Source of the DNA: Spartobacteria bacterium
GTDB taxonomy: Bacteria; Verrucomicrobiota; Verrucomicrobiia; Chthoniobacterales; UBA10450
DNA: 64,000 nucleotides
Assembly: GCA_003134785.1 (NCBI GenBank)
Contig: PLCN01000017.1
Span: 1 to 64,000, forward strand
Reading direction: 5' to 3'
Part shown: piece after piece, positions 1 through 64,000 of the stretch
Layout of the letters: the number at the start of each line of letters is the position of its first letter
How positions within the stretch are numbered: position 1 is the stretch's first letter
Made by a program: the position numbers and the translations under genes
The notes under the pieces: generated by a model
Databases searched by the model: none
What the model was told of the DNA's origin: nothing
The model's input: only the letters and a program-made list of their open reading frames with translations

Positions 1-1518
1 GCACGCGACGCGCACACAGCGACCTTGCTGCCCAACGGCAAGGTGCTGGTTGCAGGAGGAAGGGATAGCAGTGGATATTCTTCCGCGAGCGCGGAACTGT
101 ACGATCCGGCGACTGGGACCTGGACTGCTACCGGCAGTCTTAACACCGCGCGCGTTTACCACACAGCGACCTTGCTGCCCAACGGCATGGTACTGGTTGC
201 GGGAGGAGAAGTCAGCATTATCAATGGTACTATCTCCGCGAGTGCGGAACTGTACGATCCGGCGAGCGGGACCTGGACTGCTACGGGCAACCTCAACAAC
301 GCACACGAGTTGCACACAGCGACTTTGCTGCCCAACGGCAAGGTGCTGGTTGCAGGAGGATTGGATAACAGAGTCATCGATTCCGCGAGCGCGGAACTGT
401 ACGATCCGGCCAACGGGACCTGGACTGCTACCGGCAATCTTAACACTGCGCGCGTTGCGCACACGGCGACTTTGCTGCCCAATGGCCAGGTACTGGTGGC
501 GGGAGGAGGATCGGATAACGTCATCGATTCCGCGAGCGCGGAACTGTACGATCCGGCCAACGGGACCTGGACTGCTACCGGCAGTCTTAACACCTCACGC
601 GAGTTGCACACAGCGACTTTGCTGCCCAAAGGCCAGGTACTGGTTGTAGGGGGAAACGTCAGCGGTGGCAATCCTTCCGCGAGTGCGGAACTGTACGGCG
701 TGCCTGCCCCGCCTACCTTGCTCAACATTTCCACGCGCATGCGCGTTCTGGCGGGTGAACAGGTGCTCATCGCTGGATTCATCATCACCGGGACTGATCC
801 AAAGCAGGTGATTATTCGCGGGATCGGTCCTTCCCTGAATGGTGTTGGCGTTACGTTGGCTGATCCGACCTTGGAACTGCATCAGGGCAATACGACGTTA
901 GCTACGAATGATGACTGGAAGATCGACGATCAGACGCAGCAGTCTCAGGAAGCTGACATCCGGGCGACGACAATTCCGCCAACGAACGATTTGGAATCAG
1001 CGATAGTGGCGATGCTTAGTCCGGGGGCATACACCGCAATCCTGGCGGGTAAGAATGGAGGGACCGGCGTGGGGTTGGTCGAGGTTTACGATCTGGCGCA
1101 AGGCGCGAACTCCAAGCTGGCTAACATCAGCACGCGTGGGTTTGTAGACGCGGACGATAACGTCATGATCGGTGGCCTGATTATCGGGGGCGGAGAAAGC
1201 GGCGGCATGGCCAAAGTGATGGTGCGCGCACTCGGCCCGTCGCTCAGCGGCTCAGGTATCCAGGGAACATTGAACGATCCGACCCTGGAACTGCACGACG
1301 GAAATGGAACTCCGATCGCGACCAACGACAACTGGAAGATCAACGATCAGACCGGCCAGTCTCAGGAGGCTGACATCCGTGCCACAACGATTCCGCCTAC
1401 AAACGATTTGGAATCGGCCCTTGTCGCAAATCTTGCTCCTGGCAACTACACCGCAATCGTGCGGGGCAAGAACAACACGACTGGGGTGGGGTTGGTAGAG
1501 GTTTACAACCTTCAATGA
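1..1518 (+). CDS. Kelch-repeat secreted protein, 5'-truncated by window edge
   Basis: The reading frame is open from base 1, so the true start and any signal peptide lie outside the window. Five kelch-type repeats of about 50 residues are visible, each carrying 'HTATLLPNGKVLVAGG' and 'SAELYDPATGTWTATGSL' signatures that would form blades of a beta-propeller. After them come two related domains of about 125 residues, each opening near 'NISTR' and closing with 'GVGLVEVY'. I know this C-terminal pair from verrucomicrobial extracellular proteins, but its function is unknown. The gene is the first of three tandem paralogues. Its 3' half (from about base 700) is almost identical in DNA to that of the third. 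Role inferred: surface or secreted binding protein. Confidence 0.85.
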   Translation, partial: ARDAHTATLLPNGKVLVAGGRDSSGYSSASAELYDPATGTWTATGSLNTARVYHTATLLPNGMVLVAGGEVSIINGTISASAELYDPASGTWTATGNLNNAHELHTATLLPNGKVLVAGGLDNRVIDSASAELYDPANGTWTATGNLNTARVAHTATLLPNGQVLVAGGGSDNVIDSASAELYDPANGTWTATGSLNTSRELHTATLLPKGQVLVVGGNVSGGNPSASAELYGVPAPPTLLNISTRMRVLAGEQVLIAGFIITGTDPKQVIIRGIGPSLNGVGVTLADPTLELHQGNTTLATNDDWKIDDQTQQSQEADIRATTIPPTNDLESAIVAMLSPGAYTAILAGKNGGTGVGLVEVYDLAQGANSKLANISTRGFVDADDNVMIGGLIIGGGESGGMAKVMVRALGPSLSGSGIQGTLNDPTLELHDGNGTPIATNDNWKINDQTGQSQEADIRATTIPPTNDLESALVANLAPGNYTAIVRGKNNTTGVGLVEVYNLQ

Positions 1519-1546
1519 AGCCAGCTCGAAGATGAAAGGAGATACT

Positions 1547-3484
1547 ATGAGATGCAAAATTGATCCTATTATTGAATGGCGAATCGTAAAGAGGCGAGTT
1601 CCTCCTGCCTGCACCGCAATCACTTTCCGGCTGCTTTGCGCGGCGGTCGGTCTGACTCTTGTCCAGGTATGCATAGGAGCGGACCTTGTCTTCAGCAACA
1701 CCGGTGATCTCAATACTGGCCGATACGTTCATACCGCGACGTTGCTACCCAATGGCACGGTGCTCGTTGCCGGGGGCTTTTACGGCAGCACTTTCGCGAG
1801 CGCCGAGCTTTACGGCCCAGCAAGTGGACAATGGACGCCGACCGGCAACCTCAATAACGCGCGCTATGGCCACAGCGCGACTTTGCTGCCCAACGGGAAA
1901 GTGCTCGTCGCAGGAGGTGGTAATGACGACAGCAACCATGCCAAGCTATCCAGTGCCGAACTTTTTGATCAGTCCAGCGGAACATGGACGATAACCGGGA
2001 ATCTCACCACCGCCCGCAGCGGCCAGACGGCGACATTGTTGCCTAATGGCAAGGTGCTCGTCGCAGGAGGAGTTATCACAGGCGGCCAGACAGGGAGTGC
2101 GGAGTTATACGATCCCGCGAGCGGGACGTGGACCACAACAGGCAGCCTTGCTGTGGCGCGCTATAATCACACCGCGACACTGCTGCCAAACGGAAAGGTG
2201 CTCGTCACGGGAGGCTACGACGGAAATAACGTTTTCGCCAACGCCGAGCTTTACGATTCGGCCAGTGGGGCCTGGACGGCAACCGGCAGCCTCGCTACCG
2301 CACGCTACGGTCACACGGCGACGTTGCTGCCCAACGGCAAGGTGCTCGTCGCAGGCGGAATTAACTTCAGCGGCGTACTCCCGAGCGCGGAACTGTACGA
2401 TCCGGCAAGCGGGACCTGGAAGGGGACGGGCAGCCTCGCTACCGCACGCTACGGTCACACAGCGACGTTGCTGCCCAACGGCCAGGTGCTCGTCGCAGGA
2501 GGTGCGAGCGCGGAACTGTACGATCCGGCGACCGGGACATGGCCGGCGAATGGGAATCTCAACCACGGACACGACGGGCATACTGCGACATTGCTATCCG
2601 ATGGCAGCGTCCTCGTCGCAGGGTCGAACCAGCTCGGCTCTGCGAGGAGCGCCGAGCTTTACCACTCAACAAGTCCATCGCAGCTCCTCAACATCTCCAC
2701 CCGCATGCGCGTCCTTACGGGTGAAGAGGTGCTCATCGCTGGATTCATCATTACAGGGTCCGACCAGAAGAAGGTAATCATTCGAGGGATAGGTCCTTCG
2801 CTCAATGGTGTTGGTGTTACCTTAGCTGACCCGACCTTGGAGCTACATCAAGGCAACACGACGCTAGCCACCAACGACAACTGGAAGATCAACGATCAGA
2901 CCGGCCAATCACAGGAAGCTGACATTCGCGCCACGACCATTCCGCCGACGAACGACTTGGAATCAGCGCTTGTAGCTACCCTTAATCCGGGGGCTTACAC
3001 GGCCATTCTTGCCGGCAAGAATGGAGGAACAGGCGTGGGCTTGGTCGAGGTTTACGATCTGGCGCAAGCGGCGAACTCCAAGCTGGCGAACATCAGCACG
3101 CGTGGATTTGTGGATACGGGCAATAACGTCATGATCGGCGGGCTGATCGTCGGTGGGGGAAGCGGCGGCGGGACCGCCAAAGTGATTGTGCGCGCACTGG
3201 GGCCATCGCTCACTGGTTCCGGTATCGCCGGCGCGTTGGGCGATCCAACTCTTGAGCTGCACGACGGAAGTGGGACTACGCTCGCCACCAATGACAACTG
3301 GAAGATCAACGATCAGACCGGCCAGTCTCAGCAAGCCGAGATCGAAGCGACCACAATTCCTCCGACGAACGATTTGGAATCGGCCTTAGTAGCGATTCTA
3401 GCTCCCGGCAACTACACCGCGATCGTCCGAGGCGCGGGGGATACAACCGGCGTCGGCTTGGTCGAAGTCTATAATTTGCAATAG
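1547..3484 (+). CDS. Kelch-repeat secreted protein
   Basis: About 645 residues. I chose the ATG at 1547 because a good ribosome site (AAAGGAGA, 1535-1542) sits just before it; an in-frame ATG at 1532 has none. The N-terminus has basic residues and then a hydrophobic stretch (about 25-45) that looks like a long signal peptide. Seven kelch repeats follow; the sixth is shortened and runs directly into its 'ASAELYDPATG' strand. Then comes the same paired C-terminal domain as in the flanking genes. The DNA of this copy is more diverged from its neighbours than they are from each other. It starts 28 bp after the upstream paralogue, so co-transcription is possible. Binding partner unknown. Confidence 0.88.
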   Translation: MRCKIDPIIEWRIVKRRVPPACTAITFRLLCAAVGLTLVQVCIGADLVFSNTGDLNTGRYVHTATLLPNGTVLVAGGFYGSTFASAELYGPASGQWTPTGNLNNARYGHSATLLPNGKVLVAGGGNDDSNHAKLSSAELFDQSSGTWTITGNLTTARSGQTATLLPNGKVLVAGGVITGGQTGSAELYDPASGTWTTTGSLAVARYNHTATLLPNGKVLVTGGYDGNNVFANAELYDSASGAWTATGSLATARYGHTATLLPNGKVLVAGGINFSGVLPSAELYDPASGTWKGTGSLATARYGHTATLLPNGQVLVAGGASAELYDPATGTWPANGNLNHGHDGHTATLLSDGSVLVAGSNQLGSARSAELYHSTSPSQLLNISTRMRVLTGEEVLIAGFIITGSDQKKVIIRGIGPSLNGVGVTLADPTLELHQGNTTLATNDNWKINDQTGQSQEADIRATTIPPTNDLESALVATLNPGAYTAILAGKNGGTGVGLVEVYDLAQAANSKLANISTRGFVDTGNNVMIGGLIVGGGSGGGTAKVIVRALGPSLTGSGIAGALGDPTLELHDGSGTTLATNDNWKINDQTGQSQQAEIEATTIPPTNDLESALVAILAPGNYTAIVRGAGDTTGVGLVEVYNLQ

Positions 3485-3637
3485 CAGAGGGATCTCGCTT
3501 CGAACCTTCGCTGACCATCCGCTCGAAGAGGGATGACGGGTCATCACTTATCTGAGTCCAAAACCGGAAAATTATTTTCGGGTGCGATGTCCGTTTTCGT
3601 GGCCGTTTTTCCGCATTGCTTGGTGAAGGGCAAAACT

Positions 3638-6600
3638 ATGAACAAGTTTCATCCATCTTCGGTTTTCGTGGCTTGCGTCTTGTCGGCTGCCTCGATTCTT
3701 GCGCGGAGGGTCGCATTCCCGCTGCTTTTTCTCGGCGCGGGGCTGGTGCTCGTGCAGCCGAGCGCGAGCGCCATCGTTTCTTTCAATAACACCGGCAGCC
3801 TGGCAACCGCACGCCAGGATCACACGGCGACGTTGTTACCCAACGGCAAGGTGCTCGTGGCGGGAGGTTATACAGGAGGTAATAACGGCATCGATCTCGC
3901 GAGCGCGGAGCTGTACGATCCGGCAACCGGGACCTGGACGGCGACCGGTAGCCTCGCCCTCGCACGCTCTCTTCACACGGCGACGTTGCTGCTTAACGGC
4001 AAGGTGCTCGTGGTGGGAGGTTACAGCGAGATCAGCAGCGCGGAACTGTACGATCCGGCGAGCGGAACCTGGACCGCGACCGGCAGCCTTGCCACCGGAC
4101 GCGATGGCCACACGGCGACGTTGCTGCCCAACGGCAAGGTGCTCGTCACAGGAGGTTTTAGTGGCACGAATTTCGATGCCCTCTCGAGCGCGGAACTGTA
4201 CGATCCGGACAGCGGGACCTGGACGGCCACCGGCAGCCTCGCCGCCGCACGCGCGTTTCACACGGCGACGTTGCTGCCCAACGGGACGGTGCTCGTCGCA
4301 GGCGGAAATACCACCAGCAGCGGCTCTCTCGCGAGCACGGAGATGTACGATCCGGCGATTGGGACTTGGACTGCGACCGGCAGCCTCAACTTCGCACGTG
4401 CGTATCACACAGCGACGTTGCTGCCCAACGGCAACGTGCTTGTCGCAGGAGGTAGTAACGGTTTCGATAATCCCGAGAGCGCGGAAGTTTACCATCCTGC
4501 GAGCGGGACCTGGACGAACACCAACAGCCTTTTCCCCGCACGCGGCTCTCACACGGCGACGTTGCTGCCCAACGGCACTGTGCTTATCGCCGGAGGTTAT
4601 AACAACGACACCACGACCACTTTCGCGAACGCGCAGCTGTACAATCTAGCGGATGGGAGTTGGACGGCCACCGGCGACCTCGGTGCCGCACGCACCAATC
4701 AAACGGCGACGTTGCTGTCTGACGGCAAGGTGCTTGTCGCAGGAGGTGTGAACATCGCCAACGACACACAGTCGGGGACAAAATACACGCCTCTCGCGAG
4801 CGCGGAACTCTACGATTCGGCGAGCGGCACCTGGGCGGCTACCGGGAGCCTCGGCGCTGCGCGCGATAGTCACACGGCAACCTTGCTGCCGAACGGCAAG
4901 GTGCTTGTCGCAGGAGGTTATAATGGCAGTGATCTCGCAAGCGCAGAACTGTACGATCCGGCGAGCGGGACCTGGACGGCCACCGGCAGCCTCACCACCG
5001 CACGCGATACTCACACGGCGACATTGCTGCCCAACGGCAAGGTGCTCGTCGCAGGCGGTTTTAGCGGCTTCAGCTTTCCCGCGAGCGAGGAGCTGTACGA
5101 TCCGGCGAGCGGGACCTGGATGGCGACCGGCAGCCTTGCCACCGAACGCGGTTATCACACGGCGACGTTGCTGCCCAGCGGCAAGGTGCTCGTCGCGGGA
5201 GGAGATGACAACGGCGGCAACGCTCTCGCGAGCGCGGAACTGTACGATCCGGCGAGCGGGACCTGGACGGCCACCGGCAGCCTCGGCACCGCACGTGCTC
5301 AGCACACGGCGACGTTACTGTCCAACGGCAAGGTGCTTCTCACAGGAGGTTTTGACAGCAGCGGCGACTCTTCCGCGAGCGCGGAACTGTACGATCCGGC
5401 CAGCGGGACCTGGACTGGGACCGGCAGCCTCGCCACCGCTCGCCAACTTCACACGGCCACGCTGCTAGCCAACGGCAAGGTGCTTGTCGCAGGAGGTCAG
5501 AATATAACTGGCGGTGCTTTCACTCCTCTCGCGAACGCAGAACTGTACGATCCGGCGAATGGGACCTGGACGACTACCGGCAGCCTCGCCACCGCACGCG
5601 GTCATCACACGGAGACGTTGCTGCCTAACGGCAAGGTGCTCGTCGTAGGAGGAACTTTCGACCTTTTTAATAAAGACGTTCTCGCGAGCGCAGAACTGTA
5701 CGATCCGGCGAGCGGGGCCTGGGGGGCGGCCGGACGTCTCGTCACCGCACGCAATCTTCACACGGCGACGTTGCTGCCCAACGGCAAGGTGCTTGTCGCG
5801 GGAGGTTATGACGGCAGCAGCTATCTCGCGAGTGCGGAACTCTTCGGCGTGCCTGCCCCGCCTGCCTTGCTCAACATTTCCACGCGCATGCGCGTTCTAG
5901 TGGGTGAACAGGTGCTCATCGCTGGATTCATCATCACCGGGACTGATCCAAAGCAGGTGATTATTCGCGGGATCGGTCCTTCCCTGAATGGTGTTGGCGT
6001 TACGTTGGCTGATCCGACCTTGGAACTGCATCAGGGCAGTACGACGTTAGCTACGAATGATAACTGGAAGATCAACGATCAGACCGGGCAGTCGCAGCAA
6101 GCGGAGATTGAGGCGACCACAATTCCGCCGAAGAACGATTTGGAATCAGCGATAGTGGCGACGCTTACTCCGGGAGCATACACTGCGATCCTTGCGGGTA
6201 AGAATGGAGGAACGGGTGTGGGCTTGGTAGAGGTTTACGATCTGGCGCAAGGCGCGAACTCCAAGCTGGCGAACATCAGCACGCGTGGATTTGTAGACGC
6301 GGACGATAACGTCATGATCGGTGGCCTGATTGTCGGGGGCGGAGAAAGCGGCGGCATGGCCAAAGTGATGGTGCGCGCACTCGGCCCGTCGCTCAGCGGC
6401 TCAGGGATCCAGGGTGCATTGAACGATCCGACCCTGGAACTGCACGACGGAAATGGAACTCCGATCGCGACCAACGACAACTGGAAGATGCGGTCTGACG
6501 GCAGCAGCCAACAAGCGGAGATTGCGGCAACGACTATCCCACCACTCAACGATTTGGAATCGGCCCTTGTCGTCACTCTTGCTCCCGGTAACTACACTGC

Positions 6601-6664
6601 CATTGTGCGCGGTAAGAACAACACAACTGGCGTAGGACTGGTGGAAGTTTACAACGTGCAGTGA
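3638..6664 (+). CDS. Large kelch-repeat secreted protein (14 repeats)
   Basis: About 1,008 residues from the ATG at 3638, which follows a GAAGGG ribosome site and begins a clear signal peptide ending near 'PSASA'. An in-frame upstream start at 3533 would add 35 residues without a ribosome site. I count 14 kelch repeats of about 50 residues, enough for two propellers, and then the paired C-terminal 'NISTR...GVGLVEVY' domains. Repeat units share long identical DNA tracts, with an in-register copy about every 150 bp, which points to expansion by unequal recombination. The C-terminal 800 bp nearly duplicates that of the first gene in the window. Extracellular location is inferred; no sorting anchor such as PEP-CTERM is seen. 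Confidence 0.9.
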   Translation: MNKFHPSSVFVACVLSAASILARRVAFPLLFLGAGLVLVQPSASAIVSFNNTGSLATARQDHTATLLPNGKVLVAGGYTGGNNGIDLASAELYDPATGTWTATGSLALARSLHTATLLLNGKVLVVGGYSEISSAELYDPASGTWTATGSLATGRDGHTATLLPNGKVLVTGGFSGTNFDALSSAELYDPDSGTWTATGSLAAARAFHTATLLPNGTVLVAGGNTTSSGSLASTEMYDPAIGTWTATGSLNFARAYHTATLLPNGNVLVAGGSNGFDNPESAEVYHPASGTWTNTNSLFPARGSHTATLLPNGTVLIAGGYNNDTTTTFANAQLYNLADGSWTATGDLGAARTNQTATLLSDGKVLVAGGVNIANDTQSGTKYTPLASAELYDSASGTWAATGSLGAARDSHTATLLPNGKVLVAGGYNGSDLASAELYDPASGTWTATGSLTTARDTHTATLLPNGKVLVAGGFSGFSFPASEELYDPASGTWMATGSLATERGYHTATLLPSGKVLVAGGDDNGGNALASAELYDPASGTWTATGSLGTARAQHTATLLSNGKVLLTGGFDSSGDSSASAELYDPASGTWTGTGSLATARQLHTATLLANGKVLVAGGQNITGGAFTPLANAELYDPANGTWTTTGSLATARGHHTETLLPNGKVLVVGGTFDLFNKDVLASAELYDPASGAWGAAGRLVTARNLHTATLLPNGKVLVAGGYDGSSYLASAELFGVPAPPALLNISTRMRVLVGEQVLIAGFIITGTDPKQVIIRGIGPSLNGVGVTLADPTLELHQGSTTLATNDNWKINDQTGQSQQAEIEATTIPPKNDLESAIVATLTPGAYTAILAGKNGGTGVGLVEVYDLAQGANSKLANISTRGFVDADDNVMIGGLIVGGGESGGMAKVMVRALGPSLSGSGIQGALNDPTLELHDGNGTPIATNDNWKMRSDGSSQQAEIAATTIPPLNDLESALVVTLAPGNYTAIVRGKNNTTGVGLVEVYNVQ

Positions 6665-6788
6665 TCGGAGCCGGCTTGGTGGAGATTTACGACCTCGCGC
6701 GCTGCCGTCCGGAAACTACGCTGCGGTTGTGCGCGGCAAGAGCAACACGACCGGCATTGGCCTCGTCGAAGTTTATCCTGTACTGTAG
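6665..6788 (+). pseudogene. Remnant of a fourth kelch-protein C-terminus
   Basis: Directly after the third kelch gene, one frame reads 'GAGLVEIYDLA' and a shifted frame then reads 'LPSGNYAAVVRGKSNTTG', ending in 'GLVEVYPVL' and a stop at 6786-6788. These are the ends of the two tandem C-terminal domains seen in the upstream genes, joined with the roughly 125 residues between them missing. It has no start of its own. The best explanation is a decayed, internally deleted copy left by recombination in the cluster. Confidence 0.75.
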
Positions 6789-6857
6789 TTTCATAAGTTG
6801 ATCCTTCCGGCTTCCACCAACGCGTCTGCTCGCGACAAAGTCACCGCCAACGGCGAC

Positions 6858-7337
6858 CTAACGAGACTCAATATCAGCTTCTGACTCTTCCGCATCGAAA
6901 TCCTGGTTACCTGTTTCGCTTATGCCAGCTTGTGCGAGCAGCGTTCGCGGAGCGACCAGTCGGTAAGCTTCGGTAATAACTCCTTCTACCTCGTCCCAAT
7001 CGATCTTCGGCAGGTCGAGCCAGAGACCTAGCCAGCCGCGATGTCCGACGTATTTGGGAATGTAAAAGCGATCCGGAGCAGCAGCGGCGAGAGTCTCATT
7101 CACGCCGGGAGCGGTCTTACAATTCAAGGCCACGCGGCCGTCGCCATGATGGTTGTCGAGGAAGTAACCGAAGCGCTTGCCGCGGACTGTGAGGCTCAGG
7201 TGACCGTCGCCGCCAGGAATAGCCGAGGCTTCCGGCAGGGACTCGACCAGAGCGACGACGCGACGGCGGCGCTGTTCGAGGACAGACCTGGAGGGTTTTG
7301 CATGCGAGGAGGAGACGGTTTTCTTCACGGAGTCCAC
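6858..7337 (-). CDS. MmcQ/YjbR-family protein (DUF419)
   Basis: 159 residues, small cytoplasmic. The 'YIPKYVGHRGWLGLWLD' segment, the 'IDWDEVEGVI' segment and the following 'EAYRLVAPRTL' are hallmarks of the MmcQ/YjbR family, whose fold resembles a double-wing DNA-binding domain. Biological roles are poorly defined for the whole family. The N-terminal 25 residues are basic and probably disordered, and the C-terminal 20 are acidic, both beyond the usual 115-120-residue core. It reads away from the kelch cluster and lies 24 bp from the EamA-like gene, which is upstream of it on the same strand. The pair could be co-transcribed, with no functional link obvious. Confidence 0.82.
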   Translation of the reverse strand: MDSVKKTVSSSHAKPSRSVLEQRRRRVVALVESLPEASAIPGGDGHLSLTVRGKRFGYFLDNHHGDGRVALNCKTAPGVNETLAAAAPDRFYIPKYVGHRGWLGLWLDLPKIDWDEVEGVITEAYRLVAPRTLLAQAGISETGNQDFDAEESEADIESR

Positions 7338-7361
7338 TTTGGAATACCTAACGATAAGAGA

Positions 7362-7793
7362 TCAGCCTTTGGCCATGAGAAAAATGCTGAGAGCTGCAAA
7401 ACTAATGCCGAAGACCTTGCGCATCGTGACCGGTTCGTGCAAAAAAAGAATCCCCAGAATCGCCCCGCCCACGATGAACATCCCGTAGACAGGGACGACG
7501 ATACTGGCGGGCCCGAGCGAGAGCGCACGGAACAGGGACATCACGGCCACGGTGAGCGCGATTCCGGTCGCATAAGCAAACCACGCGCTCGAACTCAGGA
7601 AGTCCTTCCCACTGACCTGCTGCAAATCGCCTCGGACGATGATGATGCAAAACGCGCTGAGAAGAGTGATGACGCAAGCGATGGCGAGAACGAGGAAACT
7701 GGAAAACTGTCCGCTCCGGGTGGCAAACTTCACCAGCAACGTAGTCAACGAGTAACCGACCATTCCAATCAAGGCCCAAGTGATGTGATTCAT
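7362..7793 (-). CDS. EamA/DMT-superfamily half-size transporter
   Basis: 143 residues from the ATG at 7793, where the protein becomes hydrophobic ('NHITWALIGMVGYSLTTLLV'); a longer frame to 7895 adds an unconvincing polar leader. About five membrane segments are seen, ending in 'FGISFAALSIFLMAKG', a typical EamA-domain end. Full drug/metabolite transporters carry two EamA domains (about 300 residues), so this is a single-domain form like those that dimerise. The 'LGPASIVVPVYGM' stretch followed by 'FLHEPVTMRKVFGI' matches the conserved second half of EamA domains. Substrate cannot be read from sequence. It is followed on the same strand by the YjbR-like gene. Confidence 0.78.
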   Translation of the reverse strand: MNHITWALIGMVGYSLTTLLVKFATRSGQFSSFLVLAIACVITLLSAFCIIIVRGDLQQVSGKDFLSSSAWFAYATGIALTVAVMSLFRALSLGPASIVVPVYGMFIVGGAILGILFLHEPVTMRKVFGISFAALSIFLMAKG

Positions 7794-8016
7794 AGTTGTG
7801 GTGGCATTCAACGAGACACACGCGAGACGCGCCCGATACACACTCCGCGGCACGTTCATGTCCACAACAACGTTTTTCAGCGCGCTGTCACGCACAAACG
7901 AAAGCAGTCGAGATGGCGAGTGCCTCGCGTTTCCCGGCGCTTCTTCTTGAGCGGACGCGAGATCACTAACACGCCGGCCGGCAGGTCCTCACGAACGACT
8001 TGCAGTCAATCGCGGG

Positions 8017-8351
8017 TTACCAGCCTGCTTACGGCGTCGGCGACGGATTCGAACTATTCGAACGGTCCAGGGTTTCGGTTTGTTCTTCTCCATGCCGGTG
8101 CCGGTTGCGATGTTGGCGAGGCGTATCGTCATCGTTGGCGCAGGCGTAGCTAAACAGCGCGCATCCGAGAAGAAGGAGGACCAGTTTACCCTTCCTGAAT
8201 CTCGAGCGGTGGCCGCGCGGGTCTTCGCTGACTGAAAATTCCGATCGCACCAATTGCGAATCGCCATCGCACTCCGAATCAGGAACGCATTCATGCATAT
8301 AAAACAACCCTCCGGTTAATGACCGTTCCTTTGCGGAACTCCGGCCTTTCC
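8017..8351. repeat. Duplicated 335-bp segment, copy A
   Basis: Matches 14413-14748 base for base in register (offset 6,396) with roughly 20-25 mismatches and a single one-base indel near the end; both copies face the same way. On the minus strand it carries an open frame (92 residues at 8029-8307) with a hydrophobic stretch and LLGC just before 'ALFSYACANDDDTP', like a small lipoprotein, but no good start codon sits right before that stretch. A second minus frame is also open. Differences between copies do not favour synonymous positions in either frame, so coding status is unresolved. Confidence 0.8.
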
Positions 8352-8666
8352 AAATTAGAGACCGCGCGAACCCGGCGGCGGTTACGTATTTTTTTATTGC
8401 GTAACCAAACCGCTCAGCTCGCGGTTAAATGAAGAAGCGATGGATACATTTTGGAATGCCTGGTCCGCGCTACTGATGTGGATGCCCTGGCTGCGAGCGG
8501 GATGGCGTCACGATCAATCAGCCCATTCTTCCCGCCCCACACGCCGCCCAAAACGAACGAAGGCGAAAGCGAGAGCCAGACCCGGGCATCCCGAGCCGAC
8601 GATTAGGAATTTACGCGGAGGAGTTCATCTGGCTCCGTGAGTGTGCTCCGGCGCAGAAATTCCGTC
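8352..8666. other. Gene-poor gap with one hairpin
   Basis: No convincing gene. A perfect 7-bp inverted repeat (GGTTACG/CGTAACC, 8380-8406) has a T-run in its loop and could act as a weak transcription stop or simply be a small palindrome. The rest shows no start, ribosome site or familiar protein in any frame. Together with 7794-8016, which also shows nothing, it flanks duplicated copy A. Confidence 0.5.
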
Positions 8667-9950
8667 TTAAAAAACAAACATTCCGATAGCGGCCGCAAAC
8701 ATTAACACTGTCGTCAGTCCGACGGACAAGAGGCCCAGGCGGGAACTTGGCTGATTGCACATGATCTTTCGGTCGGACGCGACCAGCCAAACGCCGACTA
8801 ACAGAAAGGGCGCGAGAAGACCATTGATGATCGCGGTCCAATAGAGCGCCTTGACTGGGTTTACTCCCGCATAATCCAGCACGATGCCCATCACGGTCGA
8901 TAGAATAACCACGGCATAGAAGGAGCGGGCGGCTTTGAACTTGGAATCAAGGCCTTGTCGCCAGTGGAATGTTTCGGCGAAGGCATAGGCAGCCGAACCG
9001 GAGAGAGTCGGGATGGCAAGAAAGCCGACCCCGATGATGCCGACCGTAAAAAGAAGATAGGCAAATTAGCCGGCGAGAGGCAGCAACGCCTCGGCTGCCT
9101 GTTTGGTCGTCTCGATGTTCGTCGTGCCATGCGCGTGCAAGGTCAGCGCCGTGCTCAAAATGATGAAATACATGACCAGGTTTGAAAAAAACGTGCCGAC
9201 CCCAACGTCCATCTTGCGCGTTCCGATCTCGCGCCGGGTGGCGCCTCGCCGCCAGGCCATCATCCGCCGGCCGATGGCCTTTTCTTCTTCAACTTCCTGG
9301 GAGCTCTGCCAAAAGAAAAGATATGGACTAATGGTCGTCCCGAGAATCGCCACGAGCATTGCCCAGCCTTCATAGCTTTTTGGCAAGGAGGGAACAAAAG
9401 TGTCGTGAGCGATCTTGCTCCAATCGGGTCCGATCACGAAACCCGTGATGACGTAGGCAAAGAGTGTGAGGGCCAGCCATTTCAAGACGCTGGCGATCTG
9501 GTGGTACCGGAATTGGATGGTGGCCACGGCGATAGCGAGCCCGAAGACAATGACGAAGTAGTGCGAGTTGATGCCGGAAAGCATTTCGGCTGCGTCCGCC
9601 ATCCCGGCCAGATCGGCGCCGATGTTGATGGTGTTGGCGACGAGCAAGGCCAAAGCCGCGATGATGATGAGAGGTTTTGGGAATTTCTTGCGGAGCGCGC
9701 CACCGAGTCCCTCGCCGGTAACCATTCCGATACGCGCACACATCATTTGCACGCTCGCCATCAGCGGCCAGGTGATAAGCGCAGTCCAAAGCTGACCGGT
9801 TCCCAGAAGAGCGCCTGCCGTCGAATAGGTCGCGATTCCCGATGGATCATCGTCCGCCGCGCCGGTGATCAACCCTGGCCCAAGGTTGGCAAAGAACCGG
9901 ACGATCGGATTGCGGCTTTCTTTGTGGGAGTGCCGGTGCTGCTCAGTCAT
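8667..9950 (-). pseudogene. Nramp-family divalent metal transporter, interrupted by one in-frame stop
   Basis: The 428-codon frame reads through as a complete Nramp-type Mn2+/Fe2+ transporter except for TAA at 9066-9068 (codon 295). Before it are the signature 'GAADDDPSGIATYS' (the DPG-like metal site in helix 1) and helices through 'TKQAAEALLPLAG'. Directly after it, in the same frame, the protein continues 'FAYLLFTVGIIGVGFLAI' to a normal end at 'IGMFVF'. The homologous position is usually Lys, so one AAA-to-TAA change would explain it. The gene is either recently inactivated, read through, or carries a sequencing error. It is divergent from the VIT-type transporter, which may share metal regulation. 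Confidence 0.85.
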
Positions 9951-10144
9951 GTCGTTTCACATTGGGCGTCCGGAGTGTGCCAGACATTATTTCCCTTCGA
10001 GCGTTTTGCGATTTCGTGCAAGGCATTCGCGAAACGTGCGACAGTAACGTATGGCGCGTCCGTATTGCGACCGCTGCCGCAGAGTCAGTCGAGCGATTCC
10101 ATCACCTTGGTTAGGATCCAAACGTCTTTAGATCGCCGCTTCCA

Positions 10145-10855
10145 TTGAACACGATTTTGAATGTCATCAAAGCGCGGGAACTTCACCGCGGTGATCGGAT
10201 CGGCTGGTTGCGAGCGGCTGTCCTCGGCGCCAATGACGGCGTCCTCTCAACCGCCAGCCTTATTGCCGGCGTCGCCGCGGCTCATGTCGCGCCCCGGAAT
10301 ATTTTGGTAGCCGGCATTGCCGGCCTCGTCGCTGGTGCGATGTCGATGGCGGCCGGTGAATACGTTTCGGTCAGCTCTCAGGCAGACACTGAAAGGGCTG
10401 ACATCGATCTCGAGCGAAAAGAGCTCGCTGAGGATGAAACCGGCGAGAAAGCAGAGTTGGCCGCTATTTATGTCAAGCGGGGCCTCACGGCTCCGCTCGC
10501 GGCCGAAGTCGCCGTGCAGCTTATGGCTCATGACGCACTGGGTGCTCACTCGCGGGACGAGTTGGGTTTTTCCGAAGCACTCAAAGCCCGCCCCATTCAG
10601 GCGGCCTTGGCTTCGGCCGCAACGTTTGCGATCGGGGCCGCGTTTCCTCTTTTCGTCGCCATCATCTCGCCGGTGCCTTGGGTGATTCCGACCGTCATCG
10701 TCTGCTCGCTCGTGTTTTTAGCAGTCTTGGGCGGAGTTGCCGCTCGCGTTGGGGGCGCCTCCACGGTGGCGGGCGCAATACGTGTGACGTTTTGGGGTGC
10801 GCTTGCGATGGGTTTAACGGCAGGAGTCGGCGCGCTGTTCGGCACCGCCGTGTGA
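10145..10855 (+). CDS. VIT1/CCC1-family iron/manganese transporter
   Basis: 236 residues, with two membrane segments, then a charged cytoplasmic metal-binding helical region (about 78-130, rich in Glu), then three more segments, which is the standard VIT1/CCC1 layout. The motifs 'GANDGVLSTASL' and 'GAMSMAAGEYVSVSSQ' are diagnostic. The family moves Fe2+ or Mn2+ out of the cytosol; bacterial members protect against metal overload. No in-frame ATG exists; I use TTG 10145, and TTG 10157 is an alternative. No strong ribosome site is visible. It is divergent from the broken Nramp importer, so an importer/exporter pair for the same metals may have become unbalanced. Confidence 0.88.
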   Translation: MNTILNVIKARELHRGDRIGWLRAAVLGANDGVLSTASLIAGVAAAHVAPRNILVAGIAGLVAGAMSMAAGEYVSVSSQADTERADIDLERKELAEDETGEKAELAAIYVKRGLTAPLAAEVAVQLMAHDALGAHSRDELGFSEALKARPIQAALASAATFAIGAAFPLFVAIISPVPWVIPTVIVCSLVFLAVLGGVAARVGGASTVAGAIRVTFWGALAMGLTAGVGALFGTAV

Positions 10856-10882
10856 GAAACATTTCGGGGCGACCCTGTGGCG

Positions 10883-11707
10883 CTATCGCTTGACAGACAA
10901 CGCGCCCACGATCCTCGCAAGCAGTCCGTCGCAAAGCACGGACAGATCCCGGACGGACTGCTCAGAAATTGGCTCGCCGGATCTCGCAACGAGAGTTCTC
11001 ATTTGCTGGAGGCCTTCGCGCATTTTCGCAACGTTGGCATTCGGGCGCATCTGACTGAGCTGCTTTTCGAAACGGTCTATCAACGCAGTTTGCCTCAGCA
11101 TTTCCGCATCGTCGGCCGAATAGCGCTGCAGGATCAGCGCGGTGAGCGCGCGCGTGCCACGTAGCCAACCGCCCAGGCTGACGAGCTGCGAAAGCTGTTC
11201 GCTCTTGAGCTGCTTCATGCCCTCCTGGACGTCGGGGAGCACGGCGTCCCATTCCTTGCGGACCGCAGGCCAATCATTCTTGTCGGCGAGATCCACGATA
11301 CTCTGGCTGCGCCGCATCACGGCCGGCTGAACACCAAGCGCTCTCGCGAGCCGAAGCACAGCAGCCCCTACGTCCTTCACTTCGGCCGCGTCGTGCGCTT
11401 CAACTGCGATGAATCCCTCGCCGATCGAGACCCCGAGGAGTAAGGCAATCTGTACGTCGTCGCCGTGCGACTTCGCATGGGCAAGCCCGTCAACCTGCAC
11501 CAGTCGCCAATTCGAGTTGGAAAATTTGTCGAGCGACCCAAACACCTCAGCAGGTATCGGCACGACCACTTCAGCGATTGGTTTCGCCTGGGGCGGCAGC
11601 TCGCCGGCACCGGGCGGAGAAGGTGTCTGAGCGCAAGTAAGTCGCACAACCACCATGGCCGACAGAAGCGCGACGAGCGCTATTTTTGATGTGATCACAC
11701 GCCGCAA
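10883..11707 (-). CDS. Secreted hypothetical protein
   Basis: 274 residues. A signal peptide is clear (basic start, hydrophobic 8-22, cleavage near 'LTCAQ'). The mature part is Pro-rich at first and then mostly helical, with heptad-like segments and no Cys beyond a single one near the C-terminus. No catalytic motif is recognised. I do not recognise the family; it resembles helical periplasmic proteins annotated as hypothetical in related soil bacteria. It converges with the VIT gene (27 bp between stops) and is probably transcribed after the small zinc-ribbon gene 48 bp upstream. Confidence 0.7.
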   Translation of the reverse strand: MRRVITSKIALVALLSAMVVVRLTCAQTPSPPGAGELPPQAKPIAEVVVPIPAEVFGSLDKFSNSNWRLVQVDGLAHAKSHGDDVQIALLLGVSIGEGFIAVEAHDAAEVKDVGAAVLRLARALGVQPAVMRRSQSIVDLADKNDWPAVRKEWDAVLPDVQEGMKQLKSEQLSQLVSLGGWLRGTRALTALILQRYSADDAEMLRQTALIDRFEKQLSQMRPNANVAKMREGLQQMRTLVARSGEPISEQSVRDLSVLCDGLLARIVGALSVKR

Positions 11708-11755
11708 GAATCAAACACCGCGATGAGCGGATCGCGACCCGGGCTTGCGCGTCGT

Positions 11756-11941
11756 TCAGCGCGAAAGCATTTCATACAGGAATAGAGCCAGACCCACCGC
11801 GGCGACTGCTGCTGGTATCGCCCATTTGAGATCGAGAATTTTTTGCCGCCCAACCGCGGGCCTCGCCCCAACACAGTTCCGGCAGTGTGCTCCGACGATC
11901 GAGAGAGCGCGACCGCATGTATCGCAAGACTGTAAGGACAT
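11756..11941 (-). CDS. Small zinc-ribbon membrane protein
   Basis: 61 residues. Two CxxC knuckles (Cys6/Cys9 and Cys20/Cys23) form a likely zinc ribbon at the N-terminus, followed by a short basic linker and one transmembrane helix ('WAIPAAVAAVGLALFLYEML'). Tail-anchored zinc ribbons of this sort are common in bacteria and of unknown role. It lies upstream of the secreted helical protein on the same strand and just downstream of another small hypothetical gene, so a three-gene unit is possible. Confidence 0.6.
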   Translation of the reverse strand: MSLQSCDTCGRALSIVGAHCRNCVGARPAVGRQKILDLKWAIPAAVAAVGLALFLYEMLSR

Positions 11942-11956
11942 TCAACGTCGCCCCCG

Positions 11957-12238
11957 CTAAGCGTTGTTTTGGCGTGAATCGTCTCGCCAGGCGATCTCCG
12001 CTTCGTTCGCTGCCCGCACCCGTGAAGCCATCATGTGGCTGCGCCGATCGTTCTGAAAAATTCCGGTCACCAGGAGGCCGCTCGGGTGCGTGCCGACTGA
12101 ATCAAATTGGAAAAAGTCACTCGCCACCAGTGGCTCACCTTCGGCGCGGCGAATGATCATGAGCTTGCCGGTATGTGCTCGCCGATAAGCGACCGCGTTC
12201 GTCTCTTCGTGCAATGTTGCGATCGGGGAAAGCGTCAT
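11957..12238 (-). CDS. Small hypothetical protein
   Basis: 93 residues if started at the ATG at 12238; an open frame extends to 12334, but that leader looks like shadow sequence (many Arg/Ser). No ribosome site is evident. The core 'HTGKLMIIRRAEGEPLVA' and 'HPSGLLVTGIFQNDRR' has the hydrophobic alternation of a small beta-rich domain. No family recognised. It ends 15 bp before the zinc-ribbon gene on the same strand, which is the best argument that it is real. Confidence 0.4.
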   Translation of the reverse strand: MTLSPIATLHEETNAVAYRRAHTGKLMIIRRAEGEPLVASDFFQFDSVGTHPSGLLVTGIFQNDRRSHMMASRVRAANEAEIAWRDDSRQNNA

Positions 12239-12484
12239 CTGCAACGATACGCCGCTTCTGAGCGAATGGTATGTCGAATTGCTATGCCGAGTCTGGCGCA
12301 CCGCAAACTTTGTGCGCGCCTGCGCTTCCCGCACAATGTCCGATCACGGAATCGCCAGGGCCCATTTCCCGCGGATACACCGAAAAGAAGAGCATCGGTT
12401 GAAATCGGGTTTACATTGAATGCGCGGATCGCCCGGCGGCAGACTTCGAAATCGCGACGTTTAAACCCGGGACCGAGCTTCCTT

Positions 12485-13174
12485 ATGTTACAAAGCCTTC
12501 AACAACGGTTCGGAGAGAAATTACGCGCGTCGGACGGCGAAATCGGGCACGTCAGAGACTTCTACTTCGACGACAAGAACTGGAACGTTCGCTATCTGGT
12601 AGCGGACACTGGTCATTGGCTCGCAGGGCGTCTGGTGCTCATTTCTCCTCAGGCCTTTGGTCATCTTTATCCGGAAGGGAAGGTTCTTCTCGTCAACCTG
12701 ACACGACAGCAGATCGAGGACAGCCCCTCAATCGACCGGCACAAGCCGGTGTCTCGCCAGCATGAAGAGGAGTACCATCGATACTACGGATACAATTACT
12801 ACGCGGAAGGAATGCCGTTGTGGGGCTTGGCCAGCTACCCGGTGATAGTTCCTCCTCCACCAGCGAAAACGAATAAACAAAGCGCCGGCGATTCGCATCT
12901 GCGCAGCGCGATGGAACTAACTGAATACAGCGTGGAGGCAAATGACGGGACAGTCGGGGAAATCATCGACTTTCTGATCGACGGCAGGACGTGGATGATC
13001 CGCGAGGTCGTAGTGGAATGCGGACATTGGTACGCGGGCAACAAGGTGATAGTACCGACAGAGAAGATTTCGCGGATCAACTACGAGTTACGCACGGTTC
13101 ACGTAGATTCGACGAAGCAGGCGTTCAGCACAGCTTCGGAACAACACCATCAAACCAAGACGAGTCCTCGCTAG
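12485..13174 (+). CDS. Double PRC-barrel domain protein
   Basis: 229 residues from the ATG at 12485. The open frame reaches back to 12107, but the extra part has shadow composition. Two PRC-barrel domains are seen: about 1-75 ('GEKLRASDGEIGHVRDFYFD', then 'WNVRYLVADTGHWL') and about 140-210 ('VEANDGTVGEIIDFLID', then 'WMIREVVVECGHWYAGNKV'). They are joined by a Tyr- and Pro-rich linker. PRC-barrels are small beta-barrels of photosynthetic reaction centres, RimM and many stress proteins of unknown role. The duplicated form is common in soil bacteria. The start has no clear ribosome site. The next gene, 85 bp downstream, is a dehydrogenase on the same strand. Confidence 0.82.
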   Translation: MLQSLQQRFGEKLRASDGEIGHVRDFYFDDKNWNVRYLVADTGHWLAGRLVLISPQAFGHLYPEGKVLLVNLTRQQIEDSPSIDRHKPVSRQHEEEYHRYYGYNYYAEGMPLWGLASYPVIVPPPPAKTNKQSAGDSHLRSAMELTEYSVEANDGTVGEIIDFLIDGRTWMIREVVVECGHWYAGNKVIVPTEKISRINYELRTVHVDSTKQAFSTASEQHHQTKTSPR

Positions 13175-13259
13175 CGCAGGAATCAAGCGCGATCCTCGAT
13201 TGTCTGATTGCCATTATCAAGGCGACTATCCGATCCAATCCGCCGGCCCCGCCGATGTG

Positions 13260-14303
13260 ATGCAGGCGCTAACGTATCTCGGGCCAGGCTGGCGCGCCTT
13301 GGAGGAAAAACCGAAGCCGCTCATTCAGTCGGCGACAGATGCCATCGTCCGAGTAACGGCGACGACGATTTGCGGAACCGATCTCCATATCCTGAAAGGT
13401 GACGTTCCTACCGTCTCCCCCGGACGGATACTGGGACACGAAGGCGTGGGAATCATCGAAGAAGTGGGAGCCAGTGTGTCCAACTTCCAGGTCGGCGCGC
13501 ATGTCCTTATTTCCTGCATCACCTCTTGTGGGAGATGCGCGAACTGCAAGAAAGGCATGTACTCACATTGCGAGAACGGCGGAGGATGGATTCTGGGCAA
13601 TGTCATTGATGGCACTCAAGCGGAGTACGTTCGAATCCCGTACGCGGATAATAGTTTGTATCCGATTCCCGCTGGAGTTGATGAGGAAGCGCTCGTCATG
13701 TTGAGTGATATCCTGCCGACCGGTTTCGAGTGCGGCGTGCTAAATGGCAGCGTCAAACCCGGCGATACGGTGGCGATTGTAGGAGCCGGCCCAATCGGTT
13801 TGGCCGCTCTGCTGACCGCACAATTCTATGCGCCCGCAGAAATCATCATGATCGACGGGGATAAGAATCGGCTGGAAGTTTCCAAGAGGTTCGGTGCGAC
13901 TAAAGTGGTAAGCAGGATCGATGGCAAGGCTGTCGAAGAAGTGATGGCGCTGACCGGAAACAGAGGCGTCGACGTTGCCATCGAAGCAGTGGGATTACCG
14001 GAGAGCTTCGATACCTGCCAGAGGATCGTTGCCGCCGGCGGCCATATTGCGAACGTCGGTGTCCACGGAAAACCGGTGCAACTTAACCTGGATAAGCTTT
14101 GGTCGCATAACATCACCCTAACGACAGGGCTGGTTGATACCGTTACCACGCCAATGCTTCTGAAGACGGTGATTTCACGGAAGCTTCAGCCGGAACAGCT
14201 CATAACGCATCACTTCACCTTGAAGGAAGTAATGAAGGCCTACGATACTTTCGCTGATGCTACTAACGAACGCGCACTGAAGGTAATAATTACGAACGCC
14301 TAG
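13260..14303 (+). CDS. Zinc-dependent alcohol dehydrogenase (MDR family)
   Basis: 347 residues from ATG 13260; a TTG at 13200 would add a leader absent from the family. Catalytic-zinc ligands lie in 'TICGTDLHILKGD' and 'GHEGVGIIEEVG', and the structural zinc loop is 'CGRCANCKKGMYSHC'. The NAD(P)-binding Rossmann motif is 'VAIVGAGPIGLAALL'. This is a complete medium-chain dehydrogenase that oxidises an alcohol or reduces an aldehyde with NAD(P); the order of motifs is closest to the Tdh/formaldehyde-dehydrogenase side of the family. Substrate is not resolvable. Its upstream neighbour is the PRC-barrel gene, a pairing that suggests general stress functions. Confidence 0.9.
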   Translation: MQALTYLGPGWRALEEKPKPLIQSATDAIVRVTATTICGTDLHILKGDVPTVSPGRILGHEGVGIIEEVGASVSNFQVGAHVLISCITSCGRCANCKKGMYSHCENGGGWILGNVIDGTQAEYVRIPYADNSLYPIPAGVDEEALVMLSDILPTGFECGVLNGSVKPGDTVAIVGAGPIGLAALLTAQFYAPAEIIMIDGDKNRLEVSKRFGATKVVSRIDGKAVEEVMALTGNRGVDVAIEAVGLPESFDTCQRIVAAGGHIANVGVHGKPVQLNLDKLWSHNITLTTGLVDTVTTPMLLKTVISRKLQPEQLITHHFTLKEVMKAYDTFADATNERALKVIITNA

Positions 14304-14412
14304 CCGTCCTTTGCGTGCCAAACGTCCTAGTGGTGCTTCAGAACAGTTAGGCCTGGAAGTATTTTAGAAGCTTTGTTCAAGACACGCCGGAGGTGCTCAT
14401 TGAACAGAGACT

Positions 14413-14748
14413 TTACCAGCCTGCTTACGGCGTCGGCGACGGATTCGGACTATTCGAACGGTCCAGGGTTTCGGTTTGTTCTTCTCCATGGCGGTGCCGG
14501 TGCCGATGTTCCCGAGGTGTATCGTCATCGTTGGCGCAGGCGTAGCTAAACAGCGCGCATCCGAGAAGAAGGAGGACCAGTTTACGCTCCCTGAACCTCG
14601 AGCGGCAGCCGCGCCTGTTTTCGCTGACTGAAAATTCCGATCGCACCAATTGCGAATCGCCATCGCACTCCGAGCCAGGAACGCATTCATGCATATAAAA
14701 CAACCCTCCGGTGAATGACCGTTCCTTTGCGGAATTCCGGCCCTTTCC
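14413..14748. repeat. Duplicated 335-bp segment, copy B
   Basis: Partner of 8017-8351 in direct orientation. It contains the same minus-strand frame (ending 'ANDDDTPREHRHRHRHGEEQ', then a Pro/Ser tail), here fused in frame to unrelated upstream sequence (14425-15066). The gap from 14304 to 14897 holds nothing else I can support. Identity falls off sharply at both ends, giving a defined unit, but no terminal inverted repeats or target duplications are seen. Confidence 0.8.
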
Positions 14749-14897
14749 GAAATAGATGACCGGCCGCGACCCGAGATGGTTATGGAAATTTTTTTGGCCC
14801 CCGCAGCGTGGGGGAATACCCCGATTAGACGAGCTTTCGGCACATCGGCTGGCCGGCATTCCGGCGATCTTCGTGCCGGGTCCTTGTCTACGACCAG

Positions 14898-15386
14898 CTA
14901 GACACTGTGGTCCGGCGGTCCGGAGCCGTGGCGGTGGAACAATCGCTCGGCGAGACGCTCGATGGGCCGACCCAGGAGCAATGCGAACACGGTGAAACCT
15001 ACCGCGATACCCAGGATGACCCAGTGACCGAGCCCGCACACGGTCCCCAGCACGGCACAAATCCAAATCGTCGCTGCCGTGGTCAGTCCCGTCACGTGGC
15101 CAAGGGGGTCCCGCAGAATGACCCCGGCGCCCAAAAATCCAACGCCAGTCAGGATACCCTGGACAACTCTTCCGATTGCATTTTGGTCGGCCGCCAAAGA
15201 ACCGTCGGCGGATTTGAGCACAATAATCGTGGCCACGGCCGCTCCGAGACTCACCAGGGCATGAGTGCGCAAGCCGGCCGGCTTCCCATGCAGCTCGCGG
15301 TTCAAGCCGAGAATGCCTCCTACGATCAGCGCGGCGCCGATCCGCAGGGCTGTCTCTTCATTTCCGTTTAACACCATAGGAGACAT
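14898..15386 (-). CDS. MgtC/SapB-family membrane protein
   Basis: 162 residues with about four to five membrane helices. The N-terminal 'GGILGLNRELHGKPAGLRTH' followed by 'ALVSLGAA', and later 'GILTGVGFLGAGVILRD' and 'VTGLTTAATIWICAVLG', are diagnostic of the MgtC/SapB domain. The family includes Salmonella MgtC, which inhibits the F-ATPase under low Mg2+; environmental members are linked to Mg2+ limitation or acid stress with less certainty. This is the short form without the C-terminal ACT-like domain. It is divergent from the ammonium transporter. Confidence 0.88.
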   Translation of the reverse strand: MSPMVLNGNEETALRIGAALIVGGILGLNRELHGKPAGLRTHALVSLGAAVATIIVLKSADGSLAADQNAIGRVVQGILTGVGFLGAGVILRDPLGHVTGLTTAATIWICAVLGTVCGLGHWVILGIAVGFTVFALLLGRPIERLAERLFHRHGSGPPDHSV

Positions 15387-15495
15387 TGAGCAGGAACTCT
15401 GCGACTGAACGCAAGCTTTTTTGCGGCGGTTTAAAGGCGTGACAGCGCCACCCGCGGCCTGCTACCGTGCGCGAGATGATCGGCAGTCTACTCTC

Positions 15496-15525
15496 TTGAC
15501 GCCCGTCCCCTAACGAGTCAATACT
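15496..15525 (+). promoter_or_regulatory. Possible sigma-70 promoter of the ammonium transporter
   Basis: TTGACG (15496-15501) and AATACT (15520-15525) lie 18 bp apart, 23 bp before the start codon. The -35 box is near consensus and the -10 box matches at four of six positions. Position fits the ammonium transporter, which has a GGAGG ribosome site. Found by eye only. Confidence 0.35.
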
Positions 15526-15547
15526 CGCCGCCTAACGGAGGATAACC

Positions 15548-16825
15548 ATGTTACATCTCGATACTGGGAATACCGCGTTCATGCTCTTGTGCGCGAGTTT
15601 AGTGATGCTGATGACGCCGGGGCTGGCATTTTTTTATGGCGGGCTCGTGGGACGAAAGAACGTGCTCGCCATCATGATGCAGAGTTTCGTCTCGATGGGC
15701 TGGACCACGGTCTTGTGGTGGGCCTTCGGATTCTCACTCTGCTTCTCCGGCGATCAGAAAAGCGGCACCGATTTTTTCGGCGTCGTCGGCAACCTGAATT
15801 GGATGGGCCTGCGCGGCATTACCCTGGCCACGCCCTCGCCTAACGAGACCATTCCCATGCTCGTCTTCTGCGCCTATCAGATGATGTTTGCGATCATCAC
15901 TCCGGCGCTGATCACGGGCGCGTTCACCAACCGGATCACCTTCAAGGCTTACATGCTTTTTCTGACGGCGTGGCTGATCCTGGTTTACTTTCCGTTTGTC
16001 CACATGGTGTGGGGCGGCGGCATCCTGGCGCAGTGGGGCGTAAAGGATTTCGCCGGCGGAATCGTCGTGCACAACATCGCGGGAATCGCCGCTCTCGCTT
16101 CCATTCTCTACGTTGGTAAACGCAAGGTCGTGGACCGCGGTCCGCACAGCATTCCGCTCGTTGCGCTGGGCACTGGCCTGCTCTGGTTCGGTTGGTACGG
16201 CTTCAATGCCGGCTCCGAGTTCCGCGTCGACTCGATCACCGCCGTAGCATTTATCAACACAGATATCTCCGCTTCGTTCGCCGCCATCGCGTGGCTGCTG
16301 GTCGATTGGCGAGTTTCGAAGAAACCGAAGTTCCTGGGATTGCTGACTGGCGCCGTGGCTGGGTTGGCCACGATCACTCCAGCGGCGGGCTACGTGTCGC
16401 CGGCCACCGCTGCCATTATCGGAACGGTGGCGGGCGTTGTTTGCTACTACGCCTGCGCGTTGAAGAACAAACTGGGGTGGGATGACGCCCTCGATGTGTG
16501 GGGCGTGCATGGAGTGGGCGGCCTTCTCGGTATCATTCTCCTCGGCGTGTTCGCCTCGACGGCATGGAATCCCGCAGCGAACGGCGGCGTGGACGGATTG
16601 CTCGCCGGCGGTTCGAGCTTTTTCCTTAAACAACTCTGTGCCGGACTGTTTTCGTCGCTGTGGGCGTTCGCCTTCACGCTCGGGATGCTTTGGATCATTG
16701 ACCGCATCACGATCGTGCGGGTGGAAGAGGCGCACGAAGAACTTGGTCTCGACGAGGCGATTCATGGCGAGGCCGCGTACGTGGAAGTGGACATAGCGGT
16801 GGTCCGGCCCGGGCAACCGCTATGA
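15548..16825 (+). CDS. amtB: Ammonium transporter (Amt family)
   Basis: 425 residues, about 11 membrane helices, no obvious signal peptide. The start ATG follows a GGAGG ribosome site. Family landmarks are 'TPGLAFFYGGLVGRKNVL' near the N-terminus, 'FVHMVWGGGILAQWGVKDFA' with 'GGIVVHNIAGIAAL' (twin-His pore region), 'GLLWFGWYGFNAGSEF', and 'DVWGVHGVGGLLGIILLG' carrying the second pore His. It conducts NH3/NH4+ inward across the cytoplasmic membrane. The C-terminal cytoplasmic tail ('ELGLDEAIHGEAAY') that contacts PII is present. No glnK gene is adjacent, unlike the usual arrangement; any PII partner must be elsewhere. Confidence 0.96.
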   Translation: MLHLDTGNTAFMLLCASLVMLMTPGLAFFYGGLVGRKNVLAIMMQSFVSMGWTTVLWWAFGFSLCFSGDQKSGTDFFGVVGNLNWMGLRGITLATPSPNETIPMLVFCAYQMMFAIITPALITGAFTNRITFKAYMLFLTAWLILVYFPFVHMVWGGGILAQWGVKDFAGGIVVHNIAGIAALASILYVGKRKVVDRGPHSIPLVALGTGLLWFGWYGFNAGSEFRVDSITAVAFINTDISASFAAIAWLLVDWRVSKKPKFLGLLTGAVAGLATITPAAGYVSPATAAIIGTVAGVVCYYACALKNKLGWDDALDVWGVHGVGGLLGIILLGVFASTAWNPAANGGVDGLLAGGSSFFLKQLCAGLFSSLWAFAFTLGMLWIIDRITIVRVEEAHEELGLDEAIHGEAAYVEVDIAVVRPGQPL

Positions 16826-16934
16826 TCGCGGCCGCGGCGCCTTTGCTTTCTTTTTGATGCGCCCCGTTCCGTTTCCAGACGGCTCCCGGATAAACGCCCT
16901 GCGACTGCGCCGGCTCCTGAAGCGCGATTAAATA

Positions 16935-18197
16935 ATGGAACAGATCGTCCTGCTCTTCCGCGCAAGATTTACCTCGTTCGTTGCCGCCGTTTTCTTTTCG
17001 ATTGCAGCAAGCCAGGCAGGCGCGCAAACACTCACTCCGGCGGAGGAGGCCGTGAAGAACCAGATGCTCGAGCAGGAAGAGGCGAAATCGCGCCTCGCCA
17101 TTTACGGTTGGGTCGAGAGCGGCTTCACCGGGAACGTCGACGGACCAAAAGATAATCAGAACTTCGGCCGACTCTTCGACGACCGAAGCAACGAGTTCGT
17201 GATGAACCAGGCCGTGATCACGGCCGAACGCGCGCTCGATCCGAAAATTGGTTTCGATTTGGGATTCAAATTGCAACTCCTGTTCGGCACTGATGCGCAT
17301 TTTATCCAGTCGCTGGGAATGCGCAATCACAGCACGGGAACCGGCCTCTACCGCGCGGACATTCCCGAAGCCTATCTGAACGTACACCTTCCCATCTTTA
17401 CCGAAGGCGGCGTTGATCTGAAGCTCGGCAAGTTCGTGACCTTGGAAGGCGCGGAAACGATCGACCCCCGCACCAATCCCTTTTACTCGCACACTTATAT
17501 CTTCAATTTCGGCATCCCGTTCAACCACACCGGCGCGCTGTTTACTCTTTACGCGACCAAGCAGCTTAACCTGGTCGCCGGCGTGACGCGCGGCGTGAAC
17601 ACCAGTATCGACGACAACAACGACGCGGCCGCATTCCATGGCGGGATCGGGCTGCATCTCAATGAAGAGAAGCTTGTCATCTCCGCTGCGACGCATATTG
17701 GTCCCGAAACGCCACACAACGACAGCGATCTTCGTTATCTCAATACGATCACCACGACGTGGAAGATCACCGACAAACTCACTTCCATCACCGATCTCAA
17801 CTACACCCACGATGACGGTGCGGATGCCAGCGCGTATGGCGTAGCGCAATATCTGACTTACGCGATCAACGACAAAATCACGGCCAAGATCCGCGGCGAA
17901 ATCTGGCGTGATGACAAAGGCTTCTTTGTCGCACAATTTGCCGACCCGGGTGATCCGATGCGCGCGCTCAGCGGTGAGTCGACGATCGATCCGCGCACCG
18001 TCGGCGGCGGGCGGACAACTTATGGCGCTCTCACGATCGGCCTCGACATCAAGCCGCCGGTACCAAAACCGCTCACCGGCCTGACCATTCGCCCCGAGTT
18101 GCGCGTCGATTATTCCTTCAGCGATACGCGGCCCTTCAACGACTCGAACGACGACACCATGTTTACTGCCGCGCTCGACGTCATCGTCACTTTTTAA
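16935..18197 (+). CDS. Outer-membrane beta-barrel (BBP2/OmpL-like porin)
   Basis: 420 residues. A signal peptide is present (cleavage near 'QAGAQ'), followed by a short helical stretch with Glu/Lys (about 35-55), then 'LAIYGWVESGFTGNVDG', the typical opening of BBP2-type barrels. The rest alternates polar and aromatic/hydrophobic residues and ends in Phe ('DVIVTF'), the usual C-terminal signal for barrel assembly. Likely a porin for small solutes. It follows the ammonium transporter by 109 bp on the same strand, so it might serve nitrogen uptake; that is inference. A second member of this family lies at 26401-27933 in the potassium operon. Confidence 0.85.
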   Translation: MEQIVLLFRARFTSFVAAVFFSIAASQAGAQTLTPAEEAVKNQMLEQEEAKSRLAIYGWVESGFTGNVDGPKDNQNFGRLFDDRSNEFVMNQAVITAERALDPKIGFDLGFKLQLLFGTDAHFIQSLGMRNHSTGTGLYRADIPEAYLNVHLPIFTEGGVDLKLGKFVTLEGAETIDPRTNPFYSHTYIFNFGIPFNHTGALFTLYATKQLNLVAGVTRGVNTSIDDNNDAAAFHGGIGLHLNEEKLVISAATHIGPETPHNDSDLRYLNTITTTWKITDKLTSITDLNYTHDDGADASAYGVAQYLTYAINDKITAKIRGEIWRDDKGFFVAQFADPGDPMRALSGESTIDPRTVGGGRTTYGALTIGLDIKPPVPKPLTGLTIRPELRVDYSFSDTRPFNDSNDDTMFTAALDVIVTF

Positions 18198-18223
18198 TGT
18201 GAGGCGAGCGCGGGGGTGAGGAC

Positions 18224-18658
18224 TCAGTCGATTCGTTCCGGGCGATTCAATTTCCAGGTGCGATAGCTCCACACATTCGCGTAGAAGAGATAGAGCAGGT
18301 AGGGGAAGAGGCACCACGCGGCGATGCGGTCGAGCCGGAGCAGGAGCAAGAGAAAAAGGGAAATCGCGAGCGCGCCATAAGGCAGTCCAAGCAGATAGGC
18401 GTGGAAGAGGTTACGAGTGCGGAAAAAGAAGTAATCCCAAAGCGCGTTGACGAACATGATCGCACCGATCATAGCGAAAGCGGCGGTTCTCCCAGGAGAG
18501 GACGGCAGCAGAAAGAGCCGGTAAAGAACGGAGAAGCAGATCACATAATAGAGCGCGCCGATCACCATCCAACCCCAGAATGGAATGGCATAAGATGGCA
18601 GACGAAGACTGGCGAGCCGCTTCCTGATGCCGCTTCCCGCGAAGAGACCTTCGAGCAC
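18224..18658 (-). CDS. TspO/MBR-family protein (start uncertain)
   Basis: 144 residues as drawn from GTG 18658. The frame continues upstream to a TAG at 18719-18721, and the extra codons encode 'LLRPIIYSLALCLLGA', which looks like the first half of helix 1, so the real start is probably near 18706. No ATG, GTG or TTG exists there; a GAGGGGG ribosome-like site precedes ACG and CTG codons. The motifs 'VIGALYYVICFSVLYRL', 'NALWDYFFFR' and 'PYLLYLFYANVWSYRTWKLN' identify TspO, a five-helix membrane protein that binds tetrapyrroles. The upstream MAPEG gene's stop codon is only 12 bp from the candidate start, which suggests translational coupling. Confidence 0.75.
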   Translation of the reverse strand: MLEGLFAGSGIRKRLASLRLPSYAIPFWGWMVIGALYYVICFSVLYRLFLLPSSPGRTAAFAMIGAIMFVNALWDYFFFRTRNLFHAYLLGLPYGALAISLFLLLLLRLDRIAAWCLFPYLLYLFYANVWSYRTWKLNRPERID

Positions 18659-18718
18659 CGCGCCGAGTAGGCAGAGCGCAAGAGAATAGATAATCGGGCG
18701 CAGCAGCGTTCCCCCTCG

Positions 18719-19114
18719 CTACAATAGTAGAGCTATCACGAAAAGAAGAATGCCGGAGGTAGGAATGTTCCAAACCAGAGAGCGAACCAGCGGAAACCCA
18801 GCCACCGATGCCGAAACGTAGGCGATGCGCCCCCAAAAATAAAAGTGCGCGCCAAGAATGGTGAGCGTGTTGTGGCAACCGGCGAGATGGGCCACGAGAA
18901 CAGCGGCGGCAAAGAACGGAAAGGTTTCCAGAAAATTTGTCGAAGCACGGTCTACACGGCCAGCCAGGCCTTGCAGCGGAGGCATTTCTTCTTCTCGATT
19001 ACCGGCGGTCCAGCGGTATCCGTATTGATGGCTGATGAAATGGGAGGCGGCGACCAAATGAGCAATTCCCAGGACGACGCTGCAGATTAAGAATCGAAGT
19101 TCGGTCGTCAACAA
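18719..19114 (-). CDS. MAPEG-family membrane protein
   Basis: 131 residues, four predicted membrane helices. 'GYRWTAGNREEEMPPLQGLAGRV'-type sequence followed by 'RASTNFLETFPFFAAAVLVA' carries the conserved MAPEG loop and 'NFLEtfP' helix. The superfamily covers glutathione transferases and peroxidases of the membrane; bacterial substrates are mostly unknown. The start used is TTG 19112-19114, which lies inside a decayed antiporter read from the other strand, so the 5' end may be a rearrangement junction. The stop codon abuts the TspO gene, with which it probably forms an operon. Confidence 0.8.
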   Translation of the reverse strand: MLTTELRFLICSVVLGIAHLVAASHFISHQYGYRWTAGNREEEMPPLQGLAGRVDRASTNFLETFPFFAAAVLVAHLAGCHNTLTILGAHFYFWGRIAYVSASVAGFPLVRSLVWNIPTSGILLFVIALLL

Positions 19115-19418
19115 CGCGCCGACTTACCTGGCCTTGTTCGCCGCCGCTCTCGGACTTCACGGTCTGGACATCAACGACTCGTCGGATATCGCGAGGTTCC
19201 TTTCCGATAACGGCGGCGCATTAATCGCGATTTCATTGGGAGCCAGTTTTTTTGGCGCGCTGACTTACATCGGCAACGCGCCCAATCTTCTCATCAAAGC
19301 GATCGCCGAAGATGCGCGCGTCCCTACGCCGACTTTGCTCGGCTATATCTGGAAGTTCGCGCTTCCCATTCTCATCCCGATCTTCGCGCTGATCTCGATC
19401 CTATTTTTCTCGCGATGA
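19101..19418 (+). pseudogene. C-terminal stump of an ion antiporter/permease
   Basis: From about 19101 the plus strand reads 'SVVNNAPTYLALFAAALG', then 'SFFGALTYIGNAPNLLIKAI' and a final membrane helix ending 'ISILFFSR'. This is the last quarter of a NhaD/ArsB-like 12-helix permease; 'GNAPNLLIKAIAE' is typical of that superfamily. Upstream, where some 300 residues should be, the plus strand is non-coding and the minus strand encodes the MAPEG protein. A frame start at TTG 19134 exists but would give only 94 residues. The rest was deleted or replaced, and the breakpoint overlaps the MAPEG start. Confidence 0.75.
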
Positions 19419-19433
19419 TGCGTGAGGATGGCG

Positions 19434-21254
19434 TCACGCGTAGACGATCAGGTCGATTTCCTCGGGAAGAAGGTCGGAGACTTCCCGAACCATGTTTCCG
19501 CGCAAAATATTGACCAGCGCGTTGCGTCTTGGGGCGCCGAGAATGAGGCGCGACGCGCCGAGAGTGGCGGCGATATCGACGATGGTTGCCGGAGCGGACT
19601 CGCTCACGGCATAACAAAAAAGTGGCGGACGATCGCCCGTTTTTTCTTTGGCGGCGGCAAAGATCTCGGCAGCTTCGGGATCTTCCTGCCATTTGCGCTT
19701 GCTGTCCTGGTCGGTCATGAAGCGTTGCTCGCGCACAAAGAGAAGGTAAAGCCGGCAGCCGGTCTCGCGCGCTTCGCGCAAGGCGAAGTCGAGCGTGCGA
19801 CCGGTGCCGCGAATGGCGCAAAGAATGGATTCGGCGCTCGTGAATTCCAACGCCGGTTCCGAGGCGGCCGGCGCGACCTGGACGGGTAACGCAGCGGGCT
19901 TGGCGGGCGGCGCGGCGTCCCTCTTCATCCGGCGTTCCTGTACGAGCCCGCGCAAGATTAATCCGACCGCGAGAATGGTGACCGCGAAATAGCGCGCGTT
20001 GGGTTTGTCGATCAGCAGCGACATTTCGATCGCGGCCATGACGATGAAGGTTCCGAACATCAACGTCCGTTCCCAGGTTTTGATCGGGAGCTTCCAGTCG
20101 GTGGCGGTTGCGCCAAGATTTGTCGCGATCGCGCCGACGACGCCCACCGCATAAAGATCGGCCAGGCCGGCCATGTCTTTGACCAGAACGACGAGAAGCA
20201 TGGGGACAACGGTGGCGAGCAACATGCCGATGCTCGGCACGCCCCATTTGTTGAGACGCTGAAAGATCGACGGCAGCTCGCGGTCGCGGGCCATGAGGAA
20301 TTGGATCGTGATCAGGTCGACGATCGCGGTATTAACGGCGGAGAGGAGGAGAAAGCCAAAGGTGATGCTGACGGCAAAGCCAAAGGCATGTCCAATGGCC
20401 GGTCCGAGTGCGCCGCCAACAAACGTCTCACCCATATAACGCAGCATGTAGTCGCGCACGCCTTCGGCGCCGGGCGCATTCACGTCGCCGTTCGCGATCT
20501 GCAAGCCGCCGAGCGCATGCATCGCGAGCCCGAGGAGCGCCGTAAAAATGCAGACTTCGATCATCACCCACAACAGCGCGGGCGTGGATGTCTTGCGCAC
20601 TGATGGCTTGGCATCGGTACTGCCGGGATCGAGCCGCATCACGCCCGTGGCGTTCGCGATGGCCTCCACGCCGGAGAGTGCGAGCACGATACCGACGAAG
20701 CCGCCCCAGTTTCCCCAGAACCCGCCGTGCAGCGGTTGGAGATGGCCGATCGCAGTTCCGAGATGCGGGATACTGAAGAGTCCAAGCGTAATGACAACGA
20801 TCAGAGTTGGCACAGAAATCAGAAACGCGAGACCGCCCGTATGTTTGGGACCGAGCAGATTAAGCAGGCCAATGACGAGGATGGCCGCAGCCGCGAATTT
20901 CTCCGGATGCGGCACGCCGAGATATTGAAACGCGGAAAGCGCGCTGATCGCCGCGGTGACCAGGTAATCTGCGATAAGGAGAAACGCGCCAACGATGGAA
21001 ATGATTTCAGAGCGATGGCGCACGCTGGCGTAAACACCGCCGCCATCGGGATAAAGCCGGCAGATGATGATGTAGTTGATCCCGACGAGCGCGGTGAGAA
21101 CGCACATCGCGGCGATCAGCCAGAACGAAGCGTAGCCGCCGACCGCGAACGCGAGACCGATGACGTAGGCTTTGCTCGTGCCCCAGTCTCCGTACAGGAT
21201 CGCGGCCGCGCGCGGGACGTTGACGTTCCGGGGCCGTTTAACGGTTGTGATCAT
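19434..21254 (-). CDS. APC-superfamily permease with C-terminal universal-stress domain (KimA-like)
   Basis: 606 residues. Residues about 10-435 hold roughly 12 membrane helices of the amino acid-polyamine-organocation superfamily, with 'YGDWGTSKAYVIGLAF', 'YPDGGGVYASVRHR' and 'ALSGVEAIANATGVM'. The C-terminal 140 residues form a universal-stress-protein domain containing 'ASRLILGAPRRNALVNILRG', a nucleotide-loop type motif. The plan resembles Bacillus KimA, a potassium importer whose cytoplasmic tail has a USP-like fold and senses c-di-AMP. Placement beside Kdp genes supports potassium transport, but amino-acid transport is not excluded. A paralogue is at 34383-36275. It is divergent from the sigma-54 activator. 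Confidence 0.8.
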   Translation of the reverse strand: MITTVKRPRNVNVPRAAAILYGDWGTSKAYVIGLAFAVGGYASFWLIAAMCVLTALVGINYIIICRLYPDGGGVYASVRHRSEIISIVGAFLLIADYLVTAAISALSAFQYLGVPHPEKFAAAAILVIGLLNLLGPKHTGGLAFLISVPTLIVVITLGLFSIPHLGTAIGHLQPLHGGFWGNWGGFVGIVLALSGVEAIANATGVMRLDPGSTDAKPSVRKTSTPALLWVMIEVCIFTALLGLAMHALGGLQIANGDVNAPGAEGVRDYMLRYMGETFVGGALGPAIGHAFGFAVSITFGFLLLSAVNTAIVDLITIQFLMARDRELPSIFQRLNKWGVPSIGMLLATVVPMLLVVLVKDMAGLADLYAVGVVGAIATNLGATATDWKLPIKTWERTLMFGTFIVMAAIEMSLLIDKPNARYFAVTILAVGLILRGLVQERRMKRDAAPPAKPAALPVQVAPAASEPALEFTSAESILCAIRGTGRTLDFALREARETGCRLYLLFVREQRFMTDQDSKRKWQEDPEAAEIFAAAKEKTGDRPPLFCYAVSESAPATIVDIAATLGASRLILGAPRRNALVNILRGNMVREVSDLLPEEIDLIVYA

Positions 21255-21535
21255 CGTTGATGTCGGTTGCCGATAAGCTATGACCGAGTAGCCCCGGCCG
21301 GGGCGGTTTCGACATTAATGGTATTCTTATACGTTTCGCTAGTCGTTTAAATTCACGCTGTCGTGGCCGCCATTCTTCAAGCTCCTCCCCAAAAGGTGCC
21401 AATACTTGTGGCCTACCCGGAGCAAAACGATGCTTCGTCTCCGAGACCGCCTACCCCGAAGGGCTGTAGCCAGCGACCGCACTCTGGATTTCCGGAAGAG
21501 TCGCATCTCAGACCAGTTCAAGTAATCTGAGGGCG

Positions 21536-22855
21536 ATGCGAGCGCTGATCGTTGACGACGAAAAGAACATTCGACGCGCCCTCACCATGGCGCTGGAATC
21601 GATGGAGCATGCAGTGACGTGTGCTTCGAACAGTGCTACGGCGCTGGCGGAGTTACGCGCCGCTTCGTTCGATGTCGTGCTCCTGGACTTAAAGTTAAGC
21701 CAGGAAAACGGGCTTGATGTCCTCGAGGAAATCCTGCGCATCTCGCCGCAAACGGCGGTCGTGATGGTGACGGCTTATGCGTCGATCGAGACAGCGGTGG
21801 AGGCGATGCGACGCGGCGCGTTTGATTATCTGCCAAAACCCTGCACGCCGGATCAGGTGCGACAGGTTCTCGCGAGGATCGAGAAAACCAGAAAGCTGGA
21901 ACGACGGCTCGTTGAGCTGGAGTCGCGTTTAGGGTCGGACGGACCGGAGAGTGATCTCACGTCGCGATCGCCCGCGATGCAGAAAGTGCTCGATGTTGCA
22001 TTCAAGGCGGCAGAGAGCGAAGCGATCGTCCTTCTTCTCGGCGAGAGCGGCACAGGCAAGAGCGTGCTCGCGCGAGCGATGCACCGACGAAGTCCGCGGC
22101 GCGGCGGAGCGTTTGTGACGGTGAGCTGTCCAAGCCTTTCGCGAGAACTGTTGGAAAGCGATCTGTTCGGTCACGTGAAAGGCTCCTTCACCGGCGCGCA
22201 TGCGGACACCCAGGGGAAGGTCGCGTCAGCGGACGGCGGCACGTTATTTCTCGACGAGATCGGTGACCTCCCGCTGGAGATTCAGGCGAAACTGCTGCGC
22301 CTTTTACAGGAGCGTGAATACGAGCGCGTCGGCGAGACGACACCGCGCCGAGCCAACGTGCGCGTGATCTCAGCCACGAACCGCGATCTCGCGCAGGCGG
22401 TCGCAGATGGAAAATTTCGCGAGGATCTTTTCTACCGGCTGAACGTCATCTCGCTCTGCTTGCCGCCGCTACGCGATCGCCTGGACGATCTCGAGAAGAT
22501 TGCGCTCAGCCATCTGACTTTTCTTGCCGGACATGCTGGCAAAAATCTGCGCGGCTTCTCGCCCGACGCGCTGGCCGCGATGCGGCAATACGCCTGGCCG
22601 GGCAATCTCCGCGAACTCCATAACGTGGTCGAGCGCGCGGTGATTTTGGGCAACGGCGAAGTGATCGAAGCGGACGATCTTTCCGAGACGATTCAGACCA
22701 CGTCGGAGTTACGGCTCGGGGGAAAACTCAGCGTCGAAGAGATCGAGGCCGAACACATTCGACGGGTGATAGCGAACACGCGGACACTGGATGAAGCCGC
22801 GTCAATTCTCGGCATCGATCCCGCCACTCTTTACCGCAAACGCAAAAAGCTGTGA
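21536..22855 (+). CDS. NtrC-family sigma-54-dependent response regulator
   Basis: 439 residues in three parts: receiver (1-118, phospho-acceptor Asp51, acidic pair near 7-9), AAA+ domain (about 140-370) and a Fis-type helix-turn-helix at the C-terminus ('[20 protein letters not shown]'). Walker A is 'GESGTGKS' (169-176), the sigma-54 contact loop is 'GSFTGA' (216-221; consensus GAFTGA) and Walker B is 'LFLDEIGD' (237-244). All catalytic parts are intact. Once phosphorylated it should open sigma-54 promoters by ATP hydrolysis. It lies 285 bp upstream of a histidine kinase and a sigma-54-like promoter, making that operon its most likely target. Confidence 0.93.
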
Positions 22856-22911
22856 TCGCCGGTCCGGCGTTTTTTCGCGTCGGGCAAAATGCAATCTGCG
22901 AGACCGTTGAA

Positions 22912-22928
22912 TCGTGCATGATGCACGA
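22912..22928. promoter_or_regulatory. Perfect 17-bp palindrome, candidate activator site
   Basis: TCGTGCAT-G-ATGCACGA: two perfect 8-bp arms about a single central base. It sits between the sigma-54 activator and the kinase operon, 76 bp upstream of the sigma-54-like -24 box, which suits an enhancer-type site for a Fis-like helix-turn-helix dimer. Not followed by T-residues, so not a typical terminator. Confidence 0.45.
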
Positions 22929-23004
22929 GCCAGGTTTGAACGTCACGCGCGCCGAAAATTGTAAAACGCTGACGCAGTTACGTTAGCGATCGCTCTCCGG
23001 CTCG

Positions 23005-23020
23005 TGGCACGGCGAGAGCT
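23005..23020 (+). promoter_or_regulatory. Sigma-54-like promoter (-24/-12)
   Basis: TGGCAC followed after five bases by GAGCT (23005-23020) keeps the near-invariant GG of the -24 box and GC of the -12 box at the correct spacing (consensus TGGCAC-N5-TTGCW); the -12 TT is replaced by GA. It is about 120 bp before the kinase gene and just downstream of a sigma-54 activator gene. By-eye match. Confidence 0.45.
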
Positions 23021-23140
23021 AAGGCGAGGACTGCTATGAAAACGCAATCCCGAACGCACCTCACCCGCAGCTGTTGCCAGAACTGTTTCACAACGCTTGG
23101 CGGCTAGCTCGAACGCGAGTTCACGTTCAGGCTGGGTAGC

Positions 23141-24949
23141 ATGAAACGACGAATCTTCTTCGGGCTCGCTCCTCTCTTCCTCCTGCTCCTGGCCATGGGC
23201 ATCTACGCCGTCACTCTCTTCGCCAAACTTGGCAGTCGTGTCGACGTCATCCTCCGCGAAAATTTCCGTAGCGTCCTCGCCGGCCAGCAAATGAAAGAGA
23301 CCGCCGAACGGATGGATTCCGCTCTTCTCTTTGCTCTCGCAGGCGAGGAAGAACGCGGTCGCGCGCTCTACGCGGAGAACCAACCGCTCTTCCGCGCGGG
23401 ACTTCGAACGGAGCTCGGCAACATCACTCTGCCGGGAGAAGCGGAACTGGCGCAGGAGCTGAAGGAATCGCACGAAAGATACAGCGCTCGCGCGGAAACT
23501 TTTTGGACGACTCCCGATTCAGCCGCGCGTCGGGAAATGTACTTCAACGAAATGCTGCCGCTCTTCACCAAAATCAAAAACACGGCGCAAGAAATCATCC
23601 GCATCAATCAGGAGAACATGTCGCAAGCCGATCGGGAGGCGCGGAAGTTGGCTGCGGAATCGACGCGTTACATGATCTTCGCGATCGTCGCCGGCATCGG
23701 AGGCGCGATCTTTTTTGCCGTGCGGCTTCAGGACTCGATCCTCCGGCCGATCCGCGCGCTTACCGCAGTCTCGAAGGAACTCGGCGAAGGGAAGCTCGAT
23801 CAAGTGGTGCCAGTGACTTCGCAGGATGAATTGGGCCAGCTGGCCGACACCTTCAATAAGATGGCGACCAAGCTACGCGCTTATCGCCAGGTCATGGGCG
23901 ACCAGATTCTACAGGCGCGACAGATGACGGAGATCACTTTCTCGGCGTTCCCCGATCCAATCATCGCGCTCACCTCCGATGGGCGCATCGATTTTACCAA
24001 TCCCGCAGCGACCAAATTCCTGCACGAATGCGGGCGGATGGATGCCCTGCCGCCAAGTGTGCAGGCGGAAGTGGATCGCATCTTCAAAGGCGCCCCGGAT
24101 TTCCTTCCGACGAGCTTCGAGCGCGTGATCGTTTTTCGCGTCGGCGACCACGAAGTCTTCATGCTGCCACGCGTGATCGGGATGCGGGATGAAGCGGGTA
24201 ACATCTTCGGCGCGGCCGTGATTCTCCAGGACGTGACGCGTCTTCGCCTCCTTGATGAGGTGAAGACAAATCTCGTCTCGACCGTTAGCCACGAGTTGAA
24301 GACTCCGCTGACCAGTGTGCGCATGGGCCTGCATCTTCTCCTCGAAGAACGCATCGGCGCGCTCAACAACAAGCAAACGGAACTGCTCCTCGCGGCACGG
24401 GAGGATTCCGAGCGGTTGCTGCGGATGATCAATGACCTGCTCGATCTCGCGAAGTTGGAGTCGGGGAAAGCGGTGCTGCCGAGCGAGGTGATGGACCCGA
24501 GTGAATTGGTGGAAAGTGCGAGTCAGGACTTGCGTGCGATCGTCGAGTCGCGCGGCTCCCGGCTCGTGACCAAGATCGAACCGGGGTTGCCCAAAGTTTT
24601 CGTAGATGCGCCCCAGATCGCGCACGTCTTTTCCAACTTCGTCTCGAATGCCGTAAAGCACACCAAAGCCGGCGAGGCGATCATGCTGGCTGCAAAAAAC
24701 CAGGACGGCAACATCCGCTTTTCGGTCATCGACCAAGGTTCTGGCATTCCTTCGCAATACCAGGCGCAGCTCTTCGACCGGTTCTTTCGCGTGCCGGGCT
24801 CGGAGGTAACAGGCGCGGGTCTCGGTTTGGCCATTGCCAAGGAAATAGTCCTGGCGCAGGGCGGAACCATCGGCGTCAACAGCACCCCCGGGCACGGCAG
24901 CGAATTCTATTTTGATCTGCCACCCGCCAACAAGGAAACAACCTCATGA
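23141..24949 (+). CDS. Membrane sensor histidine kinase (HAMP-PAS-HisKA-HATPase)
   Basis: 602 residues. Helix 1 (about 7-28), an extracytoplasmic helical sensor (about 30-175), helix 2 (about 177-196), HAMP (about 197-250), PAS (about 265-375), HisKA with phospho-acceptor His384 in 'VSHELKTPLTS', and an ATPase domain with N-box 'FSNFVSNAVKHT', G1 'DQGSGIP' and G2 'GAGLGLAIAKE'. All motifs are intact. It overlaps the next regulator gene by 4 bp (ATGA) and is the first gene of the operon that ends with kdpFABC and a kinase-less KdpD. The natural inference is that it supplies the kinase step for this potassium system, signalling to the TPR regulators and/or the sigma-54 activator. Confidence 0.93.
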   Translation: MKRRIFFGLAPLFLLLLAMGIYAVTLFAKLGSRVDVILRENFRSVLAGQQMKETAERMDSALLFALAGEEERGRALYAENQPLFRAGLRTELGNITLPGEAELAQELKESHERYSARAETFWTTPDSAARREMYFNEMLPLFTKIKNTAQEIIRINQENMSQADREARKLAAESTRYMIFAIVAGIGGAIFFAVRLQDSILRPIRALTAVSKELGEGKLDQVVPVTSQDELGQLADTFNKMATKLRAYRQVMGDQILQARQMTEITFSAFPDPIIALTSDGRIDFTNPAATKFLHECGRMDALPPSVQAEVDRIFKGAPDFLPTSFERVIVFRVGDHEVFMLPRVIGMRDEAGNIFGAAVILQDVTRLRLLDEVKTNLVSTVSHELKTPLTSVRMGLHLLLEERIGALNNKQTELLLAAREDSERLLRMINDLLDLAKLESGKAVLPSEVMDPSELVESASQDLRAIVESRGSRLVTKIEPGLPKVFVDAPQIAHVFSNFVSNAVKHTKAGEAIMLAAKNQDGNIRFSVIDQGSGIPSQYQAQLFDRFFRVPGSEVTGAGLGLAIAKEIVLAQGGTIGVNSTPGHGSEFYFDLPPANKETTS

Positions 24950-25638
24950 GCAAGAAAATTCTAGTGGTAGACGACGAGCCAAACGTCCGCCTCGGGTACC
25001 GATTGACGTTGGAGACTGAGGGCTATGCCGTCACCGAAGCGCACTGCGGGGCGAAGGCACTCGACGACCTTGCCGCCGGCTCCTTCGATCTCGCGATTCT
25101 GGATTTGCGCATGCCGGATATGGATGGCCTCGAACTTCTTGGCCAGATGCGCAACCGCGGCTACGCGACGCCATCGGTCATCATCACCGCGCACGGCGAC
25201 GTGCCGCACGCGGTGCACGCGATGAAGCTCGGCGCGATCGATTTTCTGCAGAAGCCGCTCACACCGGAGCAACTGCGCAACGTCGTCGCGGATGTCCTCG
25301 CGCGTCATGGCAGCGCGACAACACCTCCGGCGCCGCCGCGGGACGATTTCGACAGCCACATCGTGACGGCTCAACGCCTCTTAAATCTGCGGGATTTTGC
25401 CCGCGCCCAGAAGCATCTCGTGCGCGCCCTCGAGCTGAATGACAAATCAGCCGAAGCCTTCAACCTCACCGGCGTGCTCTTCGAGATGAAGGAAGACTAC
25501 GATCGGGCGAAGAAATATTACGGCCAGGCAATCAAGCTCGATAAGCGCTACGAGCCGGCGCAGCAAAACATGCGGCGCATCTTCGAGCTGTTCCAGTTCG
25601 GCTCCAGCAAGGAACCAGTCGCGTTAGGGGAGGACTAA
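24946..25638 (+). CDS. Response regulator with TPR output domain (first of pair)
   Basis: 230 residues. Receiver domain 1-120 with acidic pair Asp9/Asp10, phospho-acceptor Asp53 ('LAILDLRMPDMDG'), a conserved Thr in 'VIITAHGD' and Lys in 'FLQKPL'. After a Pro-rich linker come two to three TPR motifs (about 120-205; 'AEAFNLTGVLFEMKEDYDRA'), so output is a protein contact rather than DNA binding. Translation is coupled to the kinase (ATGA overlap). A tandem paralogue starts 5 bp after it. Likely partners are the sigma-54 activator, the kinase or KdpD; none is proven. Confidence 0.9.
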   Translation: MSKKILVVDDEPNVRLGYRLTLETEGYAVTEAHCGAKALDDLAAGSFDLAILDLRMPDMDGLELLGQMRNRGYATPSVIITAHGDVPHAVHAMKLGAIDFLQKPLTPEQLRNVVADVLARHGSATTPPAPPRDDFDSHIVTAQRLLNLRDFARAQKHLVRALELNDKSAEAFNLTGVLFEMKEDYDRAKKYYGQAIKLDKRYEPAQQNMRRIFELFQFGSSKEPVALGED

Positions 25639-25643
25639 CTAAC

Positions 25644-26351
25644 ATGAACAAGCGAATCCTTATCGTGGATGACGAGCCTAACGTGAGGCTTAGTTATCGG
25701 GCGGTCTTGGAGGCGGAAGGTTACATCGTTGACGAAGCTAAGTCTGCCGCTACCGGATTGGAGAAGCTGGTCGCAGGTCACTTTGATCTCGCGATTCTTG
25801 ATATGCGCATGCCGGAGATGGATGGCCTAGAGTTACTCGCCAGGATACGCGAGCGCGGACTCTCGACCCCGACGGTCATGATCACGGCCTACGGCGACCT
25901 GCCCCACGCCGTTAGGGCGGTGAAGCTGGGTGCGATCGACTTTCTGCAAAAGCCACTGAAACCCGATGAGCTTCGACACATCGTCGCAGAAGTCGTGACG
26001 CGGCACGACGACAAGCGACTGAACGGGGTGGAAGAGAAAGATTACGCCTACCACCTTCGTTCCGCGAAACGAGCGATTAACCTTCGCGACTTTGAAGCAG
26101 CGAAACGGAGTCTGAAAAACGCGCTCCATCTAGACGATCGTTCCGCGGAGGGCTTTAACCTGGCGGGGGTGGTAGCTGAGCTATCTGGCGACCTTAAAAT
26201 CGCCGCGCGCTGCTACGAACAAGCCTTGCGGATCAACAAGGACTTCGCACCCGCACAGCAAAACGCGAAACGAATCAACGAGCTCTCTCAGCGGGGGACG
26301 AGCAGAGAACCTTTCGCCCTCGGAGCCGAGAAACTTGCCGAGACGAACTGA
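25644..26351 (+). CDS. Response regulator with TPR output domain (second of pair)
   Basis: 235 residues, same plan as its upstream neighbour: receiver with phospho-acceptor Asp53 ('LAILDMRMPEMDG'), switch residues 'MITAYGD' and Lys in 'FLQKPL', then TPR motifs (about 130-210; 'AEGFNLAGVVAELSGDLKIA'). It is about half identical to the first copy, an old tandem duplication rather than a recent one. Both keep every phosphorylation residue, so both are probably live. Two TPR regulators behind one kinase suggest branched signalling or competition for phosphate. No DNA-binding domain is present. Confidence 0.9.
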   Translation: MNKRILIVDDEPNVRLSYRAVLEAEGYIVDEAKSAATGLEKLVAGHFDLAILDMRMPEMDGLELLARIRERGLSTPTVMITAYGDLPHAVRAVKLGAIDFLQKPLKPDELRHIVAEVVTRHDDKRLNGVEEKDYAYHLRSAKRAINLRDFEAAKRSLKNALHLDDRSAEGFNLAGVVAELSGDLKIAARCYEQALRINKDFAPAQQNAKRINELSQRGTSREPFALGAEKLAETN

Positions 26352-26400
26352 TCGCACCGGACTTCAAGAAAAATTCCAAAACAACAAACAACAAAACATT

Positions 26401-27933
26401 ATGCCTAGAGCCATCATCCCGTCGTTGTCGCGGCTTGCCGCTCTCTGCGGACTCGCCTTTGTCATCGCGATATCGACCGGCCCCGCTTTCGCGCAGGACG
26501 CCTCCAACCCAAACCTCAAACCGAAAGCGAAAACGAAGGCCGAGATCAAAGAGGAAGAAACGAAAGCCGAGGCCGCCGCAAAGAAAATGCGCGAACCATT
26601 TTTCCAACGTTTGACTGAAGCATACCTGGAGCAACTGGGCACGCCCGCTTATGTCCCGCCTCCACCGGATGCTCCAAACACGCGTCGCATTCCGCCAGCG
26701 CCATTCGATTCACCGCCGTTTCCCGCGGGTGATTGGCAAATCGGCGGTAGTCCCGTCATTGGCGATCCGGGCCAACTCGCTCCTTATCCTTTGATGCAAG
26801 CGCTTTACGACGGCTCGAACGGCGACGCTTGGAAGAAAAGCAAGATTCAGCTCTACGGCTGGATCAATTTCTCCGGCAACATCAGCACTTCGCATTCTTC
26901 GAGCACGAGCCAGAACGGAAACTTCCCGCTGATTTACGACCTGCGTCCGAACCGGATGGAGTTGAACCAATTCGTCGTCTACGTCGAGCGGATGCCGGAT
27001 GAAAACCAGCAGGACCACGTTGATTGGGGTTTCCGGATTTCAACGCTCTACGGGCTCGATTACCGTTTCACCACGACGTACGGATTCCTCAGCGATCAAC
27101 TGTTGAAGCACAACAGTTACAGCGGTTTCGACATGCCGATGATTTATCTAGATCTCTACGTGCCGCAGGTCTTTCAGGGAATGAATATCAGAATTGGCCG
27201 CATTATCTCCGAGCCGGACATCGAAGCGCAGTTGGCGCCGAATAATCTCATGGCCACTCACTCGCTCCTTTATAGCTTCGATGACTATTGCCATGAAGGA
27301 ATTTTTACGACCACGAAGATCAACGATCAGTGGACGATTCAGCTCGGAATAGATGGCGGCACTGACGTCGCTCTGTGGCAGAAAGATCCGGGCCGCCAGG
27401 TAACCGGAGATATCATGATTCAATGGACCGCACCCAACCAAAAAGATTCGATCTATGCAGGAGCCAACAGTTTCAACAACGGCACGTTCGGCTACAACAA
27501 CCTGCAACAATTTGTCGCGACCTGGACGCACAAGTTCAATGACAAGATCTATACCGCGACGGAAGCCTGGTACATGTACATGAACGACGCCACGACTCAG
27601 CCGACAAAAGAGGTGCCGTTCCAAAACGGTTTTTTCCCTGTGCGACCCGGGTATGCGCCCGAGTGGGCGGTTGTGAACTACACCATGTTCCGGCTGTCAC
27701 CGGGCGCCTTCTTGACCGTTCGAAACGAATATTTCAACGACAAGGTTGGCAGCCGGACCGGATTCGCCACGCAATACACGGAACATGCCATCGGTCTGAC
27801 CTGGTGGCCGGACAAGATCATCACCATTCGTCCCGAAATCCGCTTCGATCATTCCTACGACACGCGTGCGTATAATAATGGAACGCGTCAGAACCAAGTC
27901 GCCTTCGTCACCGACTTCATCTACCACTTCTAA
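26401..27933 (+). CDS. Outer-membrane beta-barrel (BBP2/OmpL-like porin) in the potassium operon
   Basis: 510 residues from the ATG at 26401; a longer frame to 26335 would overlap the preceding gene. A signal peptide ends near 'PAFAQ'. Residues about 30-65 are charged and helical (Lys/Glu/Ala), then a Pro-rich linker leads to the barrel, which opens at 'IQLYGWINFSGNIS'. The chain ends 'DFIYHF' with the terminal aromatic needed for barrel assembly. Same family as 16935-18197. Its place between the regulators and the Kdp genes suggests it lets cations cross the outer membrane when potassium is scarce, but this is inferred from position only. No clear ribosome site precedes the start. Confidence 0.85.
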   Translation: MPRAIIPSLSRLAALCGLAFVIAISTGPAFAQDASNPNLKPKAKTKAEIKEEETKAEAAAKKMREPFFQRLTEAYLEQLGTPAYVPPPPDAPNTRRIPPAPFDSPPFPAGDWQIGGSPVIGDPGQLAPYPLMQALYDGSNGDAWKKSKIQLYGWINFSGNISTSHSSSTSQNGNFPLIYDLRPNRMELNQFVVYVERMPDENQQDHVDWGFRISTLYGLDYRFTTTYGFLSDQLLKHNSYSGFDMPMIYLDLYVPQVFQGMNIRIGRIISEPDIEAQLAPNNLMATHSLLYSFDDYCHEGIFTTTKINDQWTIQLGIDGGTDVALWQKDPGRQVTGDIMIQWTAPNQKDSIYAGANSFNNGTFGYNNLQQFVATWTHKFNDKIYTATEAWYMYMNDATTQPTKEVPFQNGFFPVRPGYAPEWAVVNYTMFRLSPGAFLTVRNEYFNDKVGSRTGFATQYTEHAIGLTWWPDKIITIRPEIRFDHSYDTRAYNNGTRQNQVAFVTDFIYHF

Positions 27934-27963
27934 GTTCGACCGTTTCAGGAATAATCGAGGACA

Positions 27964-28407
27964 ATGGGCATGCAAGCGACCATGACTTCACCACGCGGGT
28001 TGCGCAAAGCGACTGCGACCAAGTTACTGGTTGTGCTCGGAATTGTTATTGTGCTGGCAAAGGACGTGCACCTATATGCGCTCAGCGCGACACGGGTTCA
28101 CGCGCGCGCCGTGCTCGCGCAGACGCTAGATGGCATTACTGCTTCGGACGCTAAGACTGTGACGGCGGCGCTCGATGCCTTTGACCGGATGACGGGGGAC
28201 ATCTTTTTCGCCGCTACCGGACCGTATCTTGTGCTCGCAATCCTCATTCCCTCCCTGCTCGTCAGTCTCGTTCGTTTGCACAACAATCTCACCGCGACGG
28301 AAGACGTTCTTAGAAGGATCATCGAGAACGGCGGAGCGCGAACGGATGTCGCTACGGCACGACTCGCTTCGACCAAAGTTAACTACCCACGGAACAATAG
28401 CCTATGA
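27964..28407 (+). CDS. Two-helix membrane protein upstream of kdp
   Basis: 147 residues. Membrane helices at about 19-38 and 80-102, with an Ala-rich stretch between that contains 'TLDGITASDAKTVTAALDAF' and probably faces the periplasm, then a helical cytoplasmic tail ('LHNNLTATEDVLRRIIENGG'). No family recognised. Its stop codon overlaps the start of the 27-residue gene that follows (ATGA), so it belongs to the Kdp operon. A helper or sensor for the pump is possible but not shown. Confidence 0.65.
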   Translation: MGMQATMTSPRGLRKATATKLLVVLGIVIVLAKDVHLYALSATRVHARAVLAQTLDGITASDAKTVTAALDAFDRMTGDIFFAATGPYLVLAILIPSLLVSLVRLHNNLTATEDVLRRIIENGGARTDVATARLASTKVNYPRNNSL

Positions 28408-28487
28408 TGGACTTTTTCTTTATCGCACTCACCTTCGGTTTCTTTGCACTCATGCTCGCTTTCATCCTGGCCTGCGAAAAGGTCTAA
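28404..28487 (+). CDS. 27-residue single-helix membrane peptide before kdpF
   Basis: Too short for normal gene calling. The frame starts ATG-ATG at 28404, overlaps the preceding stop by 4 bp, and encodes one hydrophobic helix ('DFFFIALTFGFFALMLAFIL') ending ACEKV, then TAA. It is 13 bp from kdpF. I recall similar mini-proteins ('FFIALTxxxFAL...CE/D') next to kdp genes in other phyla, where they are unnamed. Like KdpF, it may be a lipid-like stabilising subunit of the pump. Coupling and position are the main evidence. Confidence 0.6.
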   Translation: MMDFFFIALTFGFFALMLAFILACEKV

Positions 28488-28500
28488 CCACCTCAATCCC

Positions 28501-28584
28501 ATGGAAAATACCATCGTCGGAATCATCGCTCTCGGGCTGATCGTCTATCTCATCTTTACGATCGTCCGTCCGGAGAAATTTTAG
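28501..28584 (+). CDS. kdpF: KdpF, small subunit of the potassium-transporting ATPase
   Basis: 27 residues: one hydrophobic helix and the tail 'YLIFTIVRPEKF', matching the KdpF pattern (E. coli KdpF is 29 residues and ends with a similar short polar tail). It starts at ATG 28501 and ends 12 bp before kdpA, its usual place. KdpF sits at the edge of the KdpA subunit and stabilises the complex. Found by reading the gap; too short for most gene callers. Confidence 0.85.
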   Translation: MENTIVGIIALGLIVYLIFTIVRPEKF

Positions 28585-28596
28585 CTAACACTCCTC

Positions 28597-30435
28597 ATGA
28601 ATAGCTCAGGTTGGATTCAACTCATCCTCTATGTCGGCATCCTGCTGGCGATCACCAAACCGCTCGGCCTTTACCTCTGCAAGGTGCTGGACGTGGACGG
28701 CCAGACCTTTCTCGATCCCGTCGTCAAACCACTGGAACGGCTGACTTACAAATTGATCGGTGTCGATCCGAAGGAGGAACACGACTGGAAGCGCTACGCC
28801 ACCGCGATGCTGCTTTTCAGTCTCGTCTCAATGCTGTTCACCTACGCCATCCTGCGCTTGCAGGCGGTGCTCCCGTTCCAGTCGCTCTTCAATTCGCAGA
28901 AGCTCAGCGCCGTGAGCGAGCACCTTTCGTTCAATACCGCGGCAAGCTTCACCACGAATACGAACTGGCAGAGCTACAGCGGCGAAGGGACGATGTCCTA
29001 CTTTTCACAAATGGTCGCACTGGCCATCCATAACTTCGCCTCGGCTGCCGTTGGTATCGGCATTGCGGCGGCGCTGGTTCGCGGCATCGCGCGGCATACG
29101 GCAAAGACGATTGGCAATTTCTGGGTAGATCTCACCCGCGTCACTTACTATCTGCTCCTGCCAATCTGCATCGTCTTTGCGGTTGTTCTCGTGTCGCAGG
29201 GCATGATCCAAAACTTCAAGCCGTTCGACACCGCGGCGCTGACTGAGCCCGTCCACGCGCAAGTCGAGAAGAAGAACGACAAAGGCGAGACCGTGAAAGG
29301 TTCCGACGGCAAGACCGTCATGGAGGATCAGGTCACGGACACCCAGACGATCGTGCAAGGGCCTATGGCTTCACAGATCGCGATCAAAATGCTGGGCACT
29401 AACGGTGGCGGTTACACAAACGCGAACGCCGCACAGCCCTTCGAGAACCCGACGCCGCTCTCAAACTTCCTGCAAATGCTCTCAATCTTCGCGATCCCGA
29501 GCGCACTGACTTATTTCCTCGGCCGCACAGTTAAGAACCAGGGGCACGGCTGGGCGGTGTGGGCGGCGATGTTTGTCCTCTTCTTTGCCGGCGTCATGGT
29601 AGCAGCTCATTATGAAGCGGCCGGCAATCCTAACCTTACTGCGCTCGGCGTGGATCCGGCCGATGGCAACATGGAAGGCAAGGAGGTCCGCTTCGGCATC
29701 TTTAATTCCGCGCTCTTCGCCACTATCACGACGGATGCTTCGTGCGGCGCGGTTAACTCGATGCACGATTCTTTCACTCCGCTCGGGGGATTGGTGCCCT
29801 TACTTAACATTCAGCTCGGGGAAGTCGTCTTCGGCGGCGTGGGCGCGGGCCTTTATGGAATGCTGATCTATGTCATCATCGCGGTTTTTATCGCGGGTCT
29901 GATGGTAGGTCGCACGCCGGAATACCTCGGGAAAAAGATCGAGCCGAAAGACGTTAAGATGGCTTCGTTCGTTATCCTCATCCTGGCTTTCTCCATTCTC
30001 GGTTTCTCGGCCTGGGCCAGTGTCAGCAAGATGGGAGCGCCGGATCCGCTGACAAACCAACTCACCGATGGCACCAACAACAGCGGGCCGCATGGCTTCA
30101 GCGAAATTCTTTACGCTTACAGCTCCGCCACCGGCAACAACGGCAGCGCATTCGCGGGCCTCACGGCGAACGCGCCCTGGTACGACACCACCCTGGGTCT
30201 CGCGACGCTCTTCGGACGCTTCGCCATGATCGTGCCGATCCTCGCGCTCGCCGGCTCACTCGCGCGCAAGAAGTTAATCGCGGAAAGCGCTGGTACCTTC
30301 CCGGTCTCCGGCCCGCTCTTCACCAGTCTGCTGGTGGGCACCGTTCTACTCGTCGGCGCACTTACCTTTGTTCCGGCACTGGTGCTCGGACCGGTGGTCG
30401 AGCACTTCCTCATGCACGCGGGTAATTGGTTCTAG
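28597..30435 (+). CDS. kdpA: Potassium-transporting ATPase subunit KdpA
   Basis: 612 residues with ten membrane helices; the channel-like, K+-selecting subunit of the KdpFABC pump in the cytoplasmic membrane. Selectivity-filter region 'GTNGGGYTNANAAQPFENPT' and the N-terminal 'NTAASFTTNTNWQSYSGEG' are as in the family. It is about 50 residues longer than E. coli KdpA (557), the extra being a charged insert at about 220-255 ('EKKNDKGETVKGSDGKTV'), probably on the outside. It sits between kdpF and kdpB in a tight operon. Confidence 0.97.
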   Translation: MNSSGWIQLILYVGILLAITKPLGLYLCKVLDVDGQTFLDPVVKPLERLTYKLIGVDPKEEHDWKRYATAMLLFSLVSMLFTYAILRLQAVLPFQSLFNSQKLSAVSEHLSFNTAASFTTNTNWQSYSGEGTMSYFSQMVALAIHNFASAAVGIGIAAALVRGIARHTAKTIGNFWVDLTRVTYYLLLPICIVFAVVLVSQGMIQNFKPFDTAALTEPVHAQVEKKNDKGETVKGSDGKTVMEDQVTDTQTIVQGPMASQIAIKMLGTNGGGYTNANAAQPFENPTPLSNFLQMLSIFAIPSALTYFLGRTVKNQGHGWAVWAAMFVLFFAGVMVAAHYEAAGNPNLTALGVDPADGNMEGKEVRFGIFNSALFATITTDASCGAVNSMHDSFTPLGGLVPLLNIQLGEVVFGGVGAGLYGMLIYVIIAVFIAGLMVGRTPEYLGKKIEPKDVKMASFVILILAFSILGFSAWASVSKMGAPDPLTNQLTDGTNNSGPHGFSEILYAYSSATGNNGSAFAGLTANAPWYDTTLGLATLFGRFAMIVPILALAGSLARKKLIAESAGTFPVSGPLFTSLLVGTVLLVGALTFVPALVLGPVVEHFLMHAGNWF

Positions 30436-30474
30436 GCCGCTCTCAACTAAAAACTCTCAACTATCAACTCACCC

Positions 30475-32499
30475 ATGGCCGCTAAAACTCATTCCATCTT
30501 CGATCCGGCGATCATCATTCCGGCAATCGGCGCTTCGTTCAAAAAGCTCAACCCCGCCCACATGGTCGGTAACCCTGTGATGTTTGTTACTGAGGTGGGC
30601 GCGCTGATTACAACCGTGCTGCTCATTACCGGCGGGCAAGGCGCATCCGTTGGCTTCCTCCTTCAGATCACTCTCTGGCTCTGGTTCACTGTGGTCTTCG
30701 CGAACTTCGCCGAGGCGATGGCGGAAGGTCGCGGCAAAGCCCAGGCCGAAACGCTTCGGAAAGCCAAGACCGAGACTAAGGCCAATCGCCTTCGCGATGA
30801 TGGAACTCTGGAGGAAGTTCCATCGAACAACCTCAGGAAAGATGATTTCGTTCTCGTTAAAGCCGGCGAGTTCATCCCGGGCGATGGCGAGATTATCGAA
30901 GGCGCCGCGACCGTGGACGAATCGGCCATCACCGGCGAATCAGCACCTGTTGTTCGCGAAGCTGGCGGCGACCGCAGCGCTGTCACCGGCGGCACGCGCG
31001 TGCTTTCCGACGTCATCAAGGTCCGCATCACGGCGAACCCCGGTGAAACCTTTCTCGATCGGATGATCGGGCTAGTTGAAGGCGCGAAACGTCAGAAGAC
31101 GCCGAACGAAATCGCGCTCACCATCCTCCTCTCCGCGCTCACGATCATCTTTCTCATCGTGCTCATGTCGATGAAAGCGTTTGGCATCTACAATGGTGTT
31201 GACTTCTCCATCACTGTTCTTGCCGCGCTGCTCGTCTGTCTCATTCCTACGACGATCGGCGGATTGCTCAGCGCCATCGGCATCGCGGGGATCGATCGTC
31301 TCGTGCAGAAAAACGTGCTCGCCATGAGTGGGCGCGCGGTCGAAGCGGCCGGCGACGTCGATGTGCTGCTGCTGGACAAGACCGGCACGATCACGCTCGG
31401 CAACCGTCAGGCCGCGGAGTTCATGCCCGCTCCAGGTGTGACGAGAGAAGCGATGGCCGAAGCTGCGCAACTCGCTTCGCTGGCCGACGAAACTCCGGAA
31501 GGCCGGAGCATTGTCGTGCTGGCCAAGGAAAAATACGGACTGCGCGGACGCGAGCTCAATGAGCTGCCGCATGCCACCTTTGTTCCGTTCACTGCACAAA
31601 CCCGCATGAGCGGCGTGGACATCAACGGAACGAAATATCGCAAAGGCGCGGCCGAGCAGGTGAAGGCTTTTGCGGGCGGCAACCTACCCGCCGCTGTCCA
31701 ATCGGACGTCGACAAGATCTCTGGCCTTGGGGGCACACCGCTGGTCGTGGCCTCGAATGAGAAAGTGCTCGGCACGATCTACCTCAAGGACATCGTGAAA
31801 GGCGGACTGGCGGATCGTTTCGAGCGCTTCCGCGCCATGGGCATCCGCACGATCATGATCACGGGCGACAATCCGCGCACCGCTGCGGCCATCGCGAAAG
31901 AAGCAGGCGTCGACGATTTTCTCGCCGAAGCAACGCCGGAGCAGAAACTTTCACTGATTCGCAAAGAACAGGAAGGTGGTCATCTCGTGGCCATGACGGG
32001 CGACGGCACGAACGACGCCCCCGCGCTCGCGCAGGCGGACGTCGGCGTGGCGATGAACACCGGCACGCAAGCCGCCAAGGAAGCGGGCAACATGGTCGAT
32101 CTCGATTCAAACCCGACGAAGCTCATCGAGGTGGTCGAGATCGGAAAGCAACTCCTCATCACTCGCGGCGCGCTCACTACTTTCAGCATCGCAAACGACG
32201 TGGCGAAATATTTCGCCATCATCCCAGCGATGCTGCTCCGCAGCTTTCCGTCCATCGCGCCGCTCAACGTCATGAAGCTAGTCTCACCGGAAAGCGCCAT
32301 TCTGAGCGCGGTCATTTTCAACGCCATTATCATCATTCTGCTCATTCCTCTCGCATTGCGCGGTGTGAAATTCCGCCCGCTCGGCGCGGCCAAAATCCTG
32401 CAGCGCAACCTGCTCATCTACGGCGTGGGCGGCGTCATCATTCCGTTCATTGGCATTAAGGCAATCGACATGGTCGTTAACGCCCTTCATCTCGCCTAA
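30475..32499 (+). CDS. kdpB: Potassium-transporting ATPase subunit KdpB (P-type ATPase)
   Basis: 674 residues. The phosphorylated Asp is residue 301 in '[14 protein letters not shown]'. The actuator motif 'ITGESAP' (TGES), nucleotide-binding '[10 protein letters not shown]' and hinge '[12 protein letters not shown]' are all present, so the pump is catalytically complete. It couples ATP hydrolysis to K+ transport through KdpA. A Ser corresponding to the inhibitory phospho-Ser162 of E. coli lies in the 'TGES' motif. The gap to kdpA is 39 bp, and kdpC starts 16 bp downstream. Confidence 0.97.
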
Positions 32500-32515
32500 C
32501 GCAAAACAATACCCT

Positions 32516-33112
32516 ATGAATACCATCGTTAAAGAAACCACCAGGGCGATCCTCGCGACGCTTCTTTTCGCAATCGTTCTCTGCGGCGTCTATCCAGTCA
32601 TCATCTGGGGAGCCAGCCAACTGCTCTTCCCGCACCAGGCCAACGGCAGCCTGATCGAAGGCCGCGATCGCAAGATCGTCGGTTCGGAATGGCTCGGACA
32701 GAATTTCACCGGCGCGAAATATTTTCACCCACGGCCATCCGCCGCGGGTGCGAATGGTTACGATGCGGCCAACTCGAGCGGCTCAAATCTCGGACCCACC
32801 TCGAAAAAGTTAATCGATTCGCTGAGGCAACGCGCGACTGACTATCGCAAGGAGAATGGACTCGCCTCGGATAGTCTTGTTCCCGGCGATGCCGTGACGG
32901 CGAGCGGAAGCGGGCTTGATCCGCACATCAGCCCGAAGAATGCGGCGTTACAAGCGTCCCGCGTCGCGAAGGAGCGTGGCCTCAGCCTCGACGATGTGAA
33001 ATCGGAAATCGCGAAAGCCACCGACCGCCCGTCGTTCGGCATTCTTGGTGAAGCCGGCGTGAACGTGCTCAAACTTAATCTTGCGCTCGACGCAGTGGCT
33101 CCCAAAAAATAA
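32516..33112 (+). CDS. kdpC: Potassium-transporting ATPase subunit KdpC
   Basis: 198 residues from ATG 32516; a longer frame overlaps kdpB and is not plausible. One N-terminal membrane helix ('ILATLLFAIVLCGVYPVIIW') and a periplasmic domain with 'FHPRPSAAG', 'SSGSNLGPTSKKL', 'GSGLDPHISPKNAALQ' and 'GVNVLKLNLALD', all typical of KdpC. KdpC is the periplasmic cap of the pump. It lies 9 bp before the KdpD-like gene. Confidence 0.96.
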   Translation: MNTIVKETTRAILATLLFAIVLCGVYPVIIWGASQLLFPHQANGSLIEGRDRKIVGSEWLGQNFTGAKYFHPRPSAAGANGYDAANSSGSNLGPTSKKLIDSLRQRATDYRKENGLASDSLVPGDAVTASGSGLDPHISPKNAALQASRVAKERGLSLDDVKSEIAKATDRPSFGILGEAGVNVLKLNLALDAVAPKK

Positions 33113-33121
33113 TCCCTTCGC

Positions 33122-34252
33122 ATGCCCGACGCCGACTCTGCCGTACGTCCGAGCGCGGATGATTTCCTTTCGATCATTCGCCAACAGCAGGCCGGAAAGC
33201 TGAAGATCTATCTCGGCCCCTGCCCCGGTGTCGGCAAAACTTATTCGATGTTGAATGAGGGACGCCGCTTGAAGCAGCGTGGAGTGGATGTCGTCATCGG
33301 CTATGTCGAGCCGCACGATCGCCCCGAAACCACCGCGCAGATCGGCGATCTCGAGATCGTTCCCCCGCGCCTAACGAGTTATCATGGAATCACACTTCGG
33401 GAAATGGACGTGGACGCCGTCATCGCGCGCAAGCCGACTGTCGCCCTGGTCGATGAACTCGCGCACACGAATGCGCCCGACAGCAAGAACCGCAAACGCT
33501 ACGAGGACGTGGAGGATCTGCTCCGCGCGGGCGTCAACGTCATCAGCACGGTCAACATTCAGCACCTCGAATCGCTCTATAACTTCGTCGAAGAGTCAAC
33601 CGGCGTCCGCGTGAAAGAACGAGTGCCCGACGAGGTCCTCACCAAAGCCGACCAGATCGTGAACATCGACTTGCCCGCCGAAGATTTGCAGGAGCGGCTG
33701 CAGTCCGGAAAAATCTATCCGAAAGAACGGATCGAAGCCGCGCTCGCAAATTTCTTCACCCAGAAAAACCTCACCCGCTTGCGCGAAATGACGCTGACCG
33801 AGACGGCGAACTTTCTCGACCGCAAGCAACGCGACACAGCCGAGAGCGCGGAGAACGTCAGTGCGCTTGGACAGGTGATGGTCGCGATCAGCAGTCAGGG
33901 ACCGGATCCCGGACGGCTGCTTCGCAAAACCGCGCGCCTGGCTTCGCAGCTCAACGCCCAATGGTATGCGGTCTATGTGCGCACACCCGAGGAGTCGGCC
34001 ATAAAAATCGATGCCACCGCGCAGCGCCGCGTCACCGACACCCTCGAAACCGCCCAGAAAATGGGCGGTTTGGTCTTCTCCATGAAAGGCGAAGACGTCG
34101 CGCAGGCCCTGATCTCTTTCGCTCGCGAATACGGCATTACCCACATCGTCGTCGGCCGCCCCGGGAGCAAAAGGCTGAAGCGGCTATTCAAAAAGACGCT
34201 GCACGAAAAACTTTTGCAGGCATTGCCGGACGTCGATCTCGTCGTCGTCTGA
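33122..34252 (+). CDS. kdpD: Kinase-less KdpD (sensor N-domain plus universal-stress domain)
   Basis: 376 residues, against about 900 for full KdpD. It has the KdpD N-domain (about 18-230) with Walker-type 'GPCPGVGKTYSML' (from residue 32) and 'VALVDELAHTNAPDSKNRKR', then a USP domain (about 245-376; 'HIVVGRPGSKRLKRLFKKTL'). It stops there with a clean TGA: no membrane helices, GAF, HisKA or ATPase domain, and no kinase half downstream in any frame. Similar short KdpD proteins are known in cyanobacteria. It can only sense or modulate, so the kinase at 23141 in the same operon is the likely signalling partner. No kdpE is present. Confidence 0.9.
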   Translation: MPDADSAVRPSADDFLSIIRQQQAGKLKIYLGPCPGVGKTYSMLNEGRRLKQRGVDVVIGYVEPHDRPETTAQIGDLEIVPPRLTSYHGITLREMDVDAVIARKPTVALVDELAHTNAPDSKNRKRYEDVEDLLRAGVNVISTVNIQHLESLYNFVEESTGVRVKERVPDEVLTKADQIVNIDLPAEDLQERLQSGKIYPKERIEAALANFFTQKNLTRLREMTLTETANFLDRKQRDTAESAENVSALGQVMVAISSQGPDPGRLLRKTARLASQLNAQWYAVYVRTPEESAIKIDATAQRRVTDTLETAQKMGGLVFSMKGEDVAQALISFAREYGITHIVVGRPGSKRLKRLFKKTLHEKLLQALPDVDLVVV

Positions 34253-34382
34253 GCAGCGCGCAAACAAAGTAAGGCCGCTTGGCCGGAGCCTCCGCGCGGG
34301 AAAAAGACCCAGCTGGATGAATTTCTAATTCTAAGAAAGAGCTTGTCACTGGTGGAGCACGCGAGAAAAGTCGCCAAGCGCG

Positions 34383-36275
34383 ATGGCTGATCTAATTCTC
34401 ACGGAGACCACGGCGCATCGGCCCCGCAACGTCGACTGGAAGCGTGCCGCCGCACTTCTCTACGGCGATTGGGGTACCAGCAAGGCCTACGTCATCGGCC
34501 TGGCTTTCGTTGCGGCGGGCTTCGCGTCGCTCCCGATTATTCTGGCGGTCTGCGCGCTGACCGGTCTGGTCGGAATCAATTACGCGGTGATTTGCCGCTA
34601 TTTTCCGGACGGAGGCGGTGTTTACTCGGCTGCGAAATCGCAGGGGCGATTGCTCGCGGTCGTGGGCGCGCTGCTTCTCGTCGCCGACCTCACCGTGACC
34701 GCCGCGCTGAGCGGATGGTCCGCGCTCACCTATGTCATCTCGGGAGCAGAACACATCGTCTGGCTCAAGTTTCTCAAGGACCATATCGCGATTACCACCA
34801 TCGTGGTGCTCTTCTTCATCGGCTTCATCAACTGGTTTGGACCCAAGCATTCCGGGACTCTCGCGATGGCGCTCGCTTTGCCGACCGTCATCGTTGTCAT
34901 CGTTCTAATTGGACTGGCCGCCCCACATTTGACGACGCATTTTCTCGAGCCACGTCACGAGAGTCTGAGCAAGCTCTGGGTGCAATTCGTGGGTGTGATC
35001 CTGGCGCTTTCCGGCGTCGAGGCGATCGCAAATCTCACGGGAGTGATGAAGCTCGACCCGGGTTCGACTCCGGACAAGCCGAGCGTCCATCGCGAATCGA
35101 TCAAGGCGATCCTGCCCGTTGCGATCGAAGTGGTTGTGGGCACGGCGCTTCTCGGTTGGGCCATGCTCTCCTTGCCCCACGTGATGGAAAAGACCATGGG
35201 GCCGCTCAGTCGCAATGAAATCACCACCGTCCTGATGCACCGGAACGAGGACATGCTGCGATTTATCGGGGAGCAATTTGGGAGCGCCTCTTTCGGCCCA
35301 TCGTTCGGAGAGATTTTCGGTTGGGTCGTCGGTATCGTTTTTCTTCTTCTCCTGTTGAGCGCCGCCAATACTGCCATCGTTGCCATGGTCGGTCTGCTCT
35401 ACATGACCGCGCGCGATGGTGAAATGCCACGGCAGTTCAAGCAGTTGAACAAGCATGGCGTGCCTCTTTTCCCGCTCGCGATTGCGGTCGGTCTCCCGTG
35501 CATTGTCCTCCTCGCGGCCACGAGTTTCGAATCGTTGGCGGGCCTTTATGCCATCGGTGTCGTCGGCGCCATTACCGTGAATCTGGGGTCGTGCACGATG
35601 AATCGCACGATCGGTTTCACCTGGTATGACCGCGCACTTTTTGGTCTGACGTTTGCGATTTTATTATTCGTGGAGTTGACGCTCGCCCACACCAAGCCCG
35701 ACGCGCTCTTCTTCGTGATGTGCATTCTCGGAGTTGGCCTGGCGGTGCGCGCCTATACGCAAAAACGGCAAGGCCTGACCACAATGACAGTGACCCGTCA
35801 GGTTGCCGCGATGGTTTCGCCCGACCTGGTTGCGACCATGCAACCACGCATGCAAGAGGGTCAAAAAATCATGGTGGCAGCGCGTGGGATTACCTCGGTG
35901 CTAAGCTTCGCGCTCGACGAGGCCCAACTGCGGAAGGCCACCCTCTGCGTGCTCTACGTGAAAGAGATAGCAGTCTTTTACGGAGGCGGCGGGCCACTTG
36001 GCCGAGCTCGCTGGCAGGATAATCCCGAGGCCAATACGATCATGTCGCTCATGATGAAGATCGGCGAAGAGCGTGGCATTTGCGTGCTGCCGGTTTACGC
36101 CGTGAGCGAGGACGCTGCCGCCACCATCCTCGATCTTTCGGCTACGATGGGCGTGGATTATCTCATCATCGGCGCGTCGCAGCGAAACACGCTGGCCAAG
36201 CTTCTCGGAGGCAGCATCGTCACCACCGTGGCGCAGCAATTGCCCGATACGATTCGGCTCGTCATCTTCGGATAG
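34383..36275 (+). CDS. APC-superfamily permease with C-terminal universal-stress domain (KimA-like), second copy
   Basis: 630 residues, paralogue of 19434-21254 with the same plan. About 12 membrane helices (to about 460) include 'YGDWGTSKAYVIGLAF', 'FPDGGGVYSAAKSQGRL' and 'ALSGVEAIANLTGVM', then a USP domain with 'VDYLIIGASQRNTLAKLLGG'. The architecture is that of KimA-type potassium importers. It follows kdpD by 130 bp on the same strand, the only sizeable gap in the cluster, so it may have its own promoter. Position strengthens the potassium assignment; transport of an amino acid remains possible. Confidence 0.8.
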   Translation: MADLILTETTAHRPRNVDWKRAAALLYGDWGTSKAYVIGLAFVAAGFASLPIILAVCALTGLVGINYAVICRYFPDGGGVYSAAKSQGRLLAVVGALLLVADLTVTAALSGWSALTYVISGAEHIVWLKFLKDHIAITTIVVLFFIGFINWFGPKHSGTLAMALALPTVIVVIVLIGLAAPHLTTHFLEPRHESLSKLWVQFVGVILALSGVEAIANLTGVMKLDPGSTPDKPSVHRESIKAILPVAIEVVVGTALLGWAMLSLPHVMEKTMGPLSRNEITTVLMHRNEDMLRFIGEQFGSASFGPSFGEIFGWVVGIVFLLLLLSAANTAIVAMVGLLYMTARDGEMPRQFKQLNKHGVPLFPLAIAVGLPCIVLLAATSFESLAGLYAIGVVGAITVNLGSCTMNRTIGFTWYDRALFGLTFAILLFVELTLAHTKPDALFFVMCILGVGLAVRAYTQKRQGLTTMTVTRQVAAMVSPDLVATMQPRMQEGQKIMVAARGITSVLSFALDEAQLRKATLCVLYVKEIAVFYGGGGPLGRARWQDNPEANTIMSLMMKIGEERGICVLPVYAVSEDAAATILDLSATMGVDYLIIGASQRNTLAKLLGGSIVTTVAQQLPDTIRLVIFG

Positions 36276-36314
36276 CCCTATACTCTCGTCATTTCCTCCT
36301 GCGAGGGACTTGCC

Positions 36315-37055
36315 GTGACCGCGCCCAGCCAGATCGATGATTGCCTGGAGCTGATGCAAAAGCTGATCGAGTACCGTTATCAAAAGGCTTTGCATCATCA
36401 GCTCATGAAAGCTGCCGATCATTCCATGCTCGGTATCGATGTGCTGGTCCTGATCTACCATTTTGCCAGGATCGCTGACGGTGACATTCTCGAGATCGGT
36501 TCCTTTGTGGGCGGATCAACGATCGCCGCGGGCTTGGGCGTACGTGATTCGGGCAGACCAAGGAAAATCATCAGCATCGAAGTCGGCGGCCGGCTCGATG
36601 ATCATCGCATGGCGACGAAGGATATTTGCAAAGACCTCAAAAGGAATCTTTCGCGCGTGGGATTGCTCGAGGCGGTTGCCTTAATCAACGGATCGTCTTT
36701 CGATGAGAGGACGATCGCGTCCGTTCGGGAACTGACATCACCGGGCCAGACCGGTCTGTTTATCTTCGACGCGGACGCGAATGTCCGCCGCGATATCGAC
36801 TGCTACAGCGACAGGTTTGCAAAGGGTTGCTGGATCGTGATCGATGATTATTTCAGCGCGACGGAGAAGGGCGGCCCGACCCGAATTCAAGTAGACGAGC
36901 TGGTGACCGCGGGTCGATTGGAGCCACTGGGATTTTACGGGTGGGGCACCTGGATCGGCCGTTGGCTGGGTGCCGCGATGATTTTTTTTGGCGTGCAAAC
37001 AACAGGCGCGGAGTCATTTATGAGCTGGGCGTGGGCCGCGATCGTTGACATTTGA
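36315..37055 (+). CDS. Class I methyltransferase-like protein
   Basis: 246 residues starting at GTG 36315 after a GAGGG ribosome site. The core fits a SAM-dependent methyltransferase: motif I-like 'GDILEIGSFVGGSTIAAGLG', a strand-acid end at 'KIISIEVGGR', and 'GLFIFDADANVRRDID' followed by 'GCWIVIDDYF' as in the family-24 type. A helical N-terminus precedes it and the last 40 residues are hydrophobic ('WIGRWLGAAMIFFGV'). Target unknown; small molecule or cell-surface sugar are both plausible. It starts 39 bp after the KimA-like gene and could be co-transcribed. Confidence 0.65.
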   Translation: MTAPSQIDDCLELMQKLIEYRYQKALHHQLMKAADHSMLGIDVLVLIYHFARIADGDILEIGSFVGGSTIAAGLGVRDSGRPRKIISIEVGGRLDDHRMATKDICKDLKRNLSRVGLLEAVALINGSSFDERTIASVRELTSPGQTGLFIFDADANVRRDIDCYSDRFAKGCWIVIDDYFSATEKGGPTRIQVDELVTAGRLEPLGFYGWGTWIGRWLGAAMIFFGVQTTGAESFMSWAWAAIVDI

Positions 37056-37164
37056 AAGCTCGATGGAATCTTTTCGTCGCGTTAAGATTGTTCAGGCCAG
37101 CTTTAAGAAGGCGCCTGCCATTCTTCCGCGGTTAAAAGCCTATCGTTTAGTTTTCAACTAAGAA

Positions 37165-37257
37165 TTAACTCTCCGGCACATCGCCGGCCGGAAGCTCTTC
37201 GAGGAGCTTCTTCAGTAAACCCGCTGCCCGCGCATGGCTTCCATGCATGCAGCTCAT
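37165..37257 (-). CDS. Possible 30-residue peptide
   Basis: ATG 37257 to TAA 37165 on the minus strand encodes a 30-residue peptide with an amphipathic helical run 'AAGLLKKLLEELPAGD'. Codon choice (GC-rich third positions) resembles real genes nearby, but no ribosome site is seen. It could be the tail of a lost gene. The remainder of the 37056-37292 gap shows nothing. Confidence 0.25.
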   Translation of the reverse strand: MSCMHGSHARAAGLLKKLLEELPAGDVPES

Positions 37258-37292
37258 GAATTTCGCAGTGCTCGAACTCTGCCCACCAATAT

Positions 37293-37616
37293 ATGAAACC
37301 TAGCTCCCAAATATCACGACAACCTAGCCGCCTCGATAAGGAAATTTCTCCATCGCGGCTGCATCCAAACCATCCCTCGACGGACTACGCCTTCCACGCT
37401 CCCGCCAGCGAGATGCGATCGAATGCAGCGGGCAGCGCCCTTAAACGGTCGCGACCAGTCTTTGCTCCTGGCTTCCGCGACCTCAGCAATGAGTTCCTCG
37501 GCGCGGAAACGAAACGCAACTATGTGGCTGAAGTTCTTTTCTTCGCCGTCATCGTGGGCGTTTCGGCCTGGCCAATCGTTTCGATGGTCCAGGCTCTGGC
37601 CCAGTTGATGAAGTAA
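37293..37616 (+). CDS. Small single-pass membrane protein
   Basis: 107 residues. A polar, Ser/Pro/Arg-rich N-terminal half (about 1-70) leads through 'NEFLGAETKRNYVAEVLFFA' into one membrane helix ('FFAVIVGVSAWPIVSMVQAL') at the C-terminus. I do not recognise a named family; compact tail-anchored proteins with this ending appear typical of verrucomicrobia. The start could be later, since only the last 50 residues look conserved in style. Stand-alone gene on the plus strand. Confidence 0.5.
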   Translation: MKPSSQISRQPSRLDKEISPSRLHPNHPSTDYAFHAPASEMRSNAAGSALKRSRPVFAPGFRDLSNEFLGAETKRNYVAEVLFFAVIVGVSAWPIVSMVQALAQLMK

Positions 37617-37652
37617 TCAATCGCTCGATCCGCCAATAACGGACGCTTTACA

Positions 37653-37724
37653 AAAACAAGGAGGGGCGCTTTCCAACTCGCCCACCCTTCCGGTCGGCGT
37701 TTGAAAAACGCCGCTCCTTGTTTT
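37653..37724. repeat. Long inverted repeat (terminator-like or dispersed element)
   Basis: AAAACAAGGAG-GGGCG at the left pairs with CGCCGCTCCTTGTTTT at the right, giving a stem of about 15 bp with one mismatch around a roughly 40-bp loop that has smaller complementary parts. It ends in TTTT on the plus strand. It may terminate the preceding small gene, or be a palindromic dispersed repeat like those at 50-63 kb. Confidence 0.6.
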
Positions 37725-37785
37725 CCCATCGAGCGCCCGAAAACGAACGCTTCACAATGTGATGCGGCCAAATTACTTTGCGCCC

Positions 37786-39579
37786 ATGCATCACCCACCG
37801 CTGTCGTTCATTAAGACGATTTCACTGCTTCTGGCATCCGCGACTTTCGCGCTGGCCGCGCCGTCGCCGATCCAGGAGCGTGCGGATCGCTTCCTCGCGC
37901 TCGCCAATGCCGGATACAAGGGTCTCTTCCGCGTCAACAGCGAAGCTCAATGGGCCGCCGTCACCGACGTCACTCCCGCCCACGACGCTGCTTCTGAAAC
38001 GGCCGGCAAAGCCTTCGCCGCCTTCAATGGCAATCCCGCTCTCATCAATGAAGCGCGCGATCTTCTCACCCATCGAGCGGAACTGAATGACCTCACCATT
38101 CGCCAGCTAAACCAACTCCTCCTCAACGCCGCCGAAGGACCAATGACCAATCCATCGCTCGTGGCCGCGCGCGTCGAAGCCGAAACCAAACAGGCTTCCA
38201 TGCTGAACAGCTTCGAGTTCCGGCTCGATGGGAAACCGATCACCGCGAACCAAATCGACGACACGCTCGATAAGAGCGTGAATCTGGATGAGCGGCGAAA
38301 AGTTTGGGAAGCATCCAAAGCGTCCGGCCCGGCTTTGAAACCTGGCCTAATCAAGTTGCGGGATCTCCGGAATGGTTGCGCCAAAGAGCTGGGACATCAC
38401 GATTACTTCGCTCTCCAGGTCGCTGCCTATGGCATGACCACTGACGAAATGATAAAACTGCACGACGATTTCCTGACGCAGCTTCGTCCTCTTTACCTTC
38501 AGTTGCATACCTGGACGAAATACAAGTTGGCTGAGAAGTATCATCAGCCTGTCCCGAAACGCATTCCAGCTCATTGGATTAATAACCGCTGGAGCCAGGA
38601 ATGGGGCGGCCTGGTCGAAGCCGCTAACATCGACGATCGCTTCAAGGACCGCACTCCTGAATGGATCATCAAGACCGCGGAGCAGTTCTACAACGGCCTC
38701 GGCTTTGGTCCGCTGCCTGCGAGCTTCTGGGCCAAGTCCGATCTTTATCCAGTGAAGCCGGGCGATCCGCGGAAGAAGAACACCCATGCCTCCTGCTGGC
38801 ATGTCGATCTCGAGAACGATATTCGCTCGCTCCAGAGCATCGAGTCGAACTCGCGCTGGTTTTACACCGCGCACCACGAGCTAGGCCATGGTTACTACTT
38901 CATGGCTTATACGCGTCCCGAAGTTCCACCTCTCCTTCGCACCGGCGCAAACCCTGGCTATCACGAAGGCATGGGCGAACTGATCTCCCTGGCCTCAAGC
39001 CAGGTACCTTATCTCCAATCCAAGACCGTCCTGCCGGCTGATTTCAAAGCGGATGCTACTGCTTTTCTTCTCGACGACGCACTCGCCCGCTCGCTTCCCT
39101 TCATGTTCTGGGCCTCAGGGACAATGACGCATTGGGAAGCCGATGTTTACGCGAAGGACCTTCCCGCTGATCAGTGGAACGCGCGCTGGTGGCAATACGT
39201 TCGCGACCTGCAAGGGGTCGAGCCTCCCAGCCCGCGCAGTGAAGAATGGTGCGACGCCGCGACCAAGACTCATATCAACGACACGCCCTGTTACTACCAC
39301 AGTTATGCCTTTGCGACCGTTCTAAAGTTCCAGCTCCACGACTACATTGCGCGCAAAATTCTTCACCAGCCACCCCAGGCCTGTAACTACGCCGATAACA
39401 AAGAAGTAGGCGCTTTCCTCAAACGTATCATGGAGAAAGGTGGAACCGAAGACTGGCGCAAGGTCTTGAAAGACGCCACTGGGGAGGACCTCTCGACTAA
39501 AGCCATGGTCGAATACTTCAAGCCACTTCAATCGTGGCTCGAAGCTCAGAACAAGGGACGGCAGATTGGATGGGACTGA
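37786..39579 (+). CDS. M2-family (ACE-like) peptidyl-dipeptidase, secreted
   Basis: 597 residues from ATG 37786, where a signal peptide starts ('SFIKTISLLLASATFALAAP'); GTG 37759 is an alternative nine codons earlier. Active-site HELGH (364-368) fits HExxH zinc binding, with the third ligand Glu in 'GYHEGMGELISLASSQ' about 25 residues on, the arrangement of angiotensin-converting enzyme relatives (gluzincins). 'THASCWHVDLENDIR' and 'TPCYYHSYAFATVLKFQL' are also family-like. It should remove dipeptides from peptide C-termini in the periplasm. Length is usual for a single-domain bacterial M2 enzyme. Confidence 0.9.
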   Translation: MHHPPLSFIKTISLLLASATFALAAPSPIQERADRFLALANAGYKGLFRVNSEAQWAAVTDVTPAHDAASETAGKAFAAFNGNPALINEARDLLTHRAELNDLTIRQLNQLLLNAAEGPMTNPSLVAARVEAETKQASMLNSFEFRLDGKPITANQIDDTLDKSVNLDERRKVWEASKASGPALKPGLIKLRDLRNGCAKELGHHDYFALQVAAYGMTTDEMIKLHDDFLTQLRPLYLQLHTWTKYKLAEKYHQPVPKRIPAHWINNRWSQEWGGLVEAANIDDRFKDRTPEWIIKTAEQFYNGLGFGPLPASFWAKSDLYPVKPGDPRKKNTHASCWHVDLENDIRSLQSIESNSRWFYTAHHELGHGYYFMAYTRPEVPPLLRTGANPGYHEGMGELISLASSQVPYLQSKTVLPADFKADATAFLLDDALARSLPFMFWASGTMTHWEADVYAKDLPADQWNARWWQYVRDLQGVEPPSPRSEEWCDAATKTHINDTPCYYHSYAFATVLKFQLHDYIARKILHQPPQACNYADNKEVGAFLKRIMEKGGTEDWRKVLKDATGEDLSTKAMVEYFKPLQSWLEAQNKGRQIGWD

Positions 39580-39655
39580 AAGAGATAAACACTGCTGCGT
39601 CTTTCATAAAGGAAGGCCTTTCTGCGGCGCCCATACCTGTGAAAAGAATAACTAA

Positions 39656-41365
39656 ATGAGCCGATATCTCATTACTTCAGCGCTTCCGTATATCAACGGC
39701 GTAAAGCATCTCGGTAATCTTGTAGGCTCGATGCTTCCTGCTGATGCCTACGCCCGCTTCCATCGGGCCCGCGGGCGCGAAGTTTTGTTCGTTTGCGCGA
39801 CAGATGAGCATGGCACGCCGGCAGAACTCGCCGCGCATGAGGCTGGTCTGCCGGTCGCTGAATACTGCGCGAAGATGCATACCCTACAGAAGGGACTCGG
39901 AGAACGGTTCGGCTTGTCCTTCGATTCATTTGGTCGCTCTCACTCCGCCCAAAATCACGAGATCACTCAGCACTTCTATCATCAGCTGGATAAGAATGGG
40001 TTCCTCGAAGAACGAGTTACCCGACAGGTCTATTCCATCGACGACGGTCGCTTCCTACCGGATCGTTATGTCGTTGGCACATGCAAGTATTGCGGCTACG
40101 AGAAAGCCCGCGGCGATCAATGTGAGAACTGCACCCGCGTGCTGGACCCAACCGATCTCATCAATCCGCATTCCGCCATCTCCGGATCCACAAACATCGA
40201 AACGCGCGATTCGAAGCATCTCTTCCTCAAGCAATCGCAGATGGTTGGCCGCTTGCGTGAGTGGATCGACTCGAAGAAGGACTGGCCCTTGCTTGTCACT
40301 TCGATCGCACGCAAGTGGTTGGACGAAGGGTTGAACGATCGCAGCATTACCCGTGACCTGAGTTGGGGCATTCCCGTGACCTACAAAGGAGAAGTGCGCC
40401 CCGGCTTCGAGGGCAAAGTCTTCTATGTCTGGTTTGACGCGCCGATCGAATATATCGGCGCAACGATGGAGTGGGCCGATGCCACCGAGAATAACTGGAA
40501 GCGCTGGTGGCGGGAGGATGAAGGCGCCACCGATGTTCGCTACGTCCAGGTCATGGGCAAGGACAATGTCCCCTTCCACACCGTAGGCTTCCCGGTAACT
40601 CTGTTCGGATCGCAGGAGCCTTGGAAAGTAGTAGATTACATCAAGGGTCTTAACTGGATGAACTACTATGGAGGAAAGTTCTCTACCTCCGGCAACCGCG
40701 GGGTCTTTATGGATCAGGCGCTGGAGCTGCTGCCTGCCGACTATTGGCGTTGGTATCTCCTGGCTAACGCTCCCGAATCCGATGACTCAAATTTCACCTG
40801 GGAGCACTTTCAAGCTACCGTAAATCACGACCTCGCGGACGTGCTCGGTAACTTCGTCAACCGCATTGCGAAATTCTGCACGACGCGCTTTGAAGGACGG
40901 ATCCCAGAGCAAGGAGAATACGGCGCCCTCGAGACCGAGACGACTGCTGCTCTCGACCAAAGGCTGGCGACGCTGACTCGCTATATGGAAGCCTTGGAGT
41001 TTCGCAAATCCGCCACGGAGCTACGGTCGATGTGGGTGATCGGAAATGAATACCTTCAGAAGGCCGAACCCTGGATGAAAATCAAATTAAACCCAGTCGC
41101 GGCTGGCGTATCGATCCGCTACGCTCTCAACCTCGCACTGGCGTTCGCGGCGCTCGCCCAACCATTCATACCTGAAACGTCAGCGAAGATCTCCTATGCG
41201 CTGGCCAACACGGATTCGGCTCTTACCTGGCCAAAGACTCTGACGGACCGGTTATCCCAACTTACTCCTGGAGCGCCGATCACTGTTCCTGAAGTTCTCT
41301 TCGCAAAGATCAAAGACACTCAAGTGGCAGAGTGGGCTAAACGGTTCGGCGGCGTCGATCCATGA
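39656..41365 (+). CDS. metG: Methionyl-tRNA synthetase
   Basis: 569 residues. Class I signatures: HIGH-like HLGN at residues 18-21 and KMSKS-like 'KFSTSGNRG' starting at Lys341. A zinc knuckle '[17 protein letters not shown]' lies in the connective domain (about 142-158). It charges tRNA-Met with methionine in the cytoplasm. It belongs to the short form: the C-terminal EMAP/Trbp111-like tRNA-binding domain of E. coli MetG (677 residues) is missing and ends instead in the anticodon-binding helical bundle. The stop overlaps the next gene's start (ATGA). Confidence 0.97.
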
Positions 41366-43572
41366 GTCGGTTTACGCGTTGGTTCCTGTTCGCTGTTTTC
41401 TTTTTGTCCGGCTCCTGCGCGCTGATCTATCAGGTCGTTTGGACCCGGCTTGCTTTCGCCTCGTTTGGAATTATTGCCCCGGTCCTTTCGGTCGTTATTT
41501 CGATTTTCATGCTGGGACTCGCTATTGGAGCCTGGGCCGCGGGCCGGTGGGTGGGTCCTCTGGTTAGGAGAACAAGATGTTCCGCGCTCCTTTTCTATGC
41601 CTTGGCGGAACTCATGATTGCGGTTGGCGGCATCTCCGTCCCGAAGTCATTTTCGGTAGGCGAGCAGCTTTTGCTTTCCAGCGGGCAGACCGATTCTTTT
41701 CGGTACCTTGCCCTTTCCGGTTTGCTCCTGGGCCTTTCCATTCTGCCTTGGTGCATTTTCATGGGAGCTACCTTTCCTTTCATGATGGCTTACGTGCGGG
41801 AGCAAGACCAGCGAAGCGCGCATAGTTTCAGTTATCTTTACCTGGCTAATGTGCTCGGAGCGATGACCGGGTGCTTGCTCACGGCGGTAATGTTTGTGGA
41901 ACTTCTCGGCTTCAAACACACATTATGGCTGGCGGCGACGGTCAATTTCACCATCGCCGTAATCAGTGGATGTTTGGCCTGGAAACGCTCACGTTTCGCC
42001 GCCGAAGCTGCTCCTCAAACTAGACAGTCAATCAAGCCCACGGGAAGGCCAAACCCGTCCGCCAGTGGCCGCGCGGTGATTAAATGGATCTTATTTTCAA
42101 CCGGCTTCAGCGCCATGGCCATGGAAGTGATATGGGCCCGCGCTTTTACGCCAATCATGACTACGCAGGTCTATTCCTTTGCCCTGATCCTCTTCGCGTA
42201 CCTTGGCGCCACGTTCCTGGGATCGTTGCTCTATCGCCGCGATCTGCGGAACGCTTCCGTGCGTTCAACAGCCAGTCTGATTTCCCTTGTTTCGATCGCG
42301 GCCTTTCTCCCCATTGTCTGCAATGATCTGCGGTTTCTCACTAACACACAGGATTCTGCCGGTTATCTAAGCGCAACTATCTTGCTCCTCAGTATCTGCC
42401 CGCTCTGTGCCGCTCTAGGGTATCTCACGCCCAGTTTGATCGATGAATATTCTCTCGGTGATCCCGCGGGCGCGGGCCGCGCTTATGCCATGAATGTAGC
42501 CGGTTGTATCCTGGGGCCTATCTTTGCTTCCTATCTCTTGTTACCCTTGTCGGGGGAACGCTATGGACTCATCCTCCTCGGCTTGCCTTTCCTTGCCTTC
42601 AGTCTCTTCGCGATAGGTTCCCTTCCCGCGTGGTATCGCTGGAGTTCCCGAATAGCTGCCACTGCAATTCTAATTTGGTCGCTGTTCTATTCGGTGGATC
42701 TCGCCGGTCTAGTCCGGATGAAGTCCGCGAAGATGGAGATCAGGCGCGATTACGCCGCGTCTGTTATCTCCGCGGGTGAAGGTCTTTCCAAAGCACTTAT
42801 GGTGAACGGAGTGGGCGTGACCGGCTTGGTACCTATCACCAAGTTCATGGCGCACCTTCCGCTCGCTTATCACACGGGCGAACCGGAATCGGCGCTAGTG
42901 ATTTGTTTTGGCATGGGCACAACTTATCGCTCGGTCCTGAGTTGGGGTATCAAGACCACCGCCGTGGAACTCGTGCCCAGCGTGCGGGATGCCTTTCCCT
43001 TTTACCATGCCGATGCCGAGCAAGTTCTAACTAATCCAAAAGGAAGCATCATAATCGATGACGGCCGGCGATACCTCAATCGCACGGCTGACAAGTACGA
43101 TGTTATTGTGATCGATCCGCCGCCTCCAGTGGAAGCTGCGGGTTCCAGCCTTCTCTACTCGGAGCAATTCTATCAACTGGCGAAAGAGCATTTGCGGCCG
43201 AACGGAATTCTCCAAGCCTGGTTTCCGGGGGGAAACGTCAAGACGGGCCAAGCTTTCCTCAGGTCGCTCCGCGAATCATTTCCTCACCTGCGATGCTTCA
43301 AGTCGCCGGGAGGCTCGGGCATGCTAATCCTGGCTTCGCTCGATCCTATTGAGCGTCTGACCCCGAGCCAAGTCGCTATGGCCATGCCCAACTCAGCGGT
43401 AGATGATCTATTAGAATGGAGTCCTTCCCGTGATTTGCCCGCCTACTTGGGGCAGATTCTATTAAAGGAGTTTTCGATTGAGGAAGCGCTTAATCCCGAT
43501 CCTCGCATCCGAATCACCGATGACCAGCCCTACAACGAATACTTTTTGTTGCGAAGGTGGGGATGGCTTTAG
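41362..43572 (+). CDS. Membrane spermidine synthase-like protein
   Basis: 736 residues. Residues 1 to about 450 hold roughly 11-12 membrane helices ('[20 protein letters not shown]' near the start is typical). The C-terminal 250 form a spermidine-synthase-type Rossmann domain with '[17 protein letters not shown]' (dcSAM/SAM loop), 'IIDDGRRYL' and '[17 protein letters not shown]' (gate region). This is the common fused membrane form, whose substrate is mostly unknown; polyamine synthesis should not be assumed. ATG overlaps the metG stop by 4 bp, so expression is coupled to methionine activation, which may hint at methionine/SAM-linked use. Confidence 0.85.
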
Positions 43573-43632
43573 CGCGGCCTTGCATCAAATGCTCGAGCGC
43601 TTGGCCGGACTGACGGCCATTCCCGAGCTAGG

Positions 43633-43929
43633 TTAATGACCTATCACCCGAACCGAAGGATCCGCGATCAAAGCTCCTCGCGTCGTCTGACGTCCTGTTC
43701 CGTCGATTTCGTGACGATCGATGACGCGGACCGGTGAAACGGTCGCGGTGCCGATACGTTTCAGTTTTACTCGTTGCGGGATCAGCGAACCCGTCACAAA
43801 GACCGCTTCCTCGGTGACTTGTTTCTTATTTCCCGAAGATTGGTCAACCGGTTTACCGGCGAGCGCGGCTCCGGCAAGCACGCCCGTCGCGATGACGCTC
43901 GCCACGAGGCAAGAGAGCAGCGTTTTCAT
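43633..43929 (-). CDS. Small secreted protein with TonB-receptor-like plug edge
   Basis: 98 residues from ATG 43929 (a TTG/GTG-rich leader to 43947 is ignored). A signal peptide ends near 'GAALA'. The mature part has 'EEAVFVTGSLIPQRVKLK' and 'SPVRVIDRHEIDGTGRQTT', which resembles the first strand of TonB-dependent receptor plugs ('VTGS.IP' then a short helix), but no barrel follows. It could be a free-standing plug-like domain or the stub of a receptor. It lies just downstream of a wrecked TonB-receptor gene on the same strand. Confidence 0.5.
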   Translation of the reverse strand: MKTLLSCLVASVIATGVLAGAALAGKPVDQSSGNKKQVTEEAVFVTGSLIPQRVKLKRIGTATVSPVRVIDRHEIDGTGRQTTRGALIADPSVRVIGH

Positions 43930-43973
43930 AAGTGACTCTACAACCATCGAGCCATCGTGCTAAGCGCGAATGT

Positions 43974-44004
43974 CCCGGAAGGACGCGCTTCTGCGCGTCC
44001 GGGC
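43974..44004. repeat. GC-rich hairpin
   Basis: GGACGCGC-TTCT-GCGCGTCC (43981-44000) is a perfect 8-bp stem with a 4-base loop, flanked by partly complementary CCCGGA/GGGC. No T-run follows on either strand, so it is not a classical terminator. It separates the small plug-like gene from the TonB-receptor pseudogene. Confidence 0.6.
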
Positions 44005-44052
44005 ACATGCGGAACCATGTCCAGGCCGTTCATCTCAACTAGACTAGTCAGC

Positions 44053-45058
44053 TTAGAACTTCTTGGTCACGCGGACATAAACGAACCGGCCGGTGGCATC
44101 GTAAGTAAAGCTGGGATAACCGACCGCGTTGCCGCCTTCCCCAAAGGCTTGCGGGGGATCTCGATCGAAGACGTTGTTACACCCTACTGTGATGCGCAAA
44201 CCATTCAGCGCCCTCTGCCAACCCGATAGACTGGAGCTACCGCTCAAGGAGGAGATCCTTTCCGAATTCTTGCCATCCTTGGAGTAGTTGGAGACAGGCT
44301 GGTTCTCGTCTTTGTAGCTAAACTCGTAGGAAGCTTGCAGATCCAGGGTGAAGGTCTGTTTGACGTAGTGAGGTATAAGGATGTCTCCCATGGCGTCAGT
44401 CTTTTGTTCGTCGAATCCGTCGATGTAGCGCAGGGTGCCGTTTAAATCGAAACCCTTCCAGGCCCAGTCGAGCCGAGTATCGGCTTTCCACTTATAGTAA
44501 CCTTCATCCGACGCGCCTTCATTGGTAGTTCTGCCGGCCAGGTCTAGGACAGGATCAAACAATGTTTGTTGGAACAGGAACTCATCCAGGTAGGTCGCCT
44601 GAGTGAGCGAGGTAAAGATGCCAAAGGATGTCTGCAACTGGTATTGAAGGCCGAAGTCAATGCCGCGAGCCCTCTCATAACCAGCGTTCTGATTCGCAAG
44701 AGTTATCCGGGTAATGAATCCCCCTGATCGCGTTCGACCCGCTCGCCCGGCAGGAGCGTGCCCGCAAATTCACGCGCCAGCACTTGATCGGGGGTCGGTG
44801 CATTCACTACGCCAGTCCTTTCGATGCTCCAGAAATCCAGCGACAGGGTCAAACCCGGCACATATTTCGGGGTGTAAACCGCGCCAGCGCTCCAGGTGCG
44901 ATCACGGTGCCATTTTCATTGTAAGCCACGACTTCCGTTGTCGGCGTGGGGGTAATGTCTTGCGCCAGGGCGCTGACTGTCATGAGAAAGGGCATCGCCA
45001 CGTCGGCTGTAAGGGCGGTCCCGAAAAATCCAAACTTTGCCAGTCCAGATCCGATCAT
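44053..45058 (-). pseudogene. TonB-dependent receptor, internally deleted and frameshifted
   Basis: The 5' end looks normal: an AAGGAGAT ribosome site, ATG 45058 and a signal-like start. After about 50 codons the sequence jumps to a late barrel region. Frame 1 ends at a stop at 44849. The homologous chain continues in another frame from about 44893 ('WSAGAVYTPKYVPGLTLSLD') to a stop beside a C5 run at 44720-44724, and in a third frame from there ('FITRITLANQNAGYERARGI') to the true C-terminus 'FVYVRVTKKF' at 44053. The plug and most of the barrel (some 500+ residues) are missing. Such receptors import siderophores, B12 or oligomers. This copy cannot work. Confidence 0.85.
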
Positions 45059-45312
45059 AATAATATCTCCTTCGGTTAGGGGTTCGTTAGGGCTCCCGAA
45101 GGGATTAGCAAAAAGCGCCGGAGACGTTCAAGACCTTTTTCGATTATTTGGTTAGGCCCCTAACGGATGCATCATCGCTTAGGAGAAAATGGGAGGACAA
45201 CCTAACGAGAAGTCGCTGCTAAAGGTCAAAGTGGACGAAAAAGACGAAAGAGATCAGGAACTCTTCGTCTTTCCGCTTCCATTTCTTCTTCTTCGGCGGA
45301 CAAACCAGCGAG

Positions 45313-46416
45313 CTACTTCTCGATCGTTACCTTGATAGTCTCCTCGAGCACATCGTCGACATAGAATTCGAGGCGATACTTTCCCTCGGCCCAACCGTCG
45401 GGTGGCCGGCCCAGGGTGAAGCGGGCGCTGGCGTCGGGGACAGAGGCTGTGCTCTCCGTTTCGTCGATGATGAAATTCGGGTCCACGATGTCGCCGACAT
45501 CTTCCGCGACCCAGGCGACTCGGATCGTGGCGCCTTGGGGCAGGTCGTGGCCGTGCCATCGCACGTAGAGGTTCGCTACGTCGGATTTGAAGGTAGTTCG
45601 CAACCCGCCGGCCGGATCGCTCGACACTTCCACGGTAAGTTTCTTGGTCGGGGTGGCCGGCTTGCTCTCATCCTTCGTCGCAACCGATGCCGTCGGAGAA
45701 GAAGTGGCTGCGGACGACGGCGGCGAGGTTGCGGGTTTGGCTGCGACTGTCGGTTGCGGCGCCTCGGGCTTGGTCGCGGCCGGTGACGGCGAGGGTTGAG
45801 GTTTGGAGATGACTTCGGTCAGCTTTTTCAATTCCAGAGTCACACGCTGAAGCACGCCGGGGCCTCTCACCACGGCGATTTCCTTGACCAATCCAGTCCC
45901 GGGAACAAACCAGCGATCGAGCTTGATGGACATGAGTGACGAATCTTCACATTGGAGATGAAAAGCGCGGAAGCTGTCGGCCGGGACAGTGACATTCTCT
46001 TCAGCCACAACGGTGAAGTGTTGATGCATTTTGTTCCCCAACACTTCGCCCTCCGAATCCCATGTGGCACCAACCTTCAAAGGCGCGGGGACAAAGGTTT
46101 CCGGCGGATTTAGTTTCGCGATTTTTCCATCCTTTCCGCTGCGAGCGAGGCAGACGATGCCGCGCTCGGTTACGTTCACCAGCTCGGTTTTTGTGACCAC
46201 GTTGCCGGAAAGCGTCTCAAGTTTTACGAGCTCTTTCCCCTCGAAGAGCTGTTTGCCGACGCGAATGGTGACGGACGAACGCACCGGCGCGGCGCCGGTA
46301 AGCGTTTCGGTGGAATCATATTCCCAGGTAGTTCCCTCCGTGGTCGGCAGCAGCGGCTCGGCGTGGGTGGCGATAGCCGCAAGAAGAAGCCCAGCCGCTA
46401 GAAATGATTTTCTCAT
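45313..46416 (-). CDS. Secreted two-domain hypothetical protein with Pro/Ser/Ala-rich linker
   Basis: 367 residues. Signal peptide 1-19 (cleavage near 'THAE'). The N-terminal domain (about 20-200) is beta-rich ('GTTWEYDSTET' to 'VTLELKKL') and resembles lipoprotein-like beta-barrel domains in which 'FRAFHLQCED' and 'RWFVPGTGLVKEI' recur. A low-complexity linker (about 205-260) of Pro, Ala, Ser and Thr follows. The C-terminal domain (about 265-367) is an Ig-like or C2-like beta-sandwich ('LYVRWHGHDLPQGATIRVAW'). No enzyme motif. Likely periplasmic or surface-attached; role unknown. The gap upstream (45059-45312) shows only a short unconvincing frame. Confidence 0.7.
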   Translation of the reverse strand: MRKSFLAAGLLLAAIATHAEPLLPTTEGTTWEYDSTETLTGAAPVRSSVTIRVGKQLFEGKELVKLETLSGNVVTKTELVNVTERGIVCLARSGKDGKIAKLNPPETFVPAPLKVGATWDSEGEVLGNKMHQHFTVVAEENVTVPADSFRAFHLQCEDSSLMSIKLDRWFVPGTGLVKEIAVVRGPGVLQRVTLELKKLTEVISKPQPSPSPAATKPEAPQPTVAAKPATSPPSSAATSSPTASVATKDESKPATPTKKLTVEVSSDPAGGLRTTFKSDVANLYVRWHGHDLPQGATIRVAWVAEDVGDIVDPNFIIDETESTASVPDASARFTLGRPPDGWAEGKYRLEFYVDDVLEETIKVTIEK

Positions 46417-46560
46417 GCGGCCTCAACTCTTATCTACTCGGTTCCGCTTGGCGAGTCGTGAGATGGGCTCCCCAGAAATTCCTGCTCCTGATCCTGATCT
46501 TACTCTTGATCTGATCGAGCAGGATCAGGAGCAAGATCAAGATCAGGAGGAAGAAAAGTC

Positions 46561-46634
46561 CGGAGTCTACGGGGCTCGAACCCGCAACCTCCGCCGTGAC
46601 AGGGCGGCGCTCTAACCAATTGAGCTAAGACTCC
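46561..46634 (-). tRNA. tRNA-Asp (anticodon GTC)
   Basis: On the minus strand the cloverleaf is complete: acceptor GGAGTCT/AGACTCC (7 bp), D-arm with TTAGCTCAATTGGTTAGAGC, anticodon loop CTGTCAC giving GTC, T-arm GCGGG-TTCGAGC-CCCGT and discriminator G. CCA is not encoded. Length 74 with the discriminator. Both the GTC anticodon and G73 discriminator fit aspartate. Confidence 0.97.
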
Positions 46635-46750
46635 CTCGCAAAAAGCGATGCAGGTTAGGTCGCGCCCTCCGCGCCTTCAACCTCTTTTTCGGCGGATTGA
46701 AGATTGCCTGCTCCCCGGACGGCAGGTACAAAAGCCGGACCTCCCGCTGT

Positions 46751-48550
46751 ATGGCGCACGATGTTTTCATCTCTCATTCCACGCGGGACAAACCCGTCTC
46801 CGATGCGGTTTGCGCGGCACTGGAAAATGCCGGGATCCGCTGCTGGGTCGCGCCTCGCGATGTGCAGCCCGGCCGCTCATTTGCCGGGGAAATCACCCGC
46901 GCGATCCAGCAAAGCAAAGCGATGGTGCTGATCTTCTCCGCGAATTCAAACACCTCGGAACAGGTGCTTCGCGAAGTGCAGCTCGCGGTCGATTCGCAAT
47001 TGCACATCCTCCAATTCCGAATCGAGGAGGTGCTGCTGAACGACGATCTTAAATACTATCTCAGCACTCCGCACTGGCTCGACGCGTTGACCCCGCCGCT
47101 GGAGCAGCATCTCGAGCGTCTTTCAAACTCCATCAGGACATTGCTCGGAAAACCGGAGACGCGGGCTGAGGTTTCAGAAACGGCGCCTGCGGCCGAGAAA
47201 ATCAGAGCAAAGGCGACTGTCACCCGCGTCGCAAATGGAACTCACTTGGTTCCGGCTGCAGCGCCGTCAAAACGGTTTACGAAAAACTTTGGGCTGCCGG
47301 CAGTGGTGGGAGCGCTCGTTCTCGGCGGCATTGTTCTTGGAATAATTGTTCTTCGGCGAAGCGAACCGCCAAAAAGCGAAGTCGAACCACAAACGACCGC
47401 AACGTCCCCGAGCATTGCTCCTGAGACGCCGGCAAAATCGCCGGTGGCCAGCGACGAGAGTAGTCCAGCCGAGCCGACCCCCTCCGCAAAGGGAGCGCTG
47501 CTTTTCAGCGACAACTTCACCAGCGCAGCGCCAATTGTGAGGCCCCTCTTCGGTCCGAACGCGATGACCGTGGTGAACGCCAAGGGAGAAGGACAGATCA
47601 CAGGAAGGATTGCGGGAATTCTCCCCGCGATGTTCGACAAATTTCTCCTGGACGATTTCACTTTGGAGTGTGGGATGTGGGCCGAGGCCGTTCCACCCGG
47701 TGCGCGATACGGTTTCATTGTTCGCGCAGCCGATGTGACGAACGGTGGGATCGCGAAATACTACGCGCTTCTGCTCGACCCGAACGGCCACGTCGCGCAG
47801 ATGAGCTGGTGGGATGAGCGCTGGATGATGAACCCGGAACAGACGCTGCCGGCCGGCTTGCTGCGGGTGGGCCGAAAGAGTCGCGTGACGCTCGAAGCGC
47901 TTGGCCAGCGGTTCCGCGTTTTTATCAATGGCCGGTTCGCTGCTGAATTTTCCATGGAAGGGCTGAATGAAGGCCGAATAGGTCTCTGCCTTTCCGGCGC
48001 CGACTCAAAACCATGGACCGTCCACTTCGATAATTTCCAAATCTTTCTTCCGCCCGGGAAAGAAACGACCGAGGCGACTTCACTAGCTGCATCCGCTCCC
48101 ACTGCCGATCCGCGTAAACCTTTCCAGCGGTCCTGGGATTTTTCGGCAGGAATGTTGCACGATGTTCGCATGGAAGGCGTCGAGTTGGTCGACGCCAGCA
48201 TGTGGAAGATGACGGGAGGAAAACATCTGCGCTTTCTCACCGGCGGCCGGAGTTTCCTGGAAGCGACCTTTGATGTTCCCGAGGGCGCAGAACCACCGAC
48301 GCACCTCAGTGTTCGCCATCTTTCTTCATCGCCGGATGGCAAGAAACCCGGTTTTTCCCCGGTTCGAATTACGCTGAATGGCGGCGAAATTTTTCGCGCG
48401 AGTCCGGCCAAGAGCGGTTGGACCGACGATGAAATCGACTTGGGCCGCTATGTGCAGCCGGGAATAAACACATTGCTCTTTGAATACCTTGATGGCGCTC
48501 AGACCCATTACTGGCTCAAGTCATTCCGCGTGAGCAGCGGGAAACAGTGA
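46751..48550 (+). CDS. Membrane-anchored TIR-domain protein with LamG/DUF1080-like extracytoplasmic part
   Basis: 599 residues from ATG 46751 (a longer frame to 46697 overlaps nothing useful). The TIR domain (1-130) starts 'HDVFISHSTRDKPVSDAV', has box 2-like 'IRCWVAPRDVQPGRSFAG' and the putative catalytic Glu75 in 'SNTSEQVLREV', the place of the NADase glutamate. One membrane helix (about 181-201) precedes a Pro/Ser/Thr linker. Then comes a jelly-roll domain (about 245-430; 'FNDNFTS'-like opening, 'FRVFINGRFAAEF') and a final beta-sandwich (about 455-599). So an outside binding part is joined to an inside TIR. It is 75 bp upstream of mpa. Defence or signalling is inferred; the family is uncharacterised. 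Confidence 0.85.
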   Translation: MAHDVFISHSTRDKPVSDAVCAALENAGIRCWVAPRDVQPGRSFAGEITRAIQQSKAMVLIFSANSNTSEQVLREVQLAVDSQLHILQFRIEEVLLNDDLKYYLSTPHWLDALTPPLEQHLERLSNSIRTLLGKPETRAEVSETAPAAEKIRAKATVTRVANGTHLVPAAAPSKRFTKNFGLPAVVGALVLGGIVLGIIVLRRSEPPKSEVEPQTTATSPSIAPETPAKSPVASDESSPAEPTPSAKGALLFSDNFTSAAPIVRPLFGPNAMTVVNAKGEGQITGRIAGILPAMFDKFLLDDFTLECGMWAEAVPPGARYGFIVRAADVTNGGIAKYYALLLDPNGHVAQMSWWDERWMMNPEQTLPAGLLRVGRKSRVTLEALGQRFRVFINGRFAAEFSMEGLNEGRIGLCLSGADSKPWTVHFDNFQIFLPPGKETTEATSLAASAPTADPRKPFQRSWDFSAGMLHDVRMEGVELVDASMWKMTGGKHLRFLTGGRSFLEATFDVPEGAEPPTHLSVRHLSSSPDGKKPGFSPVRITLNGGEIFRASPAKSGWTDDEIDLGRYVQPGINTLLFEYLDGAQTHYWLKSFRVSSGKQ

Positions 48551-48624
48551 ATCGAAGTTCGCGCTCGAACTGCCCCTTCAGTTTGCGGCACGTCACGCTA
48601 GGCTTATAATCGAACAGCTTCCGA

Positions 48625-50316
48625 ATGAACGACGAGCGCAGCAAGAAATTCGAAACCCCGGACGATCGTCCGGGAAAGCGCGAGCTTAGTTTGCTCCAAG
48701 CCTTCGATCTGGTTCTCGCTTCTTTTCCCCCGGACGACCGAAATCTTCCCGAGTTGTTTCTGATCCGCTCGGAGATTGCCGCACAGGAGGAGACGATCGG
48801 TGAAGCACAGCAAATGATTGAGAAGCTTGAGGAAGTCATCAAGAAGGTGACCTCGCCGGCGAATCGCATCGGCACTTATCTCAGCAATCCAGCGCGCGAC
48901 ACGGCGCACATTGTCGTCGGCGGCGCGGATTATTATTGCAACGTCGATCCGCGCATCAGTCTGGCGAAGCTGAAGAAAGGGACGCGTGTTCTGGTCAACG
49001 AAGCCTACGTCATCGTGGGCGATCTTGGTTTCGAAACCGCCGGGCCCGTGACGAAAATCACGGAGGTGCTCGGCGCCGACCGGCTCCGAGTCGGCTCGGA
49101 ACACGGATTGCAATCGCTGATCCTCCAGCGTTCCGCCGAGCTGATGAAGGCGACACTCAAATCCGGCGATGAAGTTCGGGTCGACCCAAATTATCGCGTG
49201 GCGCTGGAAGTTCTGGCCCACCCGCAATCGCGGGAGCATTACCTCGACGACGTGCCGGAATTGCCCTGGGAAAAAGTGGGCGGGCAGGACCAGGCGCTGC
49301 AAGCGATCAAGGACGCGATCGAATTGCCGCTCATCCACGGCGAGCTTTTCCAAAAATTCCAGCACGCGACGCCGAAAGGATTTTTGCTCTACGGCCCGCC
49401 CGGCTGCGGCAAAACGCTCATCGGCAAAGCCACCGCTTACAACCTGACGAAGCAGCTTCGCGAGAAAACGGGCGACGAGATGAAGGAATATTTCATGCAC
49501 GTCAAAGGCCCGGAGATTTTGAATATGTGGGTGGGCGAATCGGAACGGATCGTGCGCGAGATTTTTTCGACCGCGCGCGAGAAACGCCGCGAGGGTTTCC
49601 TTCCATTTCTCTTTATCGACGAAGCGGAAAGCATTTTGGGCACACGCCGCGCCTCTCGCTATTCAAACATTCTCTCTACGCTCGTGCCGATGTTCTGCTC
49701 GGAGATGGATGGGATCGACTCGCTCCACGATGTGGTAATCATTCTCGCGTCGAATCGTGCCGACTTGATCGACCCGGCGATTCTTCGACCCGGCCGCATC
49801 GATCGGAAGATCAAGGTCAACCGGCCGAACAAGGAGGGCGCGCGCGAGATCTACCGGATTTATCTCACGAACGATCTTCCTTACGACGGCGCGCTGGCCA
49901 AGGAAGCCGGCAACATTGGGTCCGCGATCGATCGGCTGATCGAGCGCATCCTGGAAGTGCAGTTCGCACGGCGCGATGAAAATAAGTTTCTCGAGATTAC
50001 GTTGCGGAGCGGACGAAAGGAAATTCTTTACCGGAGCGATCTCCTGAGCGGAGCTATCATCGCGTCGATTGTCGAGCGGGCGAAAGGGATGGCGATCAAA
50101 CGCGCGATTGCGACGCAGGAAGATCAGGGAATCAGCGAGAGTGATTTGCAGCTTTCATTCATCGCCGAGTTCACCGAGAACGATATTTTTCCGCCGACCG
50201 ACATGACGGAAGATTGGTTCAAGCTGATCGATTACGATCCGGAGAACGTCGTCAAACTTTCGCCGGTGCGCCGGGATGAGCAGTCGAGACCGCCGGCGCG
50301 CGGCGGAGTGATCTAG
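48625..50316 (+). CDS. mpa: Proteasome-associated AAA ATPase (Mpa/ARC)
   Basis: 563 residues. A coiled coil (about 43-76), the part that binds Pup in mycobacteria, is followed by two OB-fold domains (about 77-205) and an AAA+ domain with Walker A 'GPPGCGKT' (257-264), Walker B 'FLFIDEAES' (328-336), pore loop 'MWVGESER' and arginine fingers in 'LRPGRIDRKIK'. It unfolds tagged proteins and feeds them to the 20S core. The C-terminus reads 'PPARGGVI' and lacks the QYL/hydrophobic-Tyr tail used by actinobacterial Mpa to dock on the proteasome. No 20S genes are in the window. Dop is 4.6 kb downstream. Confidence 0.93.
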   Translation: MNDERSKKFETPDDRPGKRELSLLQAFDLVLASFPPDDRNLPELFLIRSEIAAQEETIGEAQQMIEKLEEVIKKVTSPANRIGTYLSNPARDTAHIVVGGADYYCNVDPRISLAKLKKGTRVLVNEAYVIVGDLGFETAGPVTKITEVLGADRLRVGSEHGLQSLILQRSAELMKATLKSGDEVRVDPNYRVALEVLAHPQSREHYLDDVPELPWEKVGGQDQALQAIKDAIELPLIHGELFQKFQHATPKGFLLYGPPGCGKTLIGKATAYNLTKQLREKTGDEMKEYFMHVKGPEILNMWVGESERIVREIFSTAREKRREGFLPFLFIDEAESILGTRRASRYSNILSTLVPMFCSEMDGIDSLHDVVIILASNRADLIDPAILRPGRIDRKIKVNRPNKEGAREIYRIYLTNDLPYDGALAKEAGNIGSAIDRLIERILEVQFARRDENKFLEITLRSGRKEILYRSDLLSGAIIASIVERAKGMAIKRAIATQEDQGISESDLQLSFIAEFTENDIFPPTDMTEDWFKLIDYDPENVVKLSPVRRDEQSRPPARGGVI

Positions 50317-50317
50317 T

Positions 50318-50398
50318 CTGTAGCCGCTTCGCTGTGCGAAGCGTGGGGACTGCGGGTCACTGCAAAACAGGCGCCGCCCACAGGGCGGCGGCTACAGG
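50318..50398. repeat. Dispersed palindromic repeat, family 1 (copy A)
   Basis: Begins CTGTAGCCGCTTCGC and ends GGGCGGCGGCTACAG, the two ends complementary, between mpa and the DUF885 gene. Related copies are at 59174-59234, 61644-61714 and 62520-62602. REP-like elements of this type are mobilised by RAYT transposases in other bacteria; no RAYT gene is in the window. Confidence 0.8.
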
Positions 50399-50442
50399 AA
50401 ATCGCTTCCGCTTCCTGGGACGAATCGGTTAGCATCGATGGC

Positions 50443-52242
50443 ATGACGTCGATCGTTCGTTTCCTTTCTCTGGCGATAATCTTCGCGGCGCTGAACCTAG
50501 TCTTACATGCCCAGCCGACCCCAGAACCAAGAAGCGACGTTTCGAACAAGGCGCTCATCACGAAAGAAACGCCCGCAGTTAAACCAGTCTTGGTTAAAAC
50601 AGGCCCGGCAGACATCGCCGCGCTCCACAAGATGGCGGACGAGTACTACGCGTGGCGAAATGAAAACTACCCGGTCGCCAGCAGCGACGCTGGCCTTCAT
50701 ACTTGGGATAATCGGCTGACCGATTACTCCGACGTGAAGATCGCGGAACGCGCCCAACACGTTCGGAAGCTGCTCGATCAGGTGCGCGCCATGGCCACTT
50801 CGAATTGGCCCAAGGACGATCGCATCGATTGGATGCTGTTCCGCTCGCAGCTCGACGGCGTCGACTTCAACAGCCGCGTGTTGCAATCGGAAAAGACAGA
50901 CCCGCAGCTTTACGTGGGCGAATGCAGTAACGGGATTTTTTCCCTTTTGAAAAAAGAGTACGACGCGCCGCGCAATCGCGCGCTTGCGGCGACCGCGCGC
51001 CTCAAACAGATGCCGGCCATGCTGGCGCAGGGCGGACACAATTTGCAAAAGCCGGTAAAACTTTTCGCGCAGCTCACGATCGCTTCCGCGCGCGCGATCG
51101 ATCCTCTCTTCAACGACAGCCTGATGACGCTGGCGCGCGATCTCGCGCCTAACGAACGCGACGAGCTGGTGAAGGCGCGCGACGCCGCGCTCGTGGCGAT
51201 CCACGGATTTGCCGACGGCCTCGAGAAAAAGCTGTCCTCTATGGTGGCCTTCGCGCCGATGGGCACGGCGAACTACAATTATTATCTCAAGCATGTCCTT
51301 ATGCTCCCGCTCGACGCGGAACAGGTCGAGATGCTCGGCCGCGCGGAGTTGGCTCGTTATCGCGCGCTCGAATCGCTGCTCCCCGATCCGTCGCTGGCCG
51401 ATCCGAACCCGGCTCGGAGCAAAAATATTCCGCCGGACCAGGCTTCGTTTCTCAAAGCCTATGAAAGCCGCGAGCAGGAGATGATCAATTTCCTGAAAGA
51501 ACATCAGCTCGTGACCATTCCCGATTATCTCGGCCGCTTCGAAATCCGCCAATTGCCCGAGGCATTCAAACCGACCAGTCCCGGCGGCTTCATGAATCCG
51601 CCCGGGGTCTACGATAAAGACCCGGCCGGTTTTTATTTCATTCCGACCTACAACCCGCAATCGAAGAACTTCTACATCCGCGCGGCGATCGAAGATCCGA
51701 GGCCGATCCTCGGGCATGAAGGGATTCCCGGCCATTTCATGCAGCTCTCGATCGCGAATCATCTTACCGACGAAATCCGCCGGCAAAACGGGGACGGCGT
51801 TTTTATCGAGGGGTGGGCACTTTACGGCGAGGAGATGCTGATGCGGACCGGGCTCTACCCGGACAATTCCGTAGCGCAGGGGCAGATCCTGCGGCTCTCG
51901 CGCTATCGTTCCGCGCGCATCGGGGTCGATGTAAATCTGCACACGGGCAAATGGACGTTCGAGCAGGCCGTAGCGTATTTTATGGAAGCAGGCGGACTCG
52001 ATCGCGAGGCGGCGGAAGGCGAAGCCGCGGGCGCGGCCTCGAGTCCCACGCAAAAGATTAGCTACATCGTGGGCAAATGGCAGATCATGAATCTGCTCGG
52101 GCGGTATCGCGACAAGGCCGGCGCCAATTTCCGGCTCGGCCAATTCCATGACGACCTGATCAAGAACGGCAGTCTGCCGCTCTCGATTGTCGAGTGGATC
52201 CTGCTCGATGATCCGGCATCGGTGGAGCAGGTGATGCGGTAA
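50443..52242 (+). CDS. DUF885-family secreted hydrolase
   Basis: 599 residues with a signal peptide (cleavage near 'LHAQP'). The conserved 'LGHEGIPGHFMQLSIANH' motif, with HExxxGH-like zinc-type residues, and 'FIEGWALYGEEMLMRTGLY' (downstream Glu) are hallmarks of DUF885, a family related to thermostable carboxypeptidases and believed to be metallopeptidases. 'GFMNPPGVYDKDPAGFYFIP' is also conserved. Likely a periplasmic peptidase. It starts 127 bp after mpa across a palindromic repeat, so a shared transcript is possible but not needed. Confidence 0.85.
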   Translation: MTSIVRFLSLAIIFAALNLVLHAQPTPEPRSDVSNKALITKETPAVKPVLVKTGPADIAALHKMADEYYAWRNENYPVASSDAGLHTWDNRLTDYSDVKIAERAQHVRKLLDQVRAMATSNWPKDDRIDWMLFRSQLDGVDFNSRVLQSEKTDPQLYVGECSNGIFSLLKKEYDAPRNRALAATARLKQMPAMLAQGGHNLQKPVKLFAQLTIASARAIDPLFNDSLMTLARDLAPNERDELVKARDAALVAIHGFADGLEKKLSSMVAFAPMGTANYNYYLKHVLMLPLDAEQVEMLGRAELARYRALESLLPDPSLADPNPARSKNIPPDQASFLKAYESREQEMINFLKEHQLVTIPDYLGRFEIRQLPEAFKPTSPGGFMNPPGVYDKDPAGFYFIPTYNPQSKNFYIRAAIEDPRPILGHEGIPGHFMQLSIANHLTDEIRRQNGDGVFIEGWALYGEEMLMRTGLYPDNSVAQGQILRLSRYRSARIGVDVNLHTGKWTFEQAVAYFMEAGGLDREAAEGEAAGAASSPTQKISYIVGKWQIMNLLGRYRDKAGANFRLGQFHDDLIKNGSLPLSIVEWILLDDPASVEQVMR

Positions 52243-52295
52243 ACGAGTTCCCGGGCGAGCGACTCACGTCCGACTGCGATCGCACGTTCCTAAGC

Positions 52296-52440
52296 GTGTC
52301 ATCCTAAGGCTGGCGAAGCGCGCCGAAGGACCTCACAACTGAAAATGACGCCCACTCTCCGTTAGAACGCATCGATTGCAGGTGCGAGGTCAGCGCTCCT
52401 CCCCTGGTCGCGGTCCCGTCCGCGCGGCTCGGGATGACAC
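52296..52440. repeat. Dispersed palindromic repeat, family 2 (copy A)
   Basis: Starts GTGTCATCCTAAGGC and ends GGCTCGGGATGACAC, nearly complementary over about 45 bases at each side (with '..GGACCTCACAACTG' inside). A second member is at 56394-56513. It fills most of the 52243-52511 gap. Confidence 0.75.
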
Positions 52441-52511
52441 CTTAGACGAACACCTGAACAAGAAACGCGGATGTTGCTACCATCGCACTTTGAGTAGCTC
52501 TACGTTTGCGA

Positions 52512-53744
52512 ATGTCGATTGAAACGAACTCCGTCCTGATCATTGGCGGCGGTCCTGCGGGATTACGCGCGGCGGAAGTTGCCAACGCCGCCGGCGCGCA
52601 GGTCATCGTCGCTGATGCACAGCGTTCCGTGGGCCGGAAATTTCTGGTGGCCGGCCGGGGCGGACTCAACCTCACGCATGCCGAGCCAGTGGAAAGCTTT
52701 CCCGCGCGCTACCTTGACGAACCGGAACGCTGGCGCGATTTGCTCCGCGAATTCGGGCCCGATGACCTTCGCGCTTGGGCTACGACGCTCGGCGTCGAGA
52801 CCTATGTCGGCACGAGTGGACGCGTTTTTCCGCGCGGACAAAAAGCCGCGGGCCTTTTGCGCGCGTGGCTTCGGCGTCTCCGCGCGAGCGGAGTGCAATT
52901 TCGCACCGGTTCGCGCTTTTCCGGTCTGACACGAGAAGCCGGACGTTGGCGCGCCCAATTCGAACCCCAAGGAACGGCTCCCATGGTAACGATTCCGGAC
53001 AACAAGTCTTCTCTCCCCGCCGACGCGATTGTTCTCGCGCTCGGCGGCGCTTCGTGGCCGGAAACCGGTTCGGATGGAACATGGCCTGCGATTCTCGCTA
53101 CGCACGGAGTCGAGATCGCTCCGTGGCAGCCGGCGAATTGCGGTTGGGAAGTCGACTGGCCTGCCAAGCTTCTGGCGCGAGCGGAAGGAATGCCGCTAAA
53201 AAATCTCACCGTGCGCGCCGGAAACGAATCAGTCTCCGGCGAATTGCTCATCACCCGCCACGGACTCGAGGGCGGCGCAATTTATCGTCTCGGCCGCATG
53301 CTCCGTTCGATGAGCGCTCCGTGTCTCGTGATCGATTTCAAACCGCAGCTCGCTATTGAAGCCTTGCGAGAACGAGCCGTGAATCTGTCCGACCCACACG
53401 ATTTATTTCGCGCCTGGAAACTGAGTGCCGTCGCCATCGCCCTGCTCGAAACAGTTTCTCCCGACGAACACCGCGATCTGGCCCGGCTGATCGAGCGTGT
53501 AAAGAGTTTCAGTTTGTCGCTTCGCGGACCGCGCCCGGTCGCGGAGGCGATTTCCTCAGCCGGCGGCATCCGTTGGAGAGAACTCGACGACAACCTCATG
53601 GTGCGGAAGCTTCCCGGAATTTTTGTGGCAGGCGAGATGATCGATTGGGAAGCGCCGACCGGCGGTTATCTGCTTCAGGGTTGCTTCGCCACTGGCACTC
53701 GCGCGGGCCGTGCCGCAGCCGGGCACAATCACGCCGAGCATTAA
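52512..53744 (+). CDS. FAD-dependent oxidoreductase (TIGR03862-type flavoprotein)
   Basis: 410 residues from ATG 52512. The N-terminal dinucleotide site 'VLIIGGGPAGLRAAEVANAA' binds FAD ADP, and 'GRKFLVAGRGGLNLTHAE' with a later 'ALGGASWPETGSDG' is diagnostic of the HI0933/TIGR03862 branch. A C-terminal FAD motif is 'GIFVAGEMIDWEAPTGGYLL'. The related YhiN/HI0933 flavoproteins have no established substrate. Cytoplasmic, no membrane part. It lies inside the Mpa-Dop interval without a known link to protein tagging. Confidence 0.88.
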   Translation: MSIETNSVLIIGGGPAGLRAAEVANAAGAQVIVADAQRSVGRKFLVAGRGGLNLTHAEPVESFPARYLDEPERWRDLLREFGPDDLRAWATTLGVETYVGTSGRVFPRGQKAAGLLRAWLRRLRASGVQFRTGSRFSGLTREAGRWRAQFEPQGTAPMVTIPDNKSSLPADAIVLALGGASWPETGSDGTWPAILATHGVEIAPWQPANCGWEVDWPAKLLARAEGMPLKNLTVRAGNESVSGELLITRHGLEGGAIYRLGRMLRSMSAPCLVIDFKPQLAIEALRERAVNLSDPHDLFRAWKLSAVAIALLETVSPDEHRDLARLIERVKSFSLSLRGPRPVAEAISSAGGIRWRELDDNLMVRKLPGIFVAGEMIDWEAPTGGYLLQGCFATGTRAGRAAAGHNHAEH

Positions 53745-53783
53745 TAGGTAGCGTGAAACCTCACCGAGTCCAAATCCCGGGAC

Positions 53784-54314
53784 CTAGGCGTTCCGGCGTG
53801 TCCCGAGGACAAAACTGGCCGCGGCTGTGCGATTATCGACGCCGAGCTTTGGGAAAATTCGTTCGAGGTATTTCCCGATGGTCGAGGTTTTCAAGCTCAG
53901 GATTTCTGCGATCTCAGCGTTCGTCTTTCCCTGCGCCACCCACGAGAGCACTTCGATCTCGCGCTCGGTTAGCGCGCTGCGCGCGGCGCGAGTGGCACCG
54001 GGTTTGGGATTACGTTCCAGAAGCAAACAAAGTGATTTCGTTTCGCGAAAAAGCAGTTGCAGGCTCAGCCGCGTGCCCGGCTGATCCACGATGAACCTCG
54101 ATGGCTGCCTCCCGGAGACTCCGTCAGCGAGCCAACGGATTAGCGCCTCCGGGAGGCGATCTGGGGTTGAAGCCGTCGGCACGAGATCGTTTAACCAAAG
54201 ACGGGCTCGCGCCGTGGCGAATTGAACTCGGCCGTTGGGCGTCACCACAAGAAGCGCTCGCAGCGTCGTCGCGGTGTCGAAGCCGTCTAGATTAATCGAT
54301 GGATCAAGAGACAT
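53784..54314 (-). CDS. LuxR-type transcription regulator with PAS-like sensor
   Basis: 176 residues. The N-terminal part (about 15-100) is PAS-like ('LRALLVVTPNGRVQFATARA'). The C-terminal GerE/LuxR helix-turn-helix (about 113-172) has 'LTEREIEVLSWVAQGKTNAE' followed by 'IAEILSLKTSTIGKYLERIF'. No receiver domain is present, so it is probably a ligand- or redox-responsive activator. It is divergent from the small zinc-ribbon/Dop pair (271 bp between starts), which would be its natural target along with itself; converges on the flavoprotein gene. Confidence 0.88.
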   Translation of the reverse strand: MSLDPSINLDGFDTATTLRALLVVTPNGRVQFATARARLWLNDLVPTASTPDRLPEALIRWLADGVSGRQPSRFIVDQPGTRLSLQLLFRETKSLCLLLERNPKPGATRAARSALTEREIEVLSWVAQGKTNAEIAEILSLKTSTIGKYLERIFPKLGVDNRTAAASFVLGTRRNA

Positions 54315-54584
54315 GGGTCTAACAACGCACTACGAGGTCTGCGGGTGGAAGTTGGCAAATTTTTCAAAAACTTTTTCCGAAAGCATGTGCGTCCGAGGTG
54401 GAACTGCCGCGCATTTCGGCTCGAGCATGGCCTTTGTTACCTTTCGCCGCTTGCGAGGGGTGTAGGAATTCTCCTACTTTACGAATTCCCGATTTTGCTG
54501 AAAGAATCCGGGCGAACGGGTCACAACGACAAAAAATCGAACCGATCTCCCCAGAGAAATCTACCCTCAACGATCCCACCCTCC

Positions 54585-54812
54585 ATGGCGCTCTATAAGT
54601 ATTCCCATTATCTCACGAATGTGGCCGATCCCCGGTTTGATCCCGCGTTCGCACCGGGCATCACCGCGCCGTACTCCGGGATTTATAAGTGCCAAGGATG
54701 TGGCGAGGAGGTCCTCTCCAATACCGGCGATCCCCTGCCGCCCCAAAATCATCATCAGCATGCGCTCGAGCAAGGCGCCATCGCCTGGCGGCTCATCGTT
54801 GCTGCGGGCTGA
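54585..54812 (+). CDS. Small zinc-ribbon-like protein upstream of dop
   Basis: 75 residues from ATG 54585; the open frame reaches back to 54345 but the family-like part starts here. Cys36 and Cys39 in 'GIYKCQGCGEEVLSNTGD' plus a His cluster (56, 57, 59) in 'PPQNHHQH' form a likely metal site. Similar unnamed proteins ('CxGCGxE...NxLPPQNHHQH') are widespread and lack known function. The gene ends 63 bp before dop on the same strand. It ends in Gly but does not look like a Pup or UBact modifier: it is not disordered and lacks their Gln/Glu-ended tail. Confidence 0.7.
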   Translation: MALYKYSHYLTNVADPRFDPAFAPGITAPYSGIYKCQGCGEEVLSNTGDPLPPQNHHQHALEQGAIAWRLIVAAG

Positions 54813-54875
54813 CGCCGATCGCCGGCCACGAGTCGAGTTTCGCCTCTCCGGCGTCGTGCGGTATGTTGATGCGCG

Positions 54876-56390
54876 ATGACGAGGGTGTTTGGGATCGAGA
54901 CGGAATACGGAATCACGATTCAGGGCGCGGAATCGATCGATGTGGTGGCGGAATCGATCGAGTTGGTGCGCTCCTACACCGAGCACGGCGCGCATATGAA
55001 ATGGGATTATGCGCTCGAAGATCCGCATCGTGACGCGCGCGGATTCCGGGCGGCGGAGCTGCTCCAGGACACGGACGAATCGGCCTACTACGAGATCGAC
55101 AAGAGCCGGCCGCTGAGTTTCGAGGAGATCAAGAGCGACCTGGTGTTATCGAATGGCGCCCGGTTCTACAACGATCATGCGCACCCGGAATATTCGACGC
55201 CGGAATGCACGACGTTGCGGCAGCTGGTCGCGCACGAGAAAGCGGGCGAGCGGATCCTGGCGGAGTGCGCCCGCCGGAGAAGTTTGAAGTTACCGGCGGA
55301 CCACGAGGTGCGGTTATACAAGAACAACACCGATTTCGTCGGTCACAGCTATGGGTGCCACGATAATTATCTGATGCGGCGCGAAGTGCCGTGGGACCGA
55401 CTGGTCGCCGGCGTGCTTCCGTTCTTGATCACGCGCCAAATATTCGCCGGCGCCGGCAAAATCGGGATTGAGGCGGAAAGCGCGGCTGGTCAGCCCGGAG
55501 TGTTTCAAATTTCGCAACGCGCCGATTTCTTCCACGTCCTCGTCAGCATCGATACGATGAACAAGCGTCCTCTGGTCAACACGCGTGATGAACCGCACGC
55601 GGACGCGAGCATCTACCGCCGCTTTCACGTAATCCTCGGCGATTCGAATATGAGCGAGTGGGCGACGGCGTTGAAAGTCGGAACGACCGCGCTCGTTCTG
55701 GCCTTGATCGAGCGCGGGGAAGCGCCCCAGATCGAGATCGCGCAGCCGGTTAACGCCATGAAATCAATCAGCCGCGATCAGAATTACGATTGGATTCTCG
55801 AGCTGAGTGACGGGCGGAAGATTTCCGCGATCGATGTCCAGCGGCTTTACTTGAAAGCCGCCCAGAAAATCGCCGCCAAAGATACGGAAACGATTTGGCT
55901 GCTGCGCGAATGGGAGGCGGTGCTGAATGATCTCGAGCGGGACGCCGAGTTGACGCGTGATCGCGTCGATTGGGTAGCGAAGAAACTCTTGCTCGGTGCG
56001 TTTCGCGACGAGGAGAAACTTTCGTGGACCGATCCCTGGCTTCAGGCCATCGACCTCGAATATCACAACATTCTCCCGGACCAGGGCCTGTCTTACGAAT
56101 TGCTGCGACAGGGCTCGATGCGCAGCATCGTGAGTGAGGAGGAAATCAAGAGCGCTATCTTCGCGCCGCCGGAAACGACGCGCGCGTATTTTCGCGGCCG
56201 GTCTGTAGCACGATTCAACGACACGATCACATCGATTCAATGGGACGAGATTGCCTTCACGAATGGCACGCGTTCGCAACTGGTGACGCTGCCGGAGCCG
56301 GCGGGCGATGCGCGTCTTGAGACACTAAATGGGCTTGTCCGCGAAGAGACGGACTTCGAGGAATTTTTTTGCGGCTTGGCGCGTTATTAA
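54876..56390 (+). CDS. dop: Dop, deamidase/depupylase of the Pup (or UBact) system
   Basis: 504 residues. 'VFGIETEYGI' carries the metal-binding Glu8 and Glu10. 'LSNGARFYNDHAHPEYSTPE' holds the catalytic Asp100. 'RLYKNNTDFVGHSYGCHDNY' and 'QISQRADFF' follow as in the carboxylate-amine/Dop-PafA fold. A roughly 35-residue insertion (about 50-85) corresponds to the Dop-loop and is missing from PafA, so this is Dop rather than the ligase. It removes the modifier from tagged proteins and, where needed, deamidates its terminal Gln. PafA, the modifier gene and the proteasome are not seen here; Mpa is upstream. Confidence 0.93.
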   Translation: MTRVFGIETEYGITIQGAESIDVVAESIELVRSYTEHGAHMKWDYALEDPHRDARGFRAAELLQDTDESAYYEIDKSRPLSFEEIKSDLVLSNGARFYNDHAHPEYSTPECTTLRQLVAHEKAGERILAECARRRSLKLPADHEVRLYKNNTDFVGHSYGCHDNYLMRREVPWDRLVAGVLPFLITRQIFAGAGKIGIEAESAAGQPGVFQISQRADFFHVLVSIDTMNKRPLVNTRDEPHADASIYRRFHVILGDSNMSEWATALKVGTTALVLALIERGEAPQIEIAQPVNAMKSISRDQNYDWILELSDGRKISAIDVQRLYLKAAQKIAAKDTETIWLLREWEAVLNDLERDAELTRDRVDWVAKKLLLGAFRDEEKLSWTDPWLQAIDLEYHNILPDQGLSYELLRQGSMRSIVSEEEIKSAIFAPPETTRAYFRGRSVARFNDTITSIQWDEIAFTNGTRSQLVTLPEPAGDARLETLNGLVREETDFEEFFCGLARY

Positions 56391-56393
56391 ATT

Positions 56394-56513
56394 GTCATCC
56401 CGAGTCGCGTAAGACGACGAGGAACCTCGCAACTGTAATCGTCGTTTTCTTGCTAGCAGACGCGTGGAGTCCCATTGCGAGGCCCCTCGTCGTCTTCGCG
56501 ACTCGGGTGATAG
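56394..56513. repeat. Dispersed palindromic repeat, family 2 (copy B)
   Basis: GTCATCCCGAGTCGCG at one end and CGCGACTCGGGTGAT at the other, with inner arms GACGACGAGGAACCTCGCAA / TTGCGAGGCCCCTCGTCGTC. It fills the gap between the converging dop and glgP genes and could stop transcription from both sides. Confidence 0.8.
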
Positions 56514-56546
56514 CATTAGTGCGCCCCAGAAGAAGGGGTGATCAGT

Positions 56547-59102
56547 TCAACTCCACGTGATCAGACGCAACTCGTGCGTTTGCATGAGATGGGGATGGAT
56601 CGGGACGACGCGAACGCTGAAGCCGTAGGTCCCGCTGTCCGAGGCTGGGACCAAACCCTGGTAAATGTAATTCCCCTCGCCTTCTGTGGGCGAACTTCCG
56701 TCGAGAACCGTCACCGCGGGATTTTTGATTCCTCCATTATCGGCTTCGCCGTGGTAAACCTCCACCCGCACGTGGTCCGGCGCGACGGCGCCGAGATGAA
56801 CTCTGGCGGCGACCTGAAGCGCTTCGCCCACTTGAATATTCTGGCGATCGTTATTGCCGACCTGAACATCGACAATTCCCACTTGCGGCCAATCCTTGCG
56901 CATCTTCGCTTTCCATTTGCTAAGGTTGGTCGCGGCCGCGCAATCATCGCGCGCAAATTCACGGTGGGCCTGGGCCGCCGGCGTGTAGAGACGCTCGGTG
57001 TATTCCTTCACCATGCGGTGCGTGTTGAAAACCGGCGTAACGCTGCGGATCGATTCGCGCATCAATTGCAGCCAGGCCAGCGGCAGTTTCCCGTCCGGCT
57101 TCGCGTAATAAAGCGGGATGATCTGGTTCTCGAGAACTTGATAGAGACTGCCCGCATCCACTTCGCTTTGGAAATCGACGGTCCCACCCTTGATCTCCGC
57201 GCCAATGGCCCAGCCGTTGTTGCCATTGAAGCTCTCGCACCACCAGCCATCGAGCACGCTCAAATTCAATCCGCCGTTAGGCGGCAATTTCATTCCGCTG
57301 GTGCCGCTTGCCTCCAGCGGACGCAACGGATTGTTCAACCAAAGATCGACGCCCTGCACGAGCCGGCGCGCGATATAGGTGTCGTAATCTTCCACGAAGA
57401 CCATGCGATTTTCGAAACCGCGTTCGCGGCTGAATTTGTAAACCTGTTGGATCAGCGCCTTGCCGCCTTCATCCTGGGGATGCGATTTCCCGGCAAAGAT
57501 GAATTGCACCGGCCGCGTGTCGTCGTTGAGCAGCCGTTTCAACCGCTCTTGATCGCTGAATAACAACGCGCCGCGTTTGTAAGTCGCGAAACGTCGCGCG
57601 AAACCGATCGTCAAAATTTCCGGATCGAGAATACGATTGACGCTGCGGATTGATTCGGGCGATTCGCCCGACCGCTCTCGTGCCACCCGCACACGCTCGC
57701 GCACGAACTCCACCAGACGCAGCTTCAGTTTCTGGTGCGTGTCCCAAAGCTGCGCATCTGGGATATCGGTCACGCGCCGCCAGAAATCCGGATCAGTCAG
57801 ATGCTCTTCCCAATCGCCCAAATATTTTTGGTAGAGCGCGGAAAACTCGGGCGCCATCCACGTTTTAGTGTGCACGCCGTTAGTGATGCTGGTGATCGGC
57901 ACTTCGTGTCCCGGCACGCCGGCCCAGACATCTTTCCAGAGTGACCGGCTGACCTCGCCGTGCAATTTGCTCACGCCGTTTGAATGCCGGCTGACACGCA
58001 GCGCGAGAACCGTCATGCTGAATGCGTCCTGCGGATTCACGCTCGTCTGACCCAGACGGAAAAATTCGTCGAACGGGATTTGTAACTGCGCGGCGAAGTC
58101 GCCGAAATATTTTCGCATCATTTCCCGAGGGAAGGCATCATTGCCGGCAGGTACGGGCGTGTGCGTCGTGAAAACATTCGCGGAAGCGACGACCTGCAAG
58201 GCGGAATAGAAATCGAGTTTTTTCTCCGCGACCTGAAGACGAATGCGCTCGAGCGAGAGGAAGGCCGAGTGGCCTTCGTTCATGTGAAAAACTTCCGCTT
58301 CAATCCCGAGGGCCGTGAGCGCTTTTACGCCGCCGATGCCAAGAACGATTTCCTGACGGATGCGCATTTCGAGATCGCCGCCGTAAAGCTCGGCCGTGAT
58401 GCGGCGATCTTCCGCTTTGTTCTCCGCGATGTCGGTGTCGAGCAGGTAAAGGCTGACGCGGCCCACATGCAGTTCCCAGATCTTCGCAAAGACCTCCCGG
58501 TCCAGGAGGCGCACGGAAATCAGAAGATTGCTGTCGCCGCTCCGCACTTCCTTGATCGGCAGGTGATGGAAATTCTGGTTGAGGCTGACCGCGTGCTGGA
58601 TGCCTTCCTTGTCGATCTCCTGTTTGAAATAGCCATGCCGGTAGAGCAATCCGATCGCGACGAAATTCAGATCGAGATCGCTGGCGGACTTGCAATGATC
58701 TCCCGCGAGAATGCCGAGCCCGCCGGAGTAATTCGGGATCGATTCGTGGAAGCCGAACTCAGCGGAAAAATAGGCGACCGGTTTTTCGATCGCGCTGCCT
58801 TTGCCGGTCTTTCCGTAAGTGTCCTTTCGCGTGAGATAATGGCGGAACGCGTTGTGCACTTCTTTGAGTTCGCGCAGGAAATTCTTGTCCTGCGAGACCT
58901 CCTCGAGCCGGGCCTGCCGCGAGAGTTGCAGCATTCGGACCGGGTTGTGGTTCGTGCGATTCCAGAGCTCCGGGTCGAGGTGGCGAAAAAGCCGGCGTGC
59001 GGACGGTTCCCAAGTCCACCACAAATTGAAAACCATTTCACGCAACGGCTCGAGCGCGACCGGGAGCGTGGGAATCACATTATAGGTGTGGTAGGTCGGC
59101 AT
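56547..59102 (-). CDS. glgP: Alpha-glucan (glycogen) phosphorylase
   Basis: 851 residues. The N-terminal 'LREMVFNLWWTWEPSARRLF' region is the DUF3417 extension of the long bacterial/archaeal phosphorylase subfamily (TIGR02094). The pyridoxal-phosphate lysine is in 'EASGTSGMKLPPNGGLNLS'. 'NEGHSAFLSLERIR' and 'ITNGVHTKTWMAPEF' are other active-site segments. It releases glucose-1-phosphate from alpha-1,4-glucans. The C-terminal 120 residues ('YHGEADNGGIKNPAVTVLDG' and beyond) form an extra beta-domain usual for this subfamily. No other glycogen gene is adjacent. Its start is 73 bp from a palindromic repeat. Confidence 0.95.
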   Translation of the reverse strand: MPTYHTYNVIPTLPVALEPLREMVFNLWWTWEPSARRLFRHLDPELWNRTNHNPVRMLQLSRQARLEEVSQDKNFLRELKEVHNAFRHYLTRKDTYGKTGKGSAIEKPVAYFSAEFGFHESIPNYSGGLGILAGDHCKSASDLDLNFVAIGLLYRHGYFKQEIDKEGIQHAVSLNQNFHHLPIKEVRSGDSNLLISVRLLDREVFAKIWELHVGRVSLYLLDTDIAENKAEDRRITAELYGGDLEMRIRQEIVLGIGGVKALTALGIEAEVFHMNEGHSAFLSLERIRLQVAEKKLDFYSALQVVASANVFTTHTPVPAGNDAFPREMMRKYFGDFAAQLQIPFDEFFRLGQTSVNPQDAFSMTVLALRVSRHSNGVSKLHGEVSRSLWKDVWAGVPGHEVPITSITNGVHTKTWMAPEFSALYQKYLGDWEEHLTDPDFWRRVTDIPDAQLWDTHQKLKLRLVEFVRERVRVARERSGESPESIRSVNRILDPEILTIGFARRFATYKRGALLFSDQERLKRLLNDDTRPVQFIFAGKSHPQDEGGKALIQQVYKFSRERGFENRMVFVEDYDTYIARRLVQGVDLWLNNPLRPLEASGTSGMKLPPNGGLNLSVLDGWWCESFNGNNGWAIGAEIKGGTVDFQSEVDAGSLYQVLENQIIPLYYAKPDGKLPLAWLQLMRESIRSVTPVFNTHRMVKEYTERLYTPAAQAHREFARDDCAAATNLSKWKAKMRKDWPQVGIVDVQVGNNDRQNIQVGEALQVAARVHLGAVAPDHVRVEVYHGEADNGGIKNPAVTVLDGSSPTEGEGNYIYQGLVPASDSGTYGFSVRVVPIHPHLMQTHELRLITWS

Positions 59103-59173
59103 GGAGCGGGTGCAGCCTTATAGAAAACGAAGCGTGAATCTGGCAGGAAAAGCTTGAGCATCAAGCGTTCCAT

Positions 59174-59234
59174 CCTGTAGCGGCGGCCGACGTCTGTGAT
59201 TGCGCGAGCGGCGGTCATAGACCGCCGCTACAGG
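59174..59234. repeat. Dispersed palindromic repeat, family 1 (copy B)
   Basis: CCTGTAGCGGCGG at the left and CCGCCGCTACAGG at the right, a perfect terminal inverted repeat, with GCGGTCATAGACCGC inside. It lies between the rhomboid gene (3' end) and the glgP start. Confidence 0.85.
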
Positions 59235-59240
59235 TTCATC

Positions 59241-60806
59241 TCACACCCGGAAAGAACGTGGCGCGAGAATCAATCCGAGCACCACGCCCGTGATGAGGCC
59301 GCTCATGTGCGCCGCCATGCTGATTTGTGGCGTGGAGAGATCGAACGCGGTCTGGATCGCGACGATCACGAGAATATTTTTCAGGCGCCGTCCGGCCATC
59401 GGCGCATCGCGCTGCCGCAAAAGCAAACCGGCCCACACTCCAACCAAACCCATGACGCAACCAGACGCGCCCACCAGCTGTTCGGCGCGGTTCCAGCCAA
59501 TCAGGCACAAGAGCAGAACGCCGGCGCTCGAGCCCAATCCGGAGAGAAGGTAACAAAAACCGAAACGAACCGAGCCGATCGCGTCCTCCAATCCAGGACC
59601 GATGATGAAGAGCGCGTAGAGATTGAAAACGAGATGGAGCGGGCCATAGTGCAAAAAGAGCGAAGCAAGAAGACGCCAATATTCTCCCCCGAACCGCACG
59701 GCCAAGAACTCGAGGGCGCCCAGCCGATGCAAGGTCAACGGATTGGTCGAGCCACCCAGCGCCGACTCCGCGACGAACATCGCGATATTCAGCCCGATGA
59801 GAACGAACACGACCGTAGCGGGCCGTGCTGATTGTGAAGCGAAAGTCCGCGGCGATGTCCGGTCGCTTTGCTCGATGCGCCGAAGCAGCGCGTCGGTCAC
59901 GGGCGAAAGAGATGGGTGCACAATTTCGTCAGCGTGCTTGAGACGGTAGGCAGCTTCAGCTCGGGCCAAGCCATCATTGGTCCTGGCCCGCAGATTTTCC
60001 AAGCGCGCTCGGCCGGCTTCCTTCTCACCTGCCACGATCTCACCCGTCGCAATCCAAAACTCTTTCGTATCGGGCGAAATTTTGCGCAGGTTCGTTTCCA
60101 GGAGATTCGAGAGTGCGCGAAGGCGCCCGCCAAAAGCCAGGACCGGCAGCAAGCTTACATCGTAAAGCCAGACCTGTTGCGGCGCGGCTATCATGCTCCT
60201 GGCGTTCGTCGTGAATTCGAGGAGAAGTTCGTCGCGCCCACCGGTCTCGCCGAGGGCTCGCAGGTAAAGTGGCTGCAACGCAAAATCGGTCTGCATGATT
60301 CCCGGCGGCAGCTCGCCGCGAAGCCAACCGAGCAGACCAGCCCAATCGCCTCGGATTCGAAAGGATTGGGCGATCGCCTGGCGGCCGACGTTCGTATGGC
60401 TGTTGCGCAACGGCCCCAGAATCGCGAGTGCGGAAGTGAAGTCTCCTCGTTGTGCGATCTCGAGCGCTCGAAGCATTTCGGATTGTTCGAGCAATCCGTC
60501 AGCTGGATGCAGAAAGCGCAGCAAGCGCGCGAGTCGCCAGGCCGAAGCGTAGCGTTGTTGCGCAACAAGTTCCGCCGCCTTTCGCAATCCGAGCGAGGGC
60601 ACGAGCATCAGCGCGAGCCAGGCGCCGCCTCCGATATATCCCGCCATGTCCGGCTTCACGATCCACGACACTCCCGCGACCACCAGCACCGCGAAAGCCG
60701 CCATGCGCCAGCCGCGATTCAATCCGCCGCGCTTCCAGGTTTGAGCAAGCAGCACCAGCGGCGAAACGCACGCGATGAAAAGAAGGATATGGTTGAGGTC
60801 GAGCAC
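59241..60806 (-). CDS. Rhomboid-family intramembrane serine protease with long helical N-domain
   Basis: 521 residues from GTG 60806. Two membrane helices near the N-terminus (about 5-65) precede a soluble helical region (about 70-325) rich in Leu/Arg/Glu that looks like TPR-type hairpins. The rhomboid domain is C-terminal: 'NLYALFIIGPGLEDAIG', catalytic Ser in 'LVGASGCVMGLVG' (GASG), and catalytic His in 'SMAAHMSGLITGVVLG'. It cleaves membrane proteins within the bilayer. The large fused N-part is unusual against the bare 200-residue enzymes but known in other phyla; substrates are unknown. The gene stops 6 bp from a palindromic repeat. Confidence 0.87.
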   Translation of the reverse strand: MLDLNHILLFIACVSPLVLLAQTWKRGGLNRGWRMAAFAVLVVAGVSWIVKPDMAGYIGGGAWLALMLVPSLGLRKAAELVAQQRYASAWRLARLLRFLHPADGLLEQSEMLRALEIAQRGDFTSALAILGPLRNSHTNVGRQAIAQSFRIRGDWAGLLGWLRGELPPGIMQTDFALQPLYLRALGETGGRDELLLEFTTNARSMIAAPQQVWLYDVSLLPVLAFGGRLRALSNLLETNLRKISPDTKEFWIATGEIVAGEKEAGRARLENLRARTNDGLARAEAAYRLKHADEIVHPSLSPVTDALLRRIEQSDRTSPRTFASQSARPATVVFVLIGLNIAMFVAESALGGSTNPLTLHRLGALEFLAVRFGGEYWRLLASLFLHYGPLHLVFNLYALFIIGPGLEDAIGSVRFGFCYLLSGLGSSAGVLLLCLIGWNRAEQLVGASGCVMGLVGVWAGLLLRQRDAPMAGRRLKNILVIVAIQTAFDLSTPQISMAAHMSGLITGVVLGLILAPRSFRV

Positions 60807-60861
60807 GGCGGAAATTGAAAAGGCGTTCAGACTTAGCTTAACGTCAAACCCGACGCCGGCG

Positions 60862-60919
60862 GTGACCGGTGATCAGTGAATCGTGCTTGGCCATTTCCAT
60901 TTCATTGATCACCAGTCAC
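60862..60919. repeat. Inverted repeat in divergent promoter gap
   Basis: GTGACCGGTGATCAGTGAA (60862-60880) and TTCATTGATCACCAGTCAC (60901-60919) are inverted with two mismatches over 19 bp. It lies between the divergent rhomboid and DsbA-like genes. A third related run, TATTCAC, follows. It could be a dispersed repeat or an operator; length and composition favour a dispersed repeat. Confidence 0.7.
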
Positions 60920-60964
60920 TATTCACTTTCCAAGAACTGCTGAGCCGTTACACCAAAGAGAGAC

Positions 60965-61624
60965 ATGAGAATAAAGACAACGCTTTATCTCGAAGTGATT
61001 TCGTCCTGGTGCTTCTGGGCGCTGCCGGCGTGGACCGAATTGCAAAAGCGGTATGCGGGCCGCGTCGATTTCGATTGGAAGATCGCGCTGATGGATCCGA
61101 CTGGTCTTCCGGCGACCCGCGAGCAGTCGGAATGGTTTTATCGCCGCAGCGGCACGCTGATGCGGTCTCCGTTCATGTTGAACGCGGGATGGTTCGAGTC
61201 GGGCCTGGCCGAATATCTCGCGCCGAATCTTGTCACGGAAGCGGCGCGGGATTTTGGCGTTAAGGATGATCGCGTCTGGACAGCGATCGCGAACGCCGCT
61301 TTGCGCGAAGGACAACAGGTCGGCAAATGGGAAATAGCGGCAGCAGTTGGCGCTAAGGCGGGAGATCTCGATCAAGCAAAGTTACTCGAACGCGCGAGGG
61401 CCTCGGAAGTGGAAGCGCGAGCCCGCGCCAGCACAGCCGAATTTCATGCCATGCAAGTGACGCAGCGGCCGACCTTCGCGATCGAGAGCGAGATCGGAGA
61501 TCGCGCGATTTTTTCCGGTATGGCTACTTTGCCGCCGGTCGTCGCAACCATCGATTCGATGCTGGAAGATCTCGCGGCGTACGATTCGCACGCCGCGCAT
61601 TTCGGCGCGCCGCCCCCGACCTAA
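60965..61624 (+). CDS. DsbA/FrnE-like thioredoxin-fold protein lacking the second active Cys
   Basis: 219 residues, no signal peptide, so cytoplasmic. The thioredoxin-like start 'TLYLEVISSWCFWALPAWTE' aligns with FrnE/DsbA active-site regions (CPWCY type), but the motif here is C-F-W-A: the first Cys is kept and the resolving Cys is lost. The helical insertion (about 60-150) and 'VTQRPTFAIESEIGDRAIF' (cis-Pro region) follow the family. A monothiol of this type could be a glutathione-dependent isomerase (like 2-hydroxychromene-2-carboxylate isomerase) rather than a disulfide oxidase. Substrate unknown. Confidence 0.78.
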   Translation: MRIKTTLYLEVISSWCFWALPAWTELQKRYAGRVDFDWKIALMDPTGLPATREQSEWFYRRSGTLMRSPFMLNAGWFESGLAEYLAPNLVTEAARDFGVKDDRVWTAIANAALREGQQVGKWEIAAAVGAKAGDLDQAKLLERARASEVEARARASTAEFHAMQVTQRPTFAIESEIGDRAIFSGMATLPPVVATIDSMLEDLAAYDSHAAHFGAPPPT

Positions 61625-61643
61625 CGAGTGATAAGAGTCCTCT

Positions 61644-61714
61644 CCTGTAGCGGCGGTCTATGACCGCCGAACGCGACCAGGCAAAACGACGGCGCTCATA
61701 GAGCGCCGCTACAG
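61644..61714. repeat. Dispersed palindromic repeat, family 1 (copy C)
   Basis: CCTGTAGCGGCGG at the left and CGCCGCTACAG at the right, with nested GGTCTATGACC and GGCGCTCATAGAGCGCC hairpins. It lies between the DsbA-like gene and infC. The rest of 61625-61917 shows a basic 66-residue frame (61739-61939) that I do not trust. Confidence 0.85.
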
Positions 61715-61917
61715 CAGATTAACCTTGCCTCCGAAGAAATGTTGCCTACATCTTCCAGTCGGCTTGCGAAAAAGCGCGGGCCCGTCACCGCGATGTCCGC
61801 AGCCGCGGTGAGGCAGAAGTGTTTCGGGCGTCAGCGATGGCGTGCGAAAAGATGCGGTGAAATAATACGACGACGCGGTTCACTTCCCTCTTCGCCGGCC
61901 AGGAGCTTTGACTTAAT

Positions 61918-62511
61918 CTGCAATCACAAATTCGTGTAAACGGTCGGATTCGCGCTCGAGAAGTCCGGGTCATCCTCTCATCCACCAGCGAACAACTCGG
62001 CGTCATGAAGCTTTCGGACGCCCTGCGCAAAGCTCAAAGCCTCGGCCTGGATTTGGTCGAAGTCGCGCCCACGGCCAACCCGCCGGTGTGCAAGATCGTC
62101 GATTTCGGAAAGTTCCGTTATGACATTTCCAAGCAGGAGAAGGAGAAGAAAACCTCCGGGACGAAGCTGAAGGAAATCAAGTTCCGGGTAAATATCGACG
62201 ATCACGATTACCTGACGAAAATCCGGCACGGCGAAGCGTTTCTCGACAAGGGGAATAAGGTGCGCGTGCAGTTACAATTCCGCGGCCGCGAAATGGCCCA
62301 TCAGGAATTCGGCATGCAATTGATGGAGAAGGTGCGTGACGATCTCGCCGGGATGTCGCAAGTGGAGATGGAACCGAAGATCGCCGGCCGCAATGTCACG
62401 ATGACGCTTTCACCGTTGCCCGCCGCGCGGAGAAAACGGCGGTTCTCGGTGCAGGCGGATGATGTGGAAGAGAACGCGGCGGAAAAGGCCGCGGCCGCGA
62501 CTCCGGAATAA
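61918..62511 (+). CDS. infC: Translation initiation factor IF-3 (non-AUG start)
   Basis: 197 residues if started at CTG 61918. The first ATG (62005) would cut off 29 conserved codons that read 'QIRVNGRIRAREVRVILSST', the start of the IF-3 N-domain. The frame is closed upstream by TGA at 61909-61911, so initiation must occur at a non-canonical codon between: CTG 61918 or ATT 61930. AGGAG lies at 61901-61905. E. coli infC starts with AUU and uses it for self-control, so a rare start fits. 'DLVEVAPTANPPVCKIVDFG' and 'EIKFRVNIDDHDYLTKIRHG' confirm the family. rpmI/rplT, the usual partners, are not adjacent. A charged Ala/Glu tail follows the C-domain. Confidence 0.93.
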   Translation: MQSQIRVNGRIRAREVRVILSSTSEQLGVMKLSDALRKAQSLGLDLVEVAPTANPPVCKIVDFGKFRYDISKQEKEKKTSGTKLKEIKFRVNIDDHDYLTKIRHGEAFLDKGNKVRVQLQFRGREMAHQEFGMQLMEKVRDDLAGMSQVEMEPKIAGRNVTMTLSPLPAARRKRRFSVQADDVEENAAEKAAAATPE

Positions 62512-62519
62512 TCTAATTT

Positions 62520-62602
62520 CTGTAGCCGCTTCGCTATGCGAACCGCGAGCCGAAGACTGATATTGCGCGGACACTCACGCCGCCCCTAGGGTGGCGGCTA
62601 GA
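62520..62602. repeat. Dispersed palindromic repeat, family 1 (copy D)
   Basis: CTGTAGCCGCTTCGC at the left and GGTGGCGGCTAGAG at the right; the right arm differs from other copies (CTACAG has become CTAGAG). It overlaps the last codon and stop of the convergent ymdB gene, whose TAG is provided by the repeat. Confidence 0.75.
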
Positions 62603-63419
62603 GAGGTGCCACTGGCGCCGGCGCCGCCGACTGCTCGGAGATCAGTTCGTTAATGCGCGCGATCTGAACGGCGCGGCCTGTCATTTCATCGATCGAAATC
62701 ACCACGCCGCAAATCCGCACGTCGCCACGCGCGACCGGAAAAAGCGCGGGCAGATTCGAGATGAAGCGGTTCACGATCGGATCGATCGCGCGACCGAGGA
62801 TTGAATTCGCCGGACCGCACATTCCAGCATCACAGAGAAAAGCAGTGCCTCCTGGGAAAATCTGTTCGTCGGCCGTTTGGACATGCGTGTGGGTGCCGAT
62901 GACCGCTGAAACTTTTCCATCGAGAAAACGTCCGATGGCGATTTTCTCGCTCGTCGTCTCCGCGTGGGCATCCACGAAAATGGTCGACGTTTGCTGCCGC
63001 ATTTGTTCGACCGCGATCTGCACCGCATGAAACGGATTTTCGAGGATCGGCTGCATGAAAGTTCTGCCCTGCACATTGATCACACCCACCGGGCCCTTCG
63101 CGGTTTCGAGCACAATCGAACCGGAGCCGGGCGCACCATCCGGGTAATTCACCGGGCGCAACAAACGCGGCTCCGTATCGATAAAAGAGAAAATTTCTTT
63201 TTGGTCCCAAATATGATCGCCGGTCGTTATCACAGAGACACCGGCGCGCAGAAGATCGATGGTGATCTTCGGCGTGATTCCCCGGCCGCCCGCGGCGTTC
63301 TCGCCGTTGACGATGATGAAATCGAGCGCGTACAATTCCTTCAAGCGCGGCAGTTGCGCGATCACGGCGCTACGGCCTGGCTCGCCGACAACGTCGCCGA
63401 GAAAAAGAATCGTCAGCAT
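62598..63419 (-). CDS. ymdB: YmdB-family metallophosphoesterase
   Basis: 273 residues, cytoplasmic. 'MLTILFLGDVVGEPGRSAV' (metal Asp), 'FIIVNGENAAGGRGIT', 'VITTGDHIWDQKEIFSF', 'IFVDAHAETTSEKIAIG' and 'AVIGTHTHVQTADEQIFPGG' are all diagnostic for TIGR00282/YmdB, a 2',3'-cyclic-nucleotide phosphodiesterase that affects biofilm decisions in Bacillus. All metal ligands are present. The last residues ('SAAPAPVAPL') are a Pro/Ala tail, and the stop lies in a dispersed repeat. It is divergent from the amidase gene, 38 bp away. Confidence 0.94.
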   Translation of the reverse strand: MLTILFLGDVVGEPGRSAVIAQLPRLKELYALDFIIVNGENAAGGRGITPKITIDLLRAGVSVITTGDHIWDQKEIFSFIDTEPRLLRPVNYPDGAPGSGSIVLETAKGPVGVINVQGRTFMQPILENPFHAVQIAVEQMRQQTSTIFVDAHAETTSEKIAIGRFLDGKVSAVIGTHTHVQTADEQIFPGGTAFLCDAGMCGPANSILGRAIDPIVNRFISNLPALFPVARGDVRICGVVISIDEMTGRAVQIARINELISEQSAAPAPVAPL

Positions 63420-63457
63420 CCGGCGAGCATCGTATTGAACAGACCGAAATCCAAACC

Positions 63458-64000
63458 GTGATCTCTCCTCATTTTCGTCCGCGAATCTTCCAATTTCTCT
63501 TCCTCTCCCTCTTCCTTTTCCTCTTCCTCCGGCCCCTTTCCGCGACCGCAGCGGATCACCTCAGCAATCCTTTGGCCGATCCACCGAAGTGGAAAGCCCT
63601 TGAGAAATATCAAAGGACCATCACGCATGACGAGTTCGAGCGGCTGCTGCGCGGTGTGTATGCCCCACACGGAATCAGCGACGACTTCATTCGCATCGAT
63701 CAAGATTTCGCCCGCGTCCTCATGAATCGCGACGCGCAAACATGGTTCACACTGCAGTTCGCCAAAGACGACACGAGCCGCGAATCGCCGAAACACAACT
63801 GGCGCACAGCGAAATCTTTGCCACGTCGAAAGCGAACCGGCATCCTCGCGGGATTGAAAATCGCACTCGATCCTGGCCACATCGGTGGCGAGTGGGCGAA
63901 GATGGAGGAACGCTGGTTCAAACTGGGTGACGCACCGCCCGTGGAAGAAGGCGAGATGACTTTGCGCGTGGCGAAACTGCTCGCGGTAAAACTTCGCACT
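63458..64000 (+). CDS. N-acetylmuramoyl-L-alanine amidase-like protein, 3'-truncated by window edge
   Basis: Open to the last base, so its stop is outside. I use GTG 63458; no ATG precedes a strongly hydrophobic signal-like run of Phe/Leu (about 10-26). After an N-terminal helical region (about 35-120) the amidase_3 signature 'IALDPGHIGGEWAKMEERWF' appears (zinc His within DPGHIG), then 'VEEGEMTLRVAKLLAVKLRT', whose Glu is the next zinc ligand. It would cleave the peptide from peptidoglycan in the periplasm. The 181 residues present include half the catalytic domain. Confidence 0.85.
   Translation, partial: MISPHFRPRIFQFLFLSLFLFLFLRPLSATAADHLSNPLADPPKWKALEKYQRTITHDEFERLLRGVYAPHGISDDFIRIDQDFARVLMNRDAQTWFTLQFAKDDTSRESPKHNWRTAKSLPRRKRTGILAGLKIALDPGHIGGEWAKMEERWFKLGDAPPVEEGEMTLRVAKLLAVKLRT

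Follow-up and report, generated by a model that had tools for sequence, protein, structure and literature searches.

The gene at positions 46751–48550 of the window (the whole 64,000-nucleotide stretch of DNA that was analysed, from the genome of a soil bacterium of the Spartobacteria) encodes a protein that, judged from its sequence, is a member of a large, widespread and little-studied bacterial family in which a TIR domain and a transmembrane helix are constant and the outer modules are exchangeable. With a probability of roughly 55%, we consider it a receptor-like single-pass protein in which binding of a ligand on the outer side governs self-association of the TIR and probably also signalling by NAD-derived molecules. 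The features of the gene and its surroundings are the following.

46561..46634, minus strand: tRNA-Asp (GTC), ancestral divergent neighbour of mpa (tRNA-Asp adjoins mpa in the family genomes examined)
46751..48550, plus strand: TIR–transmembrane–ectodomain protein, 599 aa, stop codon included
46751..47149, plus strand: TIR domain, residues 1–133, predicted cytoplasmic (Pfam TIR_2, E 3.4e-20; AF2 pLDDT 83; Foldseek to TIR structures, E ~1e-7)
46961..46963, plus strand: codon of Gln71, where SARM1 and other TIRs have a ligand-binding Trp (alignment of relatives)
46973..46975, plus strand: codon of Glu75, at the catalytic Glu position of NADase TIRs (invariant in 106/106 aligned relatives)
47150..47287, plus strand: low-complexity cytoplasmic linker, residues 134–179 (from the translation; codon signal weak; frame break here in genome G001)
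47288..47353, plus strand: single transmembrane helix, residues 180–201 (hydropathy; position common to relatives)
47486..48070, plus strand: first outer beta domain, 3-keto-disaccharide-hydrolase/LamG-like jelly-roll, residues ~246–440 (PF06439, E 0.0039, below cut-off)
48119..48547, plus strand: second outer beta domain, CBM35-like beta-sandwich, residues ~457–599 (Foldseek, VIA-align; missing from the G001 orthologue)
48583..48610, plus strand: promoter-like element ahead of mpa, TTGCGG-N16-TATAAT (conserved in genus members whether or not they carry the TIR gene)
48625..50316, plus strand: Mpa/ARC-like proteasomal ATPase, a neighbour outside the TIR system

The reading frame starts with an ATG and encodes MAHDVFISHS, a beginning common to close relatives, and the codon-based coding signal extends over both outer domains. 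The layout originally predicted, namely a TIR domain, one helix, a jelly-roll and a second beta-domain, was borne out by the TIR_2 match, the helix at residues 180–201, the weak PF06439 match and the CBM35-like model; the Pfam scan of the protein gave no above-threshold match beyond TIR.

Membrane Topology

The relatives recovered in a scan of genomes (see below) were pooled with those from nearby genomes, giving 108 unique proteins, 106 of which are in the alignment. A transmembrane helix follows the TIR domain in 88 of the 108. The Lys and Arg residues flanking this helix average 3.56 on the N-terminal side vs 1.86 after it, with 62 proteins biased in the first direction and 11 in the other (sign test, p = 9e-10, a value that overstates independence because the proteins are related). 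This excess places the TIR inside the cell. In the window copy the flanks are balanced, with three positive residues on each side, so its own topology is taken from the family, by which it is predicted to be a transmembrane protein with one helix, the TIR inside and the other part outside. The proposal of a bacterial receptor with an internal TIR is supported by the family charge bias, by the swapping of outer domains between relatives and by the invariance of Glu75, and as an architecture the receptor reading is well supported at the level of sequence.

TIR Fold and Active Site

The TIR domain matches Pfam TIR_2 with 73 bits against a cut-off of 28, and its model, built with 11 relatives, matches the TIR structures of plant RUN1, SARM1, AbTir and SPARTA in Foldseek. 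With a sequence profile, a metazoan TIR-STING fusion, Hydra TRR-2, TLR6 and TLR1 were among the solved structures that matched best. Glu75, within the motif SEQVLREVQLA, is aligned to the Glu of WCLDEL, a motif of plant TIRs (RPV1). It was left out of the search patterns used to find relatives, and it is kept in 38/38 relatives in nearby genomes, in 80/80 named genome loci and in the whole pooled alignment, while several positions near it vary. The original prediction had named a lack of conservation of Glu75 in orthologues as a refuting outcome; the residue being invariant, the prediction passed this check on conservation.

The same prediction took Glu75 as the residue expected for NAD cleavage, and this stands only in part. 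The residue is present, but the Trp located four residues before it is replaced in every aligned relative (position 71 is Gln in 87, His in 16, Asn in two, Tyr in one and Trp in none). In SARM1, Trp and Glu at the positions equivalent to 71 and 75 bind the ligand, and the survey of Toshchakov and Neuwald (2020) warns that the frequency of the Glu is not always matched by activity (PMC7075850). Because of the replaced Trp, NAD cleavage by the window TIR is plausible but unsafe to assume.

The TIR domain and the jelly-roll are both under purifying selection, with dN/dS values between the window and G001 of 0.027 and 0.105, respectively, and 0.042 for mpa.

Outer Domains

Residues ~299–431 match PF06439 (3-keto-disaccharide hydrolase, formerly DUF1080) with 17.7 bits, under the gathering cut-off of 26.8, and the G001 orthologue gave independently E 0.0084 and 16.6 bits, also below the curated cut-off. 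The whole outer part was modelled from two sequences with a pLDDT of 40. The first jelly-roll was modelled poorly (pLDDT ~20–40), so its fold is without structural confirmation. The model of residues ~457–599, of low-to-moderate confidence (pLDDT ~40–78), resembles beta-sandwiches of the CBM35, CBM36 and CBM6 types; its comparison with CBM35 gave a Foldseek E of 4e-5 and a VIA-align Z of ~11 over 121/135 residues, with a TM score (target) of ~0.6. No Pfam match was obtained for this second domain. By these matches, the outer domains weakly resemble carbohydrate-active folds.

Among 83 genomes of the family, relatives of the outer domains were found only in G001, besides a short weak match in G025, and a search of 286 genomes of the class gave nothing convincing. 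The weak match L041 was inspected and was not taken as real. With so few relatives, a deep alignment of the outer domains was impossible.

A Family with Exchangeable Outer Modules

The window genome holds 13 TIR_2 matches, and five of them match the window protein, which is itself one of the five. One further TIR copy in this genome (L081:4024-4416, minus strand; G000:C15:109002-109415) is interrupted by a TGA stop. A scan with the TIR alignment over one genome per species detected 443 related stretches, and the best 80 of these come from Verrucomicrobia, Acidobacteria, Chloroflexi, Planctomycetes, Dadabacteria, Proteobacteria, Clostridia, Actinobacteria and others. Within the phylum the distribution is patchy, with 14 of the 387 sampled genomes positive at E 1e-15.

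When the tails of at least 80 aa were compared, the 87 tails fell into 42 BLAST groups, which may conceal remote kinship, and the matching 87 TIR domains fell into one. The tails include OmpH, SBP_bac_3, F5/8 type C, WD40, TPR, Sel1, SH3, PPC, PDZ and ankyrin modules; several of these types are typical of the periplasm, and WD40, TPR and ankyrin are usually cytoplasmic. The tail of one relative (L022:886-2217, minus strand) matches PF25302, the NAD glycohydrolase translocation F5/8 type C domain (E 9e-19), which one would not expect to find joined to a TIR.

The layout had been described as uncharacterised. It turned out to be common across bacterial phyla, and the statement holds for function in the open literature, where a search for studies of the TIR–transmembrane–outer layout or of a bacterial TIR-transmembrane receptor gave nothing specific; subscription papers were outside its scope, hence this is not proof of absence.

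The Locus beside mpa and the Exchange of the Outer Part

The neighbours of the TIR gene are the tRNA-Asp, on the minus strand 116 bp upstream, a 367-aa open reading frame without Pfam match, and mpa, on the same strand after a gap of 74 bp. The product of the latter is Mpa/ARC-like, with OB and AAA domains (457.7 bits vs a TIGR03689 cut-off of 504.75). The tRNA-Asp adjoins mpa in all 15 other family genomes examined, and by this comparison their arrangement is the ancestral one. The TIR gene is missing between them in 13 of those 15 (tblastn): within the genus, the window genome, G001 and G005 have it here, G002, G003, G004, G006 and G007 (5/8) do not, and the 8/8 further family genomes examined have the site without it.

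The stretch TTTGCGGC...TTATAAT directly before mpa is conserved in genomes carrying the TIR gene (the window genome G000, G001 and partly G005), and is also kept in G002, G004 and G007, where the TIR gene is missing. The promoter consensus scan did not list this element and the strict sigma-70 consensus is unmet, so we call it promoter-like from its conservation only. The TIR gene lies upstream of this element, which belongs to mpa, and the neighbourhood gives no reason to link both proteins. A functional partnership with Mpa and the Pup-proteasome system, with co-transcription of both genes, had been suggested by the common strand and the short gap; the adjacency is real but unconserved, with 5/7 of the genus members other than the window genome having tRNA-Asp next to mpa and no TIR gene. 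On this synteny and the conserved element we rejected the link, which we regard as most improbable, and the location of the TIR gene beside a proteasome gene appears to be a coincidence. Elsewhere in the window, a gene at 54876–56390 (plus strand) belongs to the Pup-ligase family and is closer to Dop than to PafA (488.9 bits vs a cut-off of 492.3), and its presence along with Mpa suggests that this verrucomicrobial genome encodes a Pup system.

At this site, G001 has the window's first outer domain, at 77% identity across 190 codons, and no second one. Its copy (L115:4001-5325) has a frame break in the linker, which may mean a dispensable gene or an error of assembly. G005 has a TIR with 86% identity to that of the window and an outer domain unrelated to the window's, which resembles that of a TIR protein from G040, a genome of another family. 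The three TIRs found beside mpa group together in a single clade (support 89/92; 92% of bootstrap trees). The simplest account of these sequences would be replacement of the outer part within a single locus; less simply, close TIR paralogues may have inserted twice, independently, at the mpa site.

Proposed Mechanism and Alternatives

The domain order, the transmembrane helix, the family topology, Glu75, the outer exchange and the lack of a conserved Mpa link are computational results, and on them we propose a model in which the N-terminal TIR would be cytoplasmic, the helix would cross the inner membrane and the two carbohydrate-binding-like beta domains would be periplasmic. A glycan or envelope ligand bound outside could alter clustering across the membrane and so bring the TIR domains together. 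Once assembled, the TIR domains would use Glu75 to cleave NAD or a related dinucleotide, and their output might be a nucleotide signal or NAD loss, in envelope stress or phage defence.

The enzymatic step would be dispensable if the TIR were only a scaffold on which proteins assemble, as happens in signalling through TLR adaptors, and Glu75 had a structural role. The replacement of the Trp in all relatives and the survey's caution on the Glu speak for it, as do the profile matches to the TIR-STING fusion, Hydra TRR-2, TLR6 and TLR1, several of which have no known enzymatic activity; we consider it unlikely, since Glu75 is invariant among variable neighbours and the predicted fold is near those of AbTir, SARM1, RUN1 and the SPARTA TIRs, all of them NAD-cleaving. 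TIR proteins are common defence effectors, and the protein might be a self-contained anti-phage abortive-infection device, which senses outside the envelope damage caused by a phage and kills through NAD loss. The presence or absence of the gene at one site between sister species, the exchange of outer domains and the partial hits to PADLOC models, in their TIR parts, agree with this idea, which we nevertheless hold to be rather unlikely: no other defence genes were detected among the ten window open reading frames scanned, a full-length match to a known system was not found, and the TIR is under strong purifying selection rather than changing fast.

A sensor of extracellular carbohydrate serving nutrition or the monitoring of the cell wall, and not defence, is a further possibility that we hold as a minority view. 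The carbohydrate-active folds outside and the SBP_bac_3 and OmpH tails of relatives, which are nutrient or envelope modules, favour it; against it, no carbohydrate-use genes adjoin in the segment examined, and most TIR outputs described to date belong to stress or defence. Work on the known bacterial TIR proteins has mostly dealt with soluble effectors whose trigger lies within the cell. If the receptor-like reading is true, an inner TIR with interchangeable outer sensors would mean that bacteria also read their envelope or surroundings by TIR signalling, and the origin of the Toll-like receptor architecture would become directly testable. The invariant Glu, with the Trp absent, would in turn provide a clear test of TIR active-site requirements.

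Relation to Known TIR Systems and Neighbouring Genes

Animal Toll-like and IL-1 receptors have, like the window protein, a single transmembrane helix between an outer sensing part and an inner TIR (PMC7075850), and the profile matches to TLR1, TLR6 and Hydra TRR-2 agree with this likeness. The order differs: in Toll-like receptors an N-terminal LRR ectodomain precedes the helix and the TIR is C-terminal, whereas in the window protein the TIR comes first. Neither LRR nor Ig domains were detected in it, it has Gln for the Trp, and the outer folds of its relatives vary. Each group of prokaryotic TIRs holds many architectures according to the available sections of the survey, in which a bacterial receptor with the TIR–transmembrane–outer layout is not described (PMC7075850). 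Dictyostelium TirC carries a TIR of bacterial origin tethered by a single hydrophobic helix, and the protein without this helix was toxic to amoebae; it differs from the window protein in that the helix is N-terminal and an outer sensor domain is not described (PMC13142454).

Thoeris ThsB, TIR-SAVED, SPARTA, Cap12/TIR-STING and AbTir share with the window protein the TIR fold and the Glu at the catalytic position, but the latter is a predicted membrane protein with an outer part and lacks Trp71. No ThsA, SAVED, Argonaute or STING partner is present at the window locus, and the Thoeris test found no adjacent thsA of the SIR2-SLOG, macro or TM type. In the search for known defence systems, the window protein matched PADLOC and NCBIfam models only partially, in TIR parts, and never over the full length, and for the ten window open reading frames PADLOC returned, beyond this, only AAA-part matches for Mpa. 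The window protein is best filed among bacterial TIR proteins and outside any named defence system.

Burroughs (2015) reportedly described nucleotide-centred TIR/SLOG/RyR conflict systems. The TIR link of such systems is cited in PMC9092222. Some relatives of the window protein adjoin genes of this kind: in raw locus counts, a 600-aa protein with SLOG-like motifs recurs at 11 loci, a TrkA-RyR channel-like protein at nine, a short SLOG-like protein at eight and an AAA-RyR protein at five, where the RyR and TrkA labels are Pfam matches and the SLOG label comes from motifs only, with no Pfam match. Examples are the SLOG-like membrane protein L103:5651-7501 (plus), the TrkA-RyR channel-like protein L135:848-2632 (minus), the short SLOG-like protein L149:6430-7062 (minus) and the AAA-RyR protein L147:2594-5062 (plus). 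These neighbours suggest a possible nucleotide-sensing cascade. An extended version of the receptor-like reading, which we regard as quite doubtful, would have phylum-spanning surface pattern receptors, arranged like inverted Toll-like receptors, whose Gln/His-site TIR makes a distinct NAD-derived messenger read by SLOG/RyR-type channels. The window copy differs from those relatives: none of the SLOG-like, TrkA-RyR or AAA-RyR genes adjoins it, no partner effector was found beside it, and the 600-aa SLOG-like protein has no match in its genome. The window genome encodes a single RyR-domain protein, in an 876-aa frame (L198; G000:C22:96581-96805), away from the TIR gene.
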